The notes under the pieces were generated by a model. It saw only the letters and a list, made by a program, of their open reading frames with translations. It had not been told where the DNA came from and did not search any database. Shown one piece after another: positions 1 to 64,000 of a stretch of 64,000 nt of DNA. The position numbers and the translations under genes were made by a program. How positions within the stretch are numbered: the stretch's first letter is position 1; each line of letters starts with the position of its first letter. The DNA is from Acidobacteriota bacterium (lineage in GTDB: Bacteria > Acidobacteriota > Blastocatellia > UBA7656). The stretch lies in NCBI GenBank assembly GCA_016201275.1, contig JACQDB010000110.1, positions 1 to 64,000 of the forward strand, read 5' to 3'.

Positions 1-346
1 GGGAATTAGTTTTTGCGCCAGAGGCGCACAGGAGAATAGCTCGTGGTGAAGCCACGGGAAGGCGCAGGCAGCTTGACGGTCGCGCCCTGAAAGGGTGCAG
101 GAGGTTTGCGGCATCGCCTCTCCTGCACCCTTTCAGGGCGCGCCGCAGTTGCCCAACTTGGTTCCAGTGCCTACAGCACTGGCTAACCTCCTACGCCTCG
201 GCGAGGCAAAGGGCGTCGCGCAAATCGGCGTCGCGCAAATCGGCTACTCTCCTACGCCCCTGCGGGGCAAAGACAGGCAAGAGCGAAAAGCCAACCGTCC
301 TATGCTAATCTCCTACGCTCTTGCGGGGCAAAGCAGGCCTGGAAGT
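1..346. repeat. Repeat block at left window edge with hairpin and GGGGCAAAG units
   Basis: No gene is seen here. Positions 81-102 and 121-142 form a long, nearly perfect inverted repeat (CGCGCCCTGAAAGGGTGCAG and its complement). Downstream, a unit of the form CTCCTACGCCCCTGCGGGGC followed by AAAG occurs three times near 188, 249 and 310, with small changes in the stem. A diverged direct copy of the whole block, in the same orientation, lies at 63720-64000. The short ORF that runs across it is only the repeat read through and is not a gene. Confidence 0.75.
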
Positions 347-447
347 TGAGGGTGTCGCAGAAATGGATGTTCTGTCCAGATATTGTAGGTGATGGTCTGA
401 CTATCCACAACATATGGGCTGTTGCTGGAATTCTGCGACACGCTCTA
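347..447 (+). mobile_element. Family A MITE-like element, copy 1
   Basis: This is an imperfect palindrome of about 101 bp whose ends read GAGGGTGTCGCAGAAATGG and, inverted, ATTCTGCGACACGCTCTA. Related copies lie at 23781-23882 (reverse orientation), 60688-60789 and 63601-63702. The right end has TA and the left end has TG at the expected duplication. It encodes no protein. A small non-autonomous transposable element moved by an unlinked transposase is the likely explanation. Confidence 0.75.
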
Positions 448-499
448 ATTACCTGCCACCCCTGTAGGAGACTACCGCGCAGAAGGTCGCTGGCGGGTT

Positions 500-626
500 T
501 AGAGCGGTTTTCCTATGGGTGTACGGAACGTGCGATTGTTGAGCAGCGGTCTGTGACCGTGCGAAGGTCTTCGACCGCCGCTCAACGGGTTTGAGGTTTC
601 CGTAACTTCAAACCAAAACCGCTCTA
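500..626 (+). mobile_element. Family B MITE-like element, copy 1
   Basis: This 127 bp element starts with TAGAGCGGTTTT and ends with AAAACCGCTCTA, so it has terminal inverted repeats and TA at both edges. A second copy of identical length lies in reverse orientation at 20633-20759, and the two align almost throughout, including the central GACCGTGCGAAGGTCTTCGA segment. The TAGAGCG start is shared with family A, which suggests the same mobilising enzyme. Confidence 0.75.
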
Positions 627-734
627 TATGCGCGGCACACCAAGATTCGGCGCGAGCAGTGCAACGGGCTGAATAATCCTGCGGCTCGTTGAGTTTCTTT
701 TTCAGAATCTTGGTGTGCCGCGCATATAGAGCGG
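618..734. repeat. Long inverted repeat adjoining family B copy
   Basis: Arms at 618-648 and 705-734 are perfect inverted complements of about 30 nt (core GCGCGGCACACCAAGATTC), separated by about 56 nt. The outer ends again read ACCGCTCTA / TAGAGCGGT, the same terminus as family B at 500-626, with which it overlaps by a few bases. It may be a further element of the same group inserted next to, or into the end of, the family B copy. No gene is present. Confidence 0.65.
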
Positions 735-800
735 TCTTGAGGCTATCAAAACAGCTTTGAGCGCAGGTTGCTTTTTACGAAGAGAGCGGTGCAACACTCA

Positions 801-3800
801 TCAAATCGGCTTCGTCGTCTGGCCTTCTTTGGGTTGATCGAGCAACTCTCTGACGCTTTCACCGAGGGTCGCATAGCTGTACGGCTTGGTGAGAACCTTT
901 TCAATCGCGGTGGACTCTTGAACCTCTGTGGCGGGGATATGAAATCCCGATACCAGCAGGATAGGCAGGCGGCGGATTTGCGCCAAGCGGCTCGCCAGTT
1001 GCAGGCCGCTCATATTCGGCATGGCATAATCGGTAATCACCAGATCATAGCTGGCGCTATGTTGCTCGAATTCTGCCAACGCCTCTTCGCAACGGATGAA
1101 CATGGTCACACGGTAGCCGAGTCGTTCCAGCAGCCGCTTTCCTAAAGAAGCGATCACCGGCTCATCATCAATCAATAAAATATGTTCGCCGTTGCCCTGC
1201 ATCATCACCGCAGTTGTTGGCGAGGGTTTTTCTGTCGCACTGCCGATGCTGGGAAAATAGAGATGAAAGAGCGTGCCTTTGCCCAACTCGCTGTCCACCC
1301 GAATCACGCCTTGATGTTTTTTCACGATGCCGTGGACGACGGCCAGCCCCATGCCGGTTCCTTCGCCGACGCCTTTGGTCGTAAAGAACGGCTCGAAAAT
1401 TCGTTCGAGCAAGTGCGGCGCAATGCCTTGGCCGGTATCGCTGATGCTCAGGCAGAGGTAGGGGCCGGGCTGTAAATCGGCGTATTTTCGGGCGAAGGCT
1501 TCATCAATTTCAAGCGCCCGTAACGCGATGCTCAAGGTGCCGCCCTGAGCGCGCATGGCGTGCAGCGCGTTTGATCCCAAGTTCATGACCACTTGATGAA
1601 TTTGCGTCAGGTCGGCAAGCATGGCGGGCGCATCGGCTTGTATATCCATTTGGATGTCTATCATCGCCGGTAGCGAAGCGCGTAATAATTTCGTCGCCTC
1701 TTTTACCGCCAGTTGAATACAGACCGGGCGCAGATGACTCTCTTGACGATGGCTGAAGGTGAGGATTTGCTGCACCAATTCTTTGGCGCGTCGGCCCGCC
1801 TGTAGGATATAAGTTAGATACGTCTGGCTGCGCTGATCGGCAGGCATATCGTGGGTCGCCAATTCGGCAAAGCCCAAGATGGCGGTCAATATATTATTGA
1901 AGTCATGGGCGATGCCGCCGGCCAAAGTGCCTATGGCTTCCATCTTCTGCGACTGGCGAAGTTGTTCTTCGATGCGCTTCATCTCAGAAATATTGAGATG
2001 CGAGACCACCGCACCTTGTTCGGGCAAAGGCGTAACCTGCATGACGAACCAGCGAAATTCGCTGTCGGAATGACAAGGGTATTCCAGCGAGAAGGGCAGT
2101 GCCTGCCCCTGCAAAACTGCCTCTATGCCTTGCAACGCGACTGCCGCATCGTCAGCCTGATCGCCCTCGACCCGGCGACAGACTTCCAGATAATTCGTGC
2201 CGACGCCGGTTGCCACCAACCCTGCATCGCCATTGCGAGCGGCGAATTCTTCCCAAGGTTTGTTGACGGCGATGATGGTGCCATCGTGGTCTAGCACGGC
2301 GATGTGCGCGACAATCGAATCCAGCACGGCGCGGGTAAACGCGGCGCTGCGCTGCAAAGCTTCTTCGGCCTGCTTGCGTTCGGTGATGTCATTGAAGATG
2401 CACAGCAGACACAATTCATCATTGACCAGTATCAATTCCGCCGAGCTGAGGCAGACTCTCGGAGTACCGGTCTTCGAGAGCATTTCAATCTCGACATTGC
2501 GAATCTCCGCGCCGCTTTCCAGAGCGCTCTTGCATTGCAAACAGACTTGGTGATGGCGAAAAATATTCAACTCGACTGCTGTATGGCCGATGACTTCGTG
2601 GCGCGCAAAGCCGGTGGTTTGCAGAAAACTCTGATTGACATCCAGATAACGATCATCGTTGAAGGCGCTGATGCTCATGGGCAGCGGGCTGGAATGAAAG
2701 GCTTTGGAAAAGCGCTCTTCCGAACGCCGCAAGGCGTTGTTGACCTCTTCGAGTTCGCCTGTACGCTGTTGCACTTTGGCTTCCAATTCGAGATTGAAGC
2801 GGGCGATTTCATCTTGGGCGCTCTTCAAGTTGGTAATGTCATAGATGAAGACCAGCACCTCGCTGACCGCGCCGCTGTCGTCGAGCATAGGAACCTGATC
2901 AATCCTCGCCCAATGCAACTCGTCGTGGAGGCGATACGATTCCATGACGCCGAGGATCGGCGTGCCGGAATCAATTGCCTGCATCAGGTCCTGTTGGGTT
3001 TTGGTAGGCTCTTGCCAGTGGATCGGCAAGGCAAAAAAAGCGGCATTGCTGACTTGTTGCCGCGTCAATCCGGTGAGGGTTTCGGCATAGGTGTTGTGCC
3101 AGATGACGTGGGCTTCCCGATTCAACAACCAGACCTGGGCATTGACGGTATTGAGAATGTTTTGAAATTCGTGGCGCTGGGTTTCGATCTCCTGCTCCAT
3201 CTGTTTGCGTTCGGTTATGTCCATAAACGTGCCAAACATATGGCTGGGGCGGTCGTTGGTTTGATCCACCGTGGCGACGCCGCGAATCAAAATCGTTTTA
3301 TAAAAACCCTGCCGATGGGCGATGCGCGTTTCGGCTTCAAAATTGGTGCGCTCACGGTCGAGAAAATAGCGGTTCAAATTTTTTAAGAGCGCAGCTTGTT
3401 CCTCCGTGGGCATACGGGTATAGACGGCTTCCATAGAGTTGTCCAACTCATCATCCGCGAACCCAAGCAGCGCTTTCAATCTGGGCGAATAATAGACCTC
3501 GCCGGTGTTGATGTGCCAATCCCAAATCCCTTCATTCGCGCCTTGCAAAGCCAGTTCGAGGCGCTGTTTGCTGACGCGCAATTCAGTTTCAATTTGCATC
3601 CGCTCAGTTATATCGCGCAGCACCACGGTGTACAGTTTTTGCCCGTTCACCTGGGCATGAGAGATGGAACCTTCAGCAAAAAATTCCTGACCATCGGCGC
3701 GCAATGCCTGTATAGAACCCAACGCGCCCATCTTGCGACTGGTCTCTCCGGTTTGTCCGTAGTGCGTCATGAAGGTGTGATGCTGGGCGCGAAACGATGT

Positions 3801-4274
3801 CGGGATGAAGCGCTCCAAGGTCTTGCCCAGCGCCTCCGCTTTGTTGCAGCCGAACATAGCCTCAGCCGCCGCATTGAACATGACGATGTGCTGTTGGTCA
3901 TCAACCGTGATAATGGCATCCATTGCCGAGTCAATGACTTTTTCAAAGTGGTTTTGCGTGCCGCCTAAAAGGTGTTCCGTATGTTGACGGATGGCGCGTT
4001 CGTGTAGCGACAGTACCAGTAAATTTCGGCGTCCGCGCAGCGCCAACAGTGTGCCGGTCGTCGAAACCAGCAAGCCGCACAGCAAGGTGATGAGGATTGC
4101 GGACAGATCGGAGAGGGTGGGAAACAGCGCGAGTTTGACGATCTCGATGACCATCACCACTACGGCGGTGACGGCGATGGTGAGGCCGAGCAAAAACCGT
4201 ATGCCGCTGGGCAGAAAAATCGTGTCTGGAGGTTGCGGCGCGGTGTTGTCAAAAAAGTCCAGGGGTTTTTTCAT
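801..4274 (-). CDS. PAS-domain hybrid sensor histidine kinase with C-terminal receiver
   Basis: The protein of about 1157 residues is a membrane-bound hybrid histidine kinase that would autophosphorylate and pass the phosphate to its own receiver. Two hydrophobic segments lie near residues 25-50 and 58-80. About five PAS domains follow between 110 and 770, each ending in a PAC-like DITERK/DITNLK stretch. The HisKA dimerisation motif GGIAHDFNNILTAI has the phospho-His near residue 789, followed by an HATPase domain with DTGQGIAP and GTGMGLAVVHG. A receiver domain at the C-terminus has LLIDDEP and phospho-acceptor DYAMPNMSG near residue 1080. The ATG at 4274 is preferred because CTGGAG lies just upstream on the minus strand; an in-frame start at 4334 exists without such a site. 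No partner regulator is adjacent. Confidence 0.93.
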   Translation of the reverse strand: MKKPLDFFDNTAPQPPDTIFLPSGIRFLLGLTIAVTAVVVMVIEIVKLALFPTLSDLSAILITLLCGLLVSTTGTLLALRGRRNLLVLSLHERAIRQHTEHLLGGTQNHFEKVIDSAMDAIITVDDQQHIVMFNAAAEAMFGCNKAEALGKTLERFIPTSFRAQHHTFMTHYGQTGETSRKMGALGSIQALRADGQEFFAEGSISHAQVNGQKLYTVVLRDITERMQIETELRVSKQRLELALQGANEGIWDWHINTGEVYYSPRLKALLGFADDELDNSMEAVYTRMPTEEQAALLKNLNRYFLDRERTNFEAETRIAHRQGFYKTILIRGVATVDQTNDRPSHMFGTFMDITERKQMEQEIETQRHEFQNILNTVNAQVWLLNREAHVIWHNTYAETLTGLTRQQVSNAAFFALPIHWQEPTKTQQDLMQAIDSGTPILGVMESYRLHDELHWARIDQVPMLDDSGAVSEVLVFIYDITNLKSAQDEIARFNLELEAKVQQRTGELEEVNNALRRSEERFSKAFHSSPLPMSISAFNDDRYLDVNQSFLQTTGFARHEVIGHTAVELNIFRHHQVCLQCKSALESGAEIRNVEIEMLSKTGTPRVCLSSAELILVNDELCLLCIFNDITERKQAEEALQRSAAFTRAVLDSIVAHIAVLDHDGTIIAVNKPWEEFAARNGDAGLVATGVGTNYLEVCRRVEGDQADDAAVALQGIEAVLQGQALPFSLEYPCHSDSEFRWFVMQVTPLPEQGAVVSHLNISEMKRIEEQLRQSQKMEAIGTLAGGIAHDFNNILTAILGFAELATHDMPADQRSQTYLTYILQAGRRAKELVQQILTFSHRQESHLRPVCIQLAVKEATKLLRASLPAMIDIQMDIQADAPAMLADLTQIHQVVMNLGSNALHAMRAQGGTLSIALRALEIDEAFARKYADLQPGPYLCLSISDTGQGIAPHLLERIFEPFFTTKGVGEGTGMGLAVVHGIVKKHQGVIRVDSELGKGTLFHLYFPSIGSATEKPSPTTAVMMQGNGEHILLIDDEPVIASLGKRLLERLGYRVTMFIRCEEALAEFEQHSASYDLVITDYAMPNMSGLQLASRLAQIRRLPILLVSGFHIPATEVQESTAIEKVLTKPYSYATLGESVRELLDQPKEGQTTKPI

Positions 4275-4570
4275 ACGCTCCAGTTGGATTGCCTGAGCAG
4301 CGCAATTCGTGACTACCTGAAATACAGACACCAACAGTCAGAAATACTTGCGGAGTTCGGCCATCGGGACACACTAATTCTGTGCCACTCTATTTTCTGT
4401 TTCCTCAAATGCCACACAAACTGATTTCGCAACAAGTAATCAACTGCGCCCAGTATAGATGATGAAGCAGGGTTTTTGAAGGTGTTTTTTCCCCTGCCCA
4501 CAATTGCAGTAAGCCGGTGATTGGCCTATCATAACGGGCAACAATTCAGGCAGTGAAAAAGGAAAGAACG

Positions 4571-5140
4571 ATGAGTGTCAATCGCAGAAAATTTCTCCAG
4601 TCAGGCGGCGTCTCGGCGCTGCTCGCAGCGACCACCGTCAACGCCCTCGCGCAAACCGCCAAGCCCGTTGCGCCAGCGGCCAATGAAAACACGGCGTCGG
4701 CAAAGGCCGCAAAAGCAGCGGCCACGGCTCAGGCCAGTAAGACGAAATCGGCAAGCGCGAAAAAGTCCAAACGCAAAGTCTTGACCGACCGTGCGCCGAA
4801 ACCAGTCGGCCCTTACAGTCAGGCGGTGATTGCCGGGAACACGATTTATGTTGCCGGTCAGGGGCCGATGAATCCCAAGAACGGCAAGATCGAAGGGACG
4901 ACGTTTGAAGAGCAGGCGACGCAGACCTTTGAAAATATCAAAGCGATTGTCGAAGCCGCCGGAGCGACGCTCGACAAGGTGGTGAGCGTGCGGGTTTATC
5001 TCGCCAATCTGGAAGATTTTTCCAAGATGAACGCCATCTATCGGCAATTCTTTGCGGAAGATTTTCCGGCGCGCACCACCATCGGCGCGGCGCTGCTGTT
5101 GGGAATGCTGATTGAAGTGGATTGCATAGCGGTCTTGTAG
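4571..5140 (+). CDS. Tat-exported RidA family protein (enamine/imine deaminase fold)
   Basis: The N-terminus NRRKFLQSGG is a twin-arginine signal, so export to the periplasm is likely. Residues 30-75 form an Ala/Lys-rich low-complexity linker. From about residue 77 a complete RidA/YjgF domain follows: KPVGPYSQAV, the NTIYVAGQGP strand, and FPARTTIGAA with the conserved Arg that binds the carboxylate in RidA enzymes. The end reads AALLLGMLIEVDCIAVL, with Leu where many homologues have Pro. The ATG at 4571 is chosen over GTG at 4553 because the twin-arginine motif starts right there and AAAGGAAAG precedes it. Known RidA proteins hydrolyse reactive enamines in the cytosol; an exported form suggests another substrate or role. 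The next gene follows closely on the same strand. Confidence 0.88.
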   Translation: MSVNRRKFLQSGGVSALLAATTVNALAQTAKPVAPAANENTASAKAAKAAATAQASKTKSASAKKSKRKVLTDRAPKPVGPYSQAVIAGNTIYVAGQGPMNPKNGKIEGTTFEEQATQTFENIKAIVEAAGATLDKVVSVRVYLANLEDFSKMNAIYRQFFAEDFPARTTIGAALLLGMLIEVDCIAVL

Positions 5141-5157
5141 TTTGGGATTATCCAGTA

Positions 5158-5976
5158 GTGAGGAATCGAAGTCTTTTACTTTTTTTGAGCGTGGTGATTT
5201 TGCTTATCGCAAACCCACTGGCGCAGAGCCATTCTGCGTCTTCGCAAGCAACCACGAAAAGCGCCCAGGTGAAAACGCCTAGACCACAAGGCGCGCCACG
5301 CAAAGCCACAACTCCGGAGGGAAAGTCGCTTCCCAAATCCAAAGAATTAACGGAAGCCATCAAAAGATTGAAAGCCGATTTGGAGAAAGAGATTGCTCTG
5401 CGTCAATATAATATTCAAAAGTTAGCCGACGATGTGGACAACAAGAAAGCGCTGTTTGCCGCAGGCATTGTGGCGAAAGGCGAGGTAGAGAAAAGCGAAG
5501 TGCAGCTTGCCGCTGCTCATAAAGAATTGACCACAAGAGCACAAATCGTGAATCAGGAGATTGCTCAAGCCGATGAGCTATTGACCGAAATCAACGGCCT
5601 TGAACAATTGGCGAAACGCACGTCATCGCGTCTGGGTGCGTATTCGGCAACTGCCGCTTTGATTCGTTATAACGGCGCTTCGGCGTGGACGTTGACCAAC
5701 ATCGCCAATGTGGAGCGCTTCTTCGTCGCACAGTTCGGCCATTCGCTGCCGATCAGCGCCTTCGGGCAAACCGCTACGCATGACCGTTTGGGATTCGACC
5801 ATCGCAACTCGGTTGACGTAGCCGTGCATCCCGACAGTCCGGAAGGGCAAGCGATTTTGCAGTTTCTACGAAGCGCAGGCCTTCCCTTTCTGGCCTTTCG
5901 TCAAGCCGTACCGGGCGCGGCAACCGGCGCGCATATACACATAGGCTACCCGTCGCATCGAATTTTGGGGAAATAA
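5158..5976 (+). CDS. Exported coiled-coil protein with probable LAS-type metallopeptidase domain
   Basis: A hydrophobic leader ([20 protein letters not shown]) begins directly after the GTG at 5158. Residues about 45-160 are charged and heptad-like, consistent with a coiled coil. The last 90 residues carry [17 protein letters not shown] and GAHIHIGY. An HxnD pair followed by HxH is the zinc-binding pattern of LAS peptidases (M15/M23, cell-wall peptide hydrolases), although spacing matches neither family exactly. The overlap with the preceding gene argues against the TTG start at 5122. The assignment to peptidoglycan hydrolysis is inference; the family itself is not recognised. It lies between a Tat-exported RidA and an exported MsrB, so all three products probably act outside the cytoplasm. 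Confidence 0.6.
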
Positions 5977-6037
5977 AATCGCGGCTTTGGGGATTCATAA
6001 GGGAGAGACGAAAAAGACTTTGAAAGGATGTTTCCAC

Positions 6038-6568
6038 ATGAATAGAATTCGTATTGCAAGCCTGATTTTATTGACCGTTTTCGCGCTGGTCGGCAATTCG
6101 GCAAGTTCCACCTGGCGCGCCAGCAATGAAAAAAAACCCTCGTCGAAAGAGGATGTAGCAAAGAAAGGAAAAAAGATGAAGGTAGTCAAGACCGATGCCG
6201 AATGGCAACAGATTTTAACTCCTGAAGAGTACGAAGTGACGCGCAAACATGGAACCGAACGCGCCTTCACGGGCAAGTATTGGGACAATCATGAAACCGG
6301 CATTTACGTGTGCGTCGCCTGCGGCCAGGAGTTGTTTTCGTCCACTACGAAATTCGATTCGGGAACCGGCTGGCCGAGTTTCTATCAACCGCTTGATAAA
6401 GAAGCGGTCGAAGAACACCGCGACACCACCTACGGCATGGTGCGAACCGAAGTCTTATGCAGCCGTTGCGAAGCGCACCTCGGCCACGTCTTCGAGGACG
6501 GCCCGAAGCCTACAGGCTTGCGCTATTGCATGAACTCTGCGGCCTTGAAGTTTGAAAAGAAACCGTAG
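6038..6568 (+). CDS. msrB: Peptide-methionine (R)-S-oxide reductase MsrB, with export signal
   Basis: The protein reduces methionine-R-sulfoxide in damaged proteins. After a signal-like hydrophobic segment ([20 protein letters not shown]) and a Lys-rich linker, the complete SelR domain runs from about residue 47. Two zinc-binding pairs are visible in CVACGQELF and [10 protein letters not shown], the [13 protein letters not shown] signature is intact, and the catalytic Cys is in RYCMNS near residue 163. The ATG at 6038 has GAAAGGA upstream and starts the leader; an upstream in-frame start at 5987 lacks both. Export implies repair of envelope or periplasmic proteins. Confidence 0.93.
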
Positions 6569-7162
6569 GCAAAAATAGAAAGTAACCGATAGCGAATTGC
6601 CTTTACTCACGACCACAACACTTGATTGAGAGGCGGTCACAGACTATCTCTCAACCAATCGCATACATCTGCAACCCGCTATAAGTCATAGTCCTGGGTT
6701 CGGGCAATGCTGAATGACAAGACAACTCAATCTATTACATAAGCCTCCCGTGAAAGTGTTAGTCGCATACCTTCTATAGAAGAATATGCTGGACAAATCA
6801 CTCAAAAAAGTCGTGCATTAGGTTGTAAAGAATTCTCCTGATTTTTCTTCCTAGACGTTTGCCCTGCACCCTTTCTAAAAAGTTACAACACGGATATAAA
6901 AAAACTTGACAACTAACCTGAAAAAAAAATAGGCTTGCTGGCGACTCGAAAGCTTGTTGAATGAAAACGCTTTTGAGTAAATGGCAGCACAGCATTTCCA
7001 CTGACAACAACAACCAGTTTAAAAGCCAATCTTCAGTTCTGTGTATTTAGTTTATTAGCAACCAAACTTGAGAAGGCGGCGGCGTTCAGTTTTTACGACT
7101 CGAAGCTTATAGTAGAATTATCGGCAAACGGATTCAGGTCTTGCAAAAGGAGGTCGAAAATT
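6569..7162. other. Gene-free region with a degenerate repeat
   Basis: About 590 bases without a convincing gene. Positions 6598-6683 (CTCACGACCAC, then GAGAGGCGGTCACAGACTAT, CAACCAATCGCATACATCT) resemble 52921-53010 and look like decayed copies of one element. Positions 6780-7020 are markedly AT-rich with homopolymer runs. The end of the region must hold the promoter of the next gene; no box was identified with confidence. Confidence 0.5.
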
Positions 7163-7828
7163 ATGCATATCAACAAAGCTTTCTTGATGGCCTTACTCGT
7201 AATCAGCAGCGTTGGCTTGTGCGGTCTCTGCCCCCCGATTTCAAACGCGAGTGTGGAAAGAGGGAACGCCACACTTCATCAAGAGGCGAGTGCTGCGCCG
7301 CGCATCACCAAAGCGGTGCTGGAGAAAAAGAGGCTGACGATTGAAGGTGAAAACTTCGCTGATGGCGCGAAGTTGTTAGTCAACGGCGAGCGCGTCAAGA
7401 GCTTCAAAGATGAACTCGCGCCGACAACCAAGCTGATCGTGAACAAGGCGAACAAGCGTTTGCCGATAGACGAGGCAGTACGTTTGCAAGTGCAAAATGC
7501 CGATGGGCAGATATCCGAGCCGCTTGGCTTGTTCACCGGCACCACCTTTACATCGCAGAACACCCGCGATGGTTTTCCGGTGTTTATTCAGGTAAGTCGA
7601 AAATTTTTAATCCATTTCAGTGCCCCGTTGATTAGTTGGACTCTTAATTTTCCTCCAAGCCGATATCGTCCAGTTGTGGAATTTGTGTCTTATGTGAATG
7701 ACATCATTCCTGGCTCACAAGGAGTATTTATTGCCCCACAAGCTGGCAAAGCACCTTTCGAGATGCGTGGTGAAATAATCGGCGAGCGACCTTTTTTGTA
7801 TGTGGTTGGCCTCAGTGTAGTGGAGTGA
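7163..7828 (+). CDS. Secreted protein with IPT/TIG-like domain
   Basis: The family is not recognised beyond one domain. An export signal is visible (KAFLMALLVISSVGLCGLC), followed from about residue 45 by a stretch (ITKAVLEKKRLTIEGENFAD through LRLQVQNADG-like text) typical of IPT/TIG immunoglobulin-like domains, which often have cell-surface roles. The C-terminal 90 residues show no recognised motif. The start is well supported by AAAAGGAGGTCG at 7145-7156, an almost perfect ribosome binding site. It stands alone between a repeat-bearing gap and a convergent gene. Confidence 0.75.
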   Translation: MHINKAFLMALLVISSVGLCGLCPPISNASVERGNATLHQEASAAPRITKAVLEKKRLTIEGENFADGAKLLVNGERVKSFKDELAPTTKLIVNKANKRLPIDEAVRLQVQNADGQISEPLGLFTGTTFTSQNTRDGFPVFIQVSRKFLIHFSAPLISWTLNFPPSRYRPVVEFVSYVNDIIPGSQGVFIAPQAGKAPFEMRGEIIGERPFLYVVGLSVVE

Positions 7829-7994
7829 AGCGAAAGCTTCAACTGATAGCAGATGCGTATCAGGACGAGATTCGATTTTGCCGTTGCTGCATGGAATCCA
7901 AATGTCTCTATTTTTTATTGAACGCCTTTCGATAGTAGGTTGAACCCGTGTTAAGTCAATCGGCAGTGTGAAGTTTTTGCGGATGCCGGATGAC

Positions 7995-8840
7995 CTAATT
8001 TTGATTCAACTGGCGAACCAGTGTAATCTGTTTTTGATTCACCCCAGGGTCTATGTAAATCACCTCATTGTGCGTCAGATAGCCAAGCTTGCTGACCTTC
8101 AAGGTATGCTCGCCTAACGGCAGATAGACGATAGCGGACGCGCCATCTTTCCCAATTGTCGCCAGCGGTTTGCCATCCAGCAGAAGTGCAGCGTCGGGTT
8201 CACTCTGCACGATCAAGCCGCCTGCGGTCAGACTGCAAGTTAAGTTGGTGTAGGTCAGTGGCGCTTTGATGTCTATCTCGCGTTTACATTCGGCAAGCGT
8301 CGGGTGTGTGAACTGAAACAGATGAAGGCCGTAAGGAATCTCGGTGATTTCGATGCGGGTCGAGGACTTCGATGCGGCGGTTACGGCAACTCCGTCCAGC
8401 CGGATTTGCATTTCAGCGTCCGGGAAATCACTCAAAATCAGGGCCGCAATATCTATGGAGATAGCGCCTTTTTCAAGCACTGGCGGTGGGGCGGGCGGTG
8501 TCGCAACCGTTTCGGTAGCGGCTGGCGCAGCGGTTTTCGCGTTGGTGTTGGGGCGACTTACTGGCGGCTTTTCTGCATCCGCAACTTTCGCGTTGGACGA
8601 CGCGGGGCTGGCTTTGCTGGCCTGTGAACTCAAGGAGGCGGCTTTGGGTTTTGCCGACACCTTGGCGGCGGCGGGTTTTCGCGGCGGTTTCTTGATCTTG
8701 GGCAAGTGTTCTTTGTCCGGGTCGCGTTGCGAATAAGCCACGGTCGCAGGCAAGGCAAGGCAAAGCATAAGCAGAAGGCCGAGGCGCAAGGCGCGGGGGG
8801 CGGCAAGAGTCGAGACCAACCATTTATAAAGCGCTTTCAT
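7995..8840 (-). CDS. Secreted PEGA-domain protein with Pro/Ala-rich linker
   Basis: An N-terminal signal (residues about 15-38) is followed by a long Pro/Ala/Lys-rich low-complexity linker to about residue 120. The C-terminal 130 residues contain PEGA-like repeats: VTAASKSSTRIEITEIPYG with LHLFQFTHPT, and ALLLDGKPLATIGK with LPLGEHTLKVSKLGY. PEGA domains are surface-associated beta modules whose biochemical role is unclear. The start is firm, with GGAGGTGA seven bases before ATG. It lies 43 bases downstream of the Ser/Thr kinase gene 8884-11778 on the same strand and is probably cotranscribed with it. Confidence 0.85.
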   Translation of the reverse strand: MKALYKWLVSTLAAPRALRLGLLLMLCLALPATVAYSQRDPDKEHLPKIKKPPRKPAAAKVSAKPKAASLSSQASKASPASSNAKVADAEKPPVSRPNTNAKTAAPAATETVATPPAPPPVLEKGAISIDIAALILSDFPDAEMQIRLDGVAVTAASKSSTRIEITEIPYGLHLFQFTHPTLAECKREIDIKAPLTYTNLTCSLTAGGLIVQSEPDAALLLDGKPLATIGKDGASAIVYLPLGEHTLKVSKLGYLTHNEVIYIDPGVNQKQITLVRQLNQN

Positions 8841-8883
8841 GGCGGTTCACCTCCGTGTGAAAAAGCCTGTCAATTTTCCTGAT

Positions 8884-11778
8884 TCAGCGCGGCGTTCGCA
8901 CCAGGCGAAAGCCGACCTTATCAAACTTTTCATAAGGCAGGGCATACCAACGGGTAGCCGAACGGCAACGGTCAGGCGGCGCGCCATACCCGCCGCCGCG
9001 TATCGTATGGCGATTGCCTTCCGGCGGACCTGAGGGGTTCTCGCGATTGGATTGCGCGTAGTAGGAATAGTAGTTTTCCAGATACCAATCCATACACATC
9101 TCCCAGACATTGCCGTGCATATCATACAAGCCCCAGGCATTGGGAAGTTTCTGGCCGACCGCGTGTGGGCTGTTGCCGGAGTTTCTTTCATACCAGGCGA
9201 GGTCATCGAGTTTGGCGGCAAAATCGCCCTGACTACCGGCGCGACAGGCGTACTCCCACTCAGCTTCGGTTGGCAGCCGGTAGGCATAACGGGAATCTTT
9301 TTTATTCAACCTGTCAATAAATTTTACGACCTCGCTATAGCTGACCTGTTCGACAGGGAAATTGTCATTACCCCGGAATTTACTGGGGTTTTCGCCCATC
9401 AAGGCTTCCCATTGCCCTTGCGTCACTTCGTATTTGCCGATCTCGAAATCTTTGGTAAAGGTGACAACGTGGGTGGGTTTTTCATCGCGTTCGCCATTGC
9501 CGCCCATCATAAAGTTGCCGGGTTTGAGGGCGACATAGTTACTGGGGCTTAACAAAGACGCCAGTGCCGCAGAGGTGTTGGCGTCTTCGGGTGACGAAGT
9601 GGGCGAGGGCGTATAAGAAAGGCGCACGATCAGGACGATGAGCAGTATGACACCCGCCGCTCCGGCAAGCAGCCATTTCCATTTCGCCGAAGGTTGCTCT
9701 TCGGCATACTGACCGAAGACGCCCTCGGCAGAAAGGTGCAAGTTAGCGCTAGCCTTTTCGTGGGCGCTGCTGCCCAGTGGTTTGCCCACCCACGAGGACA
9801 GTTTGCGGGTAAGAAATTCGGGAGCGCGAAGCGCCAGCGAACGGGTGATTCGACCAAGCGAGTTTTTTAATCCTCCTTCATGGAAGCCTTCGCCAAAAGC
9901 TTCGGTTGGGCGCTCGGCCTGCTTTCCGAGTGATTGCGCGGATTCGGTAAAGGCAGAATTCAGCGGATAAATTTGGAGATCAGGAGCAGCAGACGACGGC
10001 TCCAACCGGGCTTGCCAGTGAGTCTCTTCTGGTTCCGAGGCGCGGTTGTGCGCTTGGTGTTCGTCCCCTCTGGCGGCCTGTGCGAGGCGCGCTTCGGATT
10101 GAGGGAAGCGCTGTGCTTCCGCTGTGGCCAGGCGAGCGGCGGCTTCGAGTTGACGTTTCAAGTGTTCGGCTTCCGCCATTGCCTGTTGCGCCTGCGCTTC
10201 CAAAAGGCGTTGCGGTTCGCCATCCTGGTGATTGCGATCCGCCAATTCATCCAGCGTTCTACGCAATTCCTCGGCTTCGGTGGTGAGGCGCTGCAAGCGC
10301 TCTTCCAGGCGTTTTCTGTCGCGGCTCTGGCGTGCCTCTTCTTCTTGAAGAGAGCGAGGGTCTGAGTCTGCATAATGGTAGAGCGGCTGCGTTTCGCGTT
10401 GTGGGCTGAAAGCTTCAGGAGCGGATGACAAAGCCAGCCCTTGATGCGGCGGCATCCCTGCATATTGCGCGCGCTGGCGCAGTTCTTCCTCCTGCGCTTT
10501 GCTGCGTTCTTCTTCCAGACGTTTTTGTTGCTCCCATTCCTGTCTGGCCTGCCGCGACTGTTCGGCAAGCAGGCGAATTTTTTCTTCCTCCTGACGGGCT
10601 TGTTCTGCCAATTGCTGCTGGCGTTGTTCGGCTTCTTCTCTGGCCTGACGCGCCTGCTCCTGCCGCAATTGTAAAGCTTCGACTTCGGCCAAAGCGCGGC
10701 GCGTCTCTTCTTCCAGTTGCCGTTGTTGTTCGGCTTCTTGTTGAGCGCGCCGCAAATCTTCCTGCAATTGTTGCTTGCGGATTTCGGCTTCTTCCTGCGC
10801 TTGGCGAACCACTTCTTCAAGCTGTTGCTGGCGGGCTTCTTTCTCGCGCCGCGCTTCCCAATCTATCACCGTGGTTTGATAGGATTTGACCGGCTGTGGC
10901 GCGGCGGATTGGGCAACCGCAGGGCGCGGCAGGGCGCGCAACATACTGAGCATCTCGGCAGCCGATGACGGGCGGCGGTTGCGATGTTGCTCCAAAGCTT
11001 TCATCAACAGAGCGCTGAACTCTGGCCAAAGGTCCGGGTTCAATTGCATAGGCGGACGCAGCGGGTCGGGTTCGCCGCCTAAAAAAGCTTCGGCGCGAAT
11101 GACCGCGCTGAGAGGCGATATGCCGGTCACCAGATGGTACAGCGTTGCTCCCAGCGAATAGAGGTCGGAGCGCGGTTCGGTGCCGCCGCCCTGTATCTGT
11201 TCAATCGGCGCGTAGCTGGGCGTATAGCCCAGCAGACTGCCCGAAGTGGTTCGCAGCATGGTGGTCGAAGAATTGCCTTTGGCTAATCCAAAATCCAGCA
11301 GCATGATTTGATTGCGCTGCGTCAATTTCAAGTTCTGCGGTTTGATGTCGCGGTGAATGATGGGATATTGCTGGTTGTGCAGATAATCCAGGGCGTCGAG
11401 CAATTGTTCAGCCCAGAGCATGACCTCCTCCACCTCAAACGGTTTCGGCACGCCGACGGGGGGAATTCGCATCTTGCGTTTTTCGAGAACCTCGGTGAGG
11501 TTGTCTCCGGCGATGTGTTCCATGACCAGAAACTGCCCATCGTTTTCGGAAAAATGATCGAACACCCGTATCAAGGCGGGGTGGCGCAAACCGGCCAGCA
11601 ACCGCGCTTCATGCTCGAAGGCTTTGATCATGCGTTCATCCGTGAAAAAGTTTTCTTTCAAGGCGACGGTGTTGCCCAGGCGCAGGTCTTTGGCCAGGTA
11701 CACCGTACCCATGCCGCCTTGCCCAATCTCGCGAATGATTTTGTAGCGTTCCTGCAATAAGGTGTCGTCGGCAATCAT
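8884..11778 (-). CDS. Ser/Thr protein kinase fused to coiled coil, TM segment and FGE-sulfatase-like domain
   Basis: The 964-residue protein starts with a full Hanks-type kinase: Gly loop IGQGGMGTVYLAK, catalytic HRDIKPQN, DFGLAKG and the EQIQGGGTEPRSDLYSLG activation-segment end. Residues about 305-600 are extraordinarily rich in Gln, Glu, Arg and Ala and should form a long coiled coil. A transmembrane segment (LLAGAAGVILLIVLIVRL) lies near 710. The last 220 residues match the formylglycine-generating-enzyme/SUMF1 fold: PGNFMMGGNGERDEKPTHVV, KYEVTQGQWEALM, RLPTEAEWEYACR and GFRLVRTP. In such kinases this domain is usually not an oxidase but a sensor or binding module outside the cell; which applies here is not known. 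The PEGA protein follows closely downstream. Confidence 0.93.
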   Translation of the reverse strand: MIADDTLLQERYKIIREIGQGGMGTVYLAKDLRLGNTVALKENFFTDERMIKAFEHEARLLAGLRHPALIRVFDHFSENDGQFLVMEHIAGDNLTEVLEKRKMRIPPVGVPKPFEVEEVMLWAEQLLDALDYLHNQQYPIIHRDIKPQNLKLTQRNQIMLLDFGLAKGNSSTTMLRTTSGSLLGYTPSYAPIEQIQGGGTEPRSDLYSLGATLYHLVTGISPLSAVIRAEAFLGGEPDPLRPPMQLNPDLWPEFSALLMKALEQHRNRRPSSAAEMLSMLRALPRPAVAQSAAPQPVKSYQTTVIDWEARREKEARQQQLEEVVRQAQEEAEIRKQQLQEDLRRAQQEAEQQRQLEEETRRALAEVEALQLRQEQARQAREEAEQRQQQLAEQARQEEEKIRLLAEQSRQARQEWEQQKRLEEERSKAQEEELRQRAQYAGMPPHQGLALSSAPEAFSPQRETQPLYHYADSDPRSLQEEEARQSRDRKRLEERLQRLTTEAEELRRTLDELADRNHQDGEPQRLLEAQAQQAMAEAEHLKRQLEAAARLATAEAQRFPQSEARLAQAARGDEHQAHNRASEPEETHWQARLEPSSAAPDLQIYPLNSAFTESAQSLGKQAERPTEAFGEGFHEGGLKNSLGRITRSLALRAPEFLTRKLSSWVGKPLGSSAHEKASANLHLSAEGVFGQYAEEQPSAKWKWLLAGAAGVILLIVLIVRLSYTPSPTSSPEDANTSAALASLLSPSNYVALKPGNFMMGGNGERDEKPTHVVTFTKDFEIGKYEVTQGQWEALMGENPSKFRGNDNFPVEQVSYSEVVKFIDRLNKKDSRYAYRLPTEAEWEYACRAGSQGDFAAKLDDLAWYERNSGNSPHAVGQKLPNAWGLYDMHGNVWEMCMDWYLENYYSYYAQSNRENPSGPPEGNRHTIRGGGYGAPPDRCRSATRWYALPYEKFDKVGFRLVRTPR

Positions 11779-12082
11779 AATGGAGCCCCCCGATGGAAGA
11801 GGATACTTGCTTGGTGATGGCGTGCTCTCCTGAACAGCTTCCGCTTGGATGGATGAGAGGTAGGAGAATCACCTGAGAGTCTGGGAGTTGGTCTGCACTG
11901 CTATCACCAATACGGAAAGTGTATAAGACTGCGGGAATCCGGTTTGTTGATCCCTTTGCCAATAGCTCAATAAAATTGCGCCCGAAGCGGACAATGAAAA
12001 ACCGGCAACAGTATACTCGAATTTCAAATTGACATCCAAATGGAATTCCAGTCGTAGCCAATTTTTTTCGTGATGCGGAACT
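11779..12082. other. Upstream region of the FGE-kinase gene
   Basis: This 304-base gap separates two minus-strand genes and must contain the kinase promoter. A GGGGGGCTCCATT stretch directly precedes the kinase ATG instead of a normal ribosome binding site. No repeat, RNA gene or terminator was recognised. Confidence 0.4.
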
Positions 12083-14233
12083 TTATTTCGGCTCGATAAT
12101 TTCCAGGCGCTCGATGATGTCGCCGCGAGCGATGCGATTGACGACTTCCATTCCTTCCACTACCTGACCGAAGACCGTGTAGCCGCCGTCCAGATGCGGT
12201 TGCGGCGCGTGGGTGATGAAGAATTGACTGCCGCCGGTGTCTTTGCCCGATAACGCCATGCCCAAAGTCCCGGTCGTGTAAGGCCGCAAATTAATCTCGT
12301 CGCGGATTTGATAACCGGGGCCACCGTTTTGATCGCCACGCGGGTCGCCACCTTGAATCACGAAATTCGGCACGACACGAATAAAGGCCAGCCCGTTGAA
12401 GTAACCGCTCTGGGCCAACTGGCAGAAATTATCCACCGTCAGCGGCGCATCAGCGGCAAACAACTCCACGCGAATGACGCCTTTTTTCGTGTGAAAGACG
12501 GCTAAGGGATTTTTACCGGCAGTGGCAAATTGCGCCATGCGTCGCCAAAAATCTTTGCTGTGATTGGTCTTCACTGCGCCGATATTCAACTTCGCGCCTT
12601 TGGCATCCTGCGGCGCTTCGCGTTGCAACTCCGCCGCCAGACGCCGCACCACGTAATCTTCATCCTTGCTCTCTTCGGCCAGCACCTGCACGTTCAAGGG
12701 GTGCTTCAACTTTGCCGCCGCTTCGACAATCGCTATGCGCGCATCATTCAGCTTGTCGCTTTTGGCAACTTTATAGGCGTCGTTGAGCGCGTTGATGACG
12801 GCATCGGATTGATCCCCGGCTTCGCCTAAAAGCGTCGCCACCGTAGCGCGCACGATCACATCTTCCGCTTTGATTTCCGCCAGCAAAATTTTCTGCAAGC
12901 CTTCCAGTTTGGTTGCCGCCATCGCATTCAAAATATCCGAGATAGCACGGGCGTCGGGTTTCATGGCGAACAGATCAATCAAACTGGCTTGGGCTTTTTC
13001 CGTGTTCAATTGTCCAAGCCCTTGAGCGAAATTGGCGATGGTTTTCCAATCCTCTTTCACCGGTTTGGCGCTGTCGGGAAAATCGAAGAACGCCGCTTCA
13101 CCGAATTTCGCCAACGCGATTTCGACTTCAGGGCTTGCGCCTACGCGATTGTCAACCAGGCGAAAGGCTTTCAAAAACGGCAGAGCATGGGCGTCTTTGA
13201 GATTGCCGCAGGCCGTGGCGACGAGCAGCAATAAATTCTGTTGCGACGGCACGCCAAGTTTAGTGCGGTCGAAAGCGCGATAGCCTGCCAATAATTTGTT
13301 GCCGGTATCAAGCAAGGGCGGCACGGCTTTGGCATCGCCTATGGTGCCAAGCGCATTGATGACCGAAGCGACGACGCGCTCATCTTGATCGTTCAATAAT
13401 TTCACCAGCGGCGCAATTGCCTGAGCGTCTTTGGCAACGCCTAAAGCGCGTGCTGCATTGGCGCGTACCAACGGCTCTTTATTGTCCAACAGCGGCAACA
13501 ACGCCGGAACCGCTGCGCCTGAATTTTCGCGTATGCGAGCCAGCGCGTTCGCCGCTTGCCAGCGGATGTCGGCATTGGGCGAGTGCAATTGATTGGCGAT
13601 GGCCGGAACCGTCGAAGGTTGTCGCAGCCGCAGCAGCGCGGTGAGCGTAAGCGAAGTGACGAGTTGATTCTCCTCGGTTACAGGCTTGGTCACGTCGGGT
13701 AAAAGTTTCGCCAGAGTTTCAGCAATGCCGGTCAAACCGTATCGGCCCAAAGCCTCCGCCGACACTTTGTTGGAGGCAATCTTGCCCAGCGCTTCGACGG
13801 CGCGGGCGCGCACCAATAACGATTTTTCGGTTTCGCTGTCGAGTCTTTCCATCAACGCCGCGACCGCATAATGGCTTTCGATTTCGCCTATGGAAAAGGC
13901 CGCCAGCGCACGCAATTCCGGGTTGCGGTCGGTCTTCAAAACGTCCAGCAAAGCGGTGATGCCGAGGGGGTAGCCGATGCGTCCGAGGGCGAGGATGGCG
14001 CGTTTGCGAACCACACCGCCATAGCCACTGAGCGGCGACACCATGTCCAGCAGTTCAGGGTTGGGGGTGCGCTCGTCTTCGTATTGAATAATTTTCGGCA
14101 GCAACACCGACAAAGTGCGGTCACGTTTCAAAGTAGGCTTGCGTGATGGCACAGTAGTCGGCGGCAAGCCTTGGGCGTTGATGGCAATCGTTAAGAAAGA
14201 GAAGAGCAGAGCCGGGAAGAAAACTTTTTTCAT
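12083..14233 (-). CDS. Exported HEAT-repeat protein fused to cyclophilin-type peptidyl-prolyl isomerase
   Basis: A signal peptide ([19 protein letters not shown]) is followed by roughly a dozen HEAT/PBS-lyase-like helical repeats between residues 50 and 520, for instance [20 protein letters not shown] and [20 protein letters not shown]. The last 165 residues are a complete cyclophilin domain: [47 protein letters not shown] and [16 protein letters not shown]. Cyclophilins catalyse prolyl cis-trans isomerisation; the repeats would supply a binding scaffold for client proteins. Starts at 14251 and 14233 are both possible; 14233 is preferred because AGAAGG precedes it and the leader begins there. 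Confidence 0.88.
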
Positions 14234-14290
14234 AAACCTTCTTATCATCATGAATCAGATTAGGATTATGGATTAAATAAAGTGCGGCCT

Positions 14291-14323
14291 TGTACAGGCG
14301 ACCACCGCAGGGTCGCCTGTACA
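14291..14323. repeat. Short hairpin with ACCACCGCAGGGT core
   Basis: Arms TGTACAGGCGACC (14291-14303) and GGTCGCCTGTACA (14311-14323) pair perfectly around a seven-base loop. The same core, CGACCACCGCAGGGTCGCC, occurs again at about 50190-50210 inside another element. It lies between two minus-strand genes and could act on their mRNA or be a mobile REP-like unit. Confidence 0.6.
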
Positions 14324-14365
14324 GGGCATGGGAAAATCATTCGCGTTTTACAGGTTATTTCATCC

Positions 14366-14809
14366 TCAACCCTTATGTGTGACCGTCATCATCGTCGCCT
14401 GCAAAGTAGCGACGAGTTTTTCTTTGCCATGCTGCACCGCAAAGGCGTCACCGGCGCAGACCGTCAAAGTCTTTCCGGCTTTGGTGACGCGGCCTCGCGC
14501 CATCACTTTGTCGCCGATTGCCGGAGCGATGAAGTTGATCTTGAATTCTACGGTGACGACTTCGACATCGGGCGGCATCAACGTAAACGCAGCGTAGCCG
14601 CAAGCCGTGTCAACTATGGCGGCGATGATTGCGCCGTGAACGAAGCCCTGTTGTTGAGTAAGGTCTTCGCGCCAGGCGACTTCGATTTCAACTTCGCCGG
14701 GTAAGATCGAAGTAAGACACGCGCCGATGTTGGTCATCAATCCTTGACGGGCGAAACTGGCTCGTACTTGCGCTGCGAAATTCGGCTCTGGCGTTTCAAT
14801 ATTTGGCAT
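14366..14809 (-). CDS. PaaI-type hotdog thioesterase
   Basis: The 147-residue protein fits the hotdog-fold PaaI/YigI thioesterase family, which hydrolyses acyl-CoA thioesters. Visible marks are the helix after GACLTSILPGEVEIE, the LTQQQGFVHGAIIAAIVDTA segment (the conserved Gly-x-x-His-Gly and Asp region) and the closing strand EKLVATLQATM. It starts 11 bases after the end of the upstream minus-strand nuclease gene, so it is probably the last gene of a three-gene unit with that nuclease and the molybdoenzyme. The substrate cannot be deduced. Confidence 0.82.
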   Translation of the reverse strand: MPNIETPEPNFAAQVRASFARQGLMTNIGACLTSILPGEVEIEVAWREDLTQQQGFVHGAIIAAIVDTACGYAAFTLMPPDVEVVTVEFKINFIAPAIGDKVMARGRVTKAGKTLTVCAGDAFAVQHGKEKLVATLQATMMTVTHKG

Positions 14810-14819
14810 TCATCTTTTC

Positions 14820-15767
14820 TCAACTGCCGGAGGTTTTGTTTTTATCTAGCCAAGCCGTCAAATCTTTGACAGTGGTGAAGTCCAGCAAGGCGTCACTCAA
14901 GTTTTCCAGTTGGGCGACGGGTAATTTCTTTATGCGCCCTTGCAGACGAACCGATATAACGCCCAAGCGACGATTGAGCAAACGCAAAACTATTTTTAAC
15001 GCCTCTTGCTTAACGCCTTGTGTAACGCCTTGTTTAACACCTATATCAATGCCTTCACGCATCCAACTTGTGGTTAATTCCATAACTTTTCTTCTCCTTC
15101 GCGGCTCAATTTTAGCAGCCTCTCGTTTGAAAATCTCTGTCTCTGTTGCGTTCAATTCCAAGTATGAATCAACGAAGCCTGAAATCAAACGCATCTTTGC
15201 TTGATTCAATTTCAAGCTTGCCATCAAGCGCAAGCATTCCAATTTCACAAAGGGGCGCTCTGCGGACGCGATCTGCATACGCGCCATCAAGGCGCTGGCT
15301 ACAGGGTTCTTGTGCTTGACAAAATCGCGCCAGTTCAAGCGATTCAACTGGATTACGCGATAATGAAAGTCTAAAACTCTATGGTCGGGAAACTCTACCC
15401 GATACTTGTCCGGCTGCTGTTTCTTGGGGCGCTTGCCGTAGAAGACAACTATCGGATAGACCGGCAGACGAAACTGCTGATGGAAGTAGGCGAAGTAAAA
15501 AAAGACGCGCTGTTGAAACACCGCTTCGGGTTCGCCTTGATTCTCTACGTTGATGATGAAGAAAGAGTCGCGACCTAAAAACTTCGCCTTCACCACGATG
15601 TCTGCGGCGCGTTTTTCGCCAGTCACCAAATCCGTGAAGAACTCTTTATCGAGAAAGACCAGCGAATCTTCATCAAGGTAAGCTCGCACTTCTGGAAAGA
15701 ACAACTCAAGGAACTCGACGAAAAACGTCGTCAGCAATTCCTTGAATAGTTGGTCGTGGTCAAGCAT
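14820..15767 (-). CDS. Rpn/PDDEXK-type nuclease-transposase family protein with DUF4351 tail
   Basis: The N-terminus (DQLFKELLTTFFVEFLELFF, then DIVVKAKFLGRDSFFIINVE) is typical of the large family of Rpn-like proteins with a PD-(D/E)XK nuclease fold; the IINVENQGE stretch supplies the acidic motif. The C-terminal 50 residues (LRLLNRRLG through LENLSDALLDF) match DUF4351, preceded by GVKQGVTQGVKQE repeats that are common at this junction. E. coli Rpn proteins stimulate recA-independent recombination, while many relatives are of unknown role. The gene sits 33 bases after the molybdoenzyme gene and 11 before the thioesterase, an unusual place for such a gene. Confidence 0.85.
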   Translation of the reverse strand: MLDHDQLFKELLTTFFVEFLELFFPEVRAYLDEDSLVFLDKEFFTDLVTGEKRAADIVVKAKFLGRDSFFIINVENQGEPEAVFQQRVFFYFAYFHQQFRLPVYPIVVFYGKRPKKQQPDKYRVEFPDHRVLDFHYRVIQLNRLNWRDFVKHKNPVASALMARMQIASAERPFVKLECLRLMASLKLNQAKMRLISGFVDSYLELNATETEIFKREAAKIEPRRRRKVMELTTSWMREGIDIGVKQGVTQGVKQEALKIVLRLLNRRLGVISVRLQGRIKKLPVAQLENLSDALLDFTTVKDLTAWLDKNKTSGS

Positions 15768-15800
15768 AAAGCGATTGCCATCAAGCTTCGATTGATGAAA

Positions 15801-17849
15801 TCAAAGCTTTTCGATTTGCACCAGATTATCGTAAAACGTCGCGCCCGCGCCGATGTCTGTGAGGGCTTGCGAAGAGGTTTGATTGACGTTGCGACGACCC
15901 GGACTCAACTTGTTCCACCAGATTGATAAGGCTACGGCAACCCCCGATTTCACGCGGTCAGAAAGACGCGCGGTGATTTGAAACTCGCCTCTGTCGTTAA
16001 AGACGCGCACTAACTCGCCGTCTTCGATGCCGCGCACTTTGGCATCCGCTTCGTTAATATCAAGGAAAGGTTTCTTCTCATCCTTCAAAAACGATGGCAG
16101 GTTGGCAAACGACGAATTCAAAAACGAGCGCGCCGGTGGACTCAACAACTGTATGGGGAAACGCGCCGCAAGCTCCGGCGCAGACTCTTTCGATTCACGC
16201 GGCGCGACATATTGCGGCAGCGGGTCTTGCCCCAGATTTGCCAGCGCCTCGGAATAGAATTCGCACTTGCCGGAAGGCGTTGTGAAACCTCCTTCGGCAA
16301 ACGGCGCGAACTCTTCAGCAATATTCAAACGCACCCAACCTTCTTCTTTCAAACGCTCAAGCGTGATGCCTGCAAGCGGCGCGTAGTCTGTAGAAATCGC
16401 TTGGCGAATAATATCTTCGTCGGTGTCTTTGAAACATTCGTCGTCAAAGCCCATGCGTTCGGCGAGTAGTTGAAAGACTTGCCAATTCGGTTTTGCTTCA
16501 CCGATTGGCGCAATCGCCGGTTCGTTGTACATCAAATAATAATGCCCGTAAGGCTTCACCAAGTCGCGGTGTTCAAGCTGCGTAGTCGCTGGCAACAAGA
16601 TGTCCGCGTAATCGGCGGTGTCGGTTTGAAAATGCTCGTGAACCACTGTGAATAAATCTTCGCGCAAAAATCCTTCAATGACTTTCGATTGGTCTGGCGC
16701 AACGGCTGCGGGGTTGGTGTTGTAAACGTAAATCGCTCGCACCGGCGGCACAGCTTGGGTAAGCGCGTCGCCTAGACAAGACATATTGATGGTGCGCGGA
16801 GTGCCGCGAATTAAATCTGGGCGTTCGACGGCTGCCAAATTCAAGTTAAACATTCCGCTAGTTGACAACAACACGCCGCCGCCTACATCTCGCCAAGAGC
16901 CAATCAACGCAGGCAAACAAGCGATGGCGCGTACAGCGTTGCCGCCACCGGCGTGACGTTGCAAACCGTAGTTGACGCGAATGGCTGCCGGTTTGGTGGT
17001 CGCGTATTCACGGGCGAAGTCAACGATTTCGTTTTCCGTGATGCCGCAAATTTCGGCAACCCGCGAGGGCGAAAATTCGGCTATGCGATTGCGTAATTGA
17101 TTAAACCCCAAGGTGTATTTTTCAAGGTAGTCTTGATCTTCCAAGCCTGCGCTCAAGATAACATTCATCACCCCGAAGGCGAACGCCGCGTCGGTGCCTG
17201 GGCGCAGTTGAATCAATTGATGAACGCGGTCTAAGGTTTCGTTTCGATAAGGGTCTATGCCTATGACTTTCGCGCCGTGGTCAATTGCCTCTTTAATTTC
17301 GGGCCACAGATGAATGTTTGAGGTGAGGGTGTTGGTTCCCCACAAGACGATCAATTTAGCGCGATGAAAATTTTGCGAGTCGGTTCCAATCGTTGCGCCT
17401 ACGGTATGACGCATGGCGTCGCCGCCTGCCGACGAACAGATGGTTCGCGCCAAGAGACTTGCGCCCAGACGATGAAAGAAACGTCTATCCATGCTTGCGC
17501 CATTGACGATGCCCATAGTCCCTGCGTAGCTGTAGGGCAGAATGGATTGGGGGTTGTCCGAGGCAATTTCGGTGAAGCGTTCAGCGATGGTCTGCAAGGC
17601 TTCATCCCAACTGATGCGGGTGAATTTGCCTTCGCCCTTTTTGCCCACGCGCTTCATAGGGTAGAGCAAGCGGTCAGGGCTGTAGGTGCGTTCGAGATAG
17701 CGATTGACTTTGGTGCAAAGAAAGCCTCGCGTTGGCGGATGATTGGGGTCGCCGGAAACTTTCGTAGCGCGTCCGTCTTCGACTTCTATCAACATAGCGC
17801 AGGTATCCGGGCAATCGTGTGGACAAGCTGCGTGAATGATTTGTGTCAT
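15801..17849 (-). CDS. Molybdopterin-dependent oxidoreductase (formate dehydrogenase/DMSO reductase superfamily)
   Basis: The 682-residue protein is a bis-MGD molybdenum or tungsten enzyme. At the N-terminus ACPHDCPDTCAML and GFLCTKV supply four Cys for a 4Fe-4S cluster. Cofactor-binding signatures follow: DRLLYPMKRVGKKGEGKF, SWDEALQTIAERF, KLIVLWGTNTLTSN and GAKVIGIDPYRNET. The C-terminal molydopterin-dinucleotide domain includes FNDRGEFQITARLSD and ALSIWWNKLSPG. No Tat signal is visible, so it is probably cytoplasmic. No electron-transfer subunit lies next to it, which leaves the substrate open. It heads a probable operon with the Rpn-like and thioesterase genes. Confidence 0.92.
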   Translation of the reverse strand: MTQIIHAACPHDCPDTCAMLIEVEDGRATKVSGDPNHPPTRGFLCTKVNRYLERTYSPDRLLYPMKRVGKKGEGKFTRISWDEALQTIAERFTEIASDNPQSILPYSYAGTMGIVNGASMDRRFFHRLGASLLARTICSSAGGDAMRHTVGATIGTDSQNFHRAKLIVLWGTNTLTSNIHLWPEIKEAIDHGAKVIGIDPYRNETLDRVHQLIQLRPGTDAAFAFGVMNVILSAGLEDQDYLEKYTLGFNQLRNRIAEFSPSRVAEICGITENEIVDFAREYATTKPAAIRVNYGLQRHAGGGNAVRAIACLPALIGSWRDVGGGVLLSTSGMFNLNLAAVERPDLIRGTPRTINMSCLGDALTQAVPPVRAIYVYNTNPAAVAPDQSKVIEGFLREDLFTVVHEHFQTDTADYADILLPATTQLEHRDLVKPYGHYYLMYNEPAIAPIGEAKPNWQVFQLLAERMGFDDECFKDTDEDIIRQAISTDYAPLAGITLERLKEEGWVRLNIAEEFAPFAEGGFTTPSGKCEFYSEALANLGQDPLPQYVAPRESKESAPELAARFPIQLLSPPARSFLNSSFANLPSFLKDEKKPFLDINEADAKVRGIEDGELVRVFNDRGEFQITARLSDRVKSGVAVALSIWWNKLSPGRRNVNQTSSQALTDIGAGATFYDNLVQIEKL

Positions 17850-18035
17850 AGCTTTTTCCTTTCAAGAGAACTTTGAGGATAGCGAATTTTTCGTGTGAAA
17901 TAAACTGTTGGTGGAGTAGTATTTTGAGTCGTGTGAAGGGATGGGCGTGGAGAAATCTAAGGCGTACTACATTTTTCATGCAATGAAGGAAGATAGTGGT
18001 TTAACGATGAAGGGAATTAGCCATATTTGGAAGGA

Positions 18036-18083
18036 CAGATAGAACGCGGATTGGGCGGATTAAGCGGATTAGGCGGATTTTTC
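18036..18083 (+). repeat. Left inverted-repeat arm of GxxExxY cassette
   Basis: The arm begins CAGATAGAACGCGGATTGGG and continues with 9-base words (GCGGATTAA, GCGGATTAG, GCGGATTTT). It is the reverse complement of 18481-18519 except for one extra 9-base word. The ribosome binding site of the enclosed gene follows immediately. Confidence 0.9.
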
Positions 18084-18100
18084 TTTAAAGGAGAATGGCT

Positions 18101-18520
18101 ATGCCGATGGAGTTAAAAGGTAGAGAGTTGACAGAGCAAATCATCAAGGCTTTTTACACGGTTTATAACAAACTCGGTCATGGTTTTCTTGAGAGAGTCT
18201 ATGAAAAATCTTTGATTATAGAGCTTCATAAAATGGGCTTGCAGGCTTTGCGTCAACAGCGAATCGAAGTCTATTACGACAGTGAAATGGTGGGTTACTA
18301 TTTTGCCGACATCATCGTGAACAATCAGGTCATCGTTGAAATAAAAGCGGCGGCGGCGCTGCATCCGGCTCACGAAGCCCAGCTACAAAATTATTTGAGA
18401 GGCACGGGCATTGAAATCGGTATGCTGTTTAACTTTGGCGAGAAGCCTCAATTCAGTCGCAAGTATTTTTCCAATCAGAAGAAAAATCCGCCTAATCCGC
18501 CCAATCCGCGTTCTATCTGA
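18101..18520 (+). CDS. GxxExxY family PDDEXK-fold protein
   Basis: The 139-residue protein carries the family signature in GHGFLERVYEKSL (Gly-x-x-Glu-x-x-Tyr), then FADIIVNN and VIVEIKAAAAL, which give the Asp ... Glu-x-Lys nuclease motif, and QLQNYLRGTGIEIGMLFNFG. The fold is that of PD-(D/E)XK nucleases; the cellular role of the family is unknown. The ATG at 18101 is chosen because TAAAGGAG lies 8 bases before it, while the ATG at 18095 would be too close. The last residues (NPPNPPNPRSI) and the stop codon are encoded by the right inverted-repeat arm, so gene and repeats form one unit. Confidence 0.9.
   Translation: MPMELKGRELTEQIIKAFYTVYNKLGHGFLERVYEKSLIIELHKMGLQALRQQRIEVYYDSEMVGYYFADIIVNNQVIVEIKAAAALHPAHEAQLQNYLRGTGIEIGMLFNFGEKPQFSRKYFSNQKKNPPNPPNPRSI
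18481..18519 (-). repeat. Right inverted-repeat arm of GxxExxY cassette
   Basis: Its reverse complement begins CAGATAGAACGCGGATTGGG and continues GCGGATTAGGCGGATTTTTC, matching the left arm at 18036-18083 minus one 9-base word. It encodes the C-terminus of the GxxExxY protein and contributes two bases of its TGA stop codon. No clear target duplication is visible outside the arms. Confidence 0.9.
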
Positions 18521-18570
18521 AATTCAACTGTGAAATAATCCTTTCAGCGCACATAATCGAAAACCAGCTT

Positions 18571-19176
18571 ATGAATTATTTAGCTCATCTCTACCTGGCA
18601 GAAGATAGCCCGCATTCGGTTATCGGCAATCTTCTAGGCGATTTCGTCAAAGGCTCTATCAGTGATAGCTACCCCAGCGAAATTCGCCAAGGCATAGAGC
18701 TGCACAGAAAGGTTGATCGCTTCACCGATGCTCACGTCGTGGTGCGCTCAAGCTTGAAACTCATCAGCCCTGCGCGACGCAGATTTGCCGGAGTTATCGT
18801 TGATATGTTTTACGACCATCTGTTGGCGAAAAATTGGGAGAGCTATTCGACAACGCCGCTGCGACTATTTTCGCAGAAGGTCTATGGCGTATTGACGGAA
18901 CATCACAACTTGTTGCCGCAGCGTTTGCAGCAGATGCTGCCCTACATTATCAAAGAAGACTGGCTGACTTCTTACAGAGAAATCAACACCATTGACCAAG
19001 CTCTAAATCGCATATCAAATCGCCTAGCCAAAAGATTCCAACGGGAGAATGCTTTGTTGAATGCCGCTAAAGAATTGGAAGCCAATTATCAACAACTCGA
19101 AAGCCATTTTCATAGCTTCTTCCCTGACTTGATTGACTACGTGAAAAGGCAAGGCGAGATAGTTGGCACAGACTAA
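18571..19176 (+). CDS. Acyl carrier protein phosphodiesterase AcpH-like protein
   Basis: The 201-residue protein matches the AcpH family (DUF479): NYLAHLYLAEDSPHSVIGNL, GDFVKGS, GIELHRKVDRFTDAH, DMFYDHLLAKNWESY. The His/Asp-rich motifs belong to an HD-like metal site. AcpH removes 4-phosphopantetheine from holo-ACP in E. coli; many homologues are annotated only by similarity. It ends 24 bases before the argininosuccinate lyase gene and is likely cotranscribed with it, though no functional link is obvious. Confidence 0.88.
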   Translation: MNYLAHLYLAEDSPHSVIGNLLGDFVKGSISDSYPSEIRQGIELHRKVDRFTDAHVVVRSSLKLISPARRRFAGVIVDMFYDHLLAKNWESYSTTPLRLFSQKVYGVLTEHHNLLPQRLQQMLPYIIKEDWLTSYREINTIDQALNRISNRLAKRFQRENALLNAAKELEANYQQLESHFHSFFPDLIDYVKRQGEIVGTD

Positions 19177-19200
19177 AACAGAACGGAGAAATGAAAACCC

Positions 19201-20601
19201 ATGAAACTTTGGGGCGGTAGATTTACAGGTGAAGCGGATGCCGAATTCGCTAGATTCAACGCATCGTTTGCCTTCGACAGACGCTTGCTTGCGGCAGACA
19301 TCGAAGGCAGTATCGCACAAGCCGAAGCCTTAATAAATGTCGGCATTTTAAGCGCCGACGAAGCCCATAAAATTATCGCAGCCTTGCAAGAAATTCTGCG
19401 CCGCGCTCGTGAAGACCAAGCTTATTTAGACAGCCGCGAGTCGGAAGATGTTCACAGTTTTGTCGAAGCCGAGTTGGTCGCTTTGACTGGCGACGTGGGC
19501 TACAAACTGCACACAGGGCGCAGTCGCAACGATCAAGTGGCTACCGATTTACGCCTATTTTTACGCGCTGAAATTGATCGCACACTGCCCTTGATAATCG
19601 CTATGCAAGGCGCTCTGGTGGCACTCGCTGAGGCCAATTTTGATTGCATACTGCCCGGCTATACTCATCTGCAACGAGCGCAGCCGATTTTATTGGCGCA
19701 TTATCTGTTGGCCTATTTTGAAATGATGAAACGCGATGCGATGCGGCTCGCGGAAATTCGTCGGCGGGTCAATCAACTGCCGCTCGGCGCGGGGGCGTTG
19801 GCGGGAACCGGCTTTGCCATTGACCGCCAGTTGATCGCCGAACGCTTGGGCTTTGCAGGTCTTGCGGAAAACAGCCTCGATGCCGTCAGCGACCGCGATT
19901 TTGTGATCGAATTCATTGGCGCAGCGGCCATCATTATGGTGCATTTGAGTCGTCTGGCTGAAGACCTGATTTTGTATGCGACGACGGAATTTGCCTTCAT
20001 CGAATTGTCCGACGCGGTTTCTACTGGGTCGTCGTTGATGCCGCAGAAAAAAAATCCTGATTCGCTGGAATTGATTCGCGGCAAAGCCGGTCGCGTCTTC
20101 GGACATCACGCGGCCATGCTTGCGACGATGAAAGGTTTGCCGCTCGCCTACAACAAAGATATGCAGGAAGACAAAGAAGCGCTCTTTGATACGCTGGATA
20201 CCTTGCGCGGTTGTTTGCAGGTGATGACGACGGTGCTGGGCAACCTGCGAGTCAATGGCGAGCGCACCCGCGCTGCGGCCTCCGTAGGTTATTTGAACGC
20301 CACGGATTTAGCCGATTATCTGGTTCGCAAAGGCTTGGAATTTCGCCGCGCTCACGAAGTGGTCGGGCGTGTGGTACGTCAGGCGATTCAGCAAGGCAGG
20401 GCGCTTGAAGAGTTGCCGCTTGAAGATTATCAGCAATTTTCGCCTTTGTTTTCGGGCGATTTATTTGCAGCGTTGCAACTTGAAACATCGCTTGCCAACA
20501 AACCGGCGCTCGGCAGCACCGCGCCCGCCAGAGTGCGCGAGGCGTTAGCGAAAGCGAAAAGCGAATTGACGATGCCAACCAATCTGCCGGAAGAAGCCTG
20601 A
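19201..20601 (+). CDS. argH: Argininosuccinate lyase
   Basis: This 466-residue enzyme splits argininosuccinate into arginine and fumarate, the last step of arginine synthesis. The N-terminus KLWGGRF and the signature GSSLMPQKKNPD near residue 276 (with the mobile catalytic loop) are intact, as are HTGRSRNDQVATDLRLFLR and the YTHLQRAQPILLAHYLL segment. The length is normal for the family. The start ATG has GAACGGAGAAATG upstream. No other arg gene lies in the window. Confidence 0.97.
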   Translation: MKLWGGRFTGEADAEFARFNASFAFDRRLLAADIEGSIAQAEALINVGILSADEAHKIIAALQEILRRAREDQAYLDSRESEDVHSFVEAELVALTGDVGYKLHTGRSRNDQVATDLRLFLRAEIDRTLPLIIAMQGALVALAEANFDCILPGYTHLQRAQPILLAHYLLAYFEMMKRDAMRLAEIRRRVNQLPLGAGALAGTGFAIDRQLIAERLGFAGLAENSLDAVSDRDFVIEFIGAAAIIMVHLSRLAEDLILYATTEFAFIELSDAVSTGSSLMPQKKNPDSLELIRGKAGRVFGHHAAMLATMKGLPLAYNKDMQEDKEALFDTLDTLRGCLQVMTTVLGNLRVNGERTRAAASVGYLNATDLADYLVRKGLEFRRAHEVVGRVVRQAIQQGRALEELPLEDYQQFSPLFSGDLFAALQLETSLANKPALGSTAPARVREALAKAKSELTMPTNLPEEA

Positions 20602-20632
20602 GCGAATGAGGGTCGAGCGCGGGAACCATTCC

Positions 20633-20759
20633 TAGAGCGGTTTGGGTTTGAGATTACGGAAACCTCAAACCCGTTGAGCGGCGGTCGAAGACCTTCGCAC
20701 GGTCGAAGACCGCTGCTCAACGATAGCGCGTTCCGTACACACATATGCAAACCGCTCTA
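20633..20759 (-). mobile_element. Family B MITE-like element, copy 2
   Basis: This 127 bp element with TA at both edges and CTCTA/TAGAG ends is the reverse complement of 500-626 with scattered differences. It sits 31 bases after the argH stop codon, between convergent genes. It contains no ORF of its own. Confidence 0.75.
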
Positions 20760-20795
20760 GCAGAATCTGTTTCTTGAAAGAGCAGAAGCGAGGTT

Positions 20796-20867
20796 TGGAG
20801 TGCCGCCTTCCGGCGGCAGGTTTCGCAGTCGCAAACTTTTGCCGGAAGGCAGCACTCCAACTTCTTG
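20796..20867. repeat. Hairpin between convergent genes
   Basis: Arms TTGGAGTGCCGCCTTCCGGC and GCCGGAAGGCAGCACTCCAA form a nearly perfect stem around about 30 bases. It lies just after argH and the family B element and just before the end of the convergent metalloprotease gene. It could work as a two-way transcription barrier, but there is no T run. Confidence 0.6.
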
Positions 20868-20876
20868 AGGCGAAGA

Positions 20877-23181
20877 TTAATTCGTCAGGATATTGAGATT
20901 GGAAAAGACGCCGTTGATGCGTACACGTATGCGGTTGGCTCCGCTGCGTAAACCGAAGTCCGATGCCGTGCCGCCGACTTTGGCTTTGGCTTCGCTCTTG
21001 ACCTTGACGCGCAGCGGCGGCGTGACGATCACGCCGTTTACTTCCAGGTCAGCCGGTGCGCTCAAGCCTGTGGTCTTCAAAATCATCACGCCGCCCGGAT
21101 CGAAAGTGGCGCTGCGTAAATTGATGCCGCCACTATCGGCCATGCTGAAATCAGCATTGACGGCAGCGCTTTGATGCCCCAACGCATCAATCAACATCAC
21201 GGCGGCTCGGGTTCCCGCCAAGGTCGAGGCATCTCGCAAGCCGTTTACCGTAAATTGGAAATTGACGCTGGCGGTCGTGCCTACGGTGATAGAGAACTGC
21301 GCGGTTTGCGCCAGCGTCGCGCCGTTGGCGTCTAAAATTTTCACCATCGCCTGGGTGATGTCGCCTTCGCCATCGCTGGCCGACCCTCTGAGCGTCAAGG
21401 TGTCGCCATCGAGTCTGGCCGTGACGGAGTTGACGACCGGCGTGCTCTCCGCAGGGGTGCCGCCGGTTACCGTAGCGGTGATCGTGAAATTCGAGGCACC
21501 GGGGCCACAATTGCCTATGGCTATGAAATAGGTTCCGGCTTGCAAAGGTTTGGTGCTGGCCGTAGTGATGGTGATGGATTCGATTCCGGTGTCGCCTTCA
21601 GAAGAGAAATCGGAAGCGACAACGCCGCCGCTGAGCGAGACGCGCTGGCTGGAACGCACGAACAAATCCACATCTTGAGAACCGTTCAAATCAATCTTCA
21701 ATTGTGTGGCTCCGGCAGGGACGGCAATCGAGTATTGCAAGCTGCCCAATACGCAACTGCTCGGGTTGGGAGCGCTGAGGCTGCCGGTTTGCGCGGTGCC
21801 GGAAGTCAGCGCTGTGGTATCGCCGGTCGAAGGCGGCGCGGCGGTCAAGGCGTGGCCAAACAATTCCAGCGCATCGCGGTCATTTTGGGTGATGGTGAGA
21901 CGTTGGCCGTCACGCGCCGAAGGGTCCATCAAGCCGATATAATTTCCGGTCGTGGCGTCATCTTTCCAGTGACTGGCTTGGTCGCCATCGCCGCCCGTGC
22001 CATCGGGTCTGCCGGTGGCGAGGGGAATTTCCGTAGTGCCATTGAAAAAGATTTGATTGCCGCCCGAAGAGATCACTCTTTGCATTGTGCCAAAGGTGTT
22101 GGTGGTGACGCCGGGGCGGAAGCGGAACAAATCCCAAGTGGTAACGCCTACCGTCGCCGAGGGCAGCAGTTCCTTGACCCCAACCGCCGAAGAGAAGCCC
22201 AGCACATGACCGATTTCATGAAGGGCGACGCCTTCAAAGTCAACCTTGGCGGCATCAATGCCATCGCTGGGGTCAAAGTCATAATCGAAAGCCGAATTGA
22301 AGCCGATGGATGGCGGGTCACCGAGGTCGGTTTCGTTGGCTGGATCGGCATTGGCGCTGAGTAAACCGAGAGCGCGAAATACTGATGCCGGACCATCTAC
22401 TTCCGTGGTGTTGCCTATCGTCGTCGGGACGCTGCCTTGTGGCAGGGCGTTGTAGAGCGCCGTTTCATTCGCGGTTCCGGCACTGCTCAACAAGCGCGAG
22501 CGCACCGACGGATAAACCGTTGGGCCTTCCACCTCTTGAGAATCGGTGGCTCCCAAAACATCCTTGTCATAAGCCTTGCCAAATCGTGTAGTGCCGAAAT
22601 CCACATCAATAATAAGAGTGATGGGGCTTTTGATAATGGCTTGCCAAGTGGCGGCAGCGCGTGTGAATGCCGCTTTCGCTGGTTGATTGGCTTCCAACTG
22701 CGCGGTGCCGCGCAAGGTGATGGTCAATCCATCCGCGCCCTGGGTTTGAATCTGCGCTGTGGGATTGATGACGTGCAGCGGCAAATTGGCATCGCGTTGT
22801 TTGAATGCCAAGGTTTCGTCAAGCGTCGCATCGTGGCAAACGGTCTGGCCGGCCTCTTTGCGTAAGACGAAGAAGCCGCCTTGATGCACGGCTTGCAAGT
22901 GATGCGCGTTGCTGTCCTCTGCATAGATTTTATGCGCGCCTTGCGCGGCGTGCGCGACGACGGGTTGAGGGCTTAACGGCGCGTACAATAAACTGACTGC
23001 CATAACCAGTATCAAAAATGCGAATCAAGAGTTGAAATCAGATATGAAGAATCAACAATTTACAGGCGGCGCAAAAGCAAAAGCATCAAAATCGTTTTTG
23101 TAAGCCTCTTGTTTTCAACACAGGCAATTTTCAACTCTTGATTCGCATCAAAAATGTTTTGCCAGTAAATGATGTTTTCAT
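20877..23181 (-). pseudogene. Matrixin-like secreted metalloprotease with PPC domain, signal peptide split by an insertion
   Basis: The body of the protein carries a zinc-protease motif (VALHEIGHVLGFSSAVG, near residue 268 counted from 23015), with NDRDALELFGHAL after it as in secreted matrixin-like enzymes. A pre-peptidase C-terminal domain follows (LKIDLNGSQDVDLFVRSS, AGTYFIAIGNCGPG), then Ig-like sequence. The true start is ATG at 23181 with GGAG upstream: it encodes MKTSFTGKTFL and then runs into a 127 bp element and a stop codon. Taking out the element (23020-23146) and one 9-base duplication joins MKTSFTGKTFL to ILVMAVSLLYAP in frame, a perfect signal peptide. As it stands only TTG at 23015 or ATG at 23003 remain, without a ribosome binding site and without the basic N-terminus. 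Confidence 0.88.
23020..23146. mobile_element. 127 bp MITE inside the metalloprotease signal peptide
   Basis: The element has 18 bp terminal inverted repeats (GCGAATCAAGAGTTGAAA) and is flanked by the 9 bp direct repeat ATCAAAAAT at 23011-23019 and 23147-23155. It has no coding capacity. Precise removal restores the host reading frame, which proves the borders. No second copy was found in the window. Confidence 0.92.
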
Positions 23182-23780
23182 ACAGGTGTCTCCAAAAAAT
23201 TTTTGCGGAAACTTTTTCATCAACGAACGAGCAAGCTTCCTGCGGATTGTTCTATGGGCAGACGGTTGTGACCAAATCCCCGAAGCGTCGGGCGGTGCGG
23301 CGTCAACCGTTGCCTGTATCACGATGTGAGAACGATGTTTTTCCGACCCGGGATAAAACATCGGCAAGAGAATGATGCGGTTTCTCTTGCGCTTTGTATG
23401 CGCTACCTCTTTCGCACTGTACGGGAGAGCGAACCGTTCAACATAGGTGAAACGAGGGAATCAACGCTAGCCGATTCCTTCCTGAACTTCCTTACGCTCA
23501 GGCATTAAATGCGAGGGCATGGTAGCAAAATTAGAAATCCCTGCAAAGAGAGTATGGAAAAACCAAACCTGGCGTCGCGGCAGGCGCTCGTTAAGCCGAC
23601 GGTAAGGCTAAACGAGTAAGGCTCGACCGGCGGTCAACTGCGCCCGTTCGCTCTGTAGCAGCGACCTGTCTATAGAAGGTAGCGAATCCCGAATTTTCTA
23701 GCTCCGTAGGAGCGACCCCGGCTAGTGATGCAATCAGGTGTCGCTCCTACAGAGCTAGAAAACTTCGCGTATTCCAGGTC

Positions 23781-23882
23781 TAGAGCGTGTCGCAGAATTC
23801 CAGCAATCTCCCATATCTTGTAGTTGGCTACACCATCACATACAATATCTGGACAAAACATCCATTTCTGCGACACGCTCTC
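23781..23882 (-). mobile_element. Family A MITE-like element, copy 2
   Basis: The ends read TAGAGCGTGTCGCAGAATTC and TTCTGCGACACGCTCT, the most symmetrical ends of the four copies. It is inverted relative to the other three. TA is present at the left edge, while the right edge reads TC. Confidence 0.75.
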
Positions 23883-24242
23883 GTTACACCGGCGATCAAA
23901 TTGTGCGTGGCTGCGAGCCTGGGGTGAGAAAAACAAGTAGCGCTGAAAAAAAAGTAAAGTGAAAGGCGTAGCGCTTGAACCTTGGCTTAAGGCCAGAGGC
24001 GCGACCTGTGATGGTGCGGTCATCGAGGAGCGCTCTACGGCGTTAAGTTCGACTTTGTCCAATTTCAGATTGGATAAGAGCATTCCAGGACTGCCGTTGC
24101 GGTTCGCGCTTGGAATGATTGAATCTCAGCTTTTTGAGGTGAGGTTCAATCATTCGAGGGGTTGAAAAAGCCAATGAAATCAGGCTGCTTTGCCGCTGAA
24201 AGATCTAGCAACAGAGAGCCGAGGCGGTTAGGGAATTCGTCT

Positions 24243-24543
24243 GAATCCCCCCAACGGCAGTTGGGGGATGGTTAAAGCCCAACCTACCAGAGCAGACAAG
24301 TAAAGCTTTTTGCAATCCCCCCAACGGTAGTTGAGGGATGGTTAAAGTTCAGCCTTGAGCATCGGGCAAGGTTGGACTTTAACCATCCCCCCGATTGCCA
24401 TCGGGGGGATTCGTTTCTCGTTGGCAGCGTTGCGTAGGTTGGACTTTAAGTATCCCCCGATTGCCATCGGGGGGATTGGTTGAAGTTGCGTTGTGTTGCG
24501 TAGGTTGGATTTTAAGCATCCCCGACTGCTGTCGGGGGGATTA
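24243..24543. repeat. Cluster of five REP-like palindromes
   Basis: Units near 24243, 24313, 24370, 24436 and 24500 share AGGTTGGACTTTAACCATCC on one side of a C-rich/G-rich hairpin with a short AxTGCCxT loop. The first two are in one orientation and the last three in the other, as in paired REP/BIME clusters. Spacing is 57 to 70 bases and the sequence between units is not conserved. Confidence 0.75.
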
Positions 24544-24800
24544 ACAAGACTGGTTCGCCTCTGAAAATGTACCAAGTCGGGCTAAGTACAGGGCGCGACA
24601 ACTTCACCGCTCGTTAGAAAATACTGGTTTGCTGCAAAAAGCCTATGTTTATTGGCTCATTTGAGAAATCATGGCGTTGCTAACTAGCGGCCTATCTACT
24701 GTGACTTGTACTAAGATGGCGAGAACCTTTGGCGATGCCACGTTCGTGATAGCGGCATCGGGTGCAGCCATAGGCAAGTTTCGCATAGGCAGTTCACCAT

Positions 24801-25187
24801 TCAGCCAATGACCGCCTCTTTTTTACTGAGCGCTCGTCGGACGGTGCGTAAGAGGTCTGCGGTAGAAAACGGTTTAGCCATGATGTAGTCGGCTCCGAGC
24901 GATTTGGCGATACGCAGATAAATGCCCGGTTGCAGCGTAGGCGCGCCCGAAATCGCAATAATGGGGATGGCGGGTTGATTGGTGCGAACCTCTTCGATCA
25001 ACATATTGCCGGGTTTTTCTGGCATGGAAAGATCGGTGATGAGCAGGTCGGGGACGCCTAGCTCTAAGAGGCTGGTCGCCTCTTTGCCATTGCGCGCTAC
25101 GCGCACCTCATACCCGGCGTATTCCAATATCCCTTTGATCAGGTTGCGGACGACTTCTTCATCGTCCACCACAAGAATGTCTTGCAT
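24801..25187 (-). CDS. Single-domain response regulator (CheY-like)
   Basis: The 128-residue protein is a bare receiver domain: ILVVDDEEVVRN with the acidic pair, phospho-acceptor Asp in LLITDLSMPEKPG, Ser in AIISGAP-like text (IIAISGAPTL) and Lys in IMAKPFSTADLL. It has no output domain, so it must act by protein contact, perhaps with one of the hybrid kinases. The ATG at 25187 is preferred because GGAGGG precedes it; an upstream start at 25202 has none. Confidence 0.93.
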   Translation of the reverse strand: MQDILVVDDEEVVRNLIKGILEYAGYEVRVARNGKEATSLLELGVPDLLITDLSMPEKPGNMLIEEVRTNQPAIPIIAISGAPTLQPGIYLRIAKSLGADYIMAKPFSTADLLRTVRRALSKKEAVIG

Positions 25188-25202
25188 GGTTGCCCTCCGC
25201 AC

Positions 25203-25635
25203 GGCCTAAAACTGACGCTGGATAATCCTGACGAAGGCCTCTTCGCAGTAAAATTTTCTGGAGTGATCCTGATCCTGCCCCACATCATAGCACGGTCAAA
25301 GAACCTGGCAAGATAAAAAAAATCGCAACCGATAATCGGCGGCGCGTGTTACCAGACCCTTGAAGGCGCTCGTTAAAGCTTTTCTGATGGCCCCTGAAAC
25401 CGACAGCGGCAGGGCAGGGAATGGCGCAGCGGCCAAGCACATCAATCAACCTGCCAACGCCTTCTTACTCTGCGGCGGCAATAGAGCCTGGCGCGATTCG
25501 ACCTCAACTTTGGCGCGTTGAAACCGGCAAGGCGCTGCCCCTTTGTCGAAGCTTTTGCGTGTTGACTCTTTAGCCTCTACAATTCTGGAACAGCAGTGGA
25601 ACGCAGCCGAACGTCCAGCGCCTAGGGAGGGCAAT
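25203..25635. other. Divergent intergenic region
   Basis: About 430 bases lie between divergent genes and should contain two promoters. No repeat, RNA or regulatory motif was recognised. Confidence 0.4.
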
Positions 25636-27924
25636 TTGGAACAGCTCATCAGTTTTCTGTTCAAGTACAGAGCCGCCGTCTTTTCAAAAAGTCACTTCGC
25701 CTTCGGGGCGCGTTTGAATATCGTTCTGCTCATGGCGCTCTTCATCGGCCTGGCCGCGCTGCTCTATTTCATCTATGTGCGCTTTTCGGTGCAACTGCCT
25801 AAACACTGGCGCATCGCGTTGATTTGCCTACGCACGGCGCTCATGGCTTTGCTTGTCTTTATCATCATGCGCCCGATCATCGTCGTTCCCGCAGTGCTGC
25901 CGCAATCGAGCTACGTGGTGGTGTTGATGGATGATTCGGCGAGCATGAAATTGCCGGAAGCCGGTGCCATCTCGCGGCTTGAGGCCTTGAAAAATCTGCT
26001 GGCTGCCGAAAGCCCTTTCTATCAATCGCTCACTGATAAATTCAAAGTCCGCGCTTATAAATTTTCGGCGACCGCCGAACGCAGCGACGCCAAGGCGCTT
26101 ACCGGCGAAGGCGAACAGACCAATCTTTCTGCGGCAATCGAACAGGCGATGCGCGATGCCGCCGGATTGCCGCTCTCTGCCATCGTGGTGTTGAGCGATG
26201 GCGCAAGCAATGCCGAATCCGATTCCGCCGCCAATCTCGCCAATACCATCAACCACCTGCGTGCGCGCAATCTGCCCATCTTTACTTTGGGATTGGGGCC
26301 GACGCGAATCGAAGGCGATGTTGAAGTGGTGCGCGCTTCCGCGCCGCGCCGGGTGATTGTCGGAGCCAGCGTCACCGCCGAGGTTGCTGTGAAATCAAGC
26401 GGCTCGTCCACGCAAAATGTTGAGATGGAAGTGAGCGAAGACGGGCATCCGTTACGCACGCAAATCATCACTCTGCAAAGCGGCGCAACCGCCGTGGCGC
26501 GCCTCACCTTCAAGCCCTTGACCGCCGGCACGCACCGCTATGCGTTTACCGCGAAACCCCTCGAAGGCGAGCCGATTTTGGAGAACAACACGCAAGAACT
26601 GTTGATCGAAGTCGAGGACGCGCATCCGAAAATTCTCTACATCGAAGGCGAGCCGCGTTGGGAATACGGCAAGCTTCGTTCGGCTTTTGCCGAAGAAAAA
26701 AATCTGACGCTGGTTTCGGTGCTGCGCTCTGCCGATGGCAAATTTTACCGGCAGGGTGTGCAAGGCAGCGAAGAATTGCAGAGCGGGTTTCCGAAAACTT
26801 TTGAAGAGTTGTGCCAATACGATGCGATGGTGATTGGCAGCATCGAAGCGACCTTTTTCACTTATGACCAGTTGCGCTGGATGGCAGAGTTCGTAGCGCG
26901 GCGCGGCGGCACGTTGCTGGTTTTGGGCGGCGCGAAATCGTTGAGCGCGGGCGGTTATGTCAACACCCCGCTTGCCGATTTGTTGCCGGTCTATTTGAGC
27001 GGCGAGATGAGCGGCGACACGCAAACTTTTTACGCGCAGCTTTCCGGTCGCGGGCGCGAACACCCTGCGGCCAGACTGGCCGACACGCCCGAAGCCAACC
27101 TCAAAGCGTGGGAGCAGTTGCCCGCCATCACCGTGCCGGAAATTGTCAAAGAGATCAAACCAGGCGCAACCGTCATCTTGGAAGCGCGCAGCAAGATAGA
27201 TAAAAATCGCGTCGTGCCGCTGCTCGTCGAAGAGCGTTACGGGCGCGGACGAACGCTGGCGTTTTTAGGCTCTGACACCTGGCGCTGGCGCATGGAAGTG
27301 GAATCAAAGAACACTTCGTTCGAGAGTTTCTGGTTGAACCTGTCGCGTTATCTGGTCGAAGCCGTGCGCCACAAAATTGAAGCCGCGCCGGAGCGCGTGT
27401 TTTATGGCAAGCGCGAAGAAGCGAAAATCAAAGTCGAAGTGAGCGACGAAAAATATCAGCACATCGCCGGAGCGCAGGTCTTGGCAACCGTGACGACGCC
27501 GACCGGCGCGACTCTTGAAGTGCCTTTGAAAGCTGCCAACGAAGAGGGCTTTGAAGGTTATGCCGGAAGCTTGCTGCCGGAAGAAGACGGTTTGTATAAA
27601 GTCGAAGTAAGCGCTCGCCAAGGCGACAAAGCGGGCGCGATTCTGGGAACCGCGCAAACTCGTTTCATCGTCGGCGCGCTCAACCGCGAAGCTCACGATG
27701 CCGCACAGAATCGCGACTTGCTCAAACGTCTGGCGACAGACACCGGCGGCAATTATTACACCCTGTCGCAGCAGAAAAATCTGGTCGAGGATTTGACCCA
27801 CCTCGACAACCCCAACTCGGTGAAGGTCTCGTATGACTTGTGGGATATGCCGTTCAATTTTTTGCTGGCGGTGGGACTGGCGGCGACCGAGTGGTTCATA
27901 CGCAAACGTAAAGGGCTTGCTTGA
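25636..27924 (+). CDS. Large membrane protein with VWA domain and glutamine-amidotransferase-like domain
   Basis: The 762-residue protein has two N-terminal membrane segments (LNIVLLMALFIGLAALLYFI and IALICLRTALMALLVFIIM), a von Willebrand A domain with the metal site VLMDDSASMKLP near residue 98, a beta-rich middle, a class I glutamine-amidotransferase-like segment (KILYIEGEPRWEYGKL, GGTLLVLGGAKSLSAGGY) and a final membrane segment (FNFLLAVGLAATEWFI). Such proteins accompany MoxR/Bat systems and probably act in envelope assembly or stress; the exact function is unknown. The TTG start at 25636 is chosen because GGGAGGG lies six bases before it and the leader begins there. A related BatA protein is at 41235. 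Confidence 0.87.
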   Translation: MEQLISFLFKYRAAVFSKSHFAFGARLNIVLLMALFIGLAALLYFIYVRFSVQLPKHWRIALICLRTALMALLVFIIMRPIIVVPAVLPQSSYVVVLMDDSASMKLPEAGAISRLEALKNLLAAESPFYQSLTDKFKVRAYKFSATAERSDAKALTGEGEQTNLSAAIEQAMRDAAGLPLSAIVVLSDGASNAESDSAANLANTINHLRARNLPIFTLGLGPTRIEGDVEVVRASAPRRVIVGASVTAEVAVKSSGSSTQNVEMEVSEDGHPLRTQIITLQSGATAVARLTFKPLTAGTHRYAFTAKPLEGEPILENNTQELLIEVEDAHPKILYIEGEPRWEYGKLRSAFAEEKNLTLVSVLRSADGKFYRQGVQGSEELQSGFPKTFEELCQYDAMVIGSIEATFFTYDQLRWMAEFVARRGGTLLVLGGAKSLSAGGYVNTPLADLLPVYLSGEMSGDTQTFYAQLSGRGREHPAARLADTPEANLKAWEQLPAITVPEIVKEIKPGATVILEARSKIDKNRVVPLLVEERYGRGRTLAFLGSDTWRWRMEVESKNTSFESFWLNLSRYLVEAVRHKIEAAPERVFYGKREEAKIKVEVSDEKYQHIAGAQVLATVTTPTGATLEVPLKAANEEGFEGYAGSLLPEEDGLYKVEVSARQGDKAGAILGTAQTRFIVGALNREAHDAAQNRDLLKRLATDTGGNYYTLSQQKNLVEDLTHLDNPNSVKVSYDLWDMPFNFLLAVGLAATEWFIRKRKGLA

Positions 27925-27959
27925 TTGCGGATTGCGGAAGGCGGATTGCGGATTTTTCC
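27923..27959 (+). repeat. Solitary word repeat (GCGGATT) after VWA gene
   Basis: Words of the form GATTGCGGA and AGGCGGATT follow directly on the stop codon and end in GCGGATTTTTC-like text, resembling one arm of the GxxExxY cassette at 18036-18083. No matching inverted arm was found nearby. Confidence 0.6.
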
Positions 27960-27981
27960 GAGCCAAGTGATGGAGGCAATT

Positions 27982-28269
27982 TCACTCGAACCAATTCTCG
28001 AAATCCAATGCAGGGCGCGTGATTTCTACCGCTCTCTCCGCATAGCCTTGGGGCAAAACGCGAAATTCTGCGGCCCCCTTCCAAGTGCAATTGCTGCCGT
28101 CAAACCAGGCAAAAGCATAGTCGCCCGTAGCCGTGAATTTGACTTCGCATAAACGGTGCGCCGAGGTCGCGCCCAGCCACGGGCAAGCCCACAGATTTTC
28201 TTCTGCATCGTTGGTGTGCTGATTGGCGTGCCGACATTCGCTGCAACTGCCGCGCACTGTGATTTTCAT
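27982..28269 (-). CDS. Small Cys-containing protein of unknown function
   Basis: The family is not recognised. The 95-residue product starts MKITVRGSCSECRHANQH, with further Cys in LWACPWLG, RLCEVKF and SNCTWKG, a pattern that could bind a metal ion. The middle (TGDYAFAWFDGSNC) is aromatic. There is no signal peptide. An excellent ribosome binding site (CAGGAGGT) lies five bases before ATG, which is the main reason to accept it as a gene. Confidence 0.7.
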   Translation of the reverse strand: MKITVRGSCSECRHANQHTNDAEENLWACPWLGATSAHRLCEVKFTATGDYAFAWFDGSNCTWKGAAEFRVLPQGYAERAVEITRPALDFENWFE

Positions 28270-28322
28270 GCGACCTCCTGAAGTTTATCGTCTAATGGTT
28301 TTGATGATGACTGCCAGCAGCA

Positions 28323-28372
28323 GAACACCTCAGCCGTTTAAGCAAGCGCTTGCTTAAACGGCTGAGGTGTTC
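28323..28372. repeat. Perfect 50 bp palindrome
   Basis: Arms of 24 nt (GAACACCTCAGCCGTTTAAG then CAAG, and the exact complement) face each other across a central CG. It lies between two minus-strand genes, 53 bases upstream of one and 28 bases past the end of the other. It has no T run, so ordinary intrinsic termination is uncertain; it could be a terminator, a protein-binding site or a fixed mobile hairpin. Confidence 0.9.
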
Positions 28373-28400
28373 AGGGCGAATGAAATGGTCTTCGCCGTTT

Positions 28401-28922
28401 TTATGCCGTGAGGCGAATGGCGCGCCATTGGTCGGTAATTGCTACGCGCTGATAACCAACCATCTGCGCTGTGATAATCATAAACCCGTCAATGCTGGTC
28501 GCGGTCGCCGTTGCCATCGTTAGCAAGACTTGCCCGGAGTAAGTTTCCGTCCAGTAGTGAGTGTCGAGCGGCGCTCCCTGATAGTAGCTGTATTCGATGA
28601 ACCACATGGCAATCGAACCGTCCGAGTTGGTTTTGAACGGCACAGCGGTTCGCAGTTTGGTCGTGCCATTCATCCACACTCGCGCCCAGAAACCAAAGGC
28701 ATTCGAGGCCGTGCTGAAAATTTCCACCGTCGCATATTGATAGCCGCTCTGCGGATCAATCATGCGAAGCGTTGCCGCAGGCGTTTGCGGATAGGCAGGC
28801 ATCGCCAACACGGTTACCAGCATCACGATGGCGGCGACCATGGCGACGCCACGGCGCAAACTCTTGAAGGGGTGGCTAATCGTTCGGGTTGAATGGTTCG
28901 TTGATAAATTTGTGTTAAACAT
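28401..28922 (-). CDS. Secreted protein of unknown function
   Basis: The family is not recognised. The 173-residue product has a long basic N-terminus and a signal segment (VAMVAAIVMLVTVLAMPAYP) with probable cleavage near residue 46. The mature part is beta-rich and aromatic (FGFWARVWMNGTTKL, AMWFIEYSYYQGAP), without Cys. The ATG at 28922 is chosen because AAGGAGAG precedes it by five bases; an upstream in-frame start at 28958 lacks one. Confidence 0.75.
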   Translation of the reverse strand: MFNTNLSTNHSTRTISHPFKSLRRGVAMVAAIVMLVTVLAMPAYPQTPAATLRMIDPQSGYQYATVEIFSTASNAFGFWARVWMNGTTKLRTAVPFKTNSDGSIAMWFIEYSYYQGAPLDTHYWTETYSGQVLLTMATATATSIDGFMIITAQMVGYQRVAITDQWRAIRLTA

Positions 28923-29383
28923 TTTGCTCTCCTTAATTCTGAATCCAATAATTTTCAAACGCTGTCGGGTTGCGAGAGCCTGGGTTGTTGGTCTGCAACC
29001 TGCGCTCTCTACTCTCTAGTGCCGCGCTGCAAAAAACATTTCAGGGGAAATTTTCAGGCGCGGGAAACTCGCTAAAAAGTGGCGATTTATTGGGGTTTTT
29101 ACGCCCTTCGAGAAGGATGCCGCAAAGCGTTTGGCGCAGCGGACAACGACAGAGCATAGAGATGTCTTCGTCGTTTGACTTCCCTGCGGATTCGCCGGAT
29201 GTTGCCAGATGATGATGGCTGATGACGGATGAGGCGCGCCGCGCCGTTGGACGAAGCGTTTCAGCAACCCAGGGAAGCGGCAAGAAATAGCATACGATTG
29301 AGAAGCGGTCGGCAACCGCCAGTCCAGCGCTCACCGACCGCTTCTCAACAGCAATGAAGGGCTGATATTTTCTTCCCCTTCCC
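28923..29383. other. Gene-free region with one hairpin
   Basis: About 460 bases without a gene. Positions 29299-29348 form a hairpin whose arms read TTGAGAAGCGGTCGG and CCGACCGCTTCTCAA; the same AAGCGGTC text appears in the degenerate repeats at 6598 and 52921. The part next to 28922 must hold the promoter of the secreted protein. Confidence 0.5.
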
Positions 29384-30587
29384 TCACTTTTTCACGACGC
29401 TGAAATAATAACTGTCTATCTCTTCGACGCTGCCCGTCGTGTTGATGCCGCTCAACGTCAAGCGGTAATCGCCGACCTGGAGTTGGCGCGATGAAAAATT
29501 GACGACCACGGCTTTGCCGGATTTGCGCGCCGCTGTCTGAACAAGCGCCACGCCGTCAATTGTCTTCAAGGCAGCGCGATAGCTTGGATAGTCAACAGTT
29601 CTGCGGAGCTTGAGTTGCAAGCGCACTTGTTGCGCGCTTGCGGGAATAACCAAGCGCTTTGCGCCTTGCGCGTCGCGCACCAATCCCGCCGACAACAGAA
29701 ACGCAGCCAGCACGCCGAAGCCGCCCGATGCAGAAGCGGCTTTCTCGTGCCGCGCTTTTTCCTGCGCCAGTTCCTGCTCAAGCTGTTCGCGCTCCAGGCG
29801 TTCGCGCTCCAAATCATTTGCCAGTTGCTGATTCTGCGAACGCTGCGCGGCGATCTGCGCGGCGGCTTCGTTCGCTTTTTGCAGGCGCGCCGCTTCCGCT
29901 TGCCCCAACTGATTTCGCAAACGCACGCTTTCAAAAATTAACCACGAACAACCGAGCAGCAACACCACAGTTGCCGCCGCCATCGCCAATGGCAACAGCG
30001 AATTTTGCGCGCCGAACATTCCCCGCAACCTCTGCCACCAGGATTTACTTTCGGGTTCGACGTGGGCTTTCACGGCTTACTTTTACCCATAAGTCAGAAC
30101 TTCATCAACTGCGATAGTTTTTTAGCCCGCGAAGTGGGCGATAGCATATAGCCCAGTGCGTCAGCGCTGGGTAAATGCGAAACCATCTCTCGCTAGCCCG
30201 CGAAGCGGGTGATAGATGCTATCGCCCGCTTCGCGGACTAACGGATCAATTGTTAATCACAAGCGCACAAGATATGGGTAAAAGTAAGGCTTTCACGGTC
30301 GGTGTCGCGCTTGCCTGTTCAGCCGTTTGCCATAAAGCTTGAGCGAATTCAACGCGGTTGCGGCGTTCGGCGGAATTCAAAAAGTGGGTTGCGAATAATT
30401 GGCGCTCGCGCTGCGACAATGCGCCTTGCACGTAGTCGTCTATCAATTCATCTTCCATCGCCAGCATCGAATCGAAGAATTCATCGTCGTTAAAAAATAG
30501 CTCTTCGACTTGCGCCTTTTGCTCGTCGGCCACCTCGCCAAGCAGAAAGCGGTTGATCAATTTGTCCTCTGTGATTTTATTTTTCAT
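29384..30587 (-). pseudogene. Anti-sigma factor-like membrane protein split by an insertion element
   Basis: The first half (30587 down to 30289) encodes a cytoplasmic domain starting MKNKITEDKLINRFLLGEV with acidic FFNDDEFFDSMLAMEDEL, typical of anti-sigma proteins beside acidobacterial sigma genes. The second half (from 30075) has a membrane segment (LAMAAATVVLLLGCSWLIF), a coiled coil (LERERLEREQLEQEL) and a beta-rich end. Between them lies a 213 bp element flanked by the 10-base repeat GCTTTCACGG. Removing the element and one repeat joins ASATPTVKA to HVEPESKSWW in frame. As it stands the first half ends with a short foreign tail (LLLPISCALVINN) and the second half has only a GTG start without a ribosome binding site. 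It lies 52 bases after the sigma gene. Confidence 0.88.
30076..30288. mobile_element. 213 bp MITE inside the anti-sigma gene
   Basis: Terminal inverted repeats of 16 bp (CTTACTTTTACCCATA) bound the element, and GCTTTCACGG is duplicated at 30066-30075 and 30289-30298. Inside, TAGCCCGCGAAG-type segments form further hairpins (near 30127-30150 and 30196-30240). It encodes no protein. Restoration of the host frame on removal fixes the borders. Confidence 0.92.
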
Positions 30588-30639
30588 GATGAGACTCCTC
30601 TACTGACAGGTGACCGAAAATTCAATCCATTTCACGGCG

Positions 30640-31260
30640 CTAGCAATTTTTTAAGCGCTTCTCGACACAGGCTTCCAATCCGGCGCGAATGCGGTGAGCG
30701 CGAATCCGCAAGGCATTGAGCGGAATCTTCAAGCGCTCGGACAGGGCTTTGCGATTTTTGATCTTCTCGCTCTTTTCGCCCTGATGATATTGCAACATCA
30801 ATTCGCGGCTTTCGGGCGGCAAGCTTTCCAGACAATGGCTCATGCACTCCAGGCGTTTTGCCAAGCGTTCCTGTTGGTCGGCATCCTCCTGAATTTCCAT
30901 TGGATTTTCGGCAGGCTCGCGTGCTGGCGTCAGGGTTGCCAAGGCTTCCACTTCTTTGTTGGGTTCGCGCCAATGCTCCATCAAGATGAACCGCGCCACG
31001 CCGTGAAAATAAGGGTAAGGGTCGTTGGCGCGAATCTCTTCGCCTTTATCAATTTTTCGCGTCACGCGATCCATAGCCCGGTCGGCATATTCTTCAGCCG
31101 GGAGGCAGCCGCGCCATTCAAAAAATTTCCTGAGCTTGAGGCGTATGCGTTCATACCTCTCACCGGCGCGCTCACGATTGGCGTCCAGTTGCTTGAGCAA
31201 CTTGTCGAACGCCTGTGGTGTCAAAACCCAATCTTTTTTGTGAGAAGCTCGTTCTTCCAT
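30640..31260 (-). CDS. ECF-like RNA polymerase sigma factor
   Basis: The 206-residue protein has a sigma-70 region 2 (RLKLRKFFEWRGCLPAEEYA, DRVTRKIDKG, YFHGVARFILMEHWRE) and region 4 (HCLESLPPESRELMLQYHQG, then LSERLKIPLNALRIRAHRIR as the helix-turn-helix). The ATG at 31260 is chosen as the start because it lies 20 bases after the CHAT stop codon and the family begins with a short lead before region 2. It is intact, although the CHAT gene before it is degraded and the anti-sigma gene after it is split. Target promoters are unknown. Confidence 0.88.
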   Translation of the reverse strand: MEERASHKKDWVLTPQAFDKLLKQLDANRERAGERYERIRLKLRKFFEWRGCLPAEEYADRAMDRVTRKIDKGEEIRANDPYPYFHGVARFILMEHWREPNKEVEALATLTPAREPAENPMEIQEDADQQERLAKRLECMSHCLESLPPESRELMLQYHQGEKSEKIKNRKALSERLKIPLNALRIRAHRIRAGLEACVEKRLKNC

Positions 31261-31282
31261 GTTTCGTTCTCTTGCTGTTGTT

Positions 31283-33109
31283 TTACTTCCATTCGCCTTG
31301 CAGCATAAAAGCCGCCCAATAATACGGCTCGGCAAAGCGCGGTTGTTTCCACATCTCGACCTGCGCGGCACGCAAGGCAGCGGCTGGGCGCAAGCCTTCG
31401 ACGACGATGCCTTGGTAAAAACGCTTCATCAATTCCGCGGTTGCTTCATCGTCAACTTTCCATAAACTTGCCACCACGCGAGGCGCTCCGGCGTACATAA
31501 ACCCGCGTGTCAAACCAATCAAACCTTCACCGCGAATCTGTTTGCCGAGGCCGGTTTGACAAGCGCTCAAGACCACCAGTGCTACCGGCAAACGCAAATT
31601 ATAGATTTCGTGCAAACGTAAAAAGCCGTCCTGCGCTTGCCCTTGTTCATCAACCAGCGACAAGACGATGCCGGATAATTCGGGGTGAACGCTGTTGAGT
31701 ATGCCGTGCGTAGCGAAGTGAATCATCGCATAGCGACCGAGTTCGGCGCTCGTTGCGGTGGCGCGATTGGCGGCAAAATCGAGAGCCTGTTTGCGCTGCG
31801 CTTCGGGAACCAGTTCGAGTATGCCAGCGGCTTCCACGCGCGTGCCAATCAAGCGCGGGATTCGCAAACTGAAATTGGTGACGCCCGATTCCAACGCCGA
31901 TTTTTCCAACTGCCGTTCAACGCCGCGAGTTCTGGCGGACCTTCGTGGCGCGGCTTTGCCATCTGCTTTCGGCGCATGGCGTTTGATGCGCGCATCGTCA
32001 AGGGAAAAAACCGGGTCGGCCAAAACGGCAAGAGTTTTCAAAGGCGTATTGCGCCCAATGGTTTCGCGCCGCAACACCGCCAGCGTCGAAGCCGATGGCA
32101 GGTTGACGATTTCATGATCAACGATCAAAGGGCGTCCGTAGTCCGTAGTCTGTGGTTCGTTGCTCGGTTTTTTCTTACGGCTTACGGCTTCCTTACTGTC
32201 AACTGCTGACGGCTGACGGCTGACTACTGATTGCCGACTGCCGACGGGTTCCGGGAGCGCGGCAAACGGTATGTATTGCAACGCACCGTCGGCAACAATC
32301 AACAAGCGTTTTGCGCCGAGCTTTGCCGCTACAGGCGCAAGCAACATCCGACTCAAAGCAGCGGCGGCTTCGCTTGCCGAAATCTTTGCCGTCGTTCACG
32401 GCGCGAAAAATCGGCAACGCCTGTTCGTAATAATCCAATGCCTTCTGGCGCTCGTCGAGCAGGTTATAAACATAGCCGATGCCGAAAAGCATGGTTGCTT
32501 CTAAACTGCGGTCGCCAACGGCGCGGGCAATGGGCAACGCCTGTTGCAGATAAGCGATAGCTTTTTCACGTTCGGCAAGCGATAAATCGGCGTCGGCAAT
32601 TTCGGTCAGCGTGATGGCCTCTTCGCTGCGATTGCCGAGTCGGCGATAGCGCAACAACGCTTGATGATAATGCTCAAGCGCCGGTTGCAGGTCGTTGAGG
32701 TCTTGATACGTCTTGCCTATGCCGGTCAGCAAAATCGCTTCCAGCCGGTAATTATGCAGAGCGCGAACCAGCGGCAAGGCGTGCGCCAGATAATCCAGCG
32801 CCGCTGGTTTGCCGCCCATAATCATGTAGAGCGGCGCAAGATTATCAAACAGTCGCCCCCAACCTTGATTGCCGAAACTTTGAAAGATGGCAAGCGATTG
32901 TTGATAGCTGTCGAGGGCTTTGGTTTGGTCGCCCAAGCGGTCGTAAGTTTGTCCGCGTCCATGCAGCGCGAAGGCTTCGGCAAGCCGGTCATTCAAGCTG
33001 CGGTTGCCAGCCCTGGAATGATGAATACACACAACAGCACGGCAATGCAGCAAGCAGCAAGGCGGTTGCGGAAGAGGGATGGAAATCGCTGCCGCGCTGG
33101 TTGAAACAT
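31283..33109 (-). pseudogene. Degraded TPR-CHAT domain protein
   Basis: Three reading frames carry parts of one protein. Frame one (start 33109, GGAGGT upstream) encodes a signal peptide ending VFIIPGLATAA and then stops. Frame two (about 33000 to 32390) encodes four to five TPRs, for example GRGQTYDRLGDQTKALDSYQ and GIGYVYNLLDERQKALDYYE. Frame three (to 31283) encodes a CHAT caspase-like domain: LSRMLLAPVAAKLGAKRLLI, MIHFATHGILNS with the catalytic His and [11 protein letters not shown] with the catalytic Cys. The middle region normally found between TPRs and CHAT is missing, so deletions as well as frameshifts are likely. The CHAT part also contains a translated word repeat at 32132-32246. 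The CHAT catalytic pair is still intact, so decay may be recent. Confidence 0.8.
32132..32246 (-). repeat. Word-repeat array inside the CHAT coding sequence
   Basis: Read on the minus strand, this stretch is built of short words: GTCGGCAATCAGTAGTCAGC, CGTCAGCCGTCAGCAGT, AGCCGTAAGCCGTAAG and GACTACGGACTACGGAC. It is in frame with the CHAT domain and encodes a Ser/Arg/Gln/Lys-rich insert between FAALPEPV and GRPLIVDHEIVNLPS, which are conserved neighbours in this fold. Confidence 0.75.
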
Positions 33110-33661
33110 TGCTCTACCTCCGCAGGAGATCAAAACCGTGACGCCAAGGAACCTCGCCTTGCTTCTTGATGGCGCGCTCAAGTGTACCATTCGATAAAGC
33201 GGTTGCAAAATTGGCGAGTCTCACAGCATGGGGGGCAGCGTTCCCCCTTGCGGCGGTGAAGTGAACCTGTAAAACTGGAAACGATCTACAGATGAAATGC
33301 TGCAACGCGAGAAGAGAGCTTTTTCGGTTTTTCGCTACGGATTATTGATTGAAAAAAGGGAACGGCGAAAACGGTTTGGCGTTCGCTGTGGCGACGAGGC
33401 ATTATATAGTCATCCAGCCACTGTTGTGCTACCCATTGCTTGTCCGCTTGTGCCGATCCGTGGAAACTGGCGCGCAGCGGCTTGCCCCGCAACGACAGCG
33501 GTGAAGTGGTGGTGAAGTGCAGATGATGCTTGATGCTGGTTGGTCCCGAATGCCTGGTCTAGTCTCCACAAAAAAGATGACAACAGCGCAAGGATTGCTG
33601 CCTTCAGCGCGTGGTTATGATTGTTGATCGAACAGCGCCATCGGATGAACAAGGAGTACCG
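33110..33661. other. Divergent intergenic region
   Basis: About 550 bases separate the CHAT remnant from the caspase gene. No gene, repeat or RNA could be supported; the sequence must contain promoters for both directions. Confidence 0.4.
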
Positions 33662-34726
33662 ATGAAGAGATGTGCCAGCCTGAGTTTGATTTGCTGGGCG
33701 ATGCTGTGGGCGTGGATTTTCATTGCGCCCGACAGCCTCGCGCACCAAGCCGATAAAGCGGCGTCGGAAAAACCGGCGGCCAAACGCGCCACCCTCGACC
33801 CGAAAAAATTCGCTATTCTTATTTCCGGCGTCGGCGGCGAAGAACTCTACTCCAAAAAATTCGCCGCGCAGTCGCAACAACTCTACGACGCTTTGACCAA
33901 CAAACTCGGCTTTGATGAAAAGCACGTTTACCTGCTCACCGAAAATGTCATCAGCAATGCCGAATCCATGACGCCAGGCAATTTCGCCCGCGCCACCGCC
34001 GAAGAAACCCGCAAAGCTTTTGCCGCTGTCAAAGCCGCCGCCACTGCCGACAGCCTGGTGTTTATCGCCTTAATCGGCCACGGCTCTTTCGATAATCAGG
34101 AAGCCAAGTTCAACTTGGTGGGGCCAGACCTTGCGGCAAAAGACTACGCTGCCTTGATTGCCGCTTTGCCAACCCGCAAAGTCGTGTTCGTAGATTGCTC
34201 CAGTTCATCGGGCGAATTCATCAAGCCGCTGTCGAGCGCCGACCGCTTAATCATCACCGCAACCCGCAGCGGCAGCGAACAGAACGTCACCATCTTCGCC
34301 GATTTCTTTATCCGAGGTTTGATCGAAGCCGCTGCCGACACCGATAAAAACGGGCGCACTTCGGTGCTCGAAGCCTTCAATTACGCCACCAAGTTGACCG
34401 CCGATTGGTACAAGCAGAAAGGGCGACTGGCAACCGAACACGCTCTCCTGGATGACAATGGCGACGGCCTCGGCCACGAGCAGGCCGAGGGCGGCGATGG
34501 CGCGATAGCCAAAACGACCTATCTGGATTCCAAGAGCTTGGCAGAAGCCAACGCCGATGCCGAAGTGTTCAAATGGCTCGAAGACAAACAGCAACTGGAA
34601 GTGGATATTGAAAAACTCAAAGCTCGCAAAAGCACGATGAAGATTGAAGACTACGAAGCCGAGCTTGAACGCCTGCTGGTGGAGTTGGCGAAACTCAATC
34701 GCCGCATCCGGACGCGGCGCAGGTAA
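33662..34726 (+). CDS. Exported caspase-fold (C13/C14-like) peptidase
   Basis: The 354-residue protein has a signal peptide (LSLICWAMLWAWIFIAPDSLA). The protease domain contains FAILISGVGGEELYSKKF, the catalytic His in FIALIGHGSFDN near residue 140, and the catalytic Cys in VVFVDCSSSSGEFI near residue 178; the Asp-Cys-Ser context follows the clan CD pattern. Residues 300-350 form a charged helix (EVDIEKLKARKSTMKIEDYE), probably a coiled coil. Start chosen at 33662 because AAGGAGTACC precedes it. It is followed 35 bases later by a TPR/gluzincin protein, with which it is probably cotranscribed. Confidence 0.85.
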   Translation: MKRCASLSLICWAMLWAWIFIAPDSLAHQADKAASEKPAAKRATLDPKKFAILISGVGGEELYSKKFAAQSQQLYDALTNKLGFDEKHVYLLTENVISNAESMTPGNFARATAEETRKAFAAVKAAATADSLVFIALIGHGSFDNQEAKFNLVGPDLAAKDYAALIAALPTRKVVFVDCSSSSGEFIKPLSSADRLIITATRSGSEQNVTIFADFFIRGLIEAAADTDKNGRTSVLEAFNYATKLTADWYKQKGRLATEHALLDDNGDGLGHEQAEGGDGAIAKTTYLDSKSLAEANADAEVFKWLEDKQQLEVDIEKLKARKSTMKIEDYEAELERLLVELAKLNRRIRTRRR

Positions 34727-34761
34727 GCTTGCGATAGCCACTAGAACCGAAAGAAGTTTTT

Positions 34762-37377
34762 ATGAAGTATTTAGCCAGCATCATCTCCATTCTGATTTTA
34801 TCCTTCACGGTCGCCGCGCAAGATGCAGCGCTCGAACGCGGACAGGTTCTGCTCACCCACGGCGCGTACCAAGAGGCCATCGCGCATTTCAATGCGATGC
34901 TGGAAAAGCAGAGCGAGTCGGTGGAGACGCAGGTTTTGCTGCTGCGTGCGCTCGTCGAAACCGGCGAGTATGCGGCGGCGGAAAAACGCGCCAGAGAGTT
35001 TTTGATCAAGCAACCCAATGAAGCGCGCTTGCAAAACGCGCTCGGCGAAGTGCTGTTGGAAACCGGGCGTTATGCGGAAGCCGCTGCTGCATTCGCGCAC
35101 GCCGCCAAAACCGCAAAAGGCACTCCGCTCTATCGCGCCTTGCTCAATCAGGCTCGCGCTCGGCTCGCTCAAGGCAACGAGGATGACGCCAGAATTATCC
35201 TTGTTGAGTTGGCGCAAAAGTACCAGGCCGATGAGGAAGTGAACGCCGAAGCCCTGACGATTTTCGCCAAAGCCTTCGCCTGTCTGGAAAAATATCAGGA
35301 CGCCAACGACCTCTACATTGATGCGCGTGACGAAGACGAGCAATTCATCGAAGCCTTCATCGCACAAGGCGAGTTGTTGAATGAAAAGTACAACTATGCG
35401 GAAGCGCAAAGCCTTTTTGAAGACGCTTTGAAAATCAATGCAAATTCTCCGGCAGCCTTGATTGGGCTGGCCGAAAGCAAGCGCTTGAGTTTCAGCCCCG
35501 ATGCCGGAGGCGCGATTGAACTGGCGCTGCGCGTCAATCCTAATGCGGTGCGGGCGCTGACCTTGAAAGCCTGGTTTCAGCTTGAAGAAGAACGCACCGA
35601 CGCGGCGATGACCACCATCGAACGCGCCCTGGCCGTCAATCCCAATGCCCTTGAAGCGCACGCTTTGCGGGCGGCGATTTTTTACGCCAGCGACCGCAAC
35701 GCCGAACTCGAAGCCGAAACCAAACGCGCTCTTGCTATCAATGCGAAAGCCGGAATCTTCTTTGACACACTGGCGCATTTTGCGGTCATCAAACGTCGCT
35801 ATGCCGATGGCGTAAGGTTCGGGCGGCGTGCGGTTGAACTGTCGCCGAAACTTTGGCGCGCGCGCACCGACCTCGGCATTCAACTGCTTCGCATTGGCAA
35901 GACCGCCGAAGGTCGCGCCGAACTCGAAAAAGCTTTCGCTGGCGACCCGTTCAATCTGTGGGCTAAAAATACCCTCGATTTATTGGATTCCATCAAAGAT
36001 TATGTGGACACCACACGCGGCGCGTTCCTCATCAAGACCTCGCCGAAAGAGGCGGAAGTGGTGGCACCTTACGCCGCCGAGTTGATTGAAGAAGCTTATA
36101 AAAAATTGACCGCGAAATATAAATTCACACCGACTGCGCCCATCGCTGTCGAGTTGTTCGAGAATCACGAAGACTTCGCCGTGAAAGCGCTGGGCTTGCC
36201 GGGGTTGGGCGCTCTGGGCGTTTGCTTCGGCCAGACCATAGCGATGGACAGCCCTTCGGCGCGTGCCGCCGGACAGTTCAATTGGGGCGGCACTTTGTGG
36301 CATGAATTCACCCACGTCATCACCTTGCAAATGACCGACTACAAAATTCCGCGCTGGTTTTCCGAAGGGCTTTCGGTCTTTGAAGAACGCCGCGCCCGAC
36401 CGGGTTGGGGCGATGATTGGTCGGTCGAAGTGGTCAAGGCTTACAGCGACGGGCGCTTCGTGAAAATCGCCAATCTCGACGCTGCCTTCACGCGCCCGAA
36501 GACCCCCGATGGCGTGCCGCTGGCCTATTTTCAAGCTTCGCAGGTTTGCGAATTCGTCGAAGAAAAATATGGCTTCGACACCATTTTGAAAATGCTGGCA
36601 CTGTATAAAGAGGGCGCAAAAGACCTAGAGGTTTTGCAGCAGGCGCTGCACTTGACGCCGGAACAATTCGATCAGTCGTTCAACGAATTTTTGCAGGCGA
36701 AGATCAAAGATAAGATTGCCGCGCTAGGCACTGGCCCCATGCGGGTGAATGATGATGCGAAACAAGCCGAGATCATTTTAGAAGCGGTGTTGAAAACTCG
36801 ACCCAACGATTATTTCGCGCTGCTGAAATTGGGGACGATTTACAAACAGGAAGGCGATAAGGAAAAGGCCATAGCGCTGCTGAAACGCGCTGCCGAAGTT
36901 TTCCCGTACTATGCCAGAGAAGGCAATCCTTATGTGCAGCTTGCCGATTTGTACGAAGCGCAGGGCCAGAAGGCGGAAGCGCAAGCGGCGCTTGAAGCCT
37001 TGATCAAACATAACGAGACGGATGCCTCGGCCTATAAGCGATTGGCGAAACTCAAAATGGAGTTACAGGATCGGGCGGGAGCGCTGGCGACGATTTACAC
37101 CAGTTTTTATGTGACGCCATTTGATGCCGACTTGCACAAGCTGGCGGGCGATGCGTATCTTGAACAGGGTAGTGTTGCCGAGGCGGTGCGGGAATTTCGC
37201 GTCGTGGTGTCGCTGCAACCGGCGAACCCTGCCGACGCGCATTATGATTTAGCGCGCGCTTTGGCAGCGAGCGGCAACAAGGTGGAAGCCAAACGCGAAG
37301 TGCTGCGCGCTCTGGAAATCGCTCCGAGTTTCGAGAAAGCGCAGGAGTTGCTGTTGAAACTTCGCGGGGAAGGATGA
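34762..37377 (+). CDS. Exported TPR protein with MA-type (gluzincin) metallopeptidase domain
   Basis: The 871-residue protein starts with a signal peptide (KYLASIISILILSFTVAAQ). TPRs fill residues 25-390. A zinc-peptidase domain follows, with HEFTH near residue 514 (GTLWHEFTHVITLQM) and the downstream Glu in PRWFSEGLSVFEE as third ligand, the pattern of peptidase MA families. More TPRs fill residues 650-871. The enzyme probably acts in the periplasm; its substrate is unknown. It is close behind the caspase gene and ahead of the DUF4159/MoxR cluster. Confidence 0.87.
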   Translation: MKYLASIISILILSFTVAAQDAALERGQVLLTHGAYQEAIAHFNAMLEKQSESVETQVLLLRALVETGEYAAAEKRAREFLIKQPNEARLQNALGEVLLETGRYAEAAAAFAHAAKTAKGTPLYRALLNQARARLAQGNEDDARIILVELAQKYQADEEVNAEALTIFAKAFACLEKYQDANDLYIDARDEDEQFIEAFIAQGELLNEKYNYAEAQSLFEDALKINANSPAALIGLAESKRLSFSPDAGGAIELALRVNPNAVRALTLKAWFQLEEERTDAAMTTIERALAVNPNALEAHALRAAIFYASDRNAELEAETKRALAINAKAGIFFDTLAHFAVIKRRYADGVRFGRRAVELSPKLWRARTDLGIQLLRIGKTAEGRAELEKAFAGDPFNLWAKNTLDLLDSIKDYVDTTRGAFLIKTSPKEAEVVAPYAAELIEEAYKKLTAKYKFTPTAPIAVELFENHEDFAVKALGLPGLGALGVCFGQTIAMDSPSARAAGQFNWGGTLWHEFTHVITLQMTDYKIPRWFSEGLSVFEERRARPGWGDDWSVEVVKAYSDGRFVKIANLDAAFTRPKTPDGVPLAYFQASQVCEFVEEKYGFDTILKMLALYKEGAKDLEVLQQALHLTPEQFDQSFNEFLQAKIKDKIAALGTGPMRVNDDAKQAEIILEAVLKTRPNDYFALLKLGTIYKQEGDKEKAIALLKRAAEVFPYYAREGNPYVQLADLYEAQGQKAEAQAALEALIKHNETDASAYKRLAKLKMELQDRAGALATIYTSFYVTPFDADLHKLAGDAYLEQGSVAEAVREFRVVVSLQPANPADAHYDLARALAASGNKVEAKREVLRALEIAPSFEKAQELLLKLRGEG

Positions 37378-37382
37378 ATGGC

Positions 37383-37504
37383 AGTCCTTGGTCCTTAGTC
37401 CTTAGTCCTTAGCTGGCTTGTGCGAACTCCTTGAAACTGGCTCCTGTAGCCGGTTTCAAGACAGACAAGAAAAGCTAAGGACTAAGGACTAAGGACCAAG
37501 GACT
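37383..37504. repeat. Hairpin built of CCTTAGT words
   Basis: The arms (37383-37414 and 37473-37504) are perfect 32-base complements made of repeated AGTCCTTAGTCCTTAG words. The middle holds a second stem (CTTGAAACTGGCTCC / GTAGCCGGTTTCAAG). It fills the gap between two plus-strand genes and stops 13 bases before the next start codon. A related, less perfect one lies at 55231-55328. Confidence 0.88.
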
Positions 37505-37516
37505 TCCCGCAAGGAC

Positions 37517-38326
37517 ATGAAAGCAGTATTGGTTATCGCATTATTGGGGTTTGTGATTGCGCCGACGCTATTTGTCGCGGCGAAGGGAAACCCGACCGAC
37601 CGGGCAACGGAAAAGGCTGGCGGCACGTTTCGTTATGCCGACGAACGGATGGGCGAAAAGCAGGATTTGTCGGACAAATTCATGTTTGCGCGCATTCATT
37701 TCGGGCCGGTGGTGCCGGGCGCGTATTGGGGAGACGGCACGCGTGGCAGCGATTCCTGGTCGCACGATTACCCGGAAGCCGGATTGCATCTGCGAAAGAT
37801 TTTATCCGAATTGTCGAAGATGCCGGTTTACACAGACATCAACGAATATGTTTTTACCTTCAACGATCCGAATCTCTGCAAGTATCCGTTGGCGTATCTT
37901 TGTGAAGTCGGCTATATGGATTTGTCAGAAGACGAGATTAAAGGGATGCGCGAATACCTGTTGCGCGGCGGCTTTTTAATCGTAGATGATTTTCGCAGCA
38001 ATGGTCAGTATCAGAATTTTTATGAATATGTGAAGCGCGCCTTCCCGGAAGATGACTATAAAATCAAGCCGCTTGATTTATCGCACCCGATTTTCAATTG
38101 TTTCTTTTCCATCCCAACCCTCGATGTTCACTCGAAGTATGATCGAGGCAAGCCGCAGTTTTTAGGTTTGGAAGATAAGCACGGGCGCTTGATGATGATG
38201 ATTAATTTCAACACTGATGTAAGCGATTTCTGGCAATGGTCTAACGATCCCAGCCAACCGCTTGAAGATTCCAATACCGCTTACAAATTCGGTGTCAACT
38301 ATGTGTTTTACGCGATGACGCACTAA
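37517..38326 (+). CDS. DUF4159 domain protein
   Basis: The 269-residue protein has a signal peptide (VLVIALLGFVIAPTLFVAA) and then matches DUF4159: FMFARIHFGPVVPG, DYPEAGLHLRKILSEL, FTFNDPNLCKYPLAYLCEVG and LRRGGFLI-like text (LLRGGFLIVDDF). DUF4159 proteins are regularly found next to MoxR ATPases and VWA proteins, as here, and their fold resembles the glutamine-amidotransferase-like part of those VWA proteins. The biochemical role is unknown. Directly preceded by the hairpin at 37383-37504. Confidence 0.9.
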   Translation: MKAVLVIALLGFVIAPTLFVAAKGNPTDRATEKAGGTFRYADERMGEKQDLSDKFMFARIHFGPVVPGAYWGDGTRGSDSWSHDYPEAGLHLRKILSELSKMPVYTDINEYVFTFNDPNLCKYPLAYLCEVGYMDLSEDEIKGMREYLLRGGFLIVDDFRSNGQYQNFYEYVKRAFPEDDYKIKPLDLSHPIFNCFFSIPTLDVHSKYDRGKPQFLGLEDKHGRLMMMINFNTDVSDFWQWSNDPSQPLEDSNTAYKFGVNYVFYAMTH

Positions 38327-38335
38327 TAAAATAGT

Positions 38336-38404
38336 GCGGAATGATGAAGGCGGAGTGCGGAGTTGAATCTGCAAAAACTCCGCACTCCGCCTTCATCATT
38401 CCGC
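38336..38404. repeat. Perfect 29 bp hairpin between DUF4159 and MoxR genes
   Basis: Arms GCGGAATGATGAAGGCGGAG plus TGCGGAGTT, at 38336-38364, and their exact complement at 38376-38404 enclose an 11-base loop. The arms contain GGCGGAGTGCGGAGT words. It ends six bases before the MoxR ribosome binding site, so the transcript leader would be strongly folded. Confidence 0.9.
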
Positions 38405-38419
38405 GCTCATGAGGAGAGA

Positions 38420-39442
38420 ATGGCATTAGATACGGCAGACATAGTTCGAGAAGACGAGTTGTTGGGCAAGCTGATTTCGGCGCGGGAACAGATTCGCCAC
38501 GAAGTGCAAAAGGTCATCGTGGCGCAGGATGAAATCGTGGATCAGGTGTTGATTTCGCTCTTTGTCGGCGGCCATTCGCTGGTTAGCGGCGTGCCGGGAC
38601 TGGCAAAAACCTTGTTGATTAAAACGGTGTCAAGCATACTGGATTTGTCGTTCAAGCGTATTCAATTCACGCCCGATTTGATGCCTTCCGATATAACCGG
38701 AACCGACATCATCGAAGAAGACCGCTCCACTGGGCATCGCAAATTGGAATTCATCAAAGGGCCATTGTTTGCCAATATTATTTTGGCCGATGAAATCAAT
38801 CGCACACCGCCCAAGACACAGGCCGCATTGCTGGAAGCCATGCAGGAAGGCAGCGTCACGGTGCAGGGGACGACTTATCAATTGCCGCAACCGTTTTATG
38901 TATTGGCGACGCAAAACCCCATAGAGATGGAAGGCACGTATCCGTTGCCCGAAGCCCAGCTTGATCGCTTTATGTTCAACGTGCGAATCGGTTATTTAAG
39001 CGAAGACGACGAAGTGGAAGTGGTCAGCCGCACCACTACGGTGCAGGATTTTTCCTTTGAGCGCAACGTGACGGGCGCAGACATATTGGAGTTTCAACGC
39101 TTGGTGCGGCGCGTACCGGTTGCCGAATCGGTGACGCGCTACGCCGTGCAGTTGGTCAGCGCCAGCCGCCCTGTGACAGAGAACGCACCCGATTTCATTA
39201 AGAAGTGGGTGAACTGGGGCGCGTCCTTGAGGGCTTCGCAGTTTTTAATTTTAGGTGGCAAAGCGCGCGCCGTGATGAGCGGGCGTTACAACGTGAGCGT
39301 CGAAGATGTGCGAGCCTTGGCCTATCCGATTTTGCGCCATCGAATTTTGTTGAACTTCCACGCCGAATCCGAGCGCGTCAATTCCGACGAGGTGATTCGC
39401 CGTTTGATTGAAGCGGTTCCCGCGCCGAAATCGGGATTGTAA
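38420..39442 (+). CDS. MoxR family AAA+ ATPase
   Basis: The 340-residue protein is a MoxR-type chaperone ATPase. Visible motifs are the Walker A in SGVPGLAKTLLIKT, Walker B in IILADEINRTPPKTQ, the EAMQEGSVTVQG sensor region, ATQNPIEMEGTYPLPEAQLDRF and the lid domain ending in HRILLNFHAESE. MoxR proteins work with VWA proteins encoded next to them, probably in metal insertion or complex assembly. The start at 38420 has GAGGAGAGA upstream. DUF58 and BatA genes follow on the same strand. Confidence 0.95.
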   Translation: MALDTADIVREDELLGKLISAREQIRHEVQKVIVAQDEIVDQVLISLFVGGHSLVSGVPGLAKTLLIKTVSSILDLSFKRIQFTPDLMPSDITGTDIIEEDRSTGHRKLEFIKGPLFANIILADEINRTPPKTQAALLEAMQEGSVTVQGTTYQLPQPFYVLATQNPIEMEGTYPLPEAQLDRFMFNVRIGYLSEDDEVEVVSRTTTVQDFSFERNVTGADILEFQRLVRRVPVAESVTRYAVQLVSASRPVTENAPDFIKKWVNWGASLRASQFLILGGKARAVMSGRYNVSVEDVRALAYPILRHRILLNFHAESERVNSDEVIRRLIEAVPAPKSGL

Positions 39443-39447
39443 ACGGT

Positions 39448-40356
39448 ATGTCGCAAGTCATCCCGCAACAACCAGGCACGCGATTTTTAGCGCCCGAAGT
39501 TTTGGCGCGCATCACCTCGCTTGAACTCATCGCGCGGTCGGTGGTCGAAGGCTTTATCTCCGGCCTGCATCGTTCGCCGCATCTGGGATTTTCTACCGAC
39601 TTCGCCGAGCATAGGCAATATATGCCCGGCGATGATGTGCGCCATCTGGATTGGAAACTGCTTGCCAGAACCGACCGCCTCTACATCAAAAAATATCAGG
39701 CCGATACCAACACCCAGATTACTATTCTGCTCGATGCCAGCGCCTCGATGAATTACGCCAGCGGCGCAGTCACCAAGATGCAGTACGCGCAGTTTCTCGC
39801 GTCTTCATTGGCTTTTTTAGGCGTGCGGCAACACGACTCCGTTGGACTTGATGCGTTCAACGAAGAGATTATCGAACACGTCCCGCCGCTATCGAAGACC
39901 GGCCATCTGCGAACTTTGCTGGGCGTCATCGAACGCCTACAGGCGAACCAAACGACGAAGCTTGCCGAACAGTTGCACCGCGTTGCCGAACGCTTGACGC
40001 GGCGTGGCGTCATCGTCTTGATTTCTGATTTGTATGACGACCCGGCGAGTATTATTCAGGGTTTGGAGCATCTGCGCTTTCGCGGCAACGAAGTCATCGT
40101 CTTTCAGGTGATGGACAAACAGGAGTTGGATTTCGTCTTTGATGATGCGGTGATTTTGGAAGATAGCGAGACCGAAGAACAATTGCACGTCATCCCGGAC
40201 GCGCTGCGCGATGAATACTTGCAAGCCGTGCAAGCGCACCTTGACGCGATACGCGAAGGCGCAACCCGCAACCGCATAGACTACGAATTATTGCGAACCT
40301 CGGAGCCGCTCGATTTGGCGCTCTCGTCTTATCTGCACCGCCGCTCTATGCTTTGA
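39448..40356 (+). CDS. DUF58 domain protein (VWA-like)
   Basis: The 302-residue protein has the DUF58 core SGLHRSPHLGFSTDFAEHRQ, then YMPGDDVRHLDWKLLARTDR and a metal-site-like LLDASASMNYAS, followed by the VWA-type fold. It begins five bases after the MoxR stop codon, so both are translated from one message. The family is a constant partner of MoxR; it is thought to be cytoplasmic, and no membrane segment is seen here. Confidence 0.93.
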   Translation: MSQVIPQQPGTRFLAPEVLARITSLELIARSVVEGFISGLHRSPHLGFSTDFAEHRQYMPGDDVRHLDWKLLARTDRLYIKKYQADTNTQITILLDASASMNYASGAVTKMQYAQFLASSLAFLGVRQHDSVGLDAFNEEIIEHVPPLSKTGHLRTLLGVIERLQANQTTKLAEQLHRVAERLTRRGVIVLISDLYDDPASIIQGLEHLRFRGNEVIVFQVMDKQELDFVFDDAVILEDSETEEQLHVIPDALRDEYLQAVQAHLDAIREGATRNRIDYELLRTSEPLDLALSSYLHRRSML

Positions 40357-40371
40357 ACGTTGGAGGTGATT

Positions 40372-40635
40372 ATGGCGAAACCCTTGTTTGAAGACACCGA
40401 TGAACAGACCGAGCGCCGCTTGATTGAACTGACGCGGGCGATGCCGGAGGAGAAAAAATTGCGCCTGCTGTTTTCGATGATTGAAACCGGCAGACAACTG
40501 GGAATGGCAGGTTTGCAGAGTCGCTATCCACAGGCTTCGCCGGATGAGTTGAAAAAGCGCTATGCGGCTTTGGTGTTGGATCGAGAAACCGTGATGAAAG
40601 TTTACGGATGGGATCCGGAAGAGGAAGGCTATTAG
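40372..40635 (+). CDS. Small helical protein paired with a nucleotidyltransferase
   Basis: The 87-residue product (PEEKKLRLLFSMIETGRQLG, QSRYPQASPDELKKRYAALV) looks all-helical and soluble. Short proteins with this RYPxxSPxEL text are common upstream of nucleotidyltransferases in several phyla, from memory of the family. The start at 40372 has TGGAGGTG upstream. Its TAG stop overlaps the GTG start of the next gene. The pair interrupts the otherwise usual MoxR-DUF58-BatA order. A toxin-antitoxin relation is possible but not shown. Confidence 0.8.
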   Translation: MAKPLFEDTDEQTERRLIELTRAMPEEKKLRLLFSMIETGRQLGMAGLQSRYPQASPDELKKRYAALVLDRETVMKVYGWDPEEEGY

Positions 40636-41213
40636 TGGATGAGCAGGCGTTGACAGTTTTATTGCGAGTCACTGAAGTCTTCGACAAATTCGCCATTCCC
40701 TATGTGATCGGCGGTTCCTTCGCAAGTTCCTTTCATGGGTTGTTACGCATGACGAACGATGTAGATATTGTGGCGGTGATTCGAGAGGAACAAACAGCAG
40801 GATTAGCCACAGAATTTGCGAACGATTTTTATGTTGATGCAGAAATGATTAGCCGCGCAGTACGGCAAAAAAGCTCTTTCAATATGCTGCACTTCGATAC
40901 TACTTTCAAAGCCGATGTGTTTATTGCCAAGCCGGGTTTTCAAGAGCAGGAGATTGCGCGCCGACAATTGAAAAAACTGGGAACCGATACGGATTATGCC
41001 TTCTATTTTTCAACGCCCGAAGACATCATCCTGGCGAAACTGGATTGGTATCGCAAAGGCAATTACGTTGCCAATCAACAGTGGCGCGACATTGCCAGCG
41101 TCATCAGAGTTCAAGGCGCGAAACTCGATATTGAGTATATGCGACGGTGGGCAGGCGCTTTGGGGTTGAGTGATTTGCTTGAGCAGGCGTTGGAAGAATC
41201 CTTAAATGAATAA
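40635..41213 (+). CDS. Nucleotidyltransferase-fold protein
   Basis: The 192-residue protein has the nucleotidyltransferase signature YVIGGSFASSFHG followed by RMTNDVDIVAVI, where the Gly-Ser pair and Asp-x-Asp bind nucleotide and metal, and later DVFIAKPGF and TPEDIILAKLDWYRKG, as in the AbiEii/DUF6036-like group. It starts with GTG overlapping the upstream TAG, with GAGGAAGG as ribosome binding site, so the two are coupled. Relatives include toxins that modify tRNA or proteins; the substrate here is unknown. Located inside a MoxR/Bat cluster. Confidence 0.82.
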   Translation: MDEQALTVLLRVTEVFDKFAIPYVIGGSFASSFHGLLRMTNDVDIVAVIREEQTAGLATEFANDFYVDAEMISRAVRQKSSFNMLHFDTTFKADVFIAKPGFQEQEIARRQLKKLGTDTDYAFYFSTPEDIILAKLDWYRKGNYVANQQWRDIASVIRVQGAKLDIEYMRRWAGALGLSDLLEQALEESLNE

Positions 41214-41234
41214 GCAATCTGATCGAGAAGTGAA

Positions 41235-43271
41235 ATGGCATTTTTAAATCCACTCTTTTTAATTGGCGCAATAGCGGCGGCGCTGCCGGTGCTGGTGCAT
41301 CTGGTGAGGCGCACGCGAGCGCCGAAACGGCCCTTTCCGTCGCTGATGTTTTTGCGCCGCATTGAACAGAAAGTCGTCCGCAAACGCAAACTCCGCAATC
41401 TGCTGTTGCTGGCCTTGCGCTGCCTCGCCTTGCTGCTTCTGGCGCTGGCTTTTGCGCGGCCTTACTTTACCAATAATCTGGTCACGGCCTCGACTACAAG
41501 CAGCGCCAGCACTGTCATTTTGTTGGACACCTCGGCGAGTATGCGCTATGCAGATGTTTTTGAACGCGCCAAAACGGCAGCTCGCAACATCGTCAGCAAC
41601 GCCGCTTCCGACGAGCACATCGCGCTGGTCAGTTTCGCGCAAAGCTATGACATCGTGCGCCCCTTGAAAAATAACCATGCCGAAATCAACGCCCTGCTCA
41701 ACGATGTAAAGCCGGGGCTTGCCGCCGCCGATTATCTGCAAGCCGTGCAGGCCGCCGATGCCTTGTTGAAAGAGGTGAAGAGCGGCGCGAAAAAAATTTT
41801 TCTGATCTCCGATTTTCAGGCGTCGAACTGGAATCGCGCTTCGGCACAGGTGAAGCTTGCGCCCGATATGAAACTCACGCCGGTTGAGGTAGCGGACGCC
41901 AGAGCCGCGAACTTTGCCGTCACCCATATTCAAGCCGACCCCGTGGTGTACACGCAGAAATACACCGGCAAATTGACCGCGCAAATCAACAACTTCAGCA
42001 CGGAGATTGCCGAGCATCTCGCCGTAGATTTCAAGCTCAACGATCTGGTCGTCGAACGCCGCGAGATTTCGCTCGACGGTCTGGCGTCTGAGTCCATCGA
42101 GTTCACCGGCTTCAATGTGCCGGAAGGCAACAATCGCGCCAGCATCGAAATCGCTAACGATGCGTTTGCCTTCGATAATCGCAATTACTTTGTCATACGC
42201 CGCGAAAATCAAACCAAAGTGCTGGCCATCGAAACCGCCTCCCGTGGCCGCAGCGAAAGCCTATACTTGCAACAAGCTTTGCTTGCCGGTGAAAATAATC
42301 GCTACGCCTTGACCGTCAAGAGCGCCGGAACGGTCAGCCCCAACGAGTTGAACGAATACCGCGTCATCATCATCAACGATGCGAATATCAGCGCAGCGCT
42401 GGCTGCCTCTGTCAAAAGTTTTGTCGAGCGCGGCGGCGGTTTAATCATCGCTGCAGGCAAACACACAGACGCGGCGGAGTTCAATCGCACCTTGGGCAAC
42501 TTGTCACCGGCTGAACTGGATGACGCGGCGCAGCAGCGCAACGGCTATGCGTTGATGAGCCAGATGAAGACCGACCATCCGATCTTTAGTCCGTTTGCGC
42601 GCAGTGGGCGATTGACTTCCACGCGAGTCTATAACTATCACAGGAGTTCGCCGAAAACGACCGCCGAAGTATTGGCGGCGCTCGATGACGGCAGCCCTAT
42701 GTTGATAGAAGGTTTGGCAGGGCGCGGCAAAGTTTTGTTGTTGACCACAACGCTTGATACCGCGTGGAACGATTTGCCTTTGACGGCGATGTTTTTGCCG
42801 CTCATCAGACAAATGCTTGAACATTTGAGTGGCGAGCAGGCAGCGCTTTCTTACACCGTAGGGCAAATTTTCACAGCGCCGCCCGGTGAAGACGGCACGC
42901 TTCCGGCGATAGAAAATCCGACGGGCGGGCGCGTCGAAAATGCGCTACGAACCGCCAACAACGAACTGGCGGTCAACGCCAGCGAAGTCGGTTTTTATCG
43001 TTTGCGTTATCGTGACCATATGGAGAACGTAGCGGTGAATGTGGACGCCAGGGAATCCGATTTTACCAAATTGAATCTCGATGATTTTCTTGCCAGCCTC
43101 GCGCCCACAGCCGATGCCGCCAACACGCCGCCGCTGCCGACTCGCCAGAGCGCCGCAGAGATCGAAGCGCGACAACGCTTGTGGCTGCCGTTGATTCTTT
43201 TGGCGCTGCTGTTGTTTGTGGCGGAATCACTGCTGGCGCGCCGCCTACGCATAGCAAAATTAGTTGGCTAG
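41235..43271 (+). CDS. BatA-like membrane protein with VWA domain
   Basis: The 678-residue protein begins with the BatA-type lead FLNPLFLIGAIAAALPVLVH and a second membrane segment (LLLLALRCLALLLLALAFA). The VWA metal site is VILLDTSASMRYAD near residue 95. A beta-rich middle and an amidotransferase-like part (RVIIINDANISAAL, GGGLIIAAGKHTDA) follow, and the protein ends in a membrane helix (LWLPLILLALLLFVAESLL). It probably works with the MoxR and DUF58 proteins encoded upstream at the inner membrane. It overlaps the in-frame extension of the next gene. Confidence 0.9.
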   Translation: MAFLNPLFLIGAIAAALPVLVHLVRRTRAPKRPFPSLMFLRRIEQKVVRKRKLRNLLLLALRCLALLLLALAFARPYFTNNLVTASTTSSASTVILLDTSASMRYADVFERAKTAARNIVSNAASDEHIALVSFAQSYDIVRPLKNNHAEINALLNDVKPGLAAADYLQAVQAADALLKEVKSGAKKIFLISDFQASNWNRASAQVKLAPDMKLTPVEVADARAANFAVTHIQADPVVYTQKYTGKLTAQINNFSTEIAEHLAVDFKLNDLVVERREISLDGLASESIEFTGFNVPEGNNRASIEIANDAFAFDNRNYFVIRRENQTKVLAIETASRGRSESLYLQQALLAGENNRYALTVKSAGTVSPNELNEYRVIIINDANISAALAASVKSFVERGGGLIIAAGKHTDAAEFNRTLGNLSPAELDDAAQQRNGYALMSQMKTDHPIFSPFARSGRLTSTRVYNYHRSSPKTTAEVLAALDDGSPMLIEGLAGRGKVLLLTTTLDTAWNDLPLTAMFLPLIRQMLEHLSGEQAALSYTVGQIFTAPPGEDGTLPAIENPTGGRVENALRTANNELAVNASEVGFYRLRYRDHMENVAVNVDARESDFTKLNLDDFLASLAPTADAANTPPLPTRQSAAEIEARQRLWLPLILLALLLFVAESLLARRLRIAKLVG

Positions 43272-43329
43272 TTGGGCTTCGTTTTCCGTTCCCATGACGA
43301 TAAAATTTTTCCCGAGGTCAATCGTTCTT

Positions 43330-44748
43330 ATGCGCCTTTTTATAGCCCTGTTCTGCATCAGCTTTTTCTTCAACACCACATCGGCACAGATGCGCCGTGC
43401 GCCTGCCGGTAATCAACCGCAGAGCGCCGCCGCAGCATTTGAAGAGGGACAGAGCGCGCAGGAAAAAGGCGACCTCAAAAACGCTATACGCTTTTATACT
43501 GCTGCCATCAACGCTGAACCGAAGTTGTTTCAAGCCTGGTATCAACGCGCTACGGCGTACTTGGGGTTGGGACGCGACCGCGAAGCCGAACAGGATTTGC
43601 AAAAGGTGATGGAGTTGAAGCCCGATTTCGCACGCGCGCATCGCGCTGTGGGGCAGATTTATTTGGACGCAGGGAAAACGGCTGAAGCGTTGCAGGCGTT
43701 TGCGCGGGCGCTGGAATTGGAACCGCAATTGACCGGCGTGCGCGTTTATTACGCCAGCGCTTTGATAAAAAATAACGCACCTGAAAAAGCTCTACTGCAA
43801 TTGCGCGCCGCGTTGGAAAACGGGGAAAAATCGGCGCTGACTTTTGCGTTGCTCGGCCTTGCCGAAGAACGCACCAACAAATCGGACGAAGCGCTGGCCG
43901 ATTACACGCAGGCCATAGCGATGGAGGCGACCAGCGCGACGGCGCTCGAAGGCCGCGCCCGTCTGTATGAAAAACGCGGCGCGTTTGATAAAGCCATCGC
44001 CGATTATTCGACTTCTTATAAAACTCAACCGTCGCGTGAGGTGGCCATGAAACTGGCGGCGCTGTACCTTCGCGTCAGCCAACCGCAAGCCGCCATAGGC
44101 ATCTATCGCACGCTGTTGATTGAAAAGCCCGATGATGTGGAGGCGCGCCTGGAGATGGCGCAGGCGTTGAAGGACAACGGGCAGGTTGACGAAGCGGCGA
44201 AAGAGATTGAAAAGTTATTGACTTTGCAAACCGCGAACGTGAAGTTGTTGATTGCGGCAGGCGATATTTATTTCCAAGAGGCACCGGAAAAAGCCGCGCA
44301 ATATTATCAACGCGCTGTGCAGGCAGAGCCTGCCAATAACCGTGCGCGGGTGCAGTTGGGCGCGGCGCTGGTGCGCGCCATGCAGTTTGAAACGGCGATT
44401 CCGTGGTTGAGCGAAGCGCTCAACCGTGAGCCGGAGAATTATGTCGCGCACGCCAATCTCGGCACTGCCTATTTCAAACTCAAGCAATATCTGGGAGCGG
44501 CGCAGGAATTTATATGGATCGTCAAGGTCCGACCGGAAACCGCTGTGAGTTACTTTTTTCTGGCGATTTCTTTAGACCACTTGGGCGATTGTCCGCAAGC
44601 GATGCGCGCTTATCAAGAGTTTGCGCGACGCGGCGATGTTGCGACTTACAAAATGGAGTTGGAAGAGACTAGAATACGTTTGAGCCTGTTGCAAAATCTG
44701 GTGAAGGCAGGCAAGTGCAAAGCGCCCGTCAAAGCGAAACAGCAATGA
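43330..44748 (+). CDS. Exported TPR protein
   Basis: A signal peptide (RLFIALFCISFFFNTTSAQ) precedes about ten TPRs covering residues 30-440, for instance AWYQRATAYLGLGRDREAEQ and AHANLGTAYFKLKQYLGAAQ. No enzyme motif is seen, so a scaffold role in the periplasm is likely. ATG at 43330 is chosen since the leader begins there and GAGGT lies upstream; in-frame starts at 43264 and 43294 would add a non-leader extension. It is the next gene after batA. Confidence 0.85.
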   Translation: MRLFIALFCISFFFNTTSAQMRRAPAGNQPQSAAAAFEEGQSAQEKGDLKNAIRFYTAAINAEPKLFQAWYQRATAYLGLGRDREAEQDLQKVMELKPDFARAHRAVGQIYLDAGKTAEALQAFARALELEPQLTGVRVYYASALIKNNAPEKALLQLRAALENGEKSALTFALLGLAEERTNKSDEALADYTQAIAMEATSATALEGRARLYEKRGAFDKAIADYSTSYKTQPSREVAMKLAALYLRVSQPQAAIGIYRTLLIEKPDDVEARLEMAQALKDNGQVDEAAKEIEKLLTLQTANVKLLIAAGDIYFQEAPEKAAQYYQRAVQAEPANNRARVQLGAALVRAMQFETAIPWLSEALNREPENYVAHANLGTAYFKLKQYLGAAQEFIWIVKVRPETAVSYFFLAISLDHLGDCPQAMRAYQEFARRGDVATYKMELEETRIRLSLLQNLVKAGKCKAPVKAKQQ

Positions 44749-44847
44749 CGTATTGAGATGGCGCACAGCGATTTGCCAAAGCTGGTTGCCGGACGTGGCC
44801 CAACAGGCGCGCTGGCAAACTCGCAATTCGGGTTCGGAGAATCAAGG

Positions 44848-45981
44848 ATGAAGCAGCAAGAAAACAATCATCGTCGGTTTGGCAAGTTCATGGTGTCGCT
44901 GTTGGCGGGCTGGTTTTTATTTTTGGCAATCCATCTGGCGGCACAGGAAAAACCGGAAATGCCGCCGCTGCCGATTGACCCGACGCCGTTGGCGCAATTG
45001 TTGAGCGCCACGGAACGCGCCGCGCTGACCAAAGAAACGCAGCCGAAAAAACAGGTCGAAACTTATTTGCGATTGTCTGACACGCATCTGCAAGCGGCGC
45101 TCGCGGCGATTAACAACGACGATCACCAAACCGCCGAACGCGAACTGGATATTTACAACAAGGCGTTGAGCGCAGCCGCCAAGCTGGGTTTTGCCAGTGC
45201 TACGGAGCGCCGCAAACTCGCCAAGAAAATCGAGCAGACGATTTATAAACAACTCCGCGTGCTGGAGACCATTGACCGACACTTTCCCGCCGAGCGCGAA
45301 GGCTTCCCGGAGTACGCTATTAAAAACGCCAAACTGATTCGCAGCAAAGCGTTGAATTATTCGTTCGATTCCGGCGAGGTGATCAGCGATCCCGACCAAG
45401 CGCCTGCCAACAAGCCGCCGCAAGAAAACCAGCAAGCGAACCGCGACCATGACTTTTCAGCGGTGCGCCGGGCGTCGTTTATCAGCGCCGGTTATGTACG
45501 CAAAGCTGTGCAATCTTCCACTGATTACATGACCGAAGAGGAAGACGATTTTATACGTCAGGCGCAGGAGCCGGATTTACGCATCAAGGTGTTCATGAAG
45601 ATCATTGACCGTCGCTTGAAAGCCCTCATCAACGCGACGCCAGCGAGCGAAGACAAAAAAGCGCAGCAGAACAAAGAGGACGACGACCGCAAGTGGGGCG
45701 CGTTGCCGAAACTAGACCGCGCCGGATTGTTGAAGCATTATTCGCTGGCCATTGAGGAAGCGATGGCGAAACTTGATGACGCTTACGAGCGCAACCCGAA
45801 AGCCTTGGCGTTTGTCAAAGCCTTGAAGAATCTACTGGAATCAACCGCCGAGCAGCTGAAAATTCTTCACCGCCTGGAAAATTCCATGACCACCGAACAG
45901 GAAAAAGCCAACCTCGCCGAAGCCATCGAAAAGGCCAACCGCGCCCACCAAGGGGCTGCCGATGGCTTGAAAGCGAAGTGA
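44848..45981 (+). CDS. Exported helical protein of unknown function
   Basis: The family is not recognised. The 377-residue product has a signal peptide (KFMVSLLAGWFLFLAIHLAA) and is otherwise hydrophilic and largely helical (KKIEQTIYKQLRVLETIDRH, MTTEQEKANLAEAIEKANRA). A middle segment is rich in Asp, Gln and Asn. The ATG at 44848 has GGAGAATCAAGG upstream; the in-frame start at 44758 lacks a leader. As the last gene of the plus-strand Bat run it may serve the same complex. Confidence 0.78.
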   Translation: MKQQENNHRRFGKFMVSLLAGWFLFLAIHLAAQEKPEMPPLPIDPTPLAQLLSATERAALTKETQPKKQVETYLRLSDTHLQAALAAINNDDHQTAERELDIYNKALSAAAKLGFASATERRKLAKKIEQTIYKQLRVLETIDRHFPAEREGFPEYAIKNAKLIRSKALNYSFDSGEVISDPDQAPANKPPQENQQANRDHDFSAVRRASFISAGYVRKAVQSSTDYMTEEEDDFIRQAQEPDLRIKVFMKIIDRRLKALINATPASEDKKAQQNKEDDDRKWGALPKLDRAGLLKHYSLAIEEAMAKLDDAYERNPKALAFVKALKNLLESTAEQLKILHRLENSMTTEQEKANLAEAIEKANRAHQGAADGLKAK

Positions 45982-46003
45982 TCTTCTCACCCTCATCGCT
46001 AGT

Positions 46004-46054
46004 CTTCCCCTAACCGCTTGCCGCTGGCGAAGCGCCTGCCGGTTAGGTAGGGAA
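46004..46054. terminator. Hairpin between convergent genes, possible two-way terminator
   Basis: CTTCCCCTAACCG and CGGTTAGGTAGGGAAG form a bulged stem, with GCTGGCGAAGCGCC inside. It lies between the end of the plus-strand run and the end of the minus-strand histidine kinase. There is no clear T run, so the terminator call is tentative. Confidence 0.45.
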
Positions 46055-46129
46055 GTATGAAAAAAGCCCGATTTTATTGGCTATTTCTCGTTGATGGATA
46101 TTGGCATCAATCAAGCGTATTCCCCTTCA

Positions 46130-49100
46130 TCACTCCTTATCCAACACCTCGCGCACTTTTTTGGCAAAGGCCAGCGGCGAAAAAGGTTTTTGCAGAAAGG
46201 CTTGATGGGCGGCGAGAATATCCTCGCGGATCAGCGTATCGTCTATGTAGCCGCTCATAAACAGCACCTTCAAATCGGGCTGGCGGCCTTGCAGAATAAT
46301 CGCCAGTTGCGAGCCGCTCATCTCTGGCATCACCATATCGGTAATCAGCAGATGCAGGGTGGACGAAAAGCTTTCGGCAATGGTGAGGGCTTCGCGCCCG
46401 TGACTGGCGACCAGCACTTGATAGCCCAGCGTTTCGAGAATTAATTTGGCGACGCTGCGAACCGCCTCTTCATCTTCGACCAGCAATATGGTCTCAGTGC
46501 CCAGTTGCGGCACCTCGTCGCTATCGCCAAGGGGAGGAAACGGAACCGAGGTTTCGAGAATCGGAAAATAAATCTTGAAGGTGGAGCCGATGCCTATGGC
46601 GCTGTACACCTCCAAATAACCGCCGCTTTGTTTGACGATGCCGAAGACCGTAGCCAAGCCCAAGCCCGTGCCTTTGCCCACCTCTTTGGTGGTAAAGAAC
46701 GGCTCGAAGAGGTGAGCTTTGACTTCGGGCGTCATGCCGATGCCGGTGTCGCTGATGGCGATCATTGCATAGCGTCCGGGTTGGATGTCGGGGTGCAATT
46801 GGCTATAGGCTTCATCCAGCATGAGGTCTTGGGTTTCGATAAGCAGGCGTCCGCCTTCGGGCATGGCATCGCGGGCGTTGACGGCAAGATTGATGATGAC
46901 CTGTTCGAGTTGATTGGGATCAAGTTTGACCGTGCCGATCTGCGGCGCATAAGAGGTCGAAAGCACGATGTTTTCACCGATCAGCCGGTGCAGCATTTTC
47001 TCCGTAGTGCCAACCACTTCGTTGATGTCCAGCACTTTCGGATTGAGGATTTGTTTGCGACTGAAGGCGAGAAGCTGGCGCGTCAAGGTGGTGGCGCGCT
47101 CTCCGGCTTGCTGGATATTTTGCAGATGATGGCGACGCGGGTCTTCCGTGCTGAGATCGTTTAACAGCAATTCGCTGTATCCCATAATGACGGTCAACAG
47201 GTTATTAAAATCATGGGCGATGCCGCCCGCCAATTTGCCTATGGCTTCCATCTTCTGTGAGTGGCGCAACTTTTCTTCCAGTTGCACGCGTTCCGTAATG
47301 TCAGACCACGAGCCGACAATTTCAATCGCCTTGCCCTGCGCGTCGCGCAGCAGACGCTTTTCATCGCGCACCCAGAAGTAGCTGCCATCTTTGCGTTGAA
47401 AGCGAAACTCCAGAATCTGATGCGCGATTTCATAGGGAAACGGATGCGCCGCCAAAACGCGCTGGCGATCTTCGGGGTGAAGATGCGCCGCCCACCAGTC
47501 AAGCCCTTTTGCTTCTTCAACGCGATAGCCGCTCAAGGCCAACATATTTTCACTGGTCCAAGTATGTCGAAATCCCGCTTCCGTGAGGTTGATGGCGTAA
47601 ATCACCGCAGGGCTACAAGCAACAAAACGCTGTACAGCTTCCTGAGCGCGCTTGCGGTCGGTGATGTCAAACAGGAGCGCCAGCAGGCACTCCTCCTGAT
47701 CCAGTTCAATCTGTTCCAGCGACAGCAGCATGGCGTGTGGTTCGCCATCCCGGGCATAGATGGTGGTCTCCACTTCGCGCAGTTGCCCGCCTTCTTTTTG
47801 CAATCGCTGGATGATCTGATTGCGTTCCTGGGGATTCAAGATTTGCAGGTCTAAGGTAGAATTTCCTAACAACTCATCGCGGCGATAGCCGGTCAGGGCG
47901 AGGTACTTGTCATTGACATCAAGGATGCGCCCATCTTCGAGGCGGGTAATCAAAAAGGCTGCGGGGCTGGAACGAAAGGCACGCGAGAAGCGCTCTTCGG
48001 AAAGCCGCAACTGCATTTCGGCGCGTTTGCGTTCGGAAATATCTACACAAGCGCCGGTCATCCGCAAAGGCTTTCCTGTGGCATCGGTGATCACGCTGCC
48101 GCGTGTCGAAATCCACAGCGTCTGGCCATCCAGACGCAGAATCCGATACTCATCATAAAACATCCCGCCATCGCGCAGCGCGGCCTGGCGAACCTGTTCG
48201 ACCCGCGCTCGATCTTCCAGGTGTACCCGTGCGATAAAGGTTTCCAGTCGCCCGTCGGCGACCTCTTCACGCGTCAGCCCGAAGAGTTTGAGCGTCGAAT
48301 CATCCCACCATAAATTTTCGTTGGCGAAGTCATAGACCCAGAGTCCCAAACCACCGCTCTCCAGGGCGATGTGCAGTTGGGACTGCGATTCGCGCAAGGC
48401 CTCTTCGGCGACTCTTCGGCCTGCCAACTCGGACTGCACATCGGCGTAGAGGCGCGCATTATGGATCGCCAGGGCGGCGCGTTCGGCCAAATCCTGAGCC
48501 AGGTGCAGAGCATTTTCGTCAAAGGCCGCTTGCCCACTTTGATGCCGCGCCAGATAGAATAAGCCTATGACCTGACCGCGCAACAACAGCGGCACGATAA
48601 TGAGGCTGCTGACCTGCAACTGCTCCAGCGCCAGCCAACTTCTCGCACTGATCAACTTCTTGAGATTCTGTAGATCAACGGTCGGCATGAGTATGGGTTG
48701 CCCGGAGCTGAAGAGTTGCCGCTTCATCTCCGAATCATCAACACGATGGGGAATCGCGCCCCAATGCTGCCAGATAAAATCGCGCAATTCGGCATCGCTG
48801 TCATACATGGTATTGAGGTGAAACCATTGGTCATCTGCGGCGCGCAGCGCGATGGCGCAAAAGGCATCGAAGGCATCGGCAGTGATGCGTACCACCCGTT
48901 CCAGCAAGCTTTGTAAATCGGTGCCGACTTCGGCAAAGGCTTGCGAAGCGTCGGCCAAAAGTTGCATACGCGCCGCCTGTTGATGCAAGGTATCGCGCAT
49001 TGCTCGCTGCTCTTGAATATCGGTGCAGGAGCCGAACCATTTCACCAACTGACCGGCTTCATCAAGCAAAGGCAGCGCACGAGTGCTGAACCAGTGATAG

Positions 49101-49792
49101 ACGCCATCGGCGCGGCGTATGCGAAACTCGCTGTCAAAAATATTGCGGGTTTCGATGGCGTGCTTCCAGTCCGTAAGCGCGCGGTCACGGTCATCGGGAT
49201 GCAGTTGCGCGATCCAGCCATAGCCGAGTTGTGCGGCGGCGGGAATGCCGGTGTAGGTAAGCCATTGCGGACTGAGATAATCGCATTCGCCGCCGGTGTT
49301 GCTGGTCCAAGCCAGTTGCGGCAGCGCTTCGACCAACTGGCGGAAACGGTTTTCGCTCGCACGCAAGGCTTCTTCGACGCGGCGGCTGGCGCTGCGATCA
49401 CGGACGATGACGGCAAAGCCGTTCAAGGCTTCGGTGGCCTCGCGCACCACGACCAAAGTGATCTCCGCCCAAAAGCGGGAACCGTCCTGGCGTTGCCGCC
49501 AACCTTGCAGGGCGGTGCGGCCCTCGGCAAGCACGGTTTGCAATAGCGCTTGTAGCGGCGGCGCAGCGTGGTCTTCGGCGGGGTACAATTCGGAGAAGGG
49601 ATGCCCTATGATCGCTGCCGCCGGATAACCGAACAGGCGTTCGGCTCCGGCATTCCAATGCCGTATGTTGCCCTCTGGGTCGAGTAAAAAAAAAGCGCCA
49701 TCCTTGACCGCCTCTAGCAGGCACTCAACGATGACTTCGGCGCGCAATGGCGGCGGCACACGCGAAGGCGAATCGTCCCCTGATAATTTCAT
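46130..49792 (-). CDS. PAS/GAF hybrid sensor histidine kinase with C-terminal receiver
   Basis: The 1220-residue protein has no membrane segment and so is probably cytoplasmic. Two PAS domains cover residues 20-270 (AFFLLDPEGNIRHWNAGAER, PQLAWTSNTGGECDYLSPQW), a GAF domain about 290-440 (IVPLLLRGQVIGLFYLARHQ), three more PAS domains 460-830, then HisKA with GGIAHDFNNLLTVIMGY and the His near 859, HATPase with DTGIGMTPE and GTGLGLATVFG, and a receiver with Asp in ITDMVMPEMSG near 1150. It resembles the kinase at 801-4274 but carries GAF in place of membrane helices. A Crp-like regulator and a lone receiver are encoded nearby. Confidence 0.94.
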   Translation of the reverse strand: MKLSGDDSPSRVPPPLRAEVIVECLLEAVKDGAFFLLDPEGNIRHWNAGAERLFGYPAAAIIGHPFSELYPAEDHAAPPLQALLQTVLAEGRTALQGWRQRQDGSRFWAEITLVVVREATEALNGFAVIVRDRSASRRVEEALRASENRFRQLVEALPQLAWTSNTGGECDYLSPQWLTYTGIPAAAQLGYGWIAQLHPDDRDRALTDWKHAIETRNIFDSEFRIRRADGVYHWFSTRALPLLDEAGQLVKWFGSCTDIQEQRAMRDTLHQQAARMQLLADASQAFAEVGTDLQSLLERVVRITADAFDAFCAIALRAADDQWFHLNTMYDSDAELRDFIWQHWGAIPHRVDDSEMKRQLFSSGQPILMPTVDLQNLKKLISARSWLALEQLQVSSLIIVPLLLRGQVIGLFYLARHQSGQAAFDENALHLAQDLAERAALAIHNARLYADVQSELAGRRVAEEALRESQSQLHIALESGGLGLWVYDFANENLWWDDSTLKLFGLTREEVADGRLETFIARVHLEDRARVEQVRQAALRDGGMFYDEYRILRLDGQTLWISTRGSVITDATGKPLRMTGACVDISERKRAEMQLRLSEERFSRAFRSSPAAFLITRLEDGRILDVNDKYLALTGYRRDELLGNSTLDLQILNPQERNQIIQRLQKEGGQLREVETTIYARDGEPHAMLLSLEQIELDQEECLLALLFDITDRKRAQEAVQRFVACSPAVIYAINLTEAGFRHTWTSENMLALSGYRVEEAKGLDWWAAHLHPEDRQRVLAAHPFPYEIAHQILEFRFQRKDGSYFWVRDEKRLLRDAQGKAIEIVGSWSDITERVQLEEKLRHSQKMEAIGKLAGGIAHDFNNLLTVIMGYSELLLNDLSTEDPRRHHLQNIQQAGERATTLTRQLLAFSRKQILNPKVLDINEVVGTTEKMLHRLIGENIVLSTSYAPQIGTVKLDPNQLEQVIINLAVNARDAMPEGGRLLIETQDLMLDEAYSQLHPDIQPGRYAMIAISDTGIGMTPEVKAHLFEPFFTTKEVGKGTGLGLATVFGIVKQSGGYLEVYSAIGIGSTFKIYFPILETSVPFPPLGDSDEVPQLGTETILLVEDEEAVRSVAKLILETLGYQVLVASHGREALTIAESFSSTLHLLITDMVMPEMSGSQLAIILQGRQPDLKVLFMSGYIDDTLIREDILAAHQAFLQKPFSPLAFAKKVREVLDKE

Positions 49793-50401
49793 ATCCCTGT
49801 TTGCCCTTCGGCATTGGCGGTCTGTGTCTCGATGAACTCTGCTTCATAATCAGAAACAGAGAAATTTTCCCAGTGCGGGATGGCTTGTGTGAGACAGACC
49901 CCAACCCCTCTTGTTCGATATTATTGATACTGTAACGATGTCCCCACTTGGGAGGTGCCGGGGGAATGAGCTAGTGCATTGTTGTTCGAGCCTGCCAGGC
50001 TACGGCAATCCTGCTCGATTTCTGTCGTTACCGGTTCACCTTGTCCAGCAGCGAAACCATTTTTTGAAACTATCCTTTGATCAGGTGCCAGGCTTTTGTC
50101 GAGCCTCATTATAGGCGGTGATGAACGAGGAGACAAGAGTTGTCTGCACCGAATTAGGGCGATTGCAAAGTCGTAAAAATCCCTGTACGGACGACCACCG
50201 CAGGGTCGCCCGTCGTTGCAAGGGAAGCGATTACTGCAATGATTCGCCGATTCACCAAGGGCGCACACAGAGCCACGCCTGTACCGGTCTGCTGAATTTT
50301 TCGCTCTTACCTAACTTTGCAATCGCCCTATTTTCACTTCAGCATCACTTGTTTAGCCCTGGCGAATTTTTTTGCATCACCCCCATCGAGGGCGGCGCGG
50401 C
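49793..50401. other. Intergenic region containing element C
   Basis: About 600 bases contain the upstream region of the histidine kinase and the element at 50155-50330. No gene is supported in the rest. Confidence 0.5.
50155..50330. mobile_element. Element C, TA-flanked MITE-like repeat
   Basis: The 176 bp unit begins TAGGGCGATTGCAAAGT and ends ACTTTGCAATCGCCCTA, so it has 17-base terminal inverted repeats with TA at both edges. It contains a hairpin (CGACCACCGCAGGGTCGCC) also found at 14291-14323. No coding capacity and no second copy in the window. Confidence 0.8.
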
Positions 50402-51124
50402 TCAAACTTTGGCATTGAGAAAATCGGTCAGGTCGCCTTTGACGATGGCATAACATTCACAGGCGGCCTGCTCCAATCCGTGGCGATTGGTGATGATGAT
50501 TTTGCCTCGGTGAGAACGCAACCAGCCTTCGCTCTGTAGTTTGTTGACGACGATGCTGACCGCCGGTCGTCGCGCTCCGATCATGGCGGCAAGAATCTCT
50601 TTGGTGAGCGGCAGAATATCGGATTGGCTGCGGTCGCGTGCCGTCAATAACCAGCGGCTCAAGCGTTGCTCGACGGTGTGAAAGCGATTGCAGACCGCGG
50701 ATTGAATGAATTGCGACAGCATTAAATAGGTGTATTGATTCAAACGCTTTTGCAGACTCTTCAAGCCCTCGCACAAGACTTTGAATGGCTCCGCCTTCAT
50801 GCGTAACACCGTGCCGGAAAGTTGTACCCGCACTTGAAAGAGCGACGTGCGGTTCTCTAAAAAGATGGCGATGCCGGCCATAGACTCGCCGTCCGAGATG
50901 CCGACTTCAATCATATCGCCAGCCTCGGTCAACACCAGCCAGGAAAAAACGGCGGTCGTCGGAAAATAGACATACTCGATATCCTGACGGAATTCGTAAA
51001 TCAGATCGCCTTGACGAACTTCTATACGATCCATTCGCGAAAGGATTAATTCGTAATCCTTTGGCGGCAGGGTTTTCAGCAGACGGTTTTCCGGGATGGT
51101 CGAGTCAAGCGTATTATTTCTCAT
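50402..51124 (-). CDS. Crp/Fnr family transcription regulator
   Basis: The 240-residue protein has an N-terminal cyclic-nucleotide-binding-like beta barrel (RQGDLIYEFRQDIEYVYFP, SDGESMAGIAIFLENRTSLF) and a C-terminal winged helix (LPLTKEILAAMIGARRPAVS, KLQSEGWLRSHRGKIII). It lacks the Fnr Cys cluster, so it is not an iron-sulfur sensor; the ligand is unknown, and the Arg/Ser pair that binds cAMP is not evident. The ATG at 51124 has AAGGA upstream. Its gene is divergent from the receiver gene at 51262. Confidence 0.9.
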   Translation of the reverse strand: MRNNTLDSTIPENRLLKTLPPKDYELILSRMDRIEVRQGDLIYEFRQDIEYVYFPTTAVFSWLVLTEAGDMIEVGISDGESMAGIAIFLENRTSLFQVRVQLSGTVLRMKAEPFKVLCEGLKSLQKRLNQYTYLMLSQFIQSAVCNRFHTVEQRLSRWLLTARDRSQSDILPLTKEILAAMIGARRPAVSIVVNKLQSEGWLRSHRGKIIITNRHGLEQAACECYAIVKGDLTDFLNAKV

Positions 51125-51261
51125 TCGTATCCTTTTCAAGAAGCACGTTTTTGTAACAGATTATTTGTTTTTTTTCTGTTCTTTGGCGAACAGACTTTCA
51201 ATAAACATGAAGGTAAACTTACGCGCTTTCCTTGCATAATCGCGTTTCGAGGAAAAAGAAA

Positions 51262-51648
51262 ATGTATCCATTGCACACGAAACGTATTTTATATGTGGAT
51301 GATGATGTGGACAGTGCGGATTTGTTACGGTTCTATTTTCCCACGCTGGAAATGGTTCACGCGGCAACCGTAGCCGAAGGTTTACGTTTGGCCAAAACCG
51401 AAAACTTTGCCGTGTACCTCTTCGATGTACAGTTATATGATGGCACTGGCATTGAATTATGTAAACAGGTGCGCGCTTTTGACCCGCAAACTCCTATCCT
51501 CTTTTTGTCTGCCGATGCGCGCCATGAAATCCGCGACCGGGCCTTGCAGTCCGGCGCACAAAGCTTTATTACCAAGCCTTTCAATTTGGAAGAACTGAAA
51601 AATTTGCTTACGACATTGCTTGCTAGCGATTCATCGGCAAGCGAATAA
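51262..51648 (+). CDS. Single-domain response regulator
   Basis: The 128-residue receiver has the acidic site in RILYVDDDVDSAD, phospho-acceptor Asp in YLFDVQLYDGTG, Ser in ILFLSADARH and Lys in FITKPFNLEELK. No output domain is attached. GAGGAAAAAG lies before the ATG at 51262. It is divergent from the Crp-like gene and could be a partner of the hybrid kinase at 46130-49792. Confidence 0.92.
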   Translation: MYPLHTKRILYVDDDVDSADLLRFYFPTLEMVHAATVAEGLRLAKTENFAVYLFDVQLYDGTGIELCKQVRAFDPQTPILFLSADARHEIRDRALQSGAQSFITKPFNLEELKNLLTTLLASDSSASE

Positions 51649-51839
51649 GCGCCAGCCTGTTGCCGCCATTGCCCCGCGCACCTCGCCGCAACGCTCCGGC
51701 ACTCCTTGACCTGCGCTTTGTGCTTGAATCCCTGCCGCCGACCTTTTATGCTGCTCAAGCCCATAACCCCGTAGAGGCGCGATGAGCGTGGCGCGACCTT
51801 CGGGCTTCCCCTACGCCTGAAAAACGAACGGAAGAACTA

Positions 51840-52892
51840 TTGAATTACATCGGCTCAAAACACTCTTTGCGCGCCTTCATCGGTAAACATTTTGCGCGTC
51901 TGGCTAATGATGGTGTGCAAACCTGTTGCGACCTGTTTGCCGGAACCGGCGCAGTCGGGCGCTATTTCAAAAGTCGCGGCCTGCGCGTGATGGCCAACGA
52001 TCTGCAATACTATGCCTATGTGTTGAACAAAGCCTATCTGGAAATCAACACCCCGCCGCGATTTGTCAAACTGCGTCAGGCCCTGCAAAAAACCCATCGC
52101 CAAACCGCCAGAGGCCGACTTGCACCCGTGCCGATGGCGCTGGCTTTGATTAATGAGTTGCCTGGTACGCGGGGGTTTCTCGCCGAGCATTACAGTCCGC
52201 TGGCCAAACGCTTTTATTACACGCAGGCGAACGCCGAAAAAGCCGACGCCATACGTTCGGCGATCAACGCTTGGCGTGCCGCCGGTATTATCAGCGACCG
52301 CGAATACTTTTATCTTTTATGTTCGCTGCTCGAAGCCATTGATCAGGTAGCCAATACCGCCAGCGTTTACGGCGCGTATTTGAAAACCTTTAAGCGCAGC
52401 GCGCAAAGACCACTGCAATTGAAACCGCTTGAATTGACCAATCAGGTCAAGGGCTGCAAAGTTTTTCACGAAGATGCCAATCAATTAATCGAGCGTATTC
52501 ATTGCGATGTGTTGTACCTGGACCCGCCCTATAATCACCGCCAATACGGCGCGAATTATCATGTATTGGAAACCATAGCGCGCTACGATGAGCCGCAACT
52601 GCGCGGCTTGACCGGGATGCGCGATTATCCACGTAGTCAATATTGTCAGCCGAAGATGGCGGCGGCGGCGCTCGAACATCTGATTGCCAGAGCGCAGGCG
52701 AAACATATTTTCATCAGCTACAACGATGAAGGCATTATGAGCCTGAAGCAGGTGCGCGATATTTTATCTTTGCGCGGCAGTCCCAAGACTTTTCGTCAAA
52801 CCTATGCGCGCTTCAAAGCCGATAACCAGCGCCAGTATAAACGCGAAGCCACTGTTGAATATCTGCATTATGTCCGCGTCACCAAAACCTAG
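51840..52892 (+). CDS. D12-class adenine-specific DNA methyltransferase
   Basis: The 350-residue enzyme transfers a methyl group from SAM to N6 of adenine in DNA. The N-terminus NYIGSKHSLRAFIGKHF and SAM-binding DLFAGTGAVGRYFKSRG are typical, and the catalytic DPPY is in VLYLDPPYNHRQYG near residue 228. The C-terminus is complete. It starts with TTG at 51840, with GGAAGAA upstream. No restriction enzyme gene is adjacent, so it may be a solitary regulator-type or housekeeping methylase, or a remnant of a restriction system. The recognition site cannot be read from the sequence. Confidence 0.92.
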   Translation: MNYIGSKHSLRAFIGKHFARLANDGVQTCCDLFAGTGAVGRYFKSRGLRVMANDLQYYAYVLNKAYLEINTPPRFVKLRQALQKTHRQTARGRLAPVPMALALINELPGTRGFLAEHYSPLAKRFYYTQANAEKADAIRSAINAWRAAGIISDREYFYLLCSLLEAIDQVANTASVYGAYLKTFKRSAQRPLQLKPLELTNQVKGCKVFHEDANQLIERIHCDVLYLDPPYNHRQYGANYHVLETIARYDEPQLRGLTGMRDYPRSQYCQPKMAAAALEHLIARAQAKHIFISYNDEGIMSLKQVRDILSLRGSPKTFRQTYARFKADNQRQYKREATVEYLHYVRVTKT

Positions 52893-52920
52893 GATGACGC
52901 ATGAAATCGAGCGAATTTTA

Positions 52921-53010
52921 TTGGCTCACGACCACCGCACCTCGTTGAGAAGCGGTCTGTGATCGCTGTGCAGCGCAACCAATCGCGCACATCTACCAGT
53001 CGCTATCAAA
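52921..53010. repeat. Degenerate repeat related to 6598-6683
   Basis: GGCTCACGACCACCGCAC, GTTGAGAAGCGGTCTGTGAT and CAACCAATCGCGCACATCT recall the region at 6598-6683 in the same order, with many changes. Fragments of the AGCGGTCTGTGA text also occur in family B. It is probably a decayed copy. Confidence 0.5.
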
Positions 53011-53058
53011 GCGCAGCGGTGACGGGTACGGCGCGGCGGCAAGTTCGCGGTGTGGAGA

Positions 53059-53565
53059 TCAAGTGGTTGAGGCGAACAATTTGACTGCGGGTTCTTCTGC
53101 GGTCAAGCGCAGCAAGCGTTCAAAGCGCAGGCCGATTTTTTGCAGCACCTTTATCGAACTCTGATTATCGGGCGTGGTGATGCCGAGAATGCGCCGCAGT
53201 CCGAGAACCGTTCGCGCATAATCCAGCACCGCTTGTGCCGATTCCACCGCATAGCCTTGCGCCCAGTAAGCGGGCAGAAAAGCAAAGCCGATGTCGGCAG
53301 CGGGCAACGCCGGTCTTTGCACCAGTCCGCAAATGCCTATCGCCAACGCTGTCGCCTTCAACTCAACCAGGTAGAGACCAAAGCCGTGACGCTCGTAGCT
53401 ATCCATCGGCACGTTCAAAATATAGTCGCGGGCATCGGCGAGATTTCGCACGCCTTTATCACCGATGTAGCGCCGGAAGGACGGCTCATTCAACAGCCCC
53501 AGAATAAATTCCGCGTCATCGGGAGTCAGCTTGCGAAGCCTTAGCCTTGCGGTTTCGAGAATCAT
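53059..53565 (-). CDS. GNAT family N-acetyltransferase (RimJ/RimL-like)
   Basis: The 168-residue protein fits the acetyltransferase group that modifies protein N-termini or small molecules using acetyl-CoA. It starts ILETARLRLRKLTPDDAEFI, the usual entry of this subgroup, has IGICGLVQRPALPAADIGFA and the acetyl-CoA-binding segment AYWAQGYAVESAQAVLDYA. Its end is RFERLLRLTAEE. The ATG at 53565 has AGGAGCAG upstream. Substrate unknown. Confidence 0.9.
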   Translation of the reverse strand: MILETARLRLRKLTPDDAEFILGLLNEPSFRRYIGDKGVRNLADARDYILNVPMDSYERHGFGLYLVELKATALAIGICGLVQRPALPAADIGFAFLPAYWAQGYAVESAQAVLDYARTVLGLRRILGITTPDNQSSIKVLQKIGLRFERLLRLTAEEPAVKLFASTT

Positions 53566-54072
53566 TGACTCTGCTCCTGTTATTTTCAGAACGCTTGAAA
53601 GCAAACCAGCCAACTACGAGAAGTTGCTTGGTGAGCGATTCAGACGCTGATTTTGTCGCCTTCGTGATGTTGTAAATTACCGGCTCAGTTATTGAATGTA
53701 GTTGAAAAACGCCTCGACTATACGCTGGCGCAATGGCGCAAGCAAGCGGATGAAAGCTTTTTCAATCAACCGGTGGATTCATCAACCGGCAGGCGCAGCA
53801 GAGATTGGTTTATGGAAATTGATGCAATCATTTTTTGCCACAAAGATACTAGGCACACAAAGGTACACGAAGAATTCTGTGTGTCCCTTTTTTGTTCCCG
53901 AAGCCGCCTGAAAAAATCACCTAGCAAGCAGCAATCCTAAGCCGTGTGCGGCGTTGGAACTTACCTTGACGCTGCCGTAAAGCGTCTGGTACATTCCGAC
54001 GTTTAACGCAAACGTAAAATCTTGCTCTGGGGCGCGCTGGCACAGAGCCTTATTATCAGGAGGCAGTAATTC
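53566..54072. other. Intergenic region upstream of metK
   Basis: About 500 bases between divergent genes. An open frame of 82 codons starts near 53692, but its codons run into CACAAAGATACTAGGCACAC filler and it lacks a ribosome binding site, so it is not called. I looked for a SAM-type riboswitch before metK and found none that I could support. AGGAGGCAG at 54059-54067 is the metK ribosome binding site. Confidence 0.5.
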
Positions 54073-55224
<1,152 letters not shown>

Positions 55225-55230
55225 TCAAAT

Positions 55231-56625
<1,395 letters not shown>

Positions 56626-56664
56626 GAAAAAATTTGTTCAGCGAAATTGACAATAGAGTTTTTC

Positions 56665-56696
56665 AGCGGCGACGATCATAGTCGCCGCTTTTTTTT
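56665..56696 (+). terminator. Intrinsic terminator after ahcY
   Basis: AGCGGCGAC and GTCGCCGCT form a nine-pair GC-rich stem with a seven-base loop, followed by a run of T. It lies 39 bases after the ahcY stop codon and closes the metK-ahcY unit. Confidence 0.93.
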
Positions 56697-56975
56697 CACT
56701 GCTATCGGTACAGGCCGTAACCGCATATTGTTTAACTTTCGATTGACTTGCCGCGCATCTCTTGCTATTGCTTAAAGCGTTTTCTGAAATGAAAACCGAC
56801 CATTCGGTAAAAATAAAAACAGTAGTATCCTGTCACCGCAAATTTTGATGAAGTGCTTTCGCTGGTTTTTGTCGAGCACCTCTAATGCACTCGACACCGG
56901 AAACAACCCTGGCTTTGTAGTCTCACGCTCTGACCTTATCAATCTGCAAAGCTGTCTAAACTAAGGAGTCGAATC
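56697..56975. promoter_or_regulatory. Upstream region of the M48 peptidase gene
   Basis: This gap of about 280 bases between terminator and gene must contain the promoter. The AAGGAGTCG at 56962-56970 is the ribosome binding site. No promoter box is assigned. Confidence 0.4.
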
Positions 56976-58838
56976 ATGAGAAGACGTAGTTTTCGCCCCG
57001 TATTCACTATCTTTGTCGCGTTTTTAATATTGAATATGCTTGCGCCGGTCACGCTTGCCGGCATACAGGACAAAAGCAAAGATAAAAAACGTGAAGAGAA
57101 AGAGAAAGAGAAACAAGCCAAGCAGGAACGCGAGTATCAGAAAATCAAGAATTACAGTCTGGAAAAATATCAGAAAGACCCTGGATTTCATGACGCGGTT
57201 GAACAGACCTTCAGCCAGAAACAACGGGAGCATAGCGAGTATGCTTTTTATATCAACACGCGGGATGCTCAGGACACGCAGATCACGCGCACCGGCGATA
57301 AGCTCAAGATTGAAGATTTGCTCTATGACAACCCGATGTTTCAAGATTATATCAACCGCGTAGGGCATTCGGTGGCACCGAAAGAGTCCAAAAAATATTA
57401 TGCCTTTAAGGTGACGCTCAATCCGATACCGGAAGCGCGGTCGCTGTCAACCGGCACGATTTTTATTTCAACGGGCTTGCTTTCTTCGGTGGATAACGAA
57501 GCACAGTTGGCTTATATACTCGGCCACGAAATCGCCCATATTGAAAAAGAGCATTGGCGCGAAGATGTATTGGTGCAACTGGGAATGGACGACTACAACG
57601 AAAAGCAACAACGCAAGCGCAATCTGTTGGGCGGTCTGGCACAGACCGCCGCCGGTATGCTGACCGGTGGCCTGGCACGCTCATCAGGTGCAGGCTTGTT
57701 TGCCGCCTATCTGGCCAATGCCGAATTGCCAACGATTCTGAAAGTTGTGATTCCTAATTCGGTGTTTTCCTGGGATAAACAACAGGAAGATGAAGCCGAC
57801 CAACTGGCGCTTGATTATATGTTCAATCGCAACTATGACCCCCGTGAAGTTCCCAAGTTCTATGCTAATCTGCAACACAAGTCACAACGCGACCGCCGCG
57901 TCGAAGGCGGTTTTATGGCCAATGCGGAGCGTATCTATGAGCGTTATCAAAAGGTGGATGAAGCGGTCGGCGGTCTGGCTCCCCTGATCGCTACCCGGTC
58001 GCTCAGTTATGGCGCGTATAACTTTCAGGCGCACCGTGCGGCGGCTCAACAGACGGCGGAAATCCAACAACAAATCAACGCTGCACAGGCGGATTTACAA
58101 CGGAAAATCAGTGAAAAACCTGCCGACCCAGGCAAACAACTCGACCCGACGCGCAATGCCACGCAACGCGCCCAAACAGCGGAACAAACGATTGGCGGAA
58201 GATTCGCCACGGAACTGAAAGCCAAACTTGATCTGGGTGAAATCGTCGGCACCACCGAAGACTTCTCCGAGATGATGGCAGAGTTACGGCGCGACAATGG
58301 CATACGCGCTTACTATTACGATATGTTTCAGATGGCGCAGGATAATCTACAGGAGTCTTTGCTGATAAATTCCAACGACCCGCAAGCCCACCTCTATTAC
58401 GGCAAGTTGTTAAAGTTGGTGGCGCGCACGCCGGCGGAGAAGTCGCAGGCGTTGGCCGAATTCGTTAAAGCTATCGAACTCGATAAACGCCGCGTCATTC
58501 CCGAATCGCATCTGCATAAAGCGCTCGCCATGATGGAGAATAAAGATGCTTCGCAGGCGCGTGAGATTGCCGACAGCCTGAAACAGTATGTGATCATTTA
58601 TCAACAGGAAAATCGCGGCGCGCTGCCCCAGAACATCGAAATCATCTATGACTATCTCGACAGCATAGGCGATAAGAATTGGGTGTCCAGACCGGCGATG
58701 AACGTCGCCACCAAGGGGCTTGAGCCGCTGACGACTACGCCGAGTGGGCGACAGGTAGAAGCGTCTGTGTCAACGCCCGTGACCTCTCCGGGGCAAGGCA
58801 CGACAGCACCCGGAGGCCGGTCGCCGCGCAAGCCGTAG
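56976..58838 (+). CDS. Exported M48 family metallopeptidase with TPR-like tail
   Basis: The 620-residue protein has a signal peptide (FTIFVAFLILNMLAPVTLA) and a Lys/Glu-rich stretch, then an M48 zinc-peptidase domain: YILGHEIAHIEKEHWRED with the HExxH near residue 184, and the third ligand in QQEDEADQLALDYMF. A Gln/Ala-rich helix and TPR-like repeats (HLYYGKLLKLVARTPAEKSQ) follow, and the end is Thr/Pro/Gly-rich. BepA-like M48 proteins with TPRs assist outer-membrane protein assembly; a similar envelope-quality role is likely here, but not shown. GGAGTC precedes the ATG. Confidence 0.92.
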   Translation: MRRRSFRPVFTIFVAFLILNMLAPVTLAGIQDKSKDKKREEKEKEKQAKQEREYQKIKNYSLEKYQKDPGFHDAVEQTFSQKQREHSEYAFYINTRDAQDTQITRTGDKLKIEDLLYDNPMFQDYINRVGHSVAPKESKKYYAFKVTLNPIPEARSLSTGTIFISTGLLSSVDNEAQLAYILGHEIAHIEKEHWREDVLVQLGMDDYNEKQQRKRNLLGGLAQTAAGMLTGGLARSSGAGLFAAYLANAELPTILKVVIPNSVFSWDKQQEDEADQLALDYMFNRNYDPREVPKFYANLQHKSQRDRRVEGGFMANAERIYERYQKVDEAVGGLAPLIATRSLSYGAYNFQAHRAAAQQTAEIQQQINAAQADLQRKISEKPADPGKQLDPTRNATQRAQTAEQTIGGRFATELKAKLDLGEIVGTTEDFSEMMAELRRDNGIRAYYYDMFQMAQDNLQESLLINSNDPQAHLYYGKLLKLVARTPAEKSQALAEFVKAIELDKRRVIPESHLHKALAMMENKDASQAREIADSLKQYVIIYQQENRGALPQNIEIIYDYLDSIGDKNWVSRPAMNVATKGLEPLTTTPSGRQVEASVSTPVTSPGQGTTAPGGRSPRKP

Positions 58839-59019
58839 CCGCAGGGTTGAACGGCTTGGCGTTCTCGCTGGCGGTTTCTATGGGCTGCGAGAACGCCAGG
58901 CAAAGGGCAAACTTGATTAACTCAAGGGGCGCACGGCTGACCGATTTCAGACCGCTGTCAAACGCCTGTGTGTTGCGCCGGAGAGAGGCGCAAGCCGAAA
59001 CTGAGAATTTGCAATTGCT

Positions 59020-60690
59020 ATGCGACAATCCACCATCGTTCTATTTATCTTGCTGCTGCTTCTGCTCCCCAGCCTCATTCCCGCAAGCCCTGCGGCGTTG
59101 CGCGTCGCGGCGGCGCTGGCTCCGGAAACCGGAATATTGAAGGCCGCAAGCGACGAGGTATCGCGCCAACCCTTCGCGCTGGATTTGCCCGAACTCGGTG
59201 TCAATGGCATCACGGCCACCGAAACCGTCATTCAGCGTTTTGATATTCAAACACTGCGCTTGCGAGTGCTGAACCCGTATGCCAATTTGATTGACTACGG
59301 CAAGACTTACATTTTGATTAATGGCGAGGCTGCCAAAATTGCCAGCACCACCACGGCTTCAACCGAAGGACAGGTGATTACCTGCAACCTGGCGAGTCGT
59401 CCTTATCTGCGGTTGCACGCGGGCAAGAATGTTGTGGAGATTATTGCCACCGACCGCAATCGAAAGCCTTACTATGCCTCTTTCGTTTTGCGTACCGGCA
59501 AAATCGGCGCGAAAGATTCGGCGGCGCAAAATGCTGTAATGGAAACCGTGTCGGTCGCCAGCGGCAATGACAAAGAGCCGCCGGTGATTTATCTAGAGGA
59601 ACCCAAAGGGGTGATTCAGGCGGGCAAGGTGCGCGTTGTAGGCGTCGTTATGGATAATTCGGGAGTCGTGGAATCGCTGACAATAAATGGCGCGCCGGTT
59701 ATGCTGTCGGCGGCGACCCAAGGGCGCGGCATGGAGATGGCGTCTGGCGGCAGCACTACCGAAAAGAGCTTTGTGTTTGAGCGCGCCATCAATGTCGCGC
59801 CCACCTCTAGCGTCCTCATCATCGAGGCCAAAGACCGCGCCGGGAATGTGACACGCGTGGCGCTGCCCGTGCGGAAGCGCGAAGCGGCGGTGTCGGCGCA
59901 ATTCAGCGGACGCAAACTAGCCGTCATCATCGGCATTTCCGATTACCGCTTCAACGATGGCGGCTTGACCGATTTAAGCTATTGCGACGCCGATGCCCGT
60001 GCCTTCCGGGATTTTTTGCAGGCCAGGAACGGCGGCGGGTTTGCCGCCAACGATATTCTGTTGCTGGAAAATCAGAGTGCTACCCTGGATGCCGTGCGCT
60101 CGGCGTTGCGGAGTTTTTTATCGAAAGCTGGTGCCAACGACCTGGTGCTGCTGTTTCTGGCTGGACACGGTTCGCCCGATCCTTACGCGCCGCAGAATCT
60201 CTATTTTTTAATGCACGACACCAAAGTGGCCAATATGGAAACGACGGCGCTGCCGATGACCGAACTGCAAAACATTCTCAATGAACGAGTGAAAGCGGAA
60301 CGGGTGGTGGTGTTTGTTGACACCTGTCACAGCGCCGGACTCAGCGGCAGGCAGATGACCAGCGCCAGAGGGCTGGAAAACAACCTCATCAATCTCTATG
60401 CGGCCAGGCTTTTCAAAGAGACCGGACGCGCTATCCTGACTTCTTCGGATGTCAGCGAAGCCTCACAGGAGAGCAAGCGTTGGGGTGACGGTCACGGCAT
60501 CTTCACGTTTGCGCTGCTGGAAGGTTTGAAAGGCGAAGCCGATTTCAATCACGACCGCTTCATCACCGCCGGTGAACTGTTCTCGTATGTGCGAAATCGC
60601 GTCAGCGTTGAAACCGGCTTCAAGCAGAATCCGACGGCGCTGCCGGGGCTGGCTAAAGATTTGACGCTCGCCTATTCAGCCGGTAAATAG
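59020..60690 (+). CDS. Exported caspase-family peptidase with Ig-like domain
   Basis: The 556-residue protein has a strong signal peptide (TIVLFILLLLLLPSLIPAS). Beta-rich, Ig-like sequence fills residues 45-290 (PPVIYLEEPKGVIQAGKVRV). The caspase domain begins at KLAVIIGISDYRF near 300, with catalytic His in LLFLAGHGSPDP near residue 382 and Cys in VVVFVDTCHSAGLSG near 434, both intact. It ends LTLAYSAGK. The stop TAG is the first three bases of a family A element, in place of an original TAA. A Ser/Thr kinase and a DUF4384 protein follow on the same strand. Substrate specificity is not known; such enzymes are often Arg/Lys-specific or Asp-specific. Confidence 0.9.
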   Translation: MRQSTIVLFILLLLLLPSLIPASPAALRVAAALAPETGILKAASDEVSRQPFALDLPELGVNGITATETVIQRFDIQTLRLRVLNPYANLIDYGKTYILINGEAAKIASTTTASTEGQVITCNLASRPYLRLHAGKNVVEIIATDRNRKPYYASFVLRTGKIGAKDSAAQNAVMETVSVASGNDKEPPVIYLEEPKGVIQAGKVRVVGVVMDNSGVVESLTINGAPVMLSAATQGRGMEMASGGSTTEKSFVFERAINVAPTSSVLIIEAKDRAGNVTRVALPVRKREAAVSAQFSGRKLAVIIGISDYRFNDGGLTDLSYCDADARAFRDFLQARNGGGFAANDILLLENQSATLDAVRSALRSFLSKAGANDLVLLFLAGHGSPDPYAPQNLYFLMHDTKVANMETTALPMTELQNILNERVKAERVVVFVDTCHSAGLSGRQMTSARGLENNLINLYAARLFKETGRAILTSSDVSEASQESKRWGDGHGIFTFALLEGLKGEADFNHDRFITAGELFSYVRNRVSVETGFKQNPTALPGLAKDLTLAYSAGK

Positions 60691-60789
60691 AGGGTGTCGC
60701 AGAAATGGATTTTCTGTCTAGATATTGTGTGCGATAGTTTAACCATACACAATATCTGGACTGTTTCTGGGATTTTGCGCCACGCTCTA
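60688..60789 (+). mobile_element. Family A MITE-like element, copy 3
   Basis: The 102 bp element has TA at both edges, starting TAGAGGGTGTCGCAGAAATG and ending TTTGCGCCACGCTCTA. It was inserted in the TA of the caspase stop codon. It also supplies codons that extend the downstream kinase frame upstream of its real start. Confidence 0.82.
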
Positions 60790-60912
60790 AATAGAATCGG
60801 CAAGGGGCTGGTATCGAGTCGGCGGCGGATGTCAAACCAGCATCGCGGAAGGGCTGCCTGGACTTGCTGTCCGGCGGCATTCCGCCATCACTTTTGCTAT
60901 TCGAGGGAAGCC

Positions 60913-62670
60913 ATGAACCTATCGGGCGCGTCGCCGTATCAAGCGCTGTTGAGCGCACAGATCATGCGTGATTACCACGTCCTGCAACTGCTGGGGACGG
61001 GCGGCATGGGCAAGGTCTTTTTAGCTGAACAACGCGGCGTCGGCAACCGGCGTGTGGCCTTGAAAATTCTCAATCGCCAGTGTTCGGAAAACCCGGATGC
61101 GGCGCGGCGCTTTCAAAACGAAGCGGCTGCCGCAGGCCGCATCAAGCATCGCAACATCATCACCATTTATGAAAGCCGTATGACCGACGACGGGCAACTC
61201 TACGTCGCAATGGAGTATGTCGAGGGGCAGACTCTGGCCACGCTACTGGCAACCAAAGGCGCGTTGCCGCTGGCCGAAGTGGTGGCCATCACGCGCCAGA
61301 TTTGCGCTGGACTGAGCGCCGCGCACCGTCAAGGCATCGTTCATCGTGACATCAAACCGGACAACCTCATGCTGACCGAAGAGGACGGCCAAACGGTTGT
61401 CAAGATTCTTGATTTCGGCATCGCCCGGCTTGCTGAAGACCAGAACATGATGCACCCCACGCAAGCCGGAGCAATCATCGGAACCCCTGCCTATATGTCG
61501 CCGGAACAGGTCAGAGGGATGACCGGAGATCAGATAGACAGGCGTTCCGACACCTACTCGCTGGGCATGGTGGTCTATGAGATGTTGACCGGCAAAGCCG
61601 CCTTCGAGGCGCAAAGCGCTTGGGAAGTAATGCAGCAACAAGTTACCGCGCCGCCCATTCCTTTGCGCCAGCGCCGCCCCGATTTGCAGCTATCCGAGAC
61701 CGTCGAACAGATTCTGTTCAAGACGCTGGAAAAAGACCCGGCGCGGCGGTATCAAACGGCCAACGAGTTCGCTGATGAATTGGCGGTTGCCGCTGACGAG
61801 GAATGCCAGCGCCTCTCTCAACAGGACATCTCGACAATCTATGACGCAGACGTGAAGGAAGGCGAGGGTGCGGCTTTTCTTCGCTCTACTGAGCGCGAGA
61901 AATATTGGCGGCATACGGATTCGTCCGCCACCTTGCAACGCGACCCCCGACCTTCTGAAGCCCCGATCAACACCACCGTGGTCGCAAGCCGTAAGCGCAA
62001 CTGGCTCATGGCCTCTGCGCTGCTGCTCTTGGTGTCGGTTGGTCTGGTCTATTTTGTCAATCGAGGGCTAGGCAAAAAGCCTGATACGATTTTGCCAGTG
62101 ACCGGACAAATTGTGATGCCGGAGAAAATGACCTTGATGGAGTATCGTATCAAGCGGGAAACCCCAACTGCCGAACTGGAAACCCTAGGCGAAGACAATG
62201 TCTTGCCATCGGGAGAAGGTTTCGGTTTTGAAATCAAGTTGCTGGCGGCAGGCTCGCTTTATCTGTTCAGCGAACAAAGCGCTCGCAAGGATGGAACCTG
62301 GCGCTGGTTAAATGCGCCGCAGACGACCGGCGCGCCAATCTATGAAGCGGGTGAGTGGTTCACCGTGCCGGAAAAATACTGGATTGGTCTGGATCGAAAC
62401 GCCGGAGTGGAGCGCTACCTGATGGTCTATGTGCCACCAGGCGTGGACGGGTTGCCGATTACCACAAATGGCGGCAAGCGGTCGGAGGCCAGAGCGCGGG
62501 AAGTGCGGGGCGAGGACACCGTAAATATCATGGCTTATCTCAAAAAAGAGGCCGTAGAGTTGACCGCCGTCGCTGAACGGCTTGAAAAAACTATCAGTTT
62601 TCGTTTATCGGCGCACGACTTGATGGGGCGCGTCGCGTATTCTGAAATTTCGGTGCAGCACATTCACTGA
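60913..62670 (+). CDS. Ser/Thr protein kinase with TM segment and DUF4384-like C-terminus
   Basis: The 585-residue protein has a Hanks-type kinase domain at residues 20-275: LLGTGGMGKVFLAEQ, the VALKIL lysine, HRDIKPDNLM near residue 143, DFGIARLAED and GTPAYMSPEQV. A membrane segment (LMASALLLLVSVGLVYFV) lies near residue 363, and the outer part (LPSGEGFGFEIKLLAAGSLY, then LFSEQSARKDG) resembles DUF4384, a domain often linked to caspases and kinases. The start is ATG at 60913 with CGAGGGA upstream; the longer frame from 60694 would begin inside a mobile element and is rejected. The next gene encodes a secreted DUF4384 protein, so the two could share a ligand or partner. Confidence 0.92.
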   Translation: MNLSGASPYQALLSAQIMRDYHVLQLLGTGGMGKVFLAEQRGVGNRRVALKILNRQCSENPDAARRFQNEAAAAGRIKHRNIITIYESRMTDDGQLYVAMEYVEGQTLATLLATKGALPLAEVVAITRQICAGLSAAHRQGIVHRDIKPDNLMLTEEDGQTVVKILDFGIARLAEDQNMMHPTQAGAIIGTPAYMSPEQVRGMTGDQIDRRSDTYSLGMVVYEMLTGKAAFEAQSAWEVMQQQVTAPPIPLRQRRPDLQLSETVEQILFKTLEKDPARRYQTANEFADELAVAADEECQRLSQQDISTIYDADVKEGEGAAFLRSTEREKYWRHTDSSATLQRDPRPSEAPINTTVVASRKRNWLMASALLLLVSVGLVYFVNRGLGKKPDTILPVTGQIVMPEKMTLMEYRIKRETPTAELETLGEDNVLPSGEGFGFEIKLLAAGSLYLFSEQSARKDGTWRWLNAPQTTGAPIYEAGEWFTVPEKYWIGLDRNAGVERYLMVYVPPGVDGLPITTNGGKRSEARAREVRGEDTVNIMAYLKKEAVELTAVAERLEKTISFRLSAHDLMGRVAYSEISVQHIH

Positions 62671-62786
62671 AACCTCAGGGATAGAGCTTGAACGCTTCGT
62701 CGGTTCTCGTCAGGCACGAAGAAAAAACGAGGAGCCGGGCGGCGGTTCGCTGGATTTTTTTGCGATCAATATTTTCAGGAGAAAAG

Positions 62787-63575
62787 ATGATGAAGTCTGT
62801 ATGGCTGATGGGCTTGATGATGGCATTGATGGGGGCGCAGGGCTTGGCTCAGGAAGAGATGCGTGCGCGCGGCGATTTTTTAAAGAGTCGAGAGTCAAGC
62901 GGCTCTCGCCCGTCAACGACTCCCGGTTCATCGGTGTCCAAACCGAAAACCAAACCTCCCGTAAAACCCGCAGGCAAGGGCAACGCCAATCAACTGGCGC
63001 TGTCACCTGTCGGTCTGGGTTACACGGTTTTTTTGAAAGACAAAAACGACCAATGGGTGCGGGTATCGCCCCAACAGAGGTTCGTTTCCGGCAACCAGAT
63101 TCGCCTGCTTCTGGAGACCAACATTAACGGCTACCTCTATATTTTTCATCAGGAGAATCAAGGCAGGACGGAACTGTTATTTCCCCATTCGCAGATTCAA
63201 AACGGCAACAATCAGATCAAGGCCAACCAACCGCTTCTGGTGCCTGCAGGCACGGCCTGGAGATTTAACGAGCAACCGGCAATTGAGAATTTGACCTTTA
63301 TCGTCAGCCGTCAACCGTTACCAGGTATTCCGACGGGCGCGGCCTTGAATCGGCTCGCCAAATTTGCGCCTCCGGCAGAAGTGCTTGAGCAGATTGCTAG
63401 GGCAACTGCACCGCTGGAAGATCGTATTGCTGATGAAGGAACGGTGATGACGACAGAGGAGAACCGTCGCGGCATCGAGTTGGTAGCGAGCGACCCGGCA
63501 CCAACTTCCATCTTTTTGAATCGCACGGCGCGGGAAGATCGCGTCGTGGTTAAACTCAAGCTCGTTCACCAATAA
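62787..63575 (+). CDS. Secreted DUF4384 domain protein
   Basis: The 262-residue protein has a signal peptide (SVWLMGLMMALMGAQGLAQ), a Ser/Pro/Lys-rich linker and then DUF4384: LALSPVGLGYTVFLKDKNDQ, RFVSGNQIRLLLETNINGYL, YIFHQENQGRTELLFPHSQI and AWRFNEQPAIENLTFIVSRQ. It lacks any protease domain. GGAGAAAAG precedes the ATG. Placed behind a kinase that ends in the same type of domain, it probably takes part in the same surface-signalling unit, but this is inference. Confidence 0.88.
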   Translation: MMKSVWLMGLMMALMGAQGLAQEEMRARGDFLKSRESSGSRPSTTPGSSVSKPKTKPPVKPAGKGNANQLALSPVGLGYTVFLKDKNDQWVRVSPQQRFVSGNQIRLLLETNINGYLYIFHQENQGRTELLFPHSQIQNGNNQIKANQPLLVPAGTAWRFNEQPAIENLTFIVSRQPLPGIPTGAALNRLAKFAPPAEVLEQIARATAPLEDRIADEGTVMTTEENRRGIELVASDPAPTSIFLNRTAREDRVVVKLKLVHQ

Positions 63576-63600
63576 AGCGAAAGGCAAAAAGTAAAGTAAC

Positions 63601-63702
63601 TAGAGGGTGGCGCAGAAATGGATTTTCTGTCTAGATATTGTGAGTGATAGTTTAACTATCCGCAAGATATAGGCTATTTCTGGAATTCTGCGACACGCTC
63701 TA
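63601..63702 (+). mobile_element. Family A MITE-like element, copy 4
   Basis: The 102 bp element has TA at both edges and closely resembles copy 3 (60688-60789) over its first 45 bases. It lies 26 bases after the DUF4384 stop codon, just outside the terminal repeat block. Confidence 0.8.
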
Positions 63703-63719
63703 ACTCCCCAGCCGGTTTG

Positions 63720-64000
63720 AAAATTGTCGGTCGCTTCGTTGTTGCGCCGTCGGCGCACAGGAGAGTGACCTGTGGTCGCGCCACGGGAAGGCGGAGGTGG
63801 CTTGACGGTCGCGCTCTGACAGAGCGGCTTGCCGCATCGCCTCTCCTGCACTCTTTTCAGAGCGCGCAGCGTTTGCTCAACTTGGTTCCAGTGGCTACAG
63901 CATTGGCTAATCTCTTACGCCCCTGCGGGGCAAAGGTGATGCTGGCGTTCGCAGTTCGATTTACTCTTCTACGCCCCTGCGGGGCAAAGAGGGATGCGTC
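63720..64000. repeat. Repeat block at right window edge
   Basis: No gene is seen. This block is a diverged direct copy of 1-346: GCGCACAGGAGA, GCCACGGGAAGGCG, GCTTGACGGTCGCGC and TTGCTCAACTTGGTTCCAGT occur in the same order, and the CGCCCCTGCGGGGCAAAG unit appears at about 63919 and 63972. It runs off the end of the window. Confidence 0.75.

Follow-up and report, generated by a model that had tools for sequence, protein, structure and literature searches.

The locus described here raises the question of why a single small gene, coding for a protein of the GxxExxY family, is enclosed by two inverted arrays of a short repeated word, one of which runs into the coding end of the gene itself. The locus lies in a stretch of 64,000 nucleotides from an Acidobacteriota genome that was analysed as a whole and is referred to below as the window, and its features are compiled in Table 1. 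The left arm is composed of an outer cap CAGATAGAAC, four GCGGATT words (one of them extra) and then TTTTTCTT. The match between the arms is wider than the words, as the outer cap and the inner tail also pair, and the sole difference from arm to arm is the one extra 9-nt word GCGGATTAA at 18055–18063 of the left arm. An earlier sequence-only reading of this DNA had given the arms as 48 and 39 nt; these lengths have been revised to 50 and 41 nt, and the exact inversion save for one 9-nt word was retained. The right arm codes for the last 13 residues of the protein (KKNPPNPPNPRSI), not eleven as first counted, together with two bases of the TGA stop, and the ribosome-binding site that had been placed close behind the left arm does directly adjoin it.

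Table 1. Coordinates of the element and of its neighbours in the window.
Feature	Position	Strand	Description
Left arm	18036..18085	+	50 nt; CAGATAGAAC-GCGGATTGG-GCGGATTAA-GCGGATTAG-GCGGATTTTTCTT
Right arm	18479..18519	+	41 nt; exact reverse complement of left arm minus GCGGATTAA
Ribosome-binding site AAAGGAG	18086..18093	+	directly inside left arm; by eye
GxxExxY / PDDEXK_3 nuclease ORF (predicted)	18095..18520	+	141 aa; start may be 18101
Left neighbour, molybdopterin oxidoreductase	15801..17849	-	outside element; flank for empty-site comparison
Right neighbour, acyl carrier protein phosphodiesterase	18571..19176	+	outside element

The arms stand well clear of chance. The word pattern has 5 matches in the window against 0.38 expected, a number reached by none of 100 shuffles, and the arm-to-arm alignment score is 68 at the element compared with a best of 36 among 310 equally spaced places in the window. 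The exact GCGGATTAA-type words are locus-specific. Across the 6.84-Mb genome the tandem word has just one further occurrence besides the window element, a gene-less hairpin on contig C51. Two further features were observed in the window. Near the element, at 14820–15767 on the minus strand, lies an ORF that ends in a DUF4351 domain (PF14261), and another dispersed imperfect hairpin of the host genome (TAGAGCGGTTT...TTCCGTACACNCATATGCAAACCGCTCTA) occurs at 493–633 and 20632–20760, as well as at 2032–2158 of locus L003.

The architecture is not confined to the window. The host genome (G000, 6.84 Mb) contains seven PDDEXK_3 matches, six of which, the window copy among them, lie between inverted word arrays with different words at each. 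The array words are GCGGATG.. at L001, ACCACGAAGAACACGAAG.. at L002 and ACCACAGATGAACACAGATG.. at L004, ACCGCAGAGGACGC.. words enclose a gene with two stops at L006 and CTTGGCGG.. words enclose a gene fragment at L007; the seventh match, at L003, has no recognisable arms. For a wider sample, arms were scored by aligning the upstream flank locally to the reverse complement of the downstream one, at a threshold score of at least 28, around 106 distinct GxxExxY genes. These were taken from the host class, in which the gene is present in 111 of the 147 genomes sampled, and from a scan of species genomes covering Bacteroidota, Ignavibacteria, Chloroflexi, Desulfobacterota, Acidobacteriota, CPR Magasanikbacteria and an archaeon. 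Arms were found at 83% of the 106 genes, whereas among 336 neighbour ORFs from these contigs 1.5% reached the threshold (p = 2.6e-47), and controls in which the flanks of mismatched loci were paired agree with the neighbour-ORF control. Over 85 elements the mean arm is 44 nt long at 80% identity, and the distance between the outer arm ends has a median of 506 bp; in 42% the right arm reaches into the stop codon or the end of the coding sequence. The words are spaced by 9–11 nt overall, or by 8 nt in some G-type arms (see below), and have in common the degenerate core C-R-C-N-R-A-K at a spacing of 8–11 nt. The element recurs at unrelated loci across many phyla, with CPR bacteria and an archaeon among its hosts; L044 and L062, both from Flavobacterium, represent the same locus. 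The element in the window exemplifies a widespread architecture of about 0.45–0.6 kb in which two inverted word arrays enclose a single gene. The sequence-only reading had proposed a search for inverted words in the flanks of GxxExxY homologues, and these are present at many loci rather than being limited to one vertically inherited locus. No phage record matched the element, and only four plasmid records did so, from collections that are biased to other hosts.

PF13366 is the sole Pfam match of the window ORF. The protein matches this profile at 132.7 bits (cut-off 22) and TIGR04256 at 129.9 bits (cut-off 35), making it a member of the GxxExxY family, and carries the motifs E33, D72, E82xK84 and Q96xxxY100. 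E33, D72, Q96 and Y100 are present in 61 of 61 proteins, and E82 and K84 in 60 of the 61. An AlphaFold model of the window protein (pLDDT 87, built from 61 sequences) was compared with solved folds by Foldseek, the nearest being Cas4 SSO0001, the lambda-exonuclease-type LHK-Exo and the Holliday-junction resolvase Hjc, with Cas4 4ic1 as the best match (E 1.2e-4, probability 1.00) and with modest TM-scores of 0.4–0.54. A search by sequence for a homologue of solved structure returned none (best E 0.32). The window protein thus combines the E...D...ExK...QxxxY motifs of RecB/Cas4-like PD-(D/E)XK nucleases with a matching predicted fold, and the prediction for GxxExxY is a minimal nuclease of the Cas4/RecB-like (QxxxY) kind within this superfamily. 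QxxxY is the signature of RecB-type nucleases, which act on DNA ends and single strands, and by analogy with these enzymes GxxExxY may do the same. A CRISPR Cas4 identity was considered and rejected, since the similarity to Cas4 is weak (E 0.006) and the neighbours are not cas genes. Judged by the Pfam matches of its ORF, the window element contains no DDE, HUH or site-specific recombinase gene.

The words are coupled to the clade of the enclosed protein. Arm sequence varies by locus, and the words fall into T-words (GAT, GAC, AAT) and G-words (GAG, AAG). On a tree of 85 proteins, in which few alignment columns leave the finer branches weak, this word class needs exactly one change, at a branch with 99% SH-aLRT. 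The match crosses hosts: on a single Melioribacteraceae contig (L030), one copy has GAT words and another AAG words, and the two proteins fall into the corresponding clades. In a prospective check the clade was called from the protein alone at 47 further loci, 39 of them with readable arms, and it predicted the word class at 36 of the 39 (34 of 34 where the score margin exceeded 20 bits). The three misfits have margins below 10 bits, with near-equal scores against both clade profiles, and a further word type, CCGCAGATTACACAGATT; the loci with these words (L196, L327 and L337) probably represent a third GxxExxY clade. Both arms of one locus agree in their locus-specific words. Protein identity and word similarity are correlated overall (rho 0.43, p 0.001) and also in the G clade; within the T clade this finer relation does not reach significance (p 0.11).

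Occupied and empty sites, whose comparison had also been proposed from the window sequence, were found both at the window locus and elsewhere. The window locus is empty in a sister-genus genome (G001) that is too diverged for base-exact junctions. This absence from the syntenic locus, the recurrence at unrelated loci and the fact that the words follow protein clade over host all uphold the claim that gene and arms form one unit. A fuller series of states was obtained by searching the sufD–sufS junction in 41 species. Six species of genus g11 have a full element there, with dN values of 0.12–0.24, saturated synonymous sites and words that are kept, and this low dN over saturated dS suggests long vertical retention in the suf operon. 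At the same junction, L235 (genome G077), with a flank 92% identical to that of an occupied relative, retains both arms but has lost all of the gene beyond its first ~45 nt, L245 has another internal deletion, L252 is a gene-less hairpin, L234, L237 and L241 are solo-arm scars, and L236 and L244 are clean junctions of 10–11 nt. It follows from this series that gene-less hairpins can arise via internal deletion and that the element is dispensable. The g11 junction is an insertion hot spot that holds unrelated small genes in different species (L248, L251, L253–L261). A possible third word class (TATNNGTCC: CATATATGACCTATGTGTCTTATAAGTCC) was seen at this junction in L238 and L239 as an apparent remnant. 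One orthologous site elsewhere has a full element in L112 and a hairpin in L172.

Inspection by eye revealed no target-site duplication around the window copy or around gene-less copies, and the comparison genomes are too diverged to give base-exact junctions; G110 and G111, considered as a close pair, proved to be only 67–78% identical. Within a genome, the copies that carry the gene mostly share no more than 35–65% identity, so recent self-transposition is rare. Recent movement is suggested only by the copies in G020, where two dispersed elements have 93% protein and 84% DNA identity. Their homology stops at the right arm and runs ~100 bp past the left arm, and because of this continuation the pair was not accepted as direct evidence of transposition.

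Gene-less derivatives are present in high copy. In the 147 genomes the T-word pattern has 117 matches against 0 for the reversed pattern, and the G-word pattern 2408 against 8, counts that include the arms of gene-bearing elements. At least three G-word arrays are found in 78 of the 111 gene-bearing genomes as against 4 of the 36 that lack GxxExxY (Fisher p 2.5e-10), and T-word arrays are likewise concentrated in GxxExxY-bearing genomes (p 0.001). Many arrays form +/− pairs 60–130 nt apart, and in some, as at L155, a 109-nt unit is repeated in tandem. Genome G122 contains about 30 dispersed gene-less copies, and since their loop sequence is homologous they were copied and not made independently; in this genome the T-word hairpin (e.g. 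L206, L263–L292) forms the centre of a larger palindromic repeat of ~240 bp, which has separate outer ends, GGCCAATGGCCTTAAGTTAAG. In genus g37, G-word arrays number 579 (G120), 47 (G094) and 14 (G080), and GxxExxY was not detected in these three genomes even at E<=10, so that these cases call for another mobiliser or for loss of the gene.

A sister class of elements has the same gene layout around S23/IVP (PF05635), a four-helix-bundle protein whose genes are present in 123 of the 147 host-class genomes. Enclosure at a score of at least 28 was found for 73% of these genes in the host class (controls 7%) and for 79% in other phyla (controls 3%). The words here are strictly 7-nt, with an autocorrelation of 0.61–0.68 at 7 nt, and do not correlate with protein similarity (rho 0.07, p 0.12). 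At another orthologous intergenic spot, different species have GxxExxY elements (L104, L118) or an IVP element (L126). Inverted arms around an S23 ORF are known from the 23S rRNA intervening sequences of Coxiella and other bacteria, which are suspected mobile elements (PMC4990558), and the S23/IVP elements outside rRNA may be the counterparts of these. Copy numbers of S23/IVP can be very high, as in G157, G170 and G176, with 24 in a 2.9-Mb genome and 11–12 in Magasanikbacteria genomes of 1.1–1.2 Mb. The window itself contains two gene-less hairpins of 7-nt words (AGTCCTT / TCCTTAG) of the S23/IVP type, at 37380–37507 and 55228–55331.

Because arms enclose the great majority of the genes examined, words follow the protein family and gene-less arrays are scattered, the GxxExxY elements point to an unrecognised class of tiny mobile element. 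We favour, as the probable explanation, a selfish or mobile element, similar to REPIN/RAYT or to rRNA intervening sequences, whose lone nuclease recognises its own word arrays and moves the unit and the gene-less hairpins via host repair. Points that weigh against it are that neither target-site duplications nor base-exact empty sites were found, that recent self-transposition is rare and retention in the suf operon long, that g37 genomes have arrays and no GxxExxY, that words and proteins are not significantly correlated inside the T clade, that the G020 homology continues past the left arm, and that the TM-scores are modest. The hairpins might instead be ordinary MITE- or REP-like repeats moved by other machinery, with GxxExxY, like S23/IVP, a mere passenger between the arms. 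The array-rich g37 genomes without GxxExxY would fit such a passenger, as would S23/IVP genes in arms of like layout, the alternation of element types between L104 or L118 and L126, and the nesting of the G122 hairpin in a larger palindromic repeat. A passive passenger, however, leaves unexplained why word class is set by protein clade; the retention of catalytic motifs in practically all members and a low dN over saturated dS also speak against it, as does the lack of a second arm-linked gene in the loci examined. We consider this explanation unlikely.

The arms could also be operator or processing sites of a vertically inherited resident gene for repair or defence, with the nuclease regulating itself or an mRNA stem controlling expression or stability. 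Their closeness to the ORF, near the ATG and often over its coding end, and the fact that six species have kept the element in their suf operon are consistent with such a role, but thousands of gene-less arrays lie elsewhere and the element is gone or decayed at the sufD–sufS site in many sister species. The RNA version also bears on the sequence-only reading, which had taken the locus for a compact mobile or self-maintaining cassette with a nuclease acting on, or guided by, the repeated words or their RNA hairpin. Arm mismatches compatible with G-U pairing show no excess on the coding strand (103 vs 121, p = 0.26), and the element has no match in Rfam; the lack of strand bias in these wobble-type mismatches leaves RNA pairing unsupported, so that the cassette with its arms stands and the RNA hairpin or RNA guide was dropped. 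Resident operator or processing sites are accordingly quite improbable. A largely mutational origin with little function, in which slippage makes the words and template switching corrects the quasi-palindromes, would accommodate the agreement of the two arms of a locus and the S23/IVP words that do not follow protein similarity, but is very improbable given that neighbour genes do not gain such arms, that conservation of the degenerate word extends over phyla and follows the protein clade, and that words persist where flanking synonymous sites are saturated.

Returning to the mobile element, the nuclease likely acts on its own words. It would bind them, perhaps as several copies side by side along the phased repeats, and would cut or nick either the element ends or a hairpin or cruciform formed by the arms, the substrate probably being single-stranded DNA at replication. 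Host repair would then move or copy the unit, and gene-less hairpins would be moved in trans by the nuclease, much as has been proposed for REPINs and RAYT (PMC3116915). It is possible, and proposed only tentatively, that this amounts to a new mode of DNA mobility, with ends made of phased word arrays, a lone Cas4/RecB-like nuclease and a 7-nt sister class around S23/IVP, spread over many phyla. GxxExxY and S23/IVP (in 111 and 123 of the 147 genomes) are small, very common genes with no established role. Through their link to inverted word arrays, both genes and numerous intergenic hairpin repeats gain a single explanation, which perhaps also extends to the origin of rRNA intervening sequences. 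Should the protein bind and cut its own array, a new route of mobility would be at hand in which a small nuclease family has readable, clade-specific DNA words; should both word classes be mobile across many phyla, thousands of so far unexplained short hairpin repeats would gain a source.

A link of GxxExxY or PF13366 to such repeats was not found in the open-access literature searched, where the family is seldom mentioned, and the closest known systems differ in defined ways. The GxxExxY element resembles MITEs and insertion sequences in its inverted ends, internal-deletion derivatives and high-copy non-autonomous forms, and is unlike them in having tandem word arrays as ends and no DDE, HUH or recombinase gene. 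The TAACTGA 7-nt tandem repeats of Beggiatoaceae and cyanobacteria are intergenic and are described as direct repeats (PMC4679880); the S23/IVP-type words are likewise 7-nt, intergenic and patchy over phyla, and differ in their inverted enclosure of S23/IVP genes, of which the passages searched in that paper make no mention. The 23S rRNA intervening sequences have a single small S23/IVP ORF, arms of 28 bp in Coxiella, an overall length of ~430 nt and a sporadic distribution, and the mechanism of their suspected mobility is not established (PMC4990558). The GxxExxY element shares with them the inverted arms around one small ORF. Its window copy, in contrast, lies between protein genes (molybdopterin oxidoreductase and ACP phosphodiesterase) and encodes GxxExxY instead of S23, and its arms are word arrays, a layout shared by the IVP genes outside rRNA with their 7-nt words. 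REPIN-RAYT systems combine a repeat beside the gene with gene-less inverted doublets in many copies, solo remnants, tandem clusters, mostly divergent gene copies within a genome and a repeat class that follows the protein (PMC3116915, PMC2817692). All of these have their equivalents here, in repeats that lie next to the gene and also occur elsewhere as inverted doublets without it, in solo remnants and tandem clusters, and in mostly divergent gene copies with a protein-linked repeat class. RAYT, however, is an HUH Y1 transposase and GxxExxY a predicted Cas4/RecB-like PD-(D/E)XK nuclease; a REPIN is one ~20-nt tagged palindrome whereas the GxxExxY ends are arrays of 8–11-nt words; and here the inverted pair encloses the gene, with several different elements per genome. 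Having no HUH transposase and not lying in rRNA, the GxxExxY element is a member of neither REPIN-RAYT nor the intervening sequences, although it would work like them.
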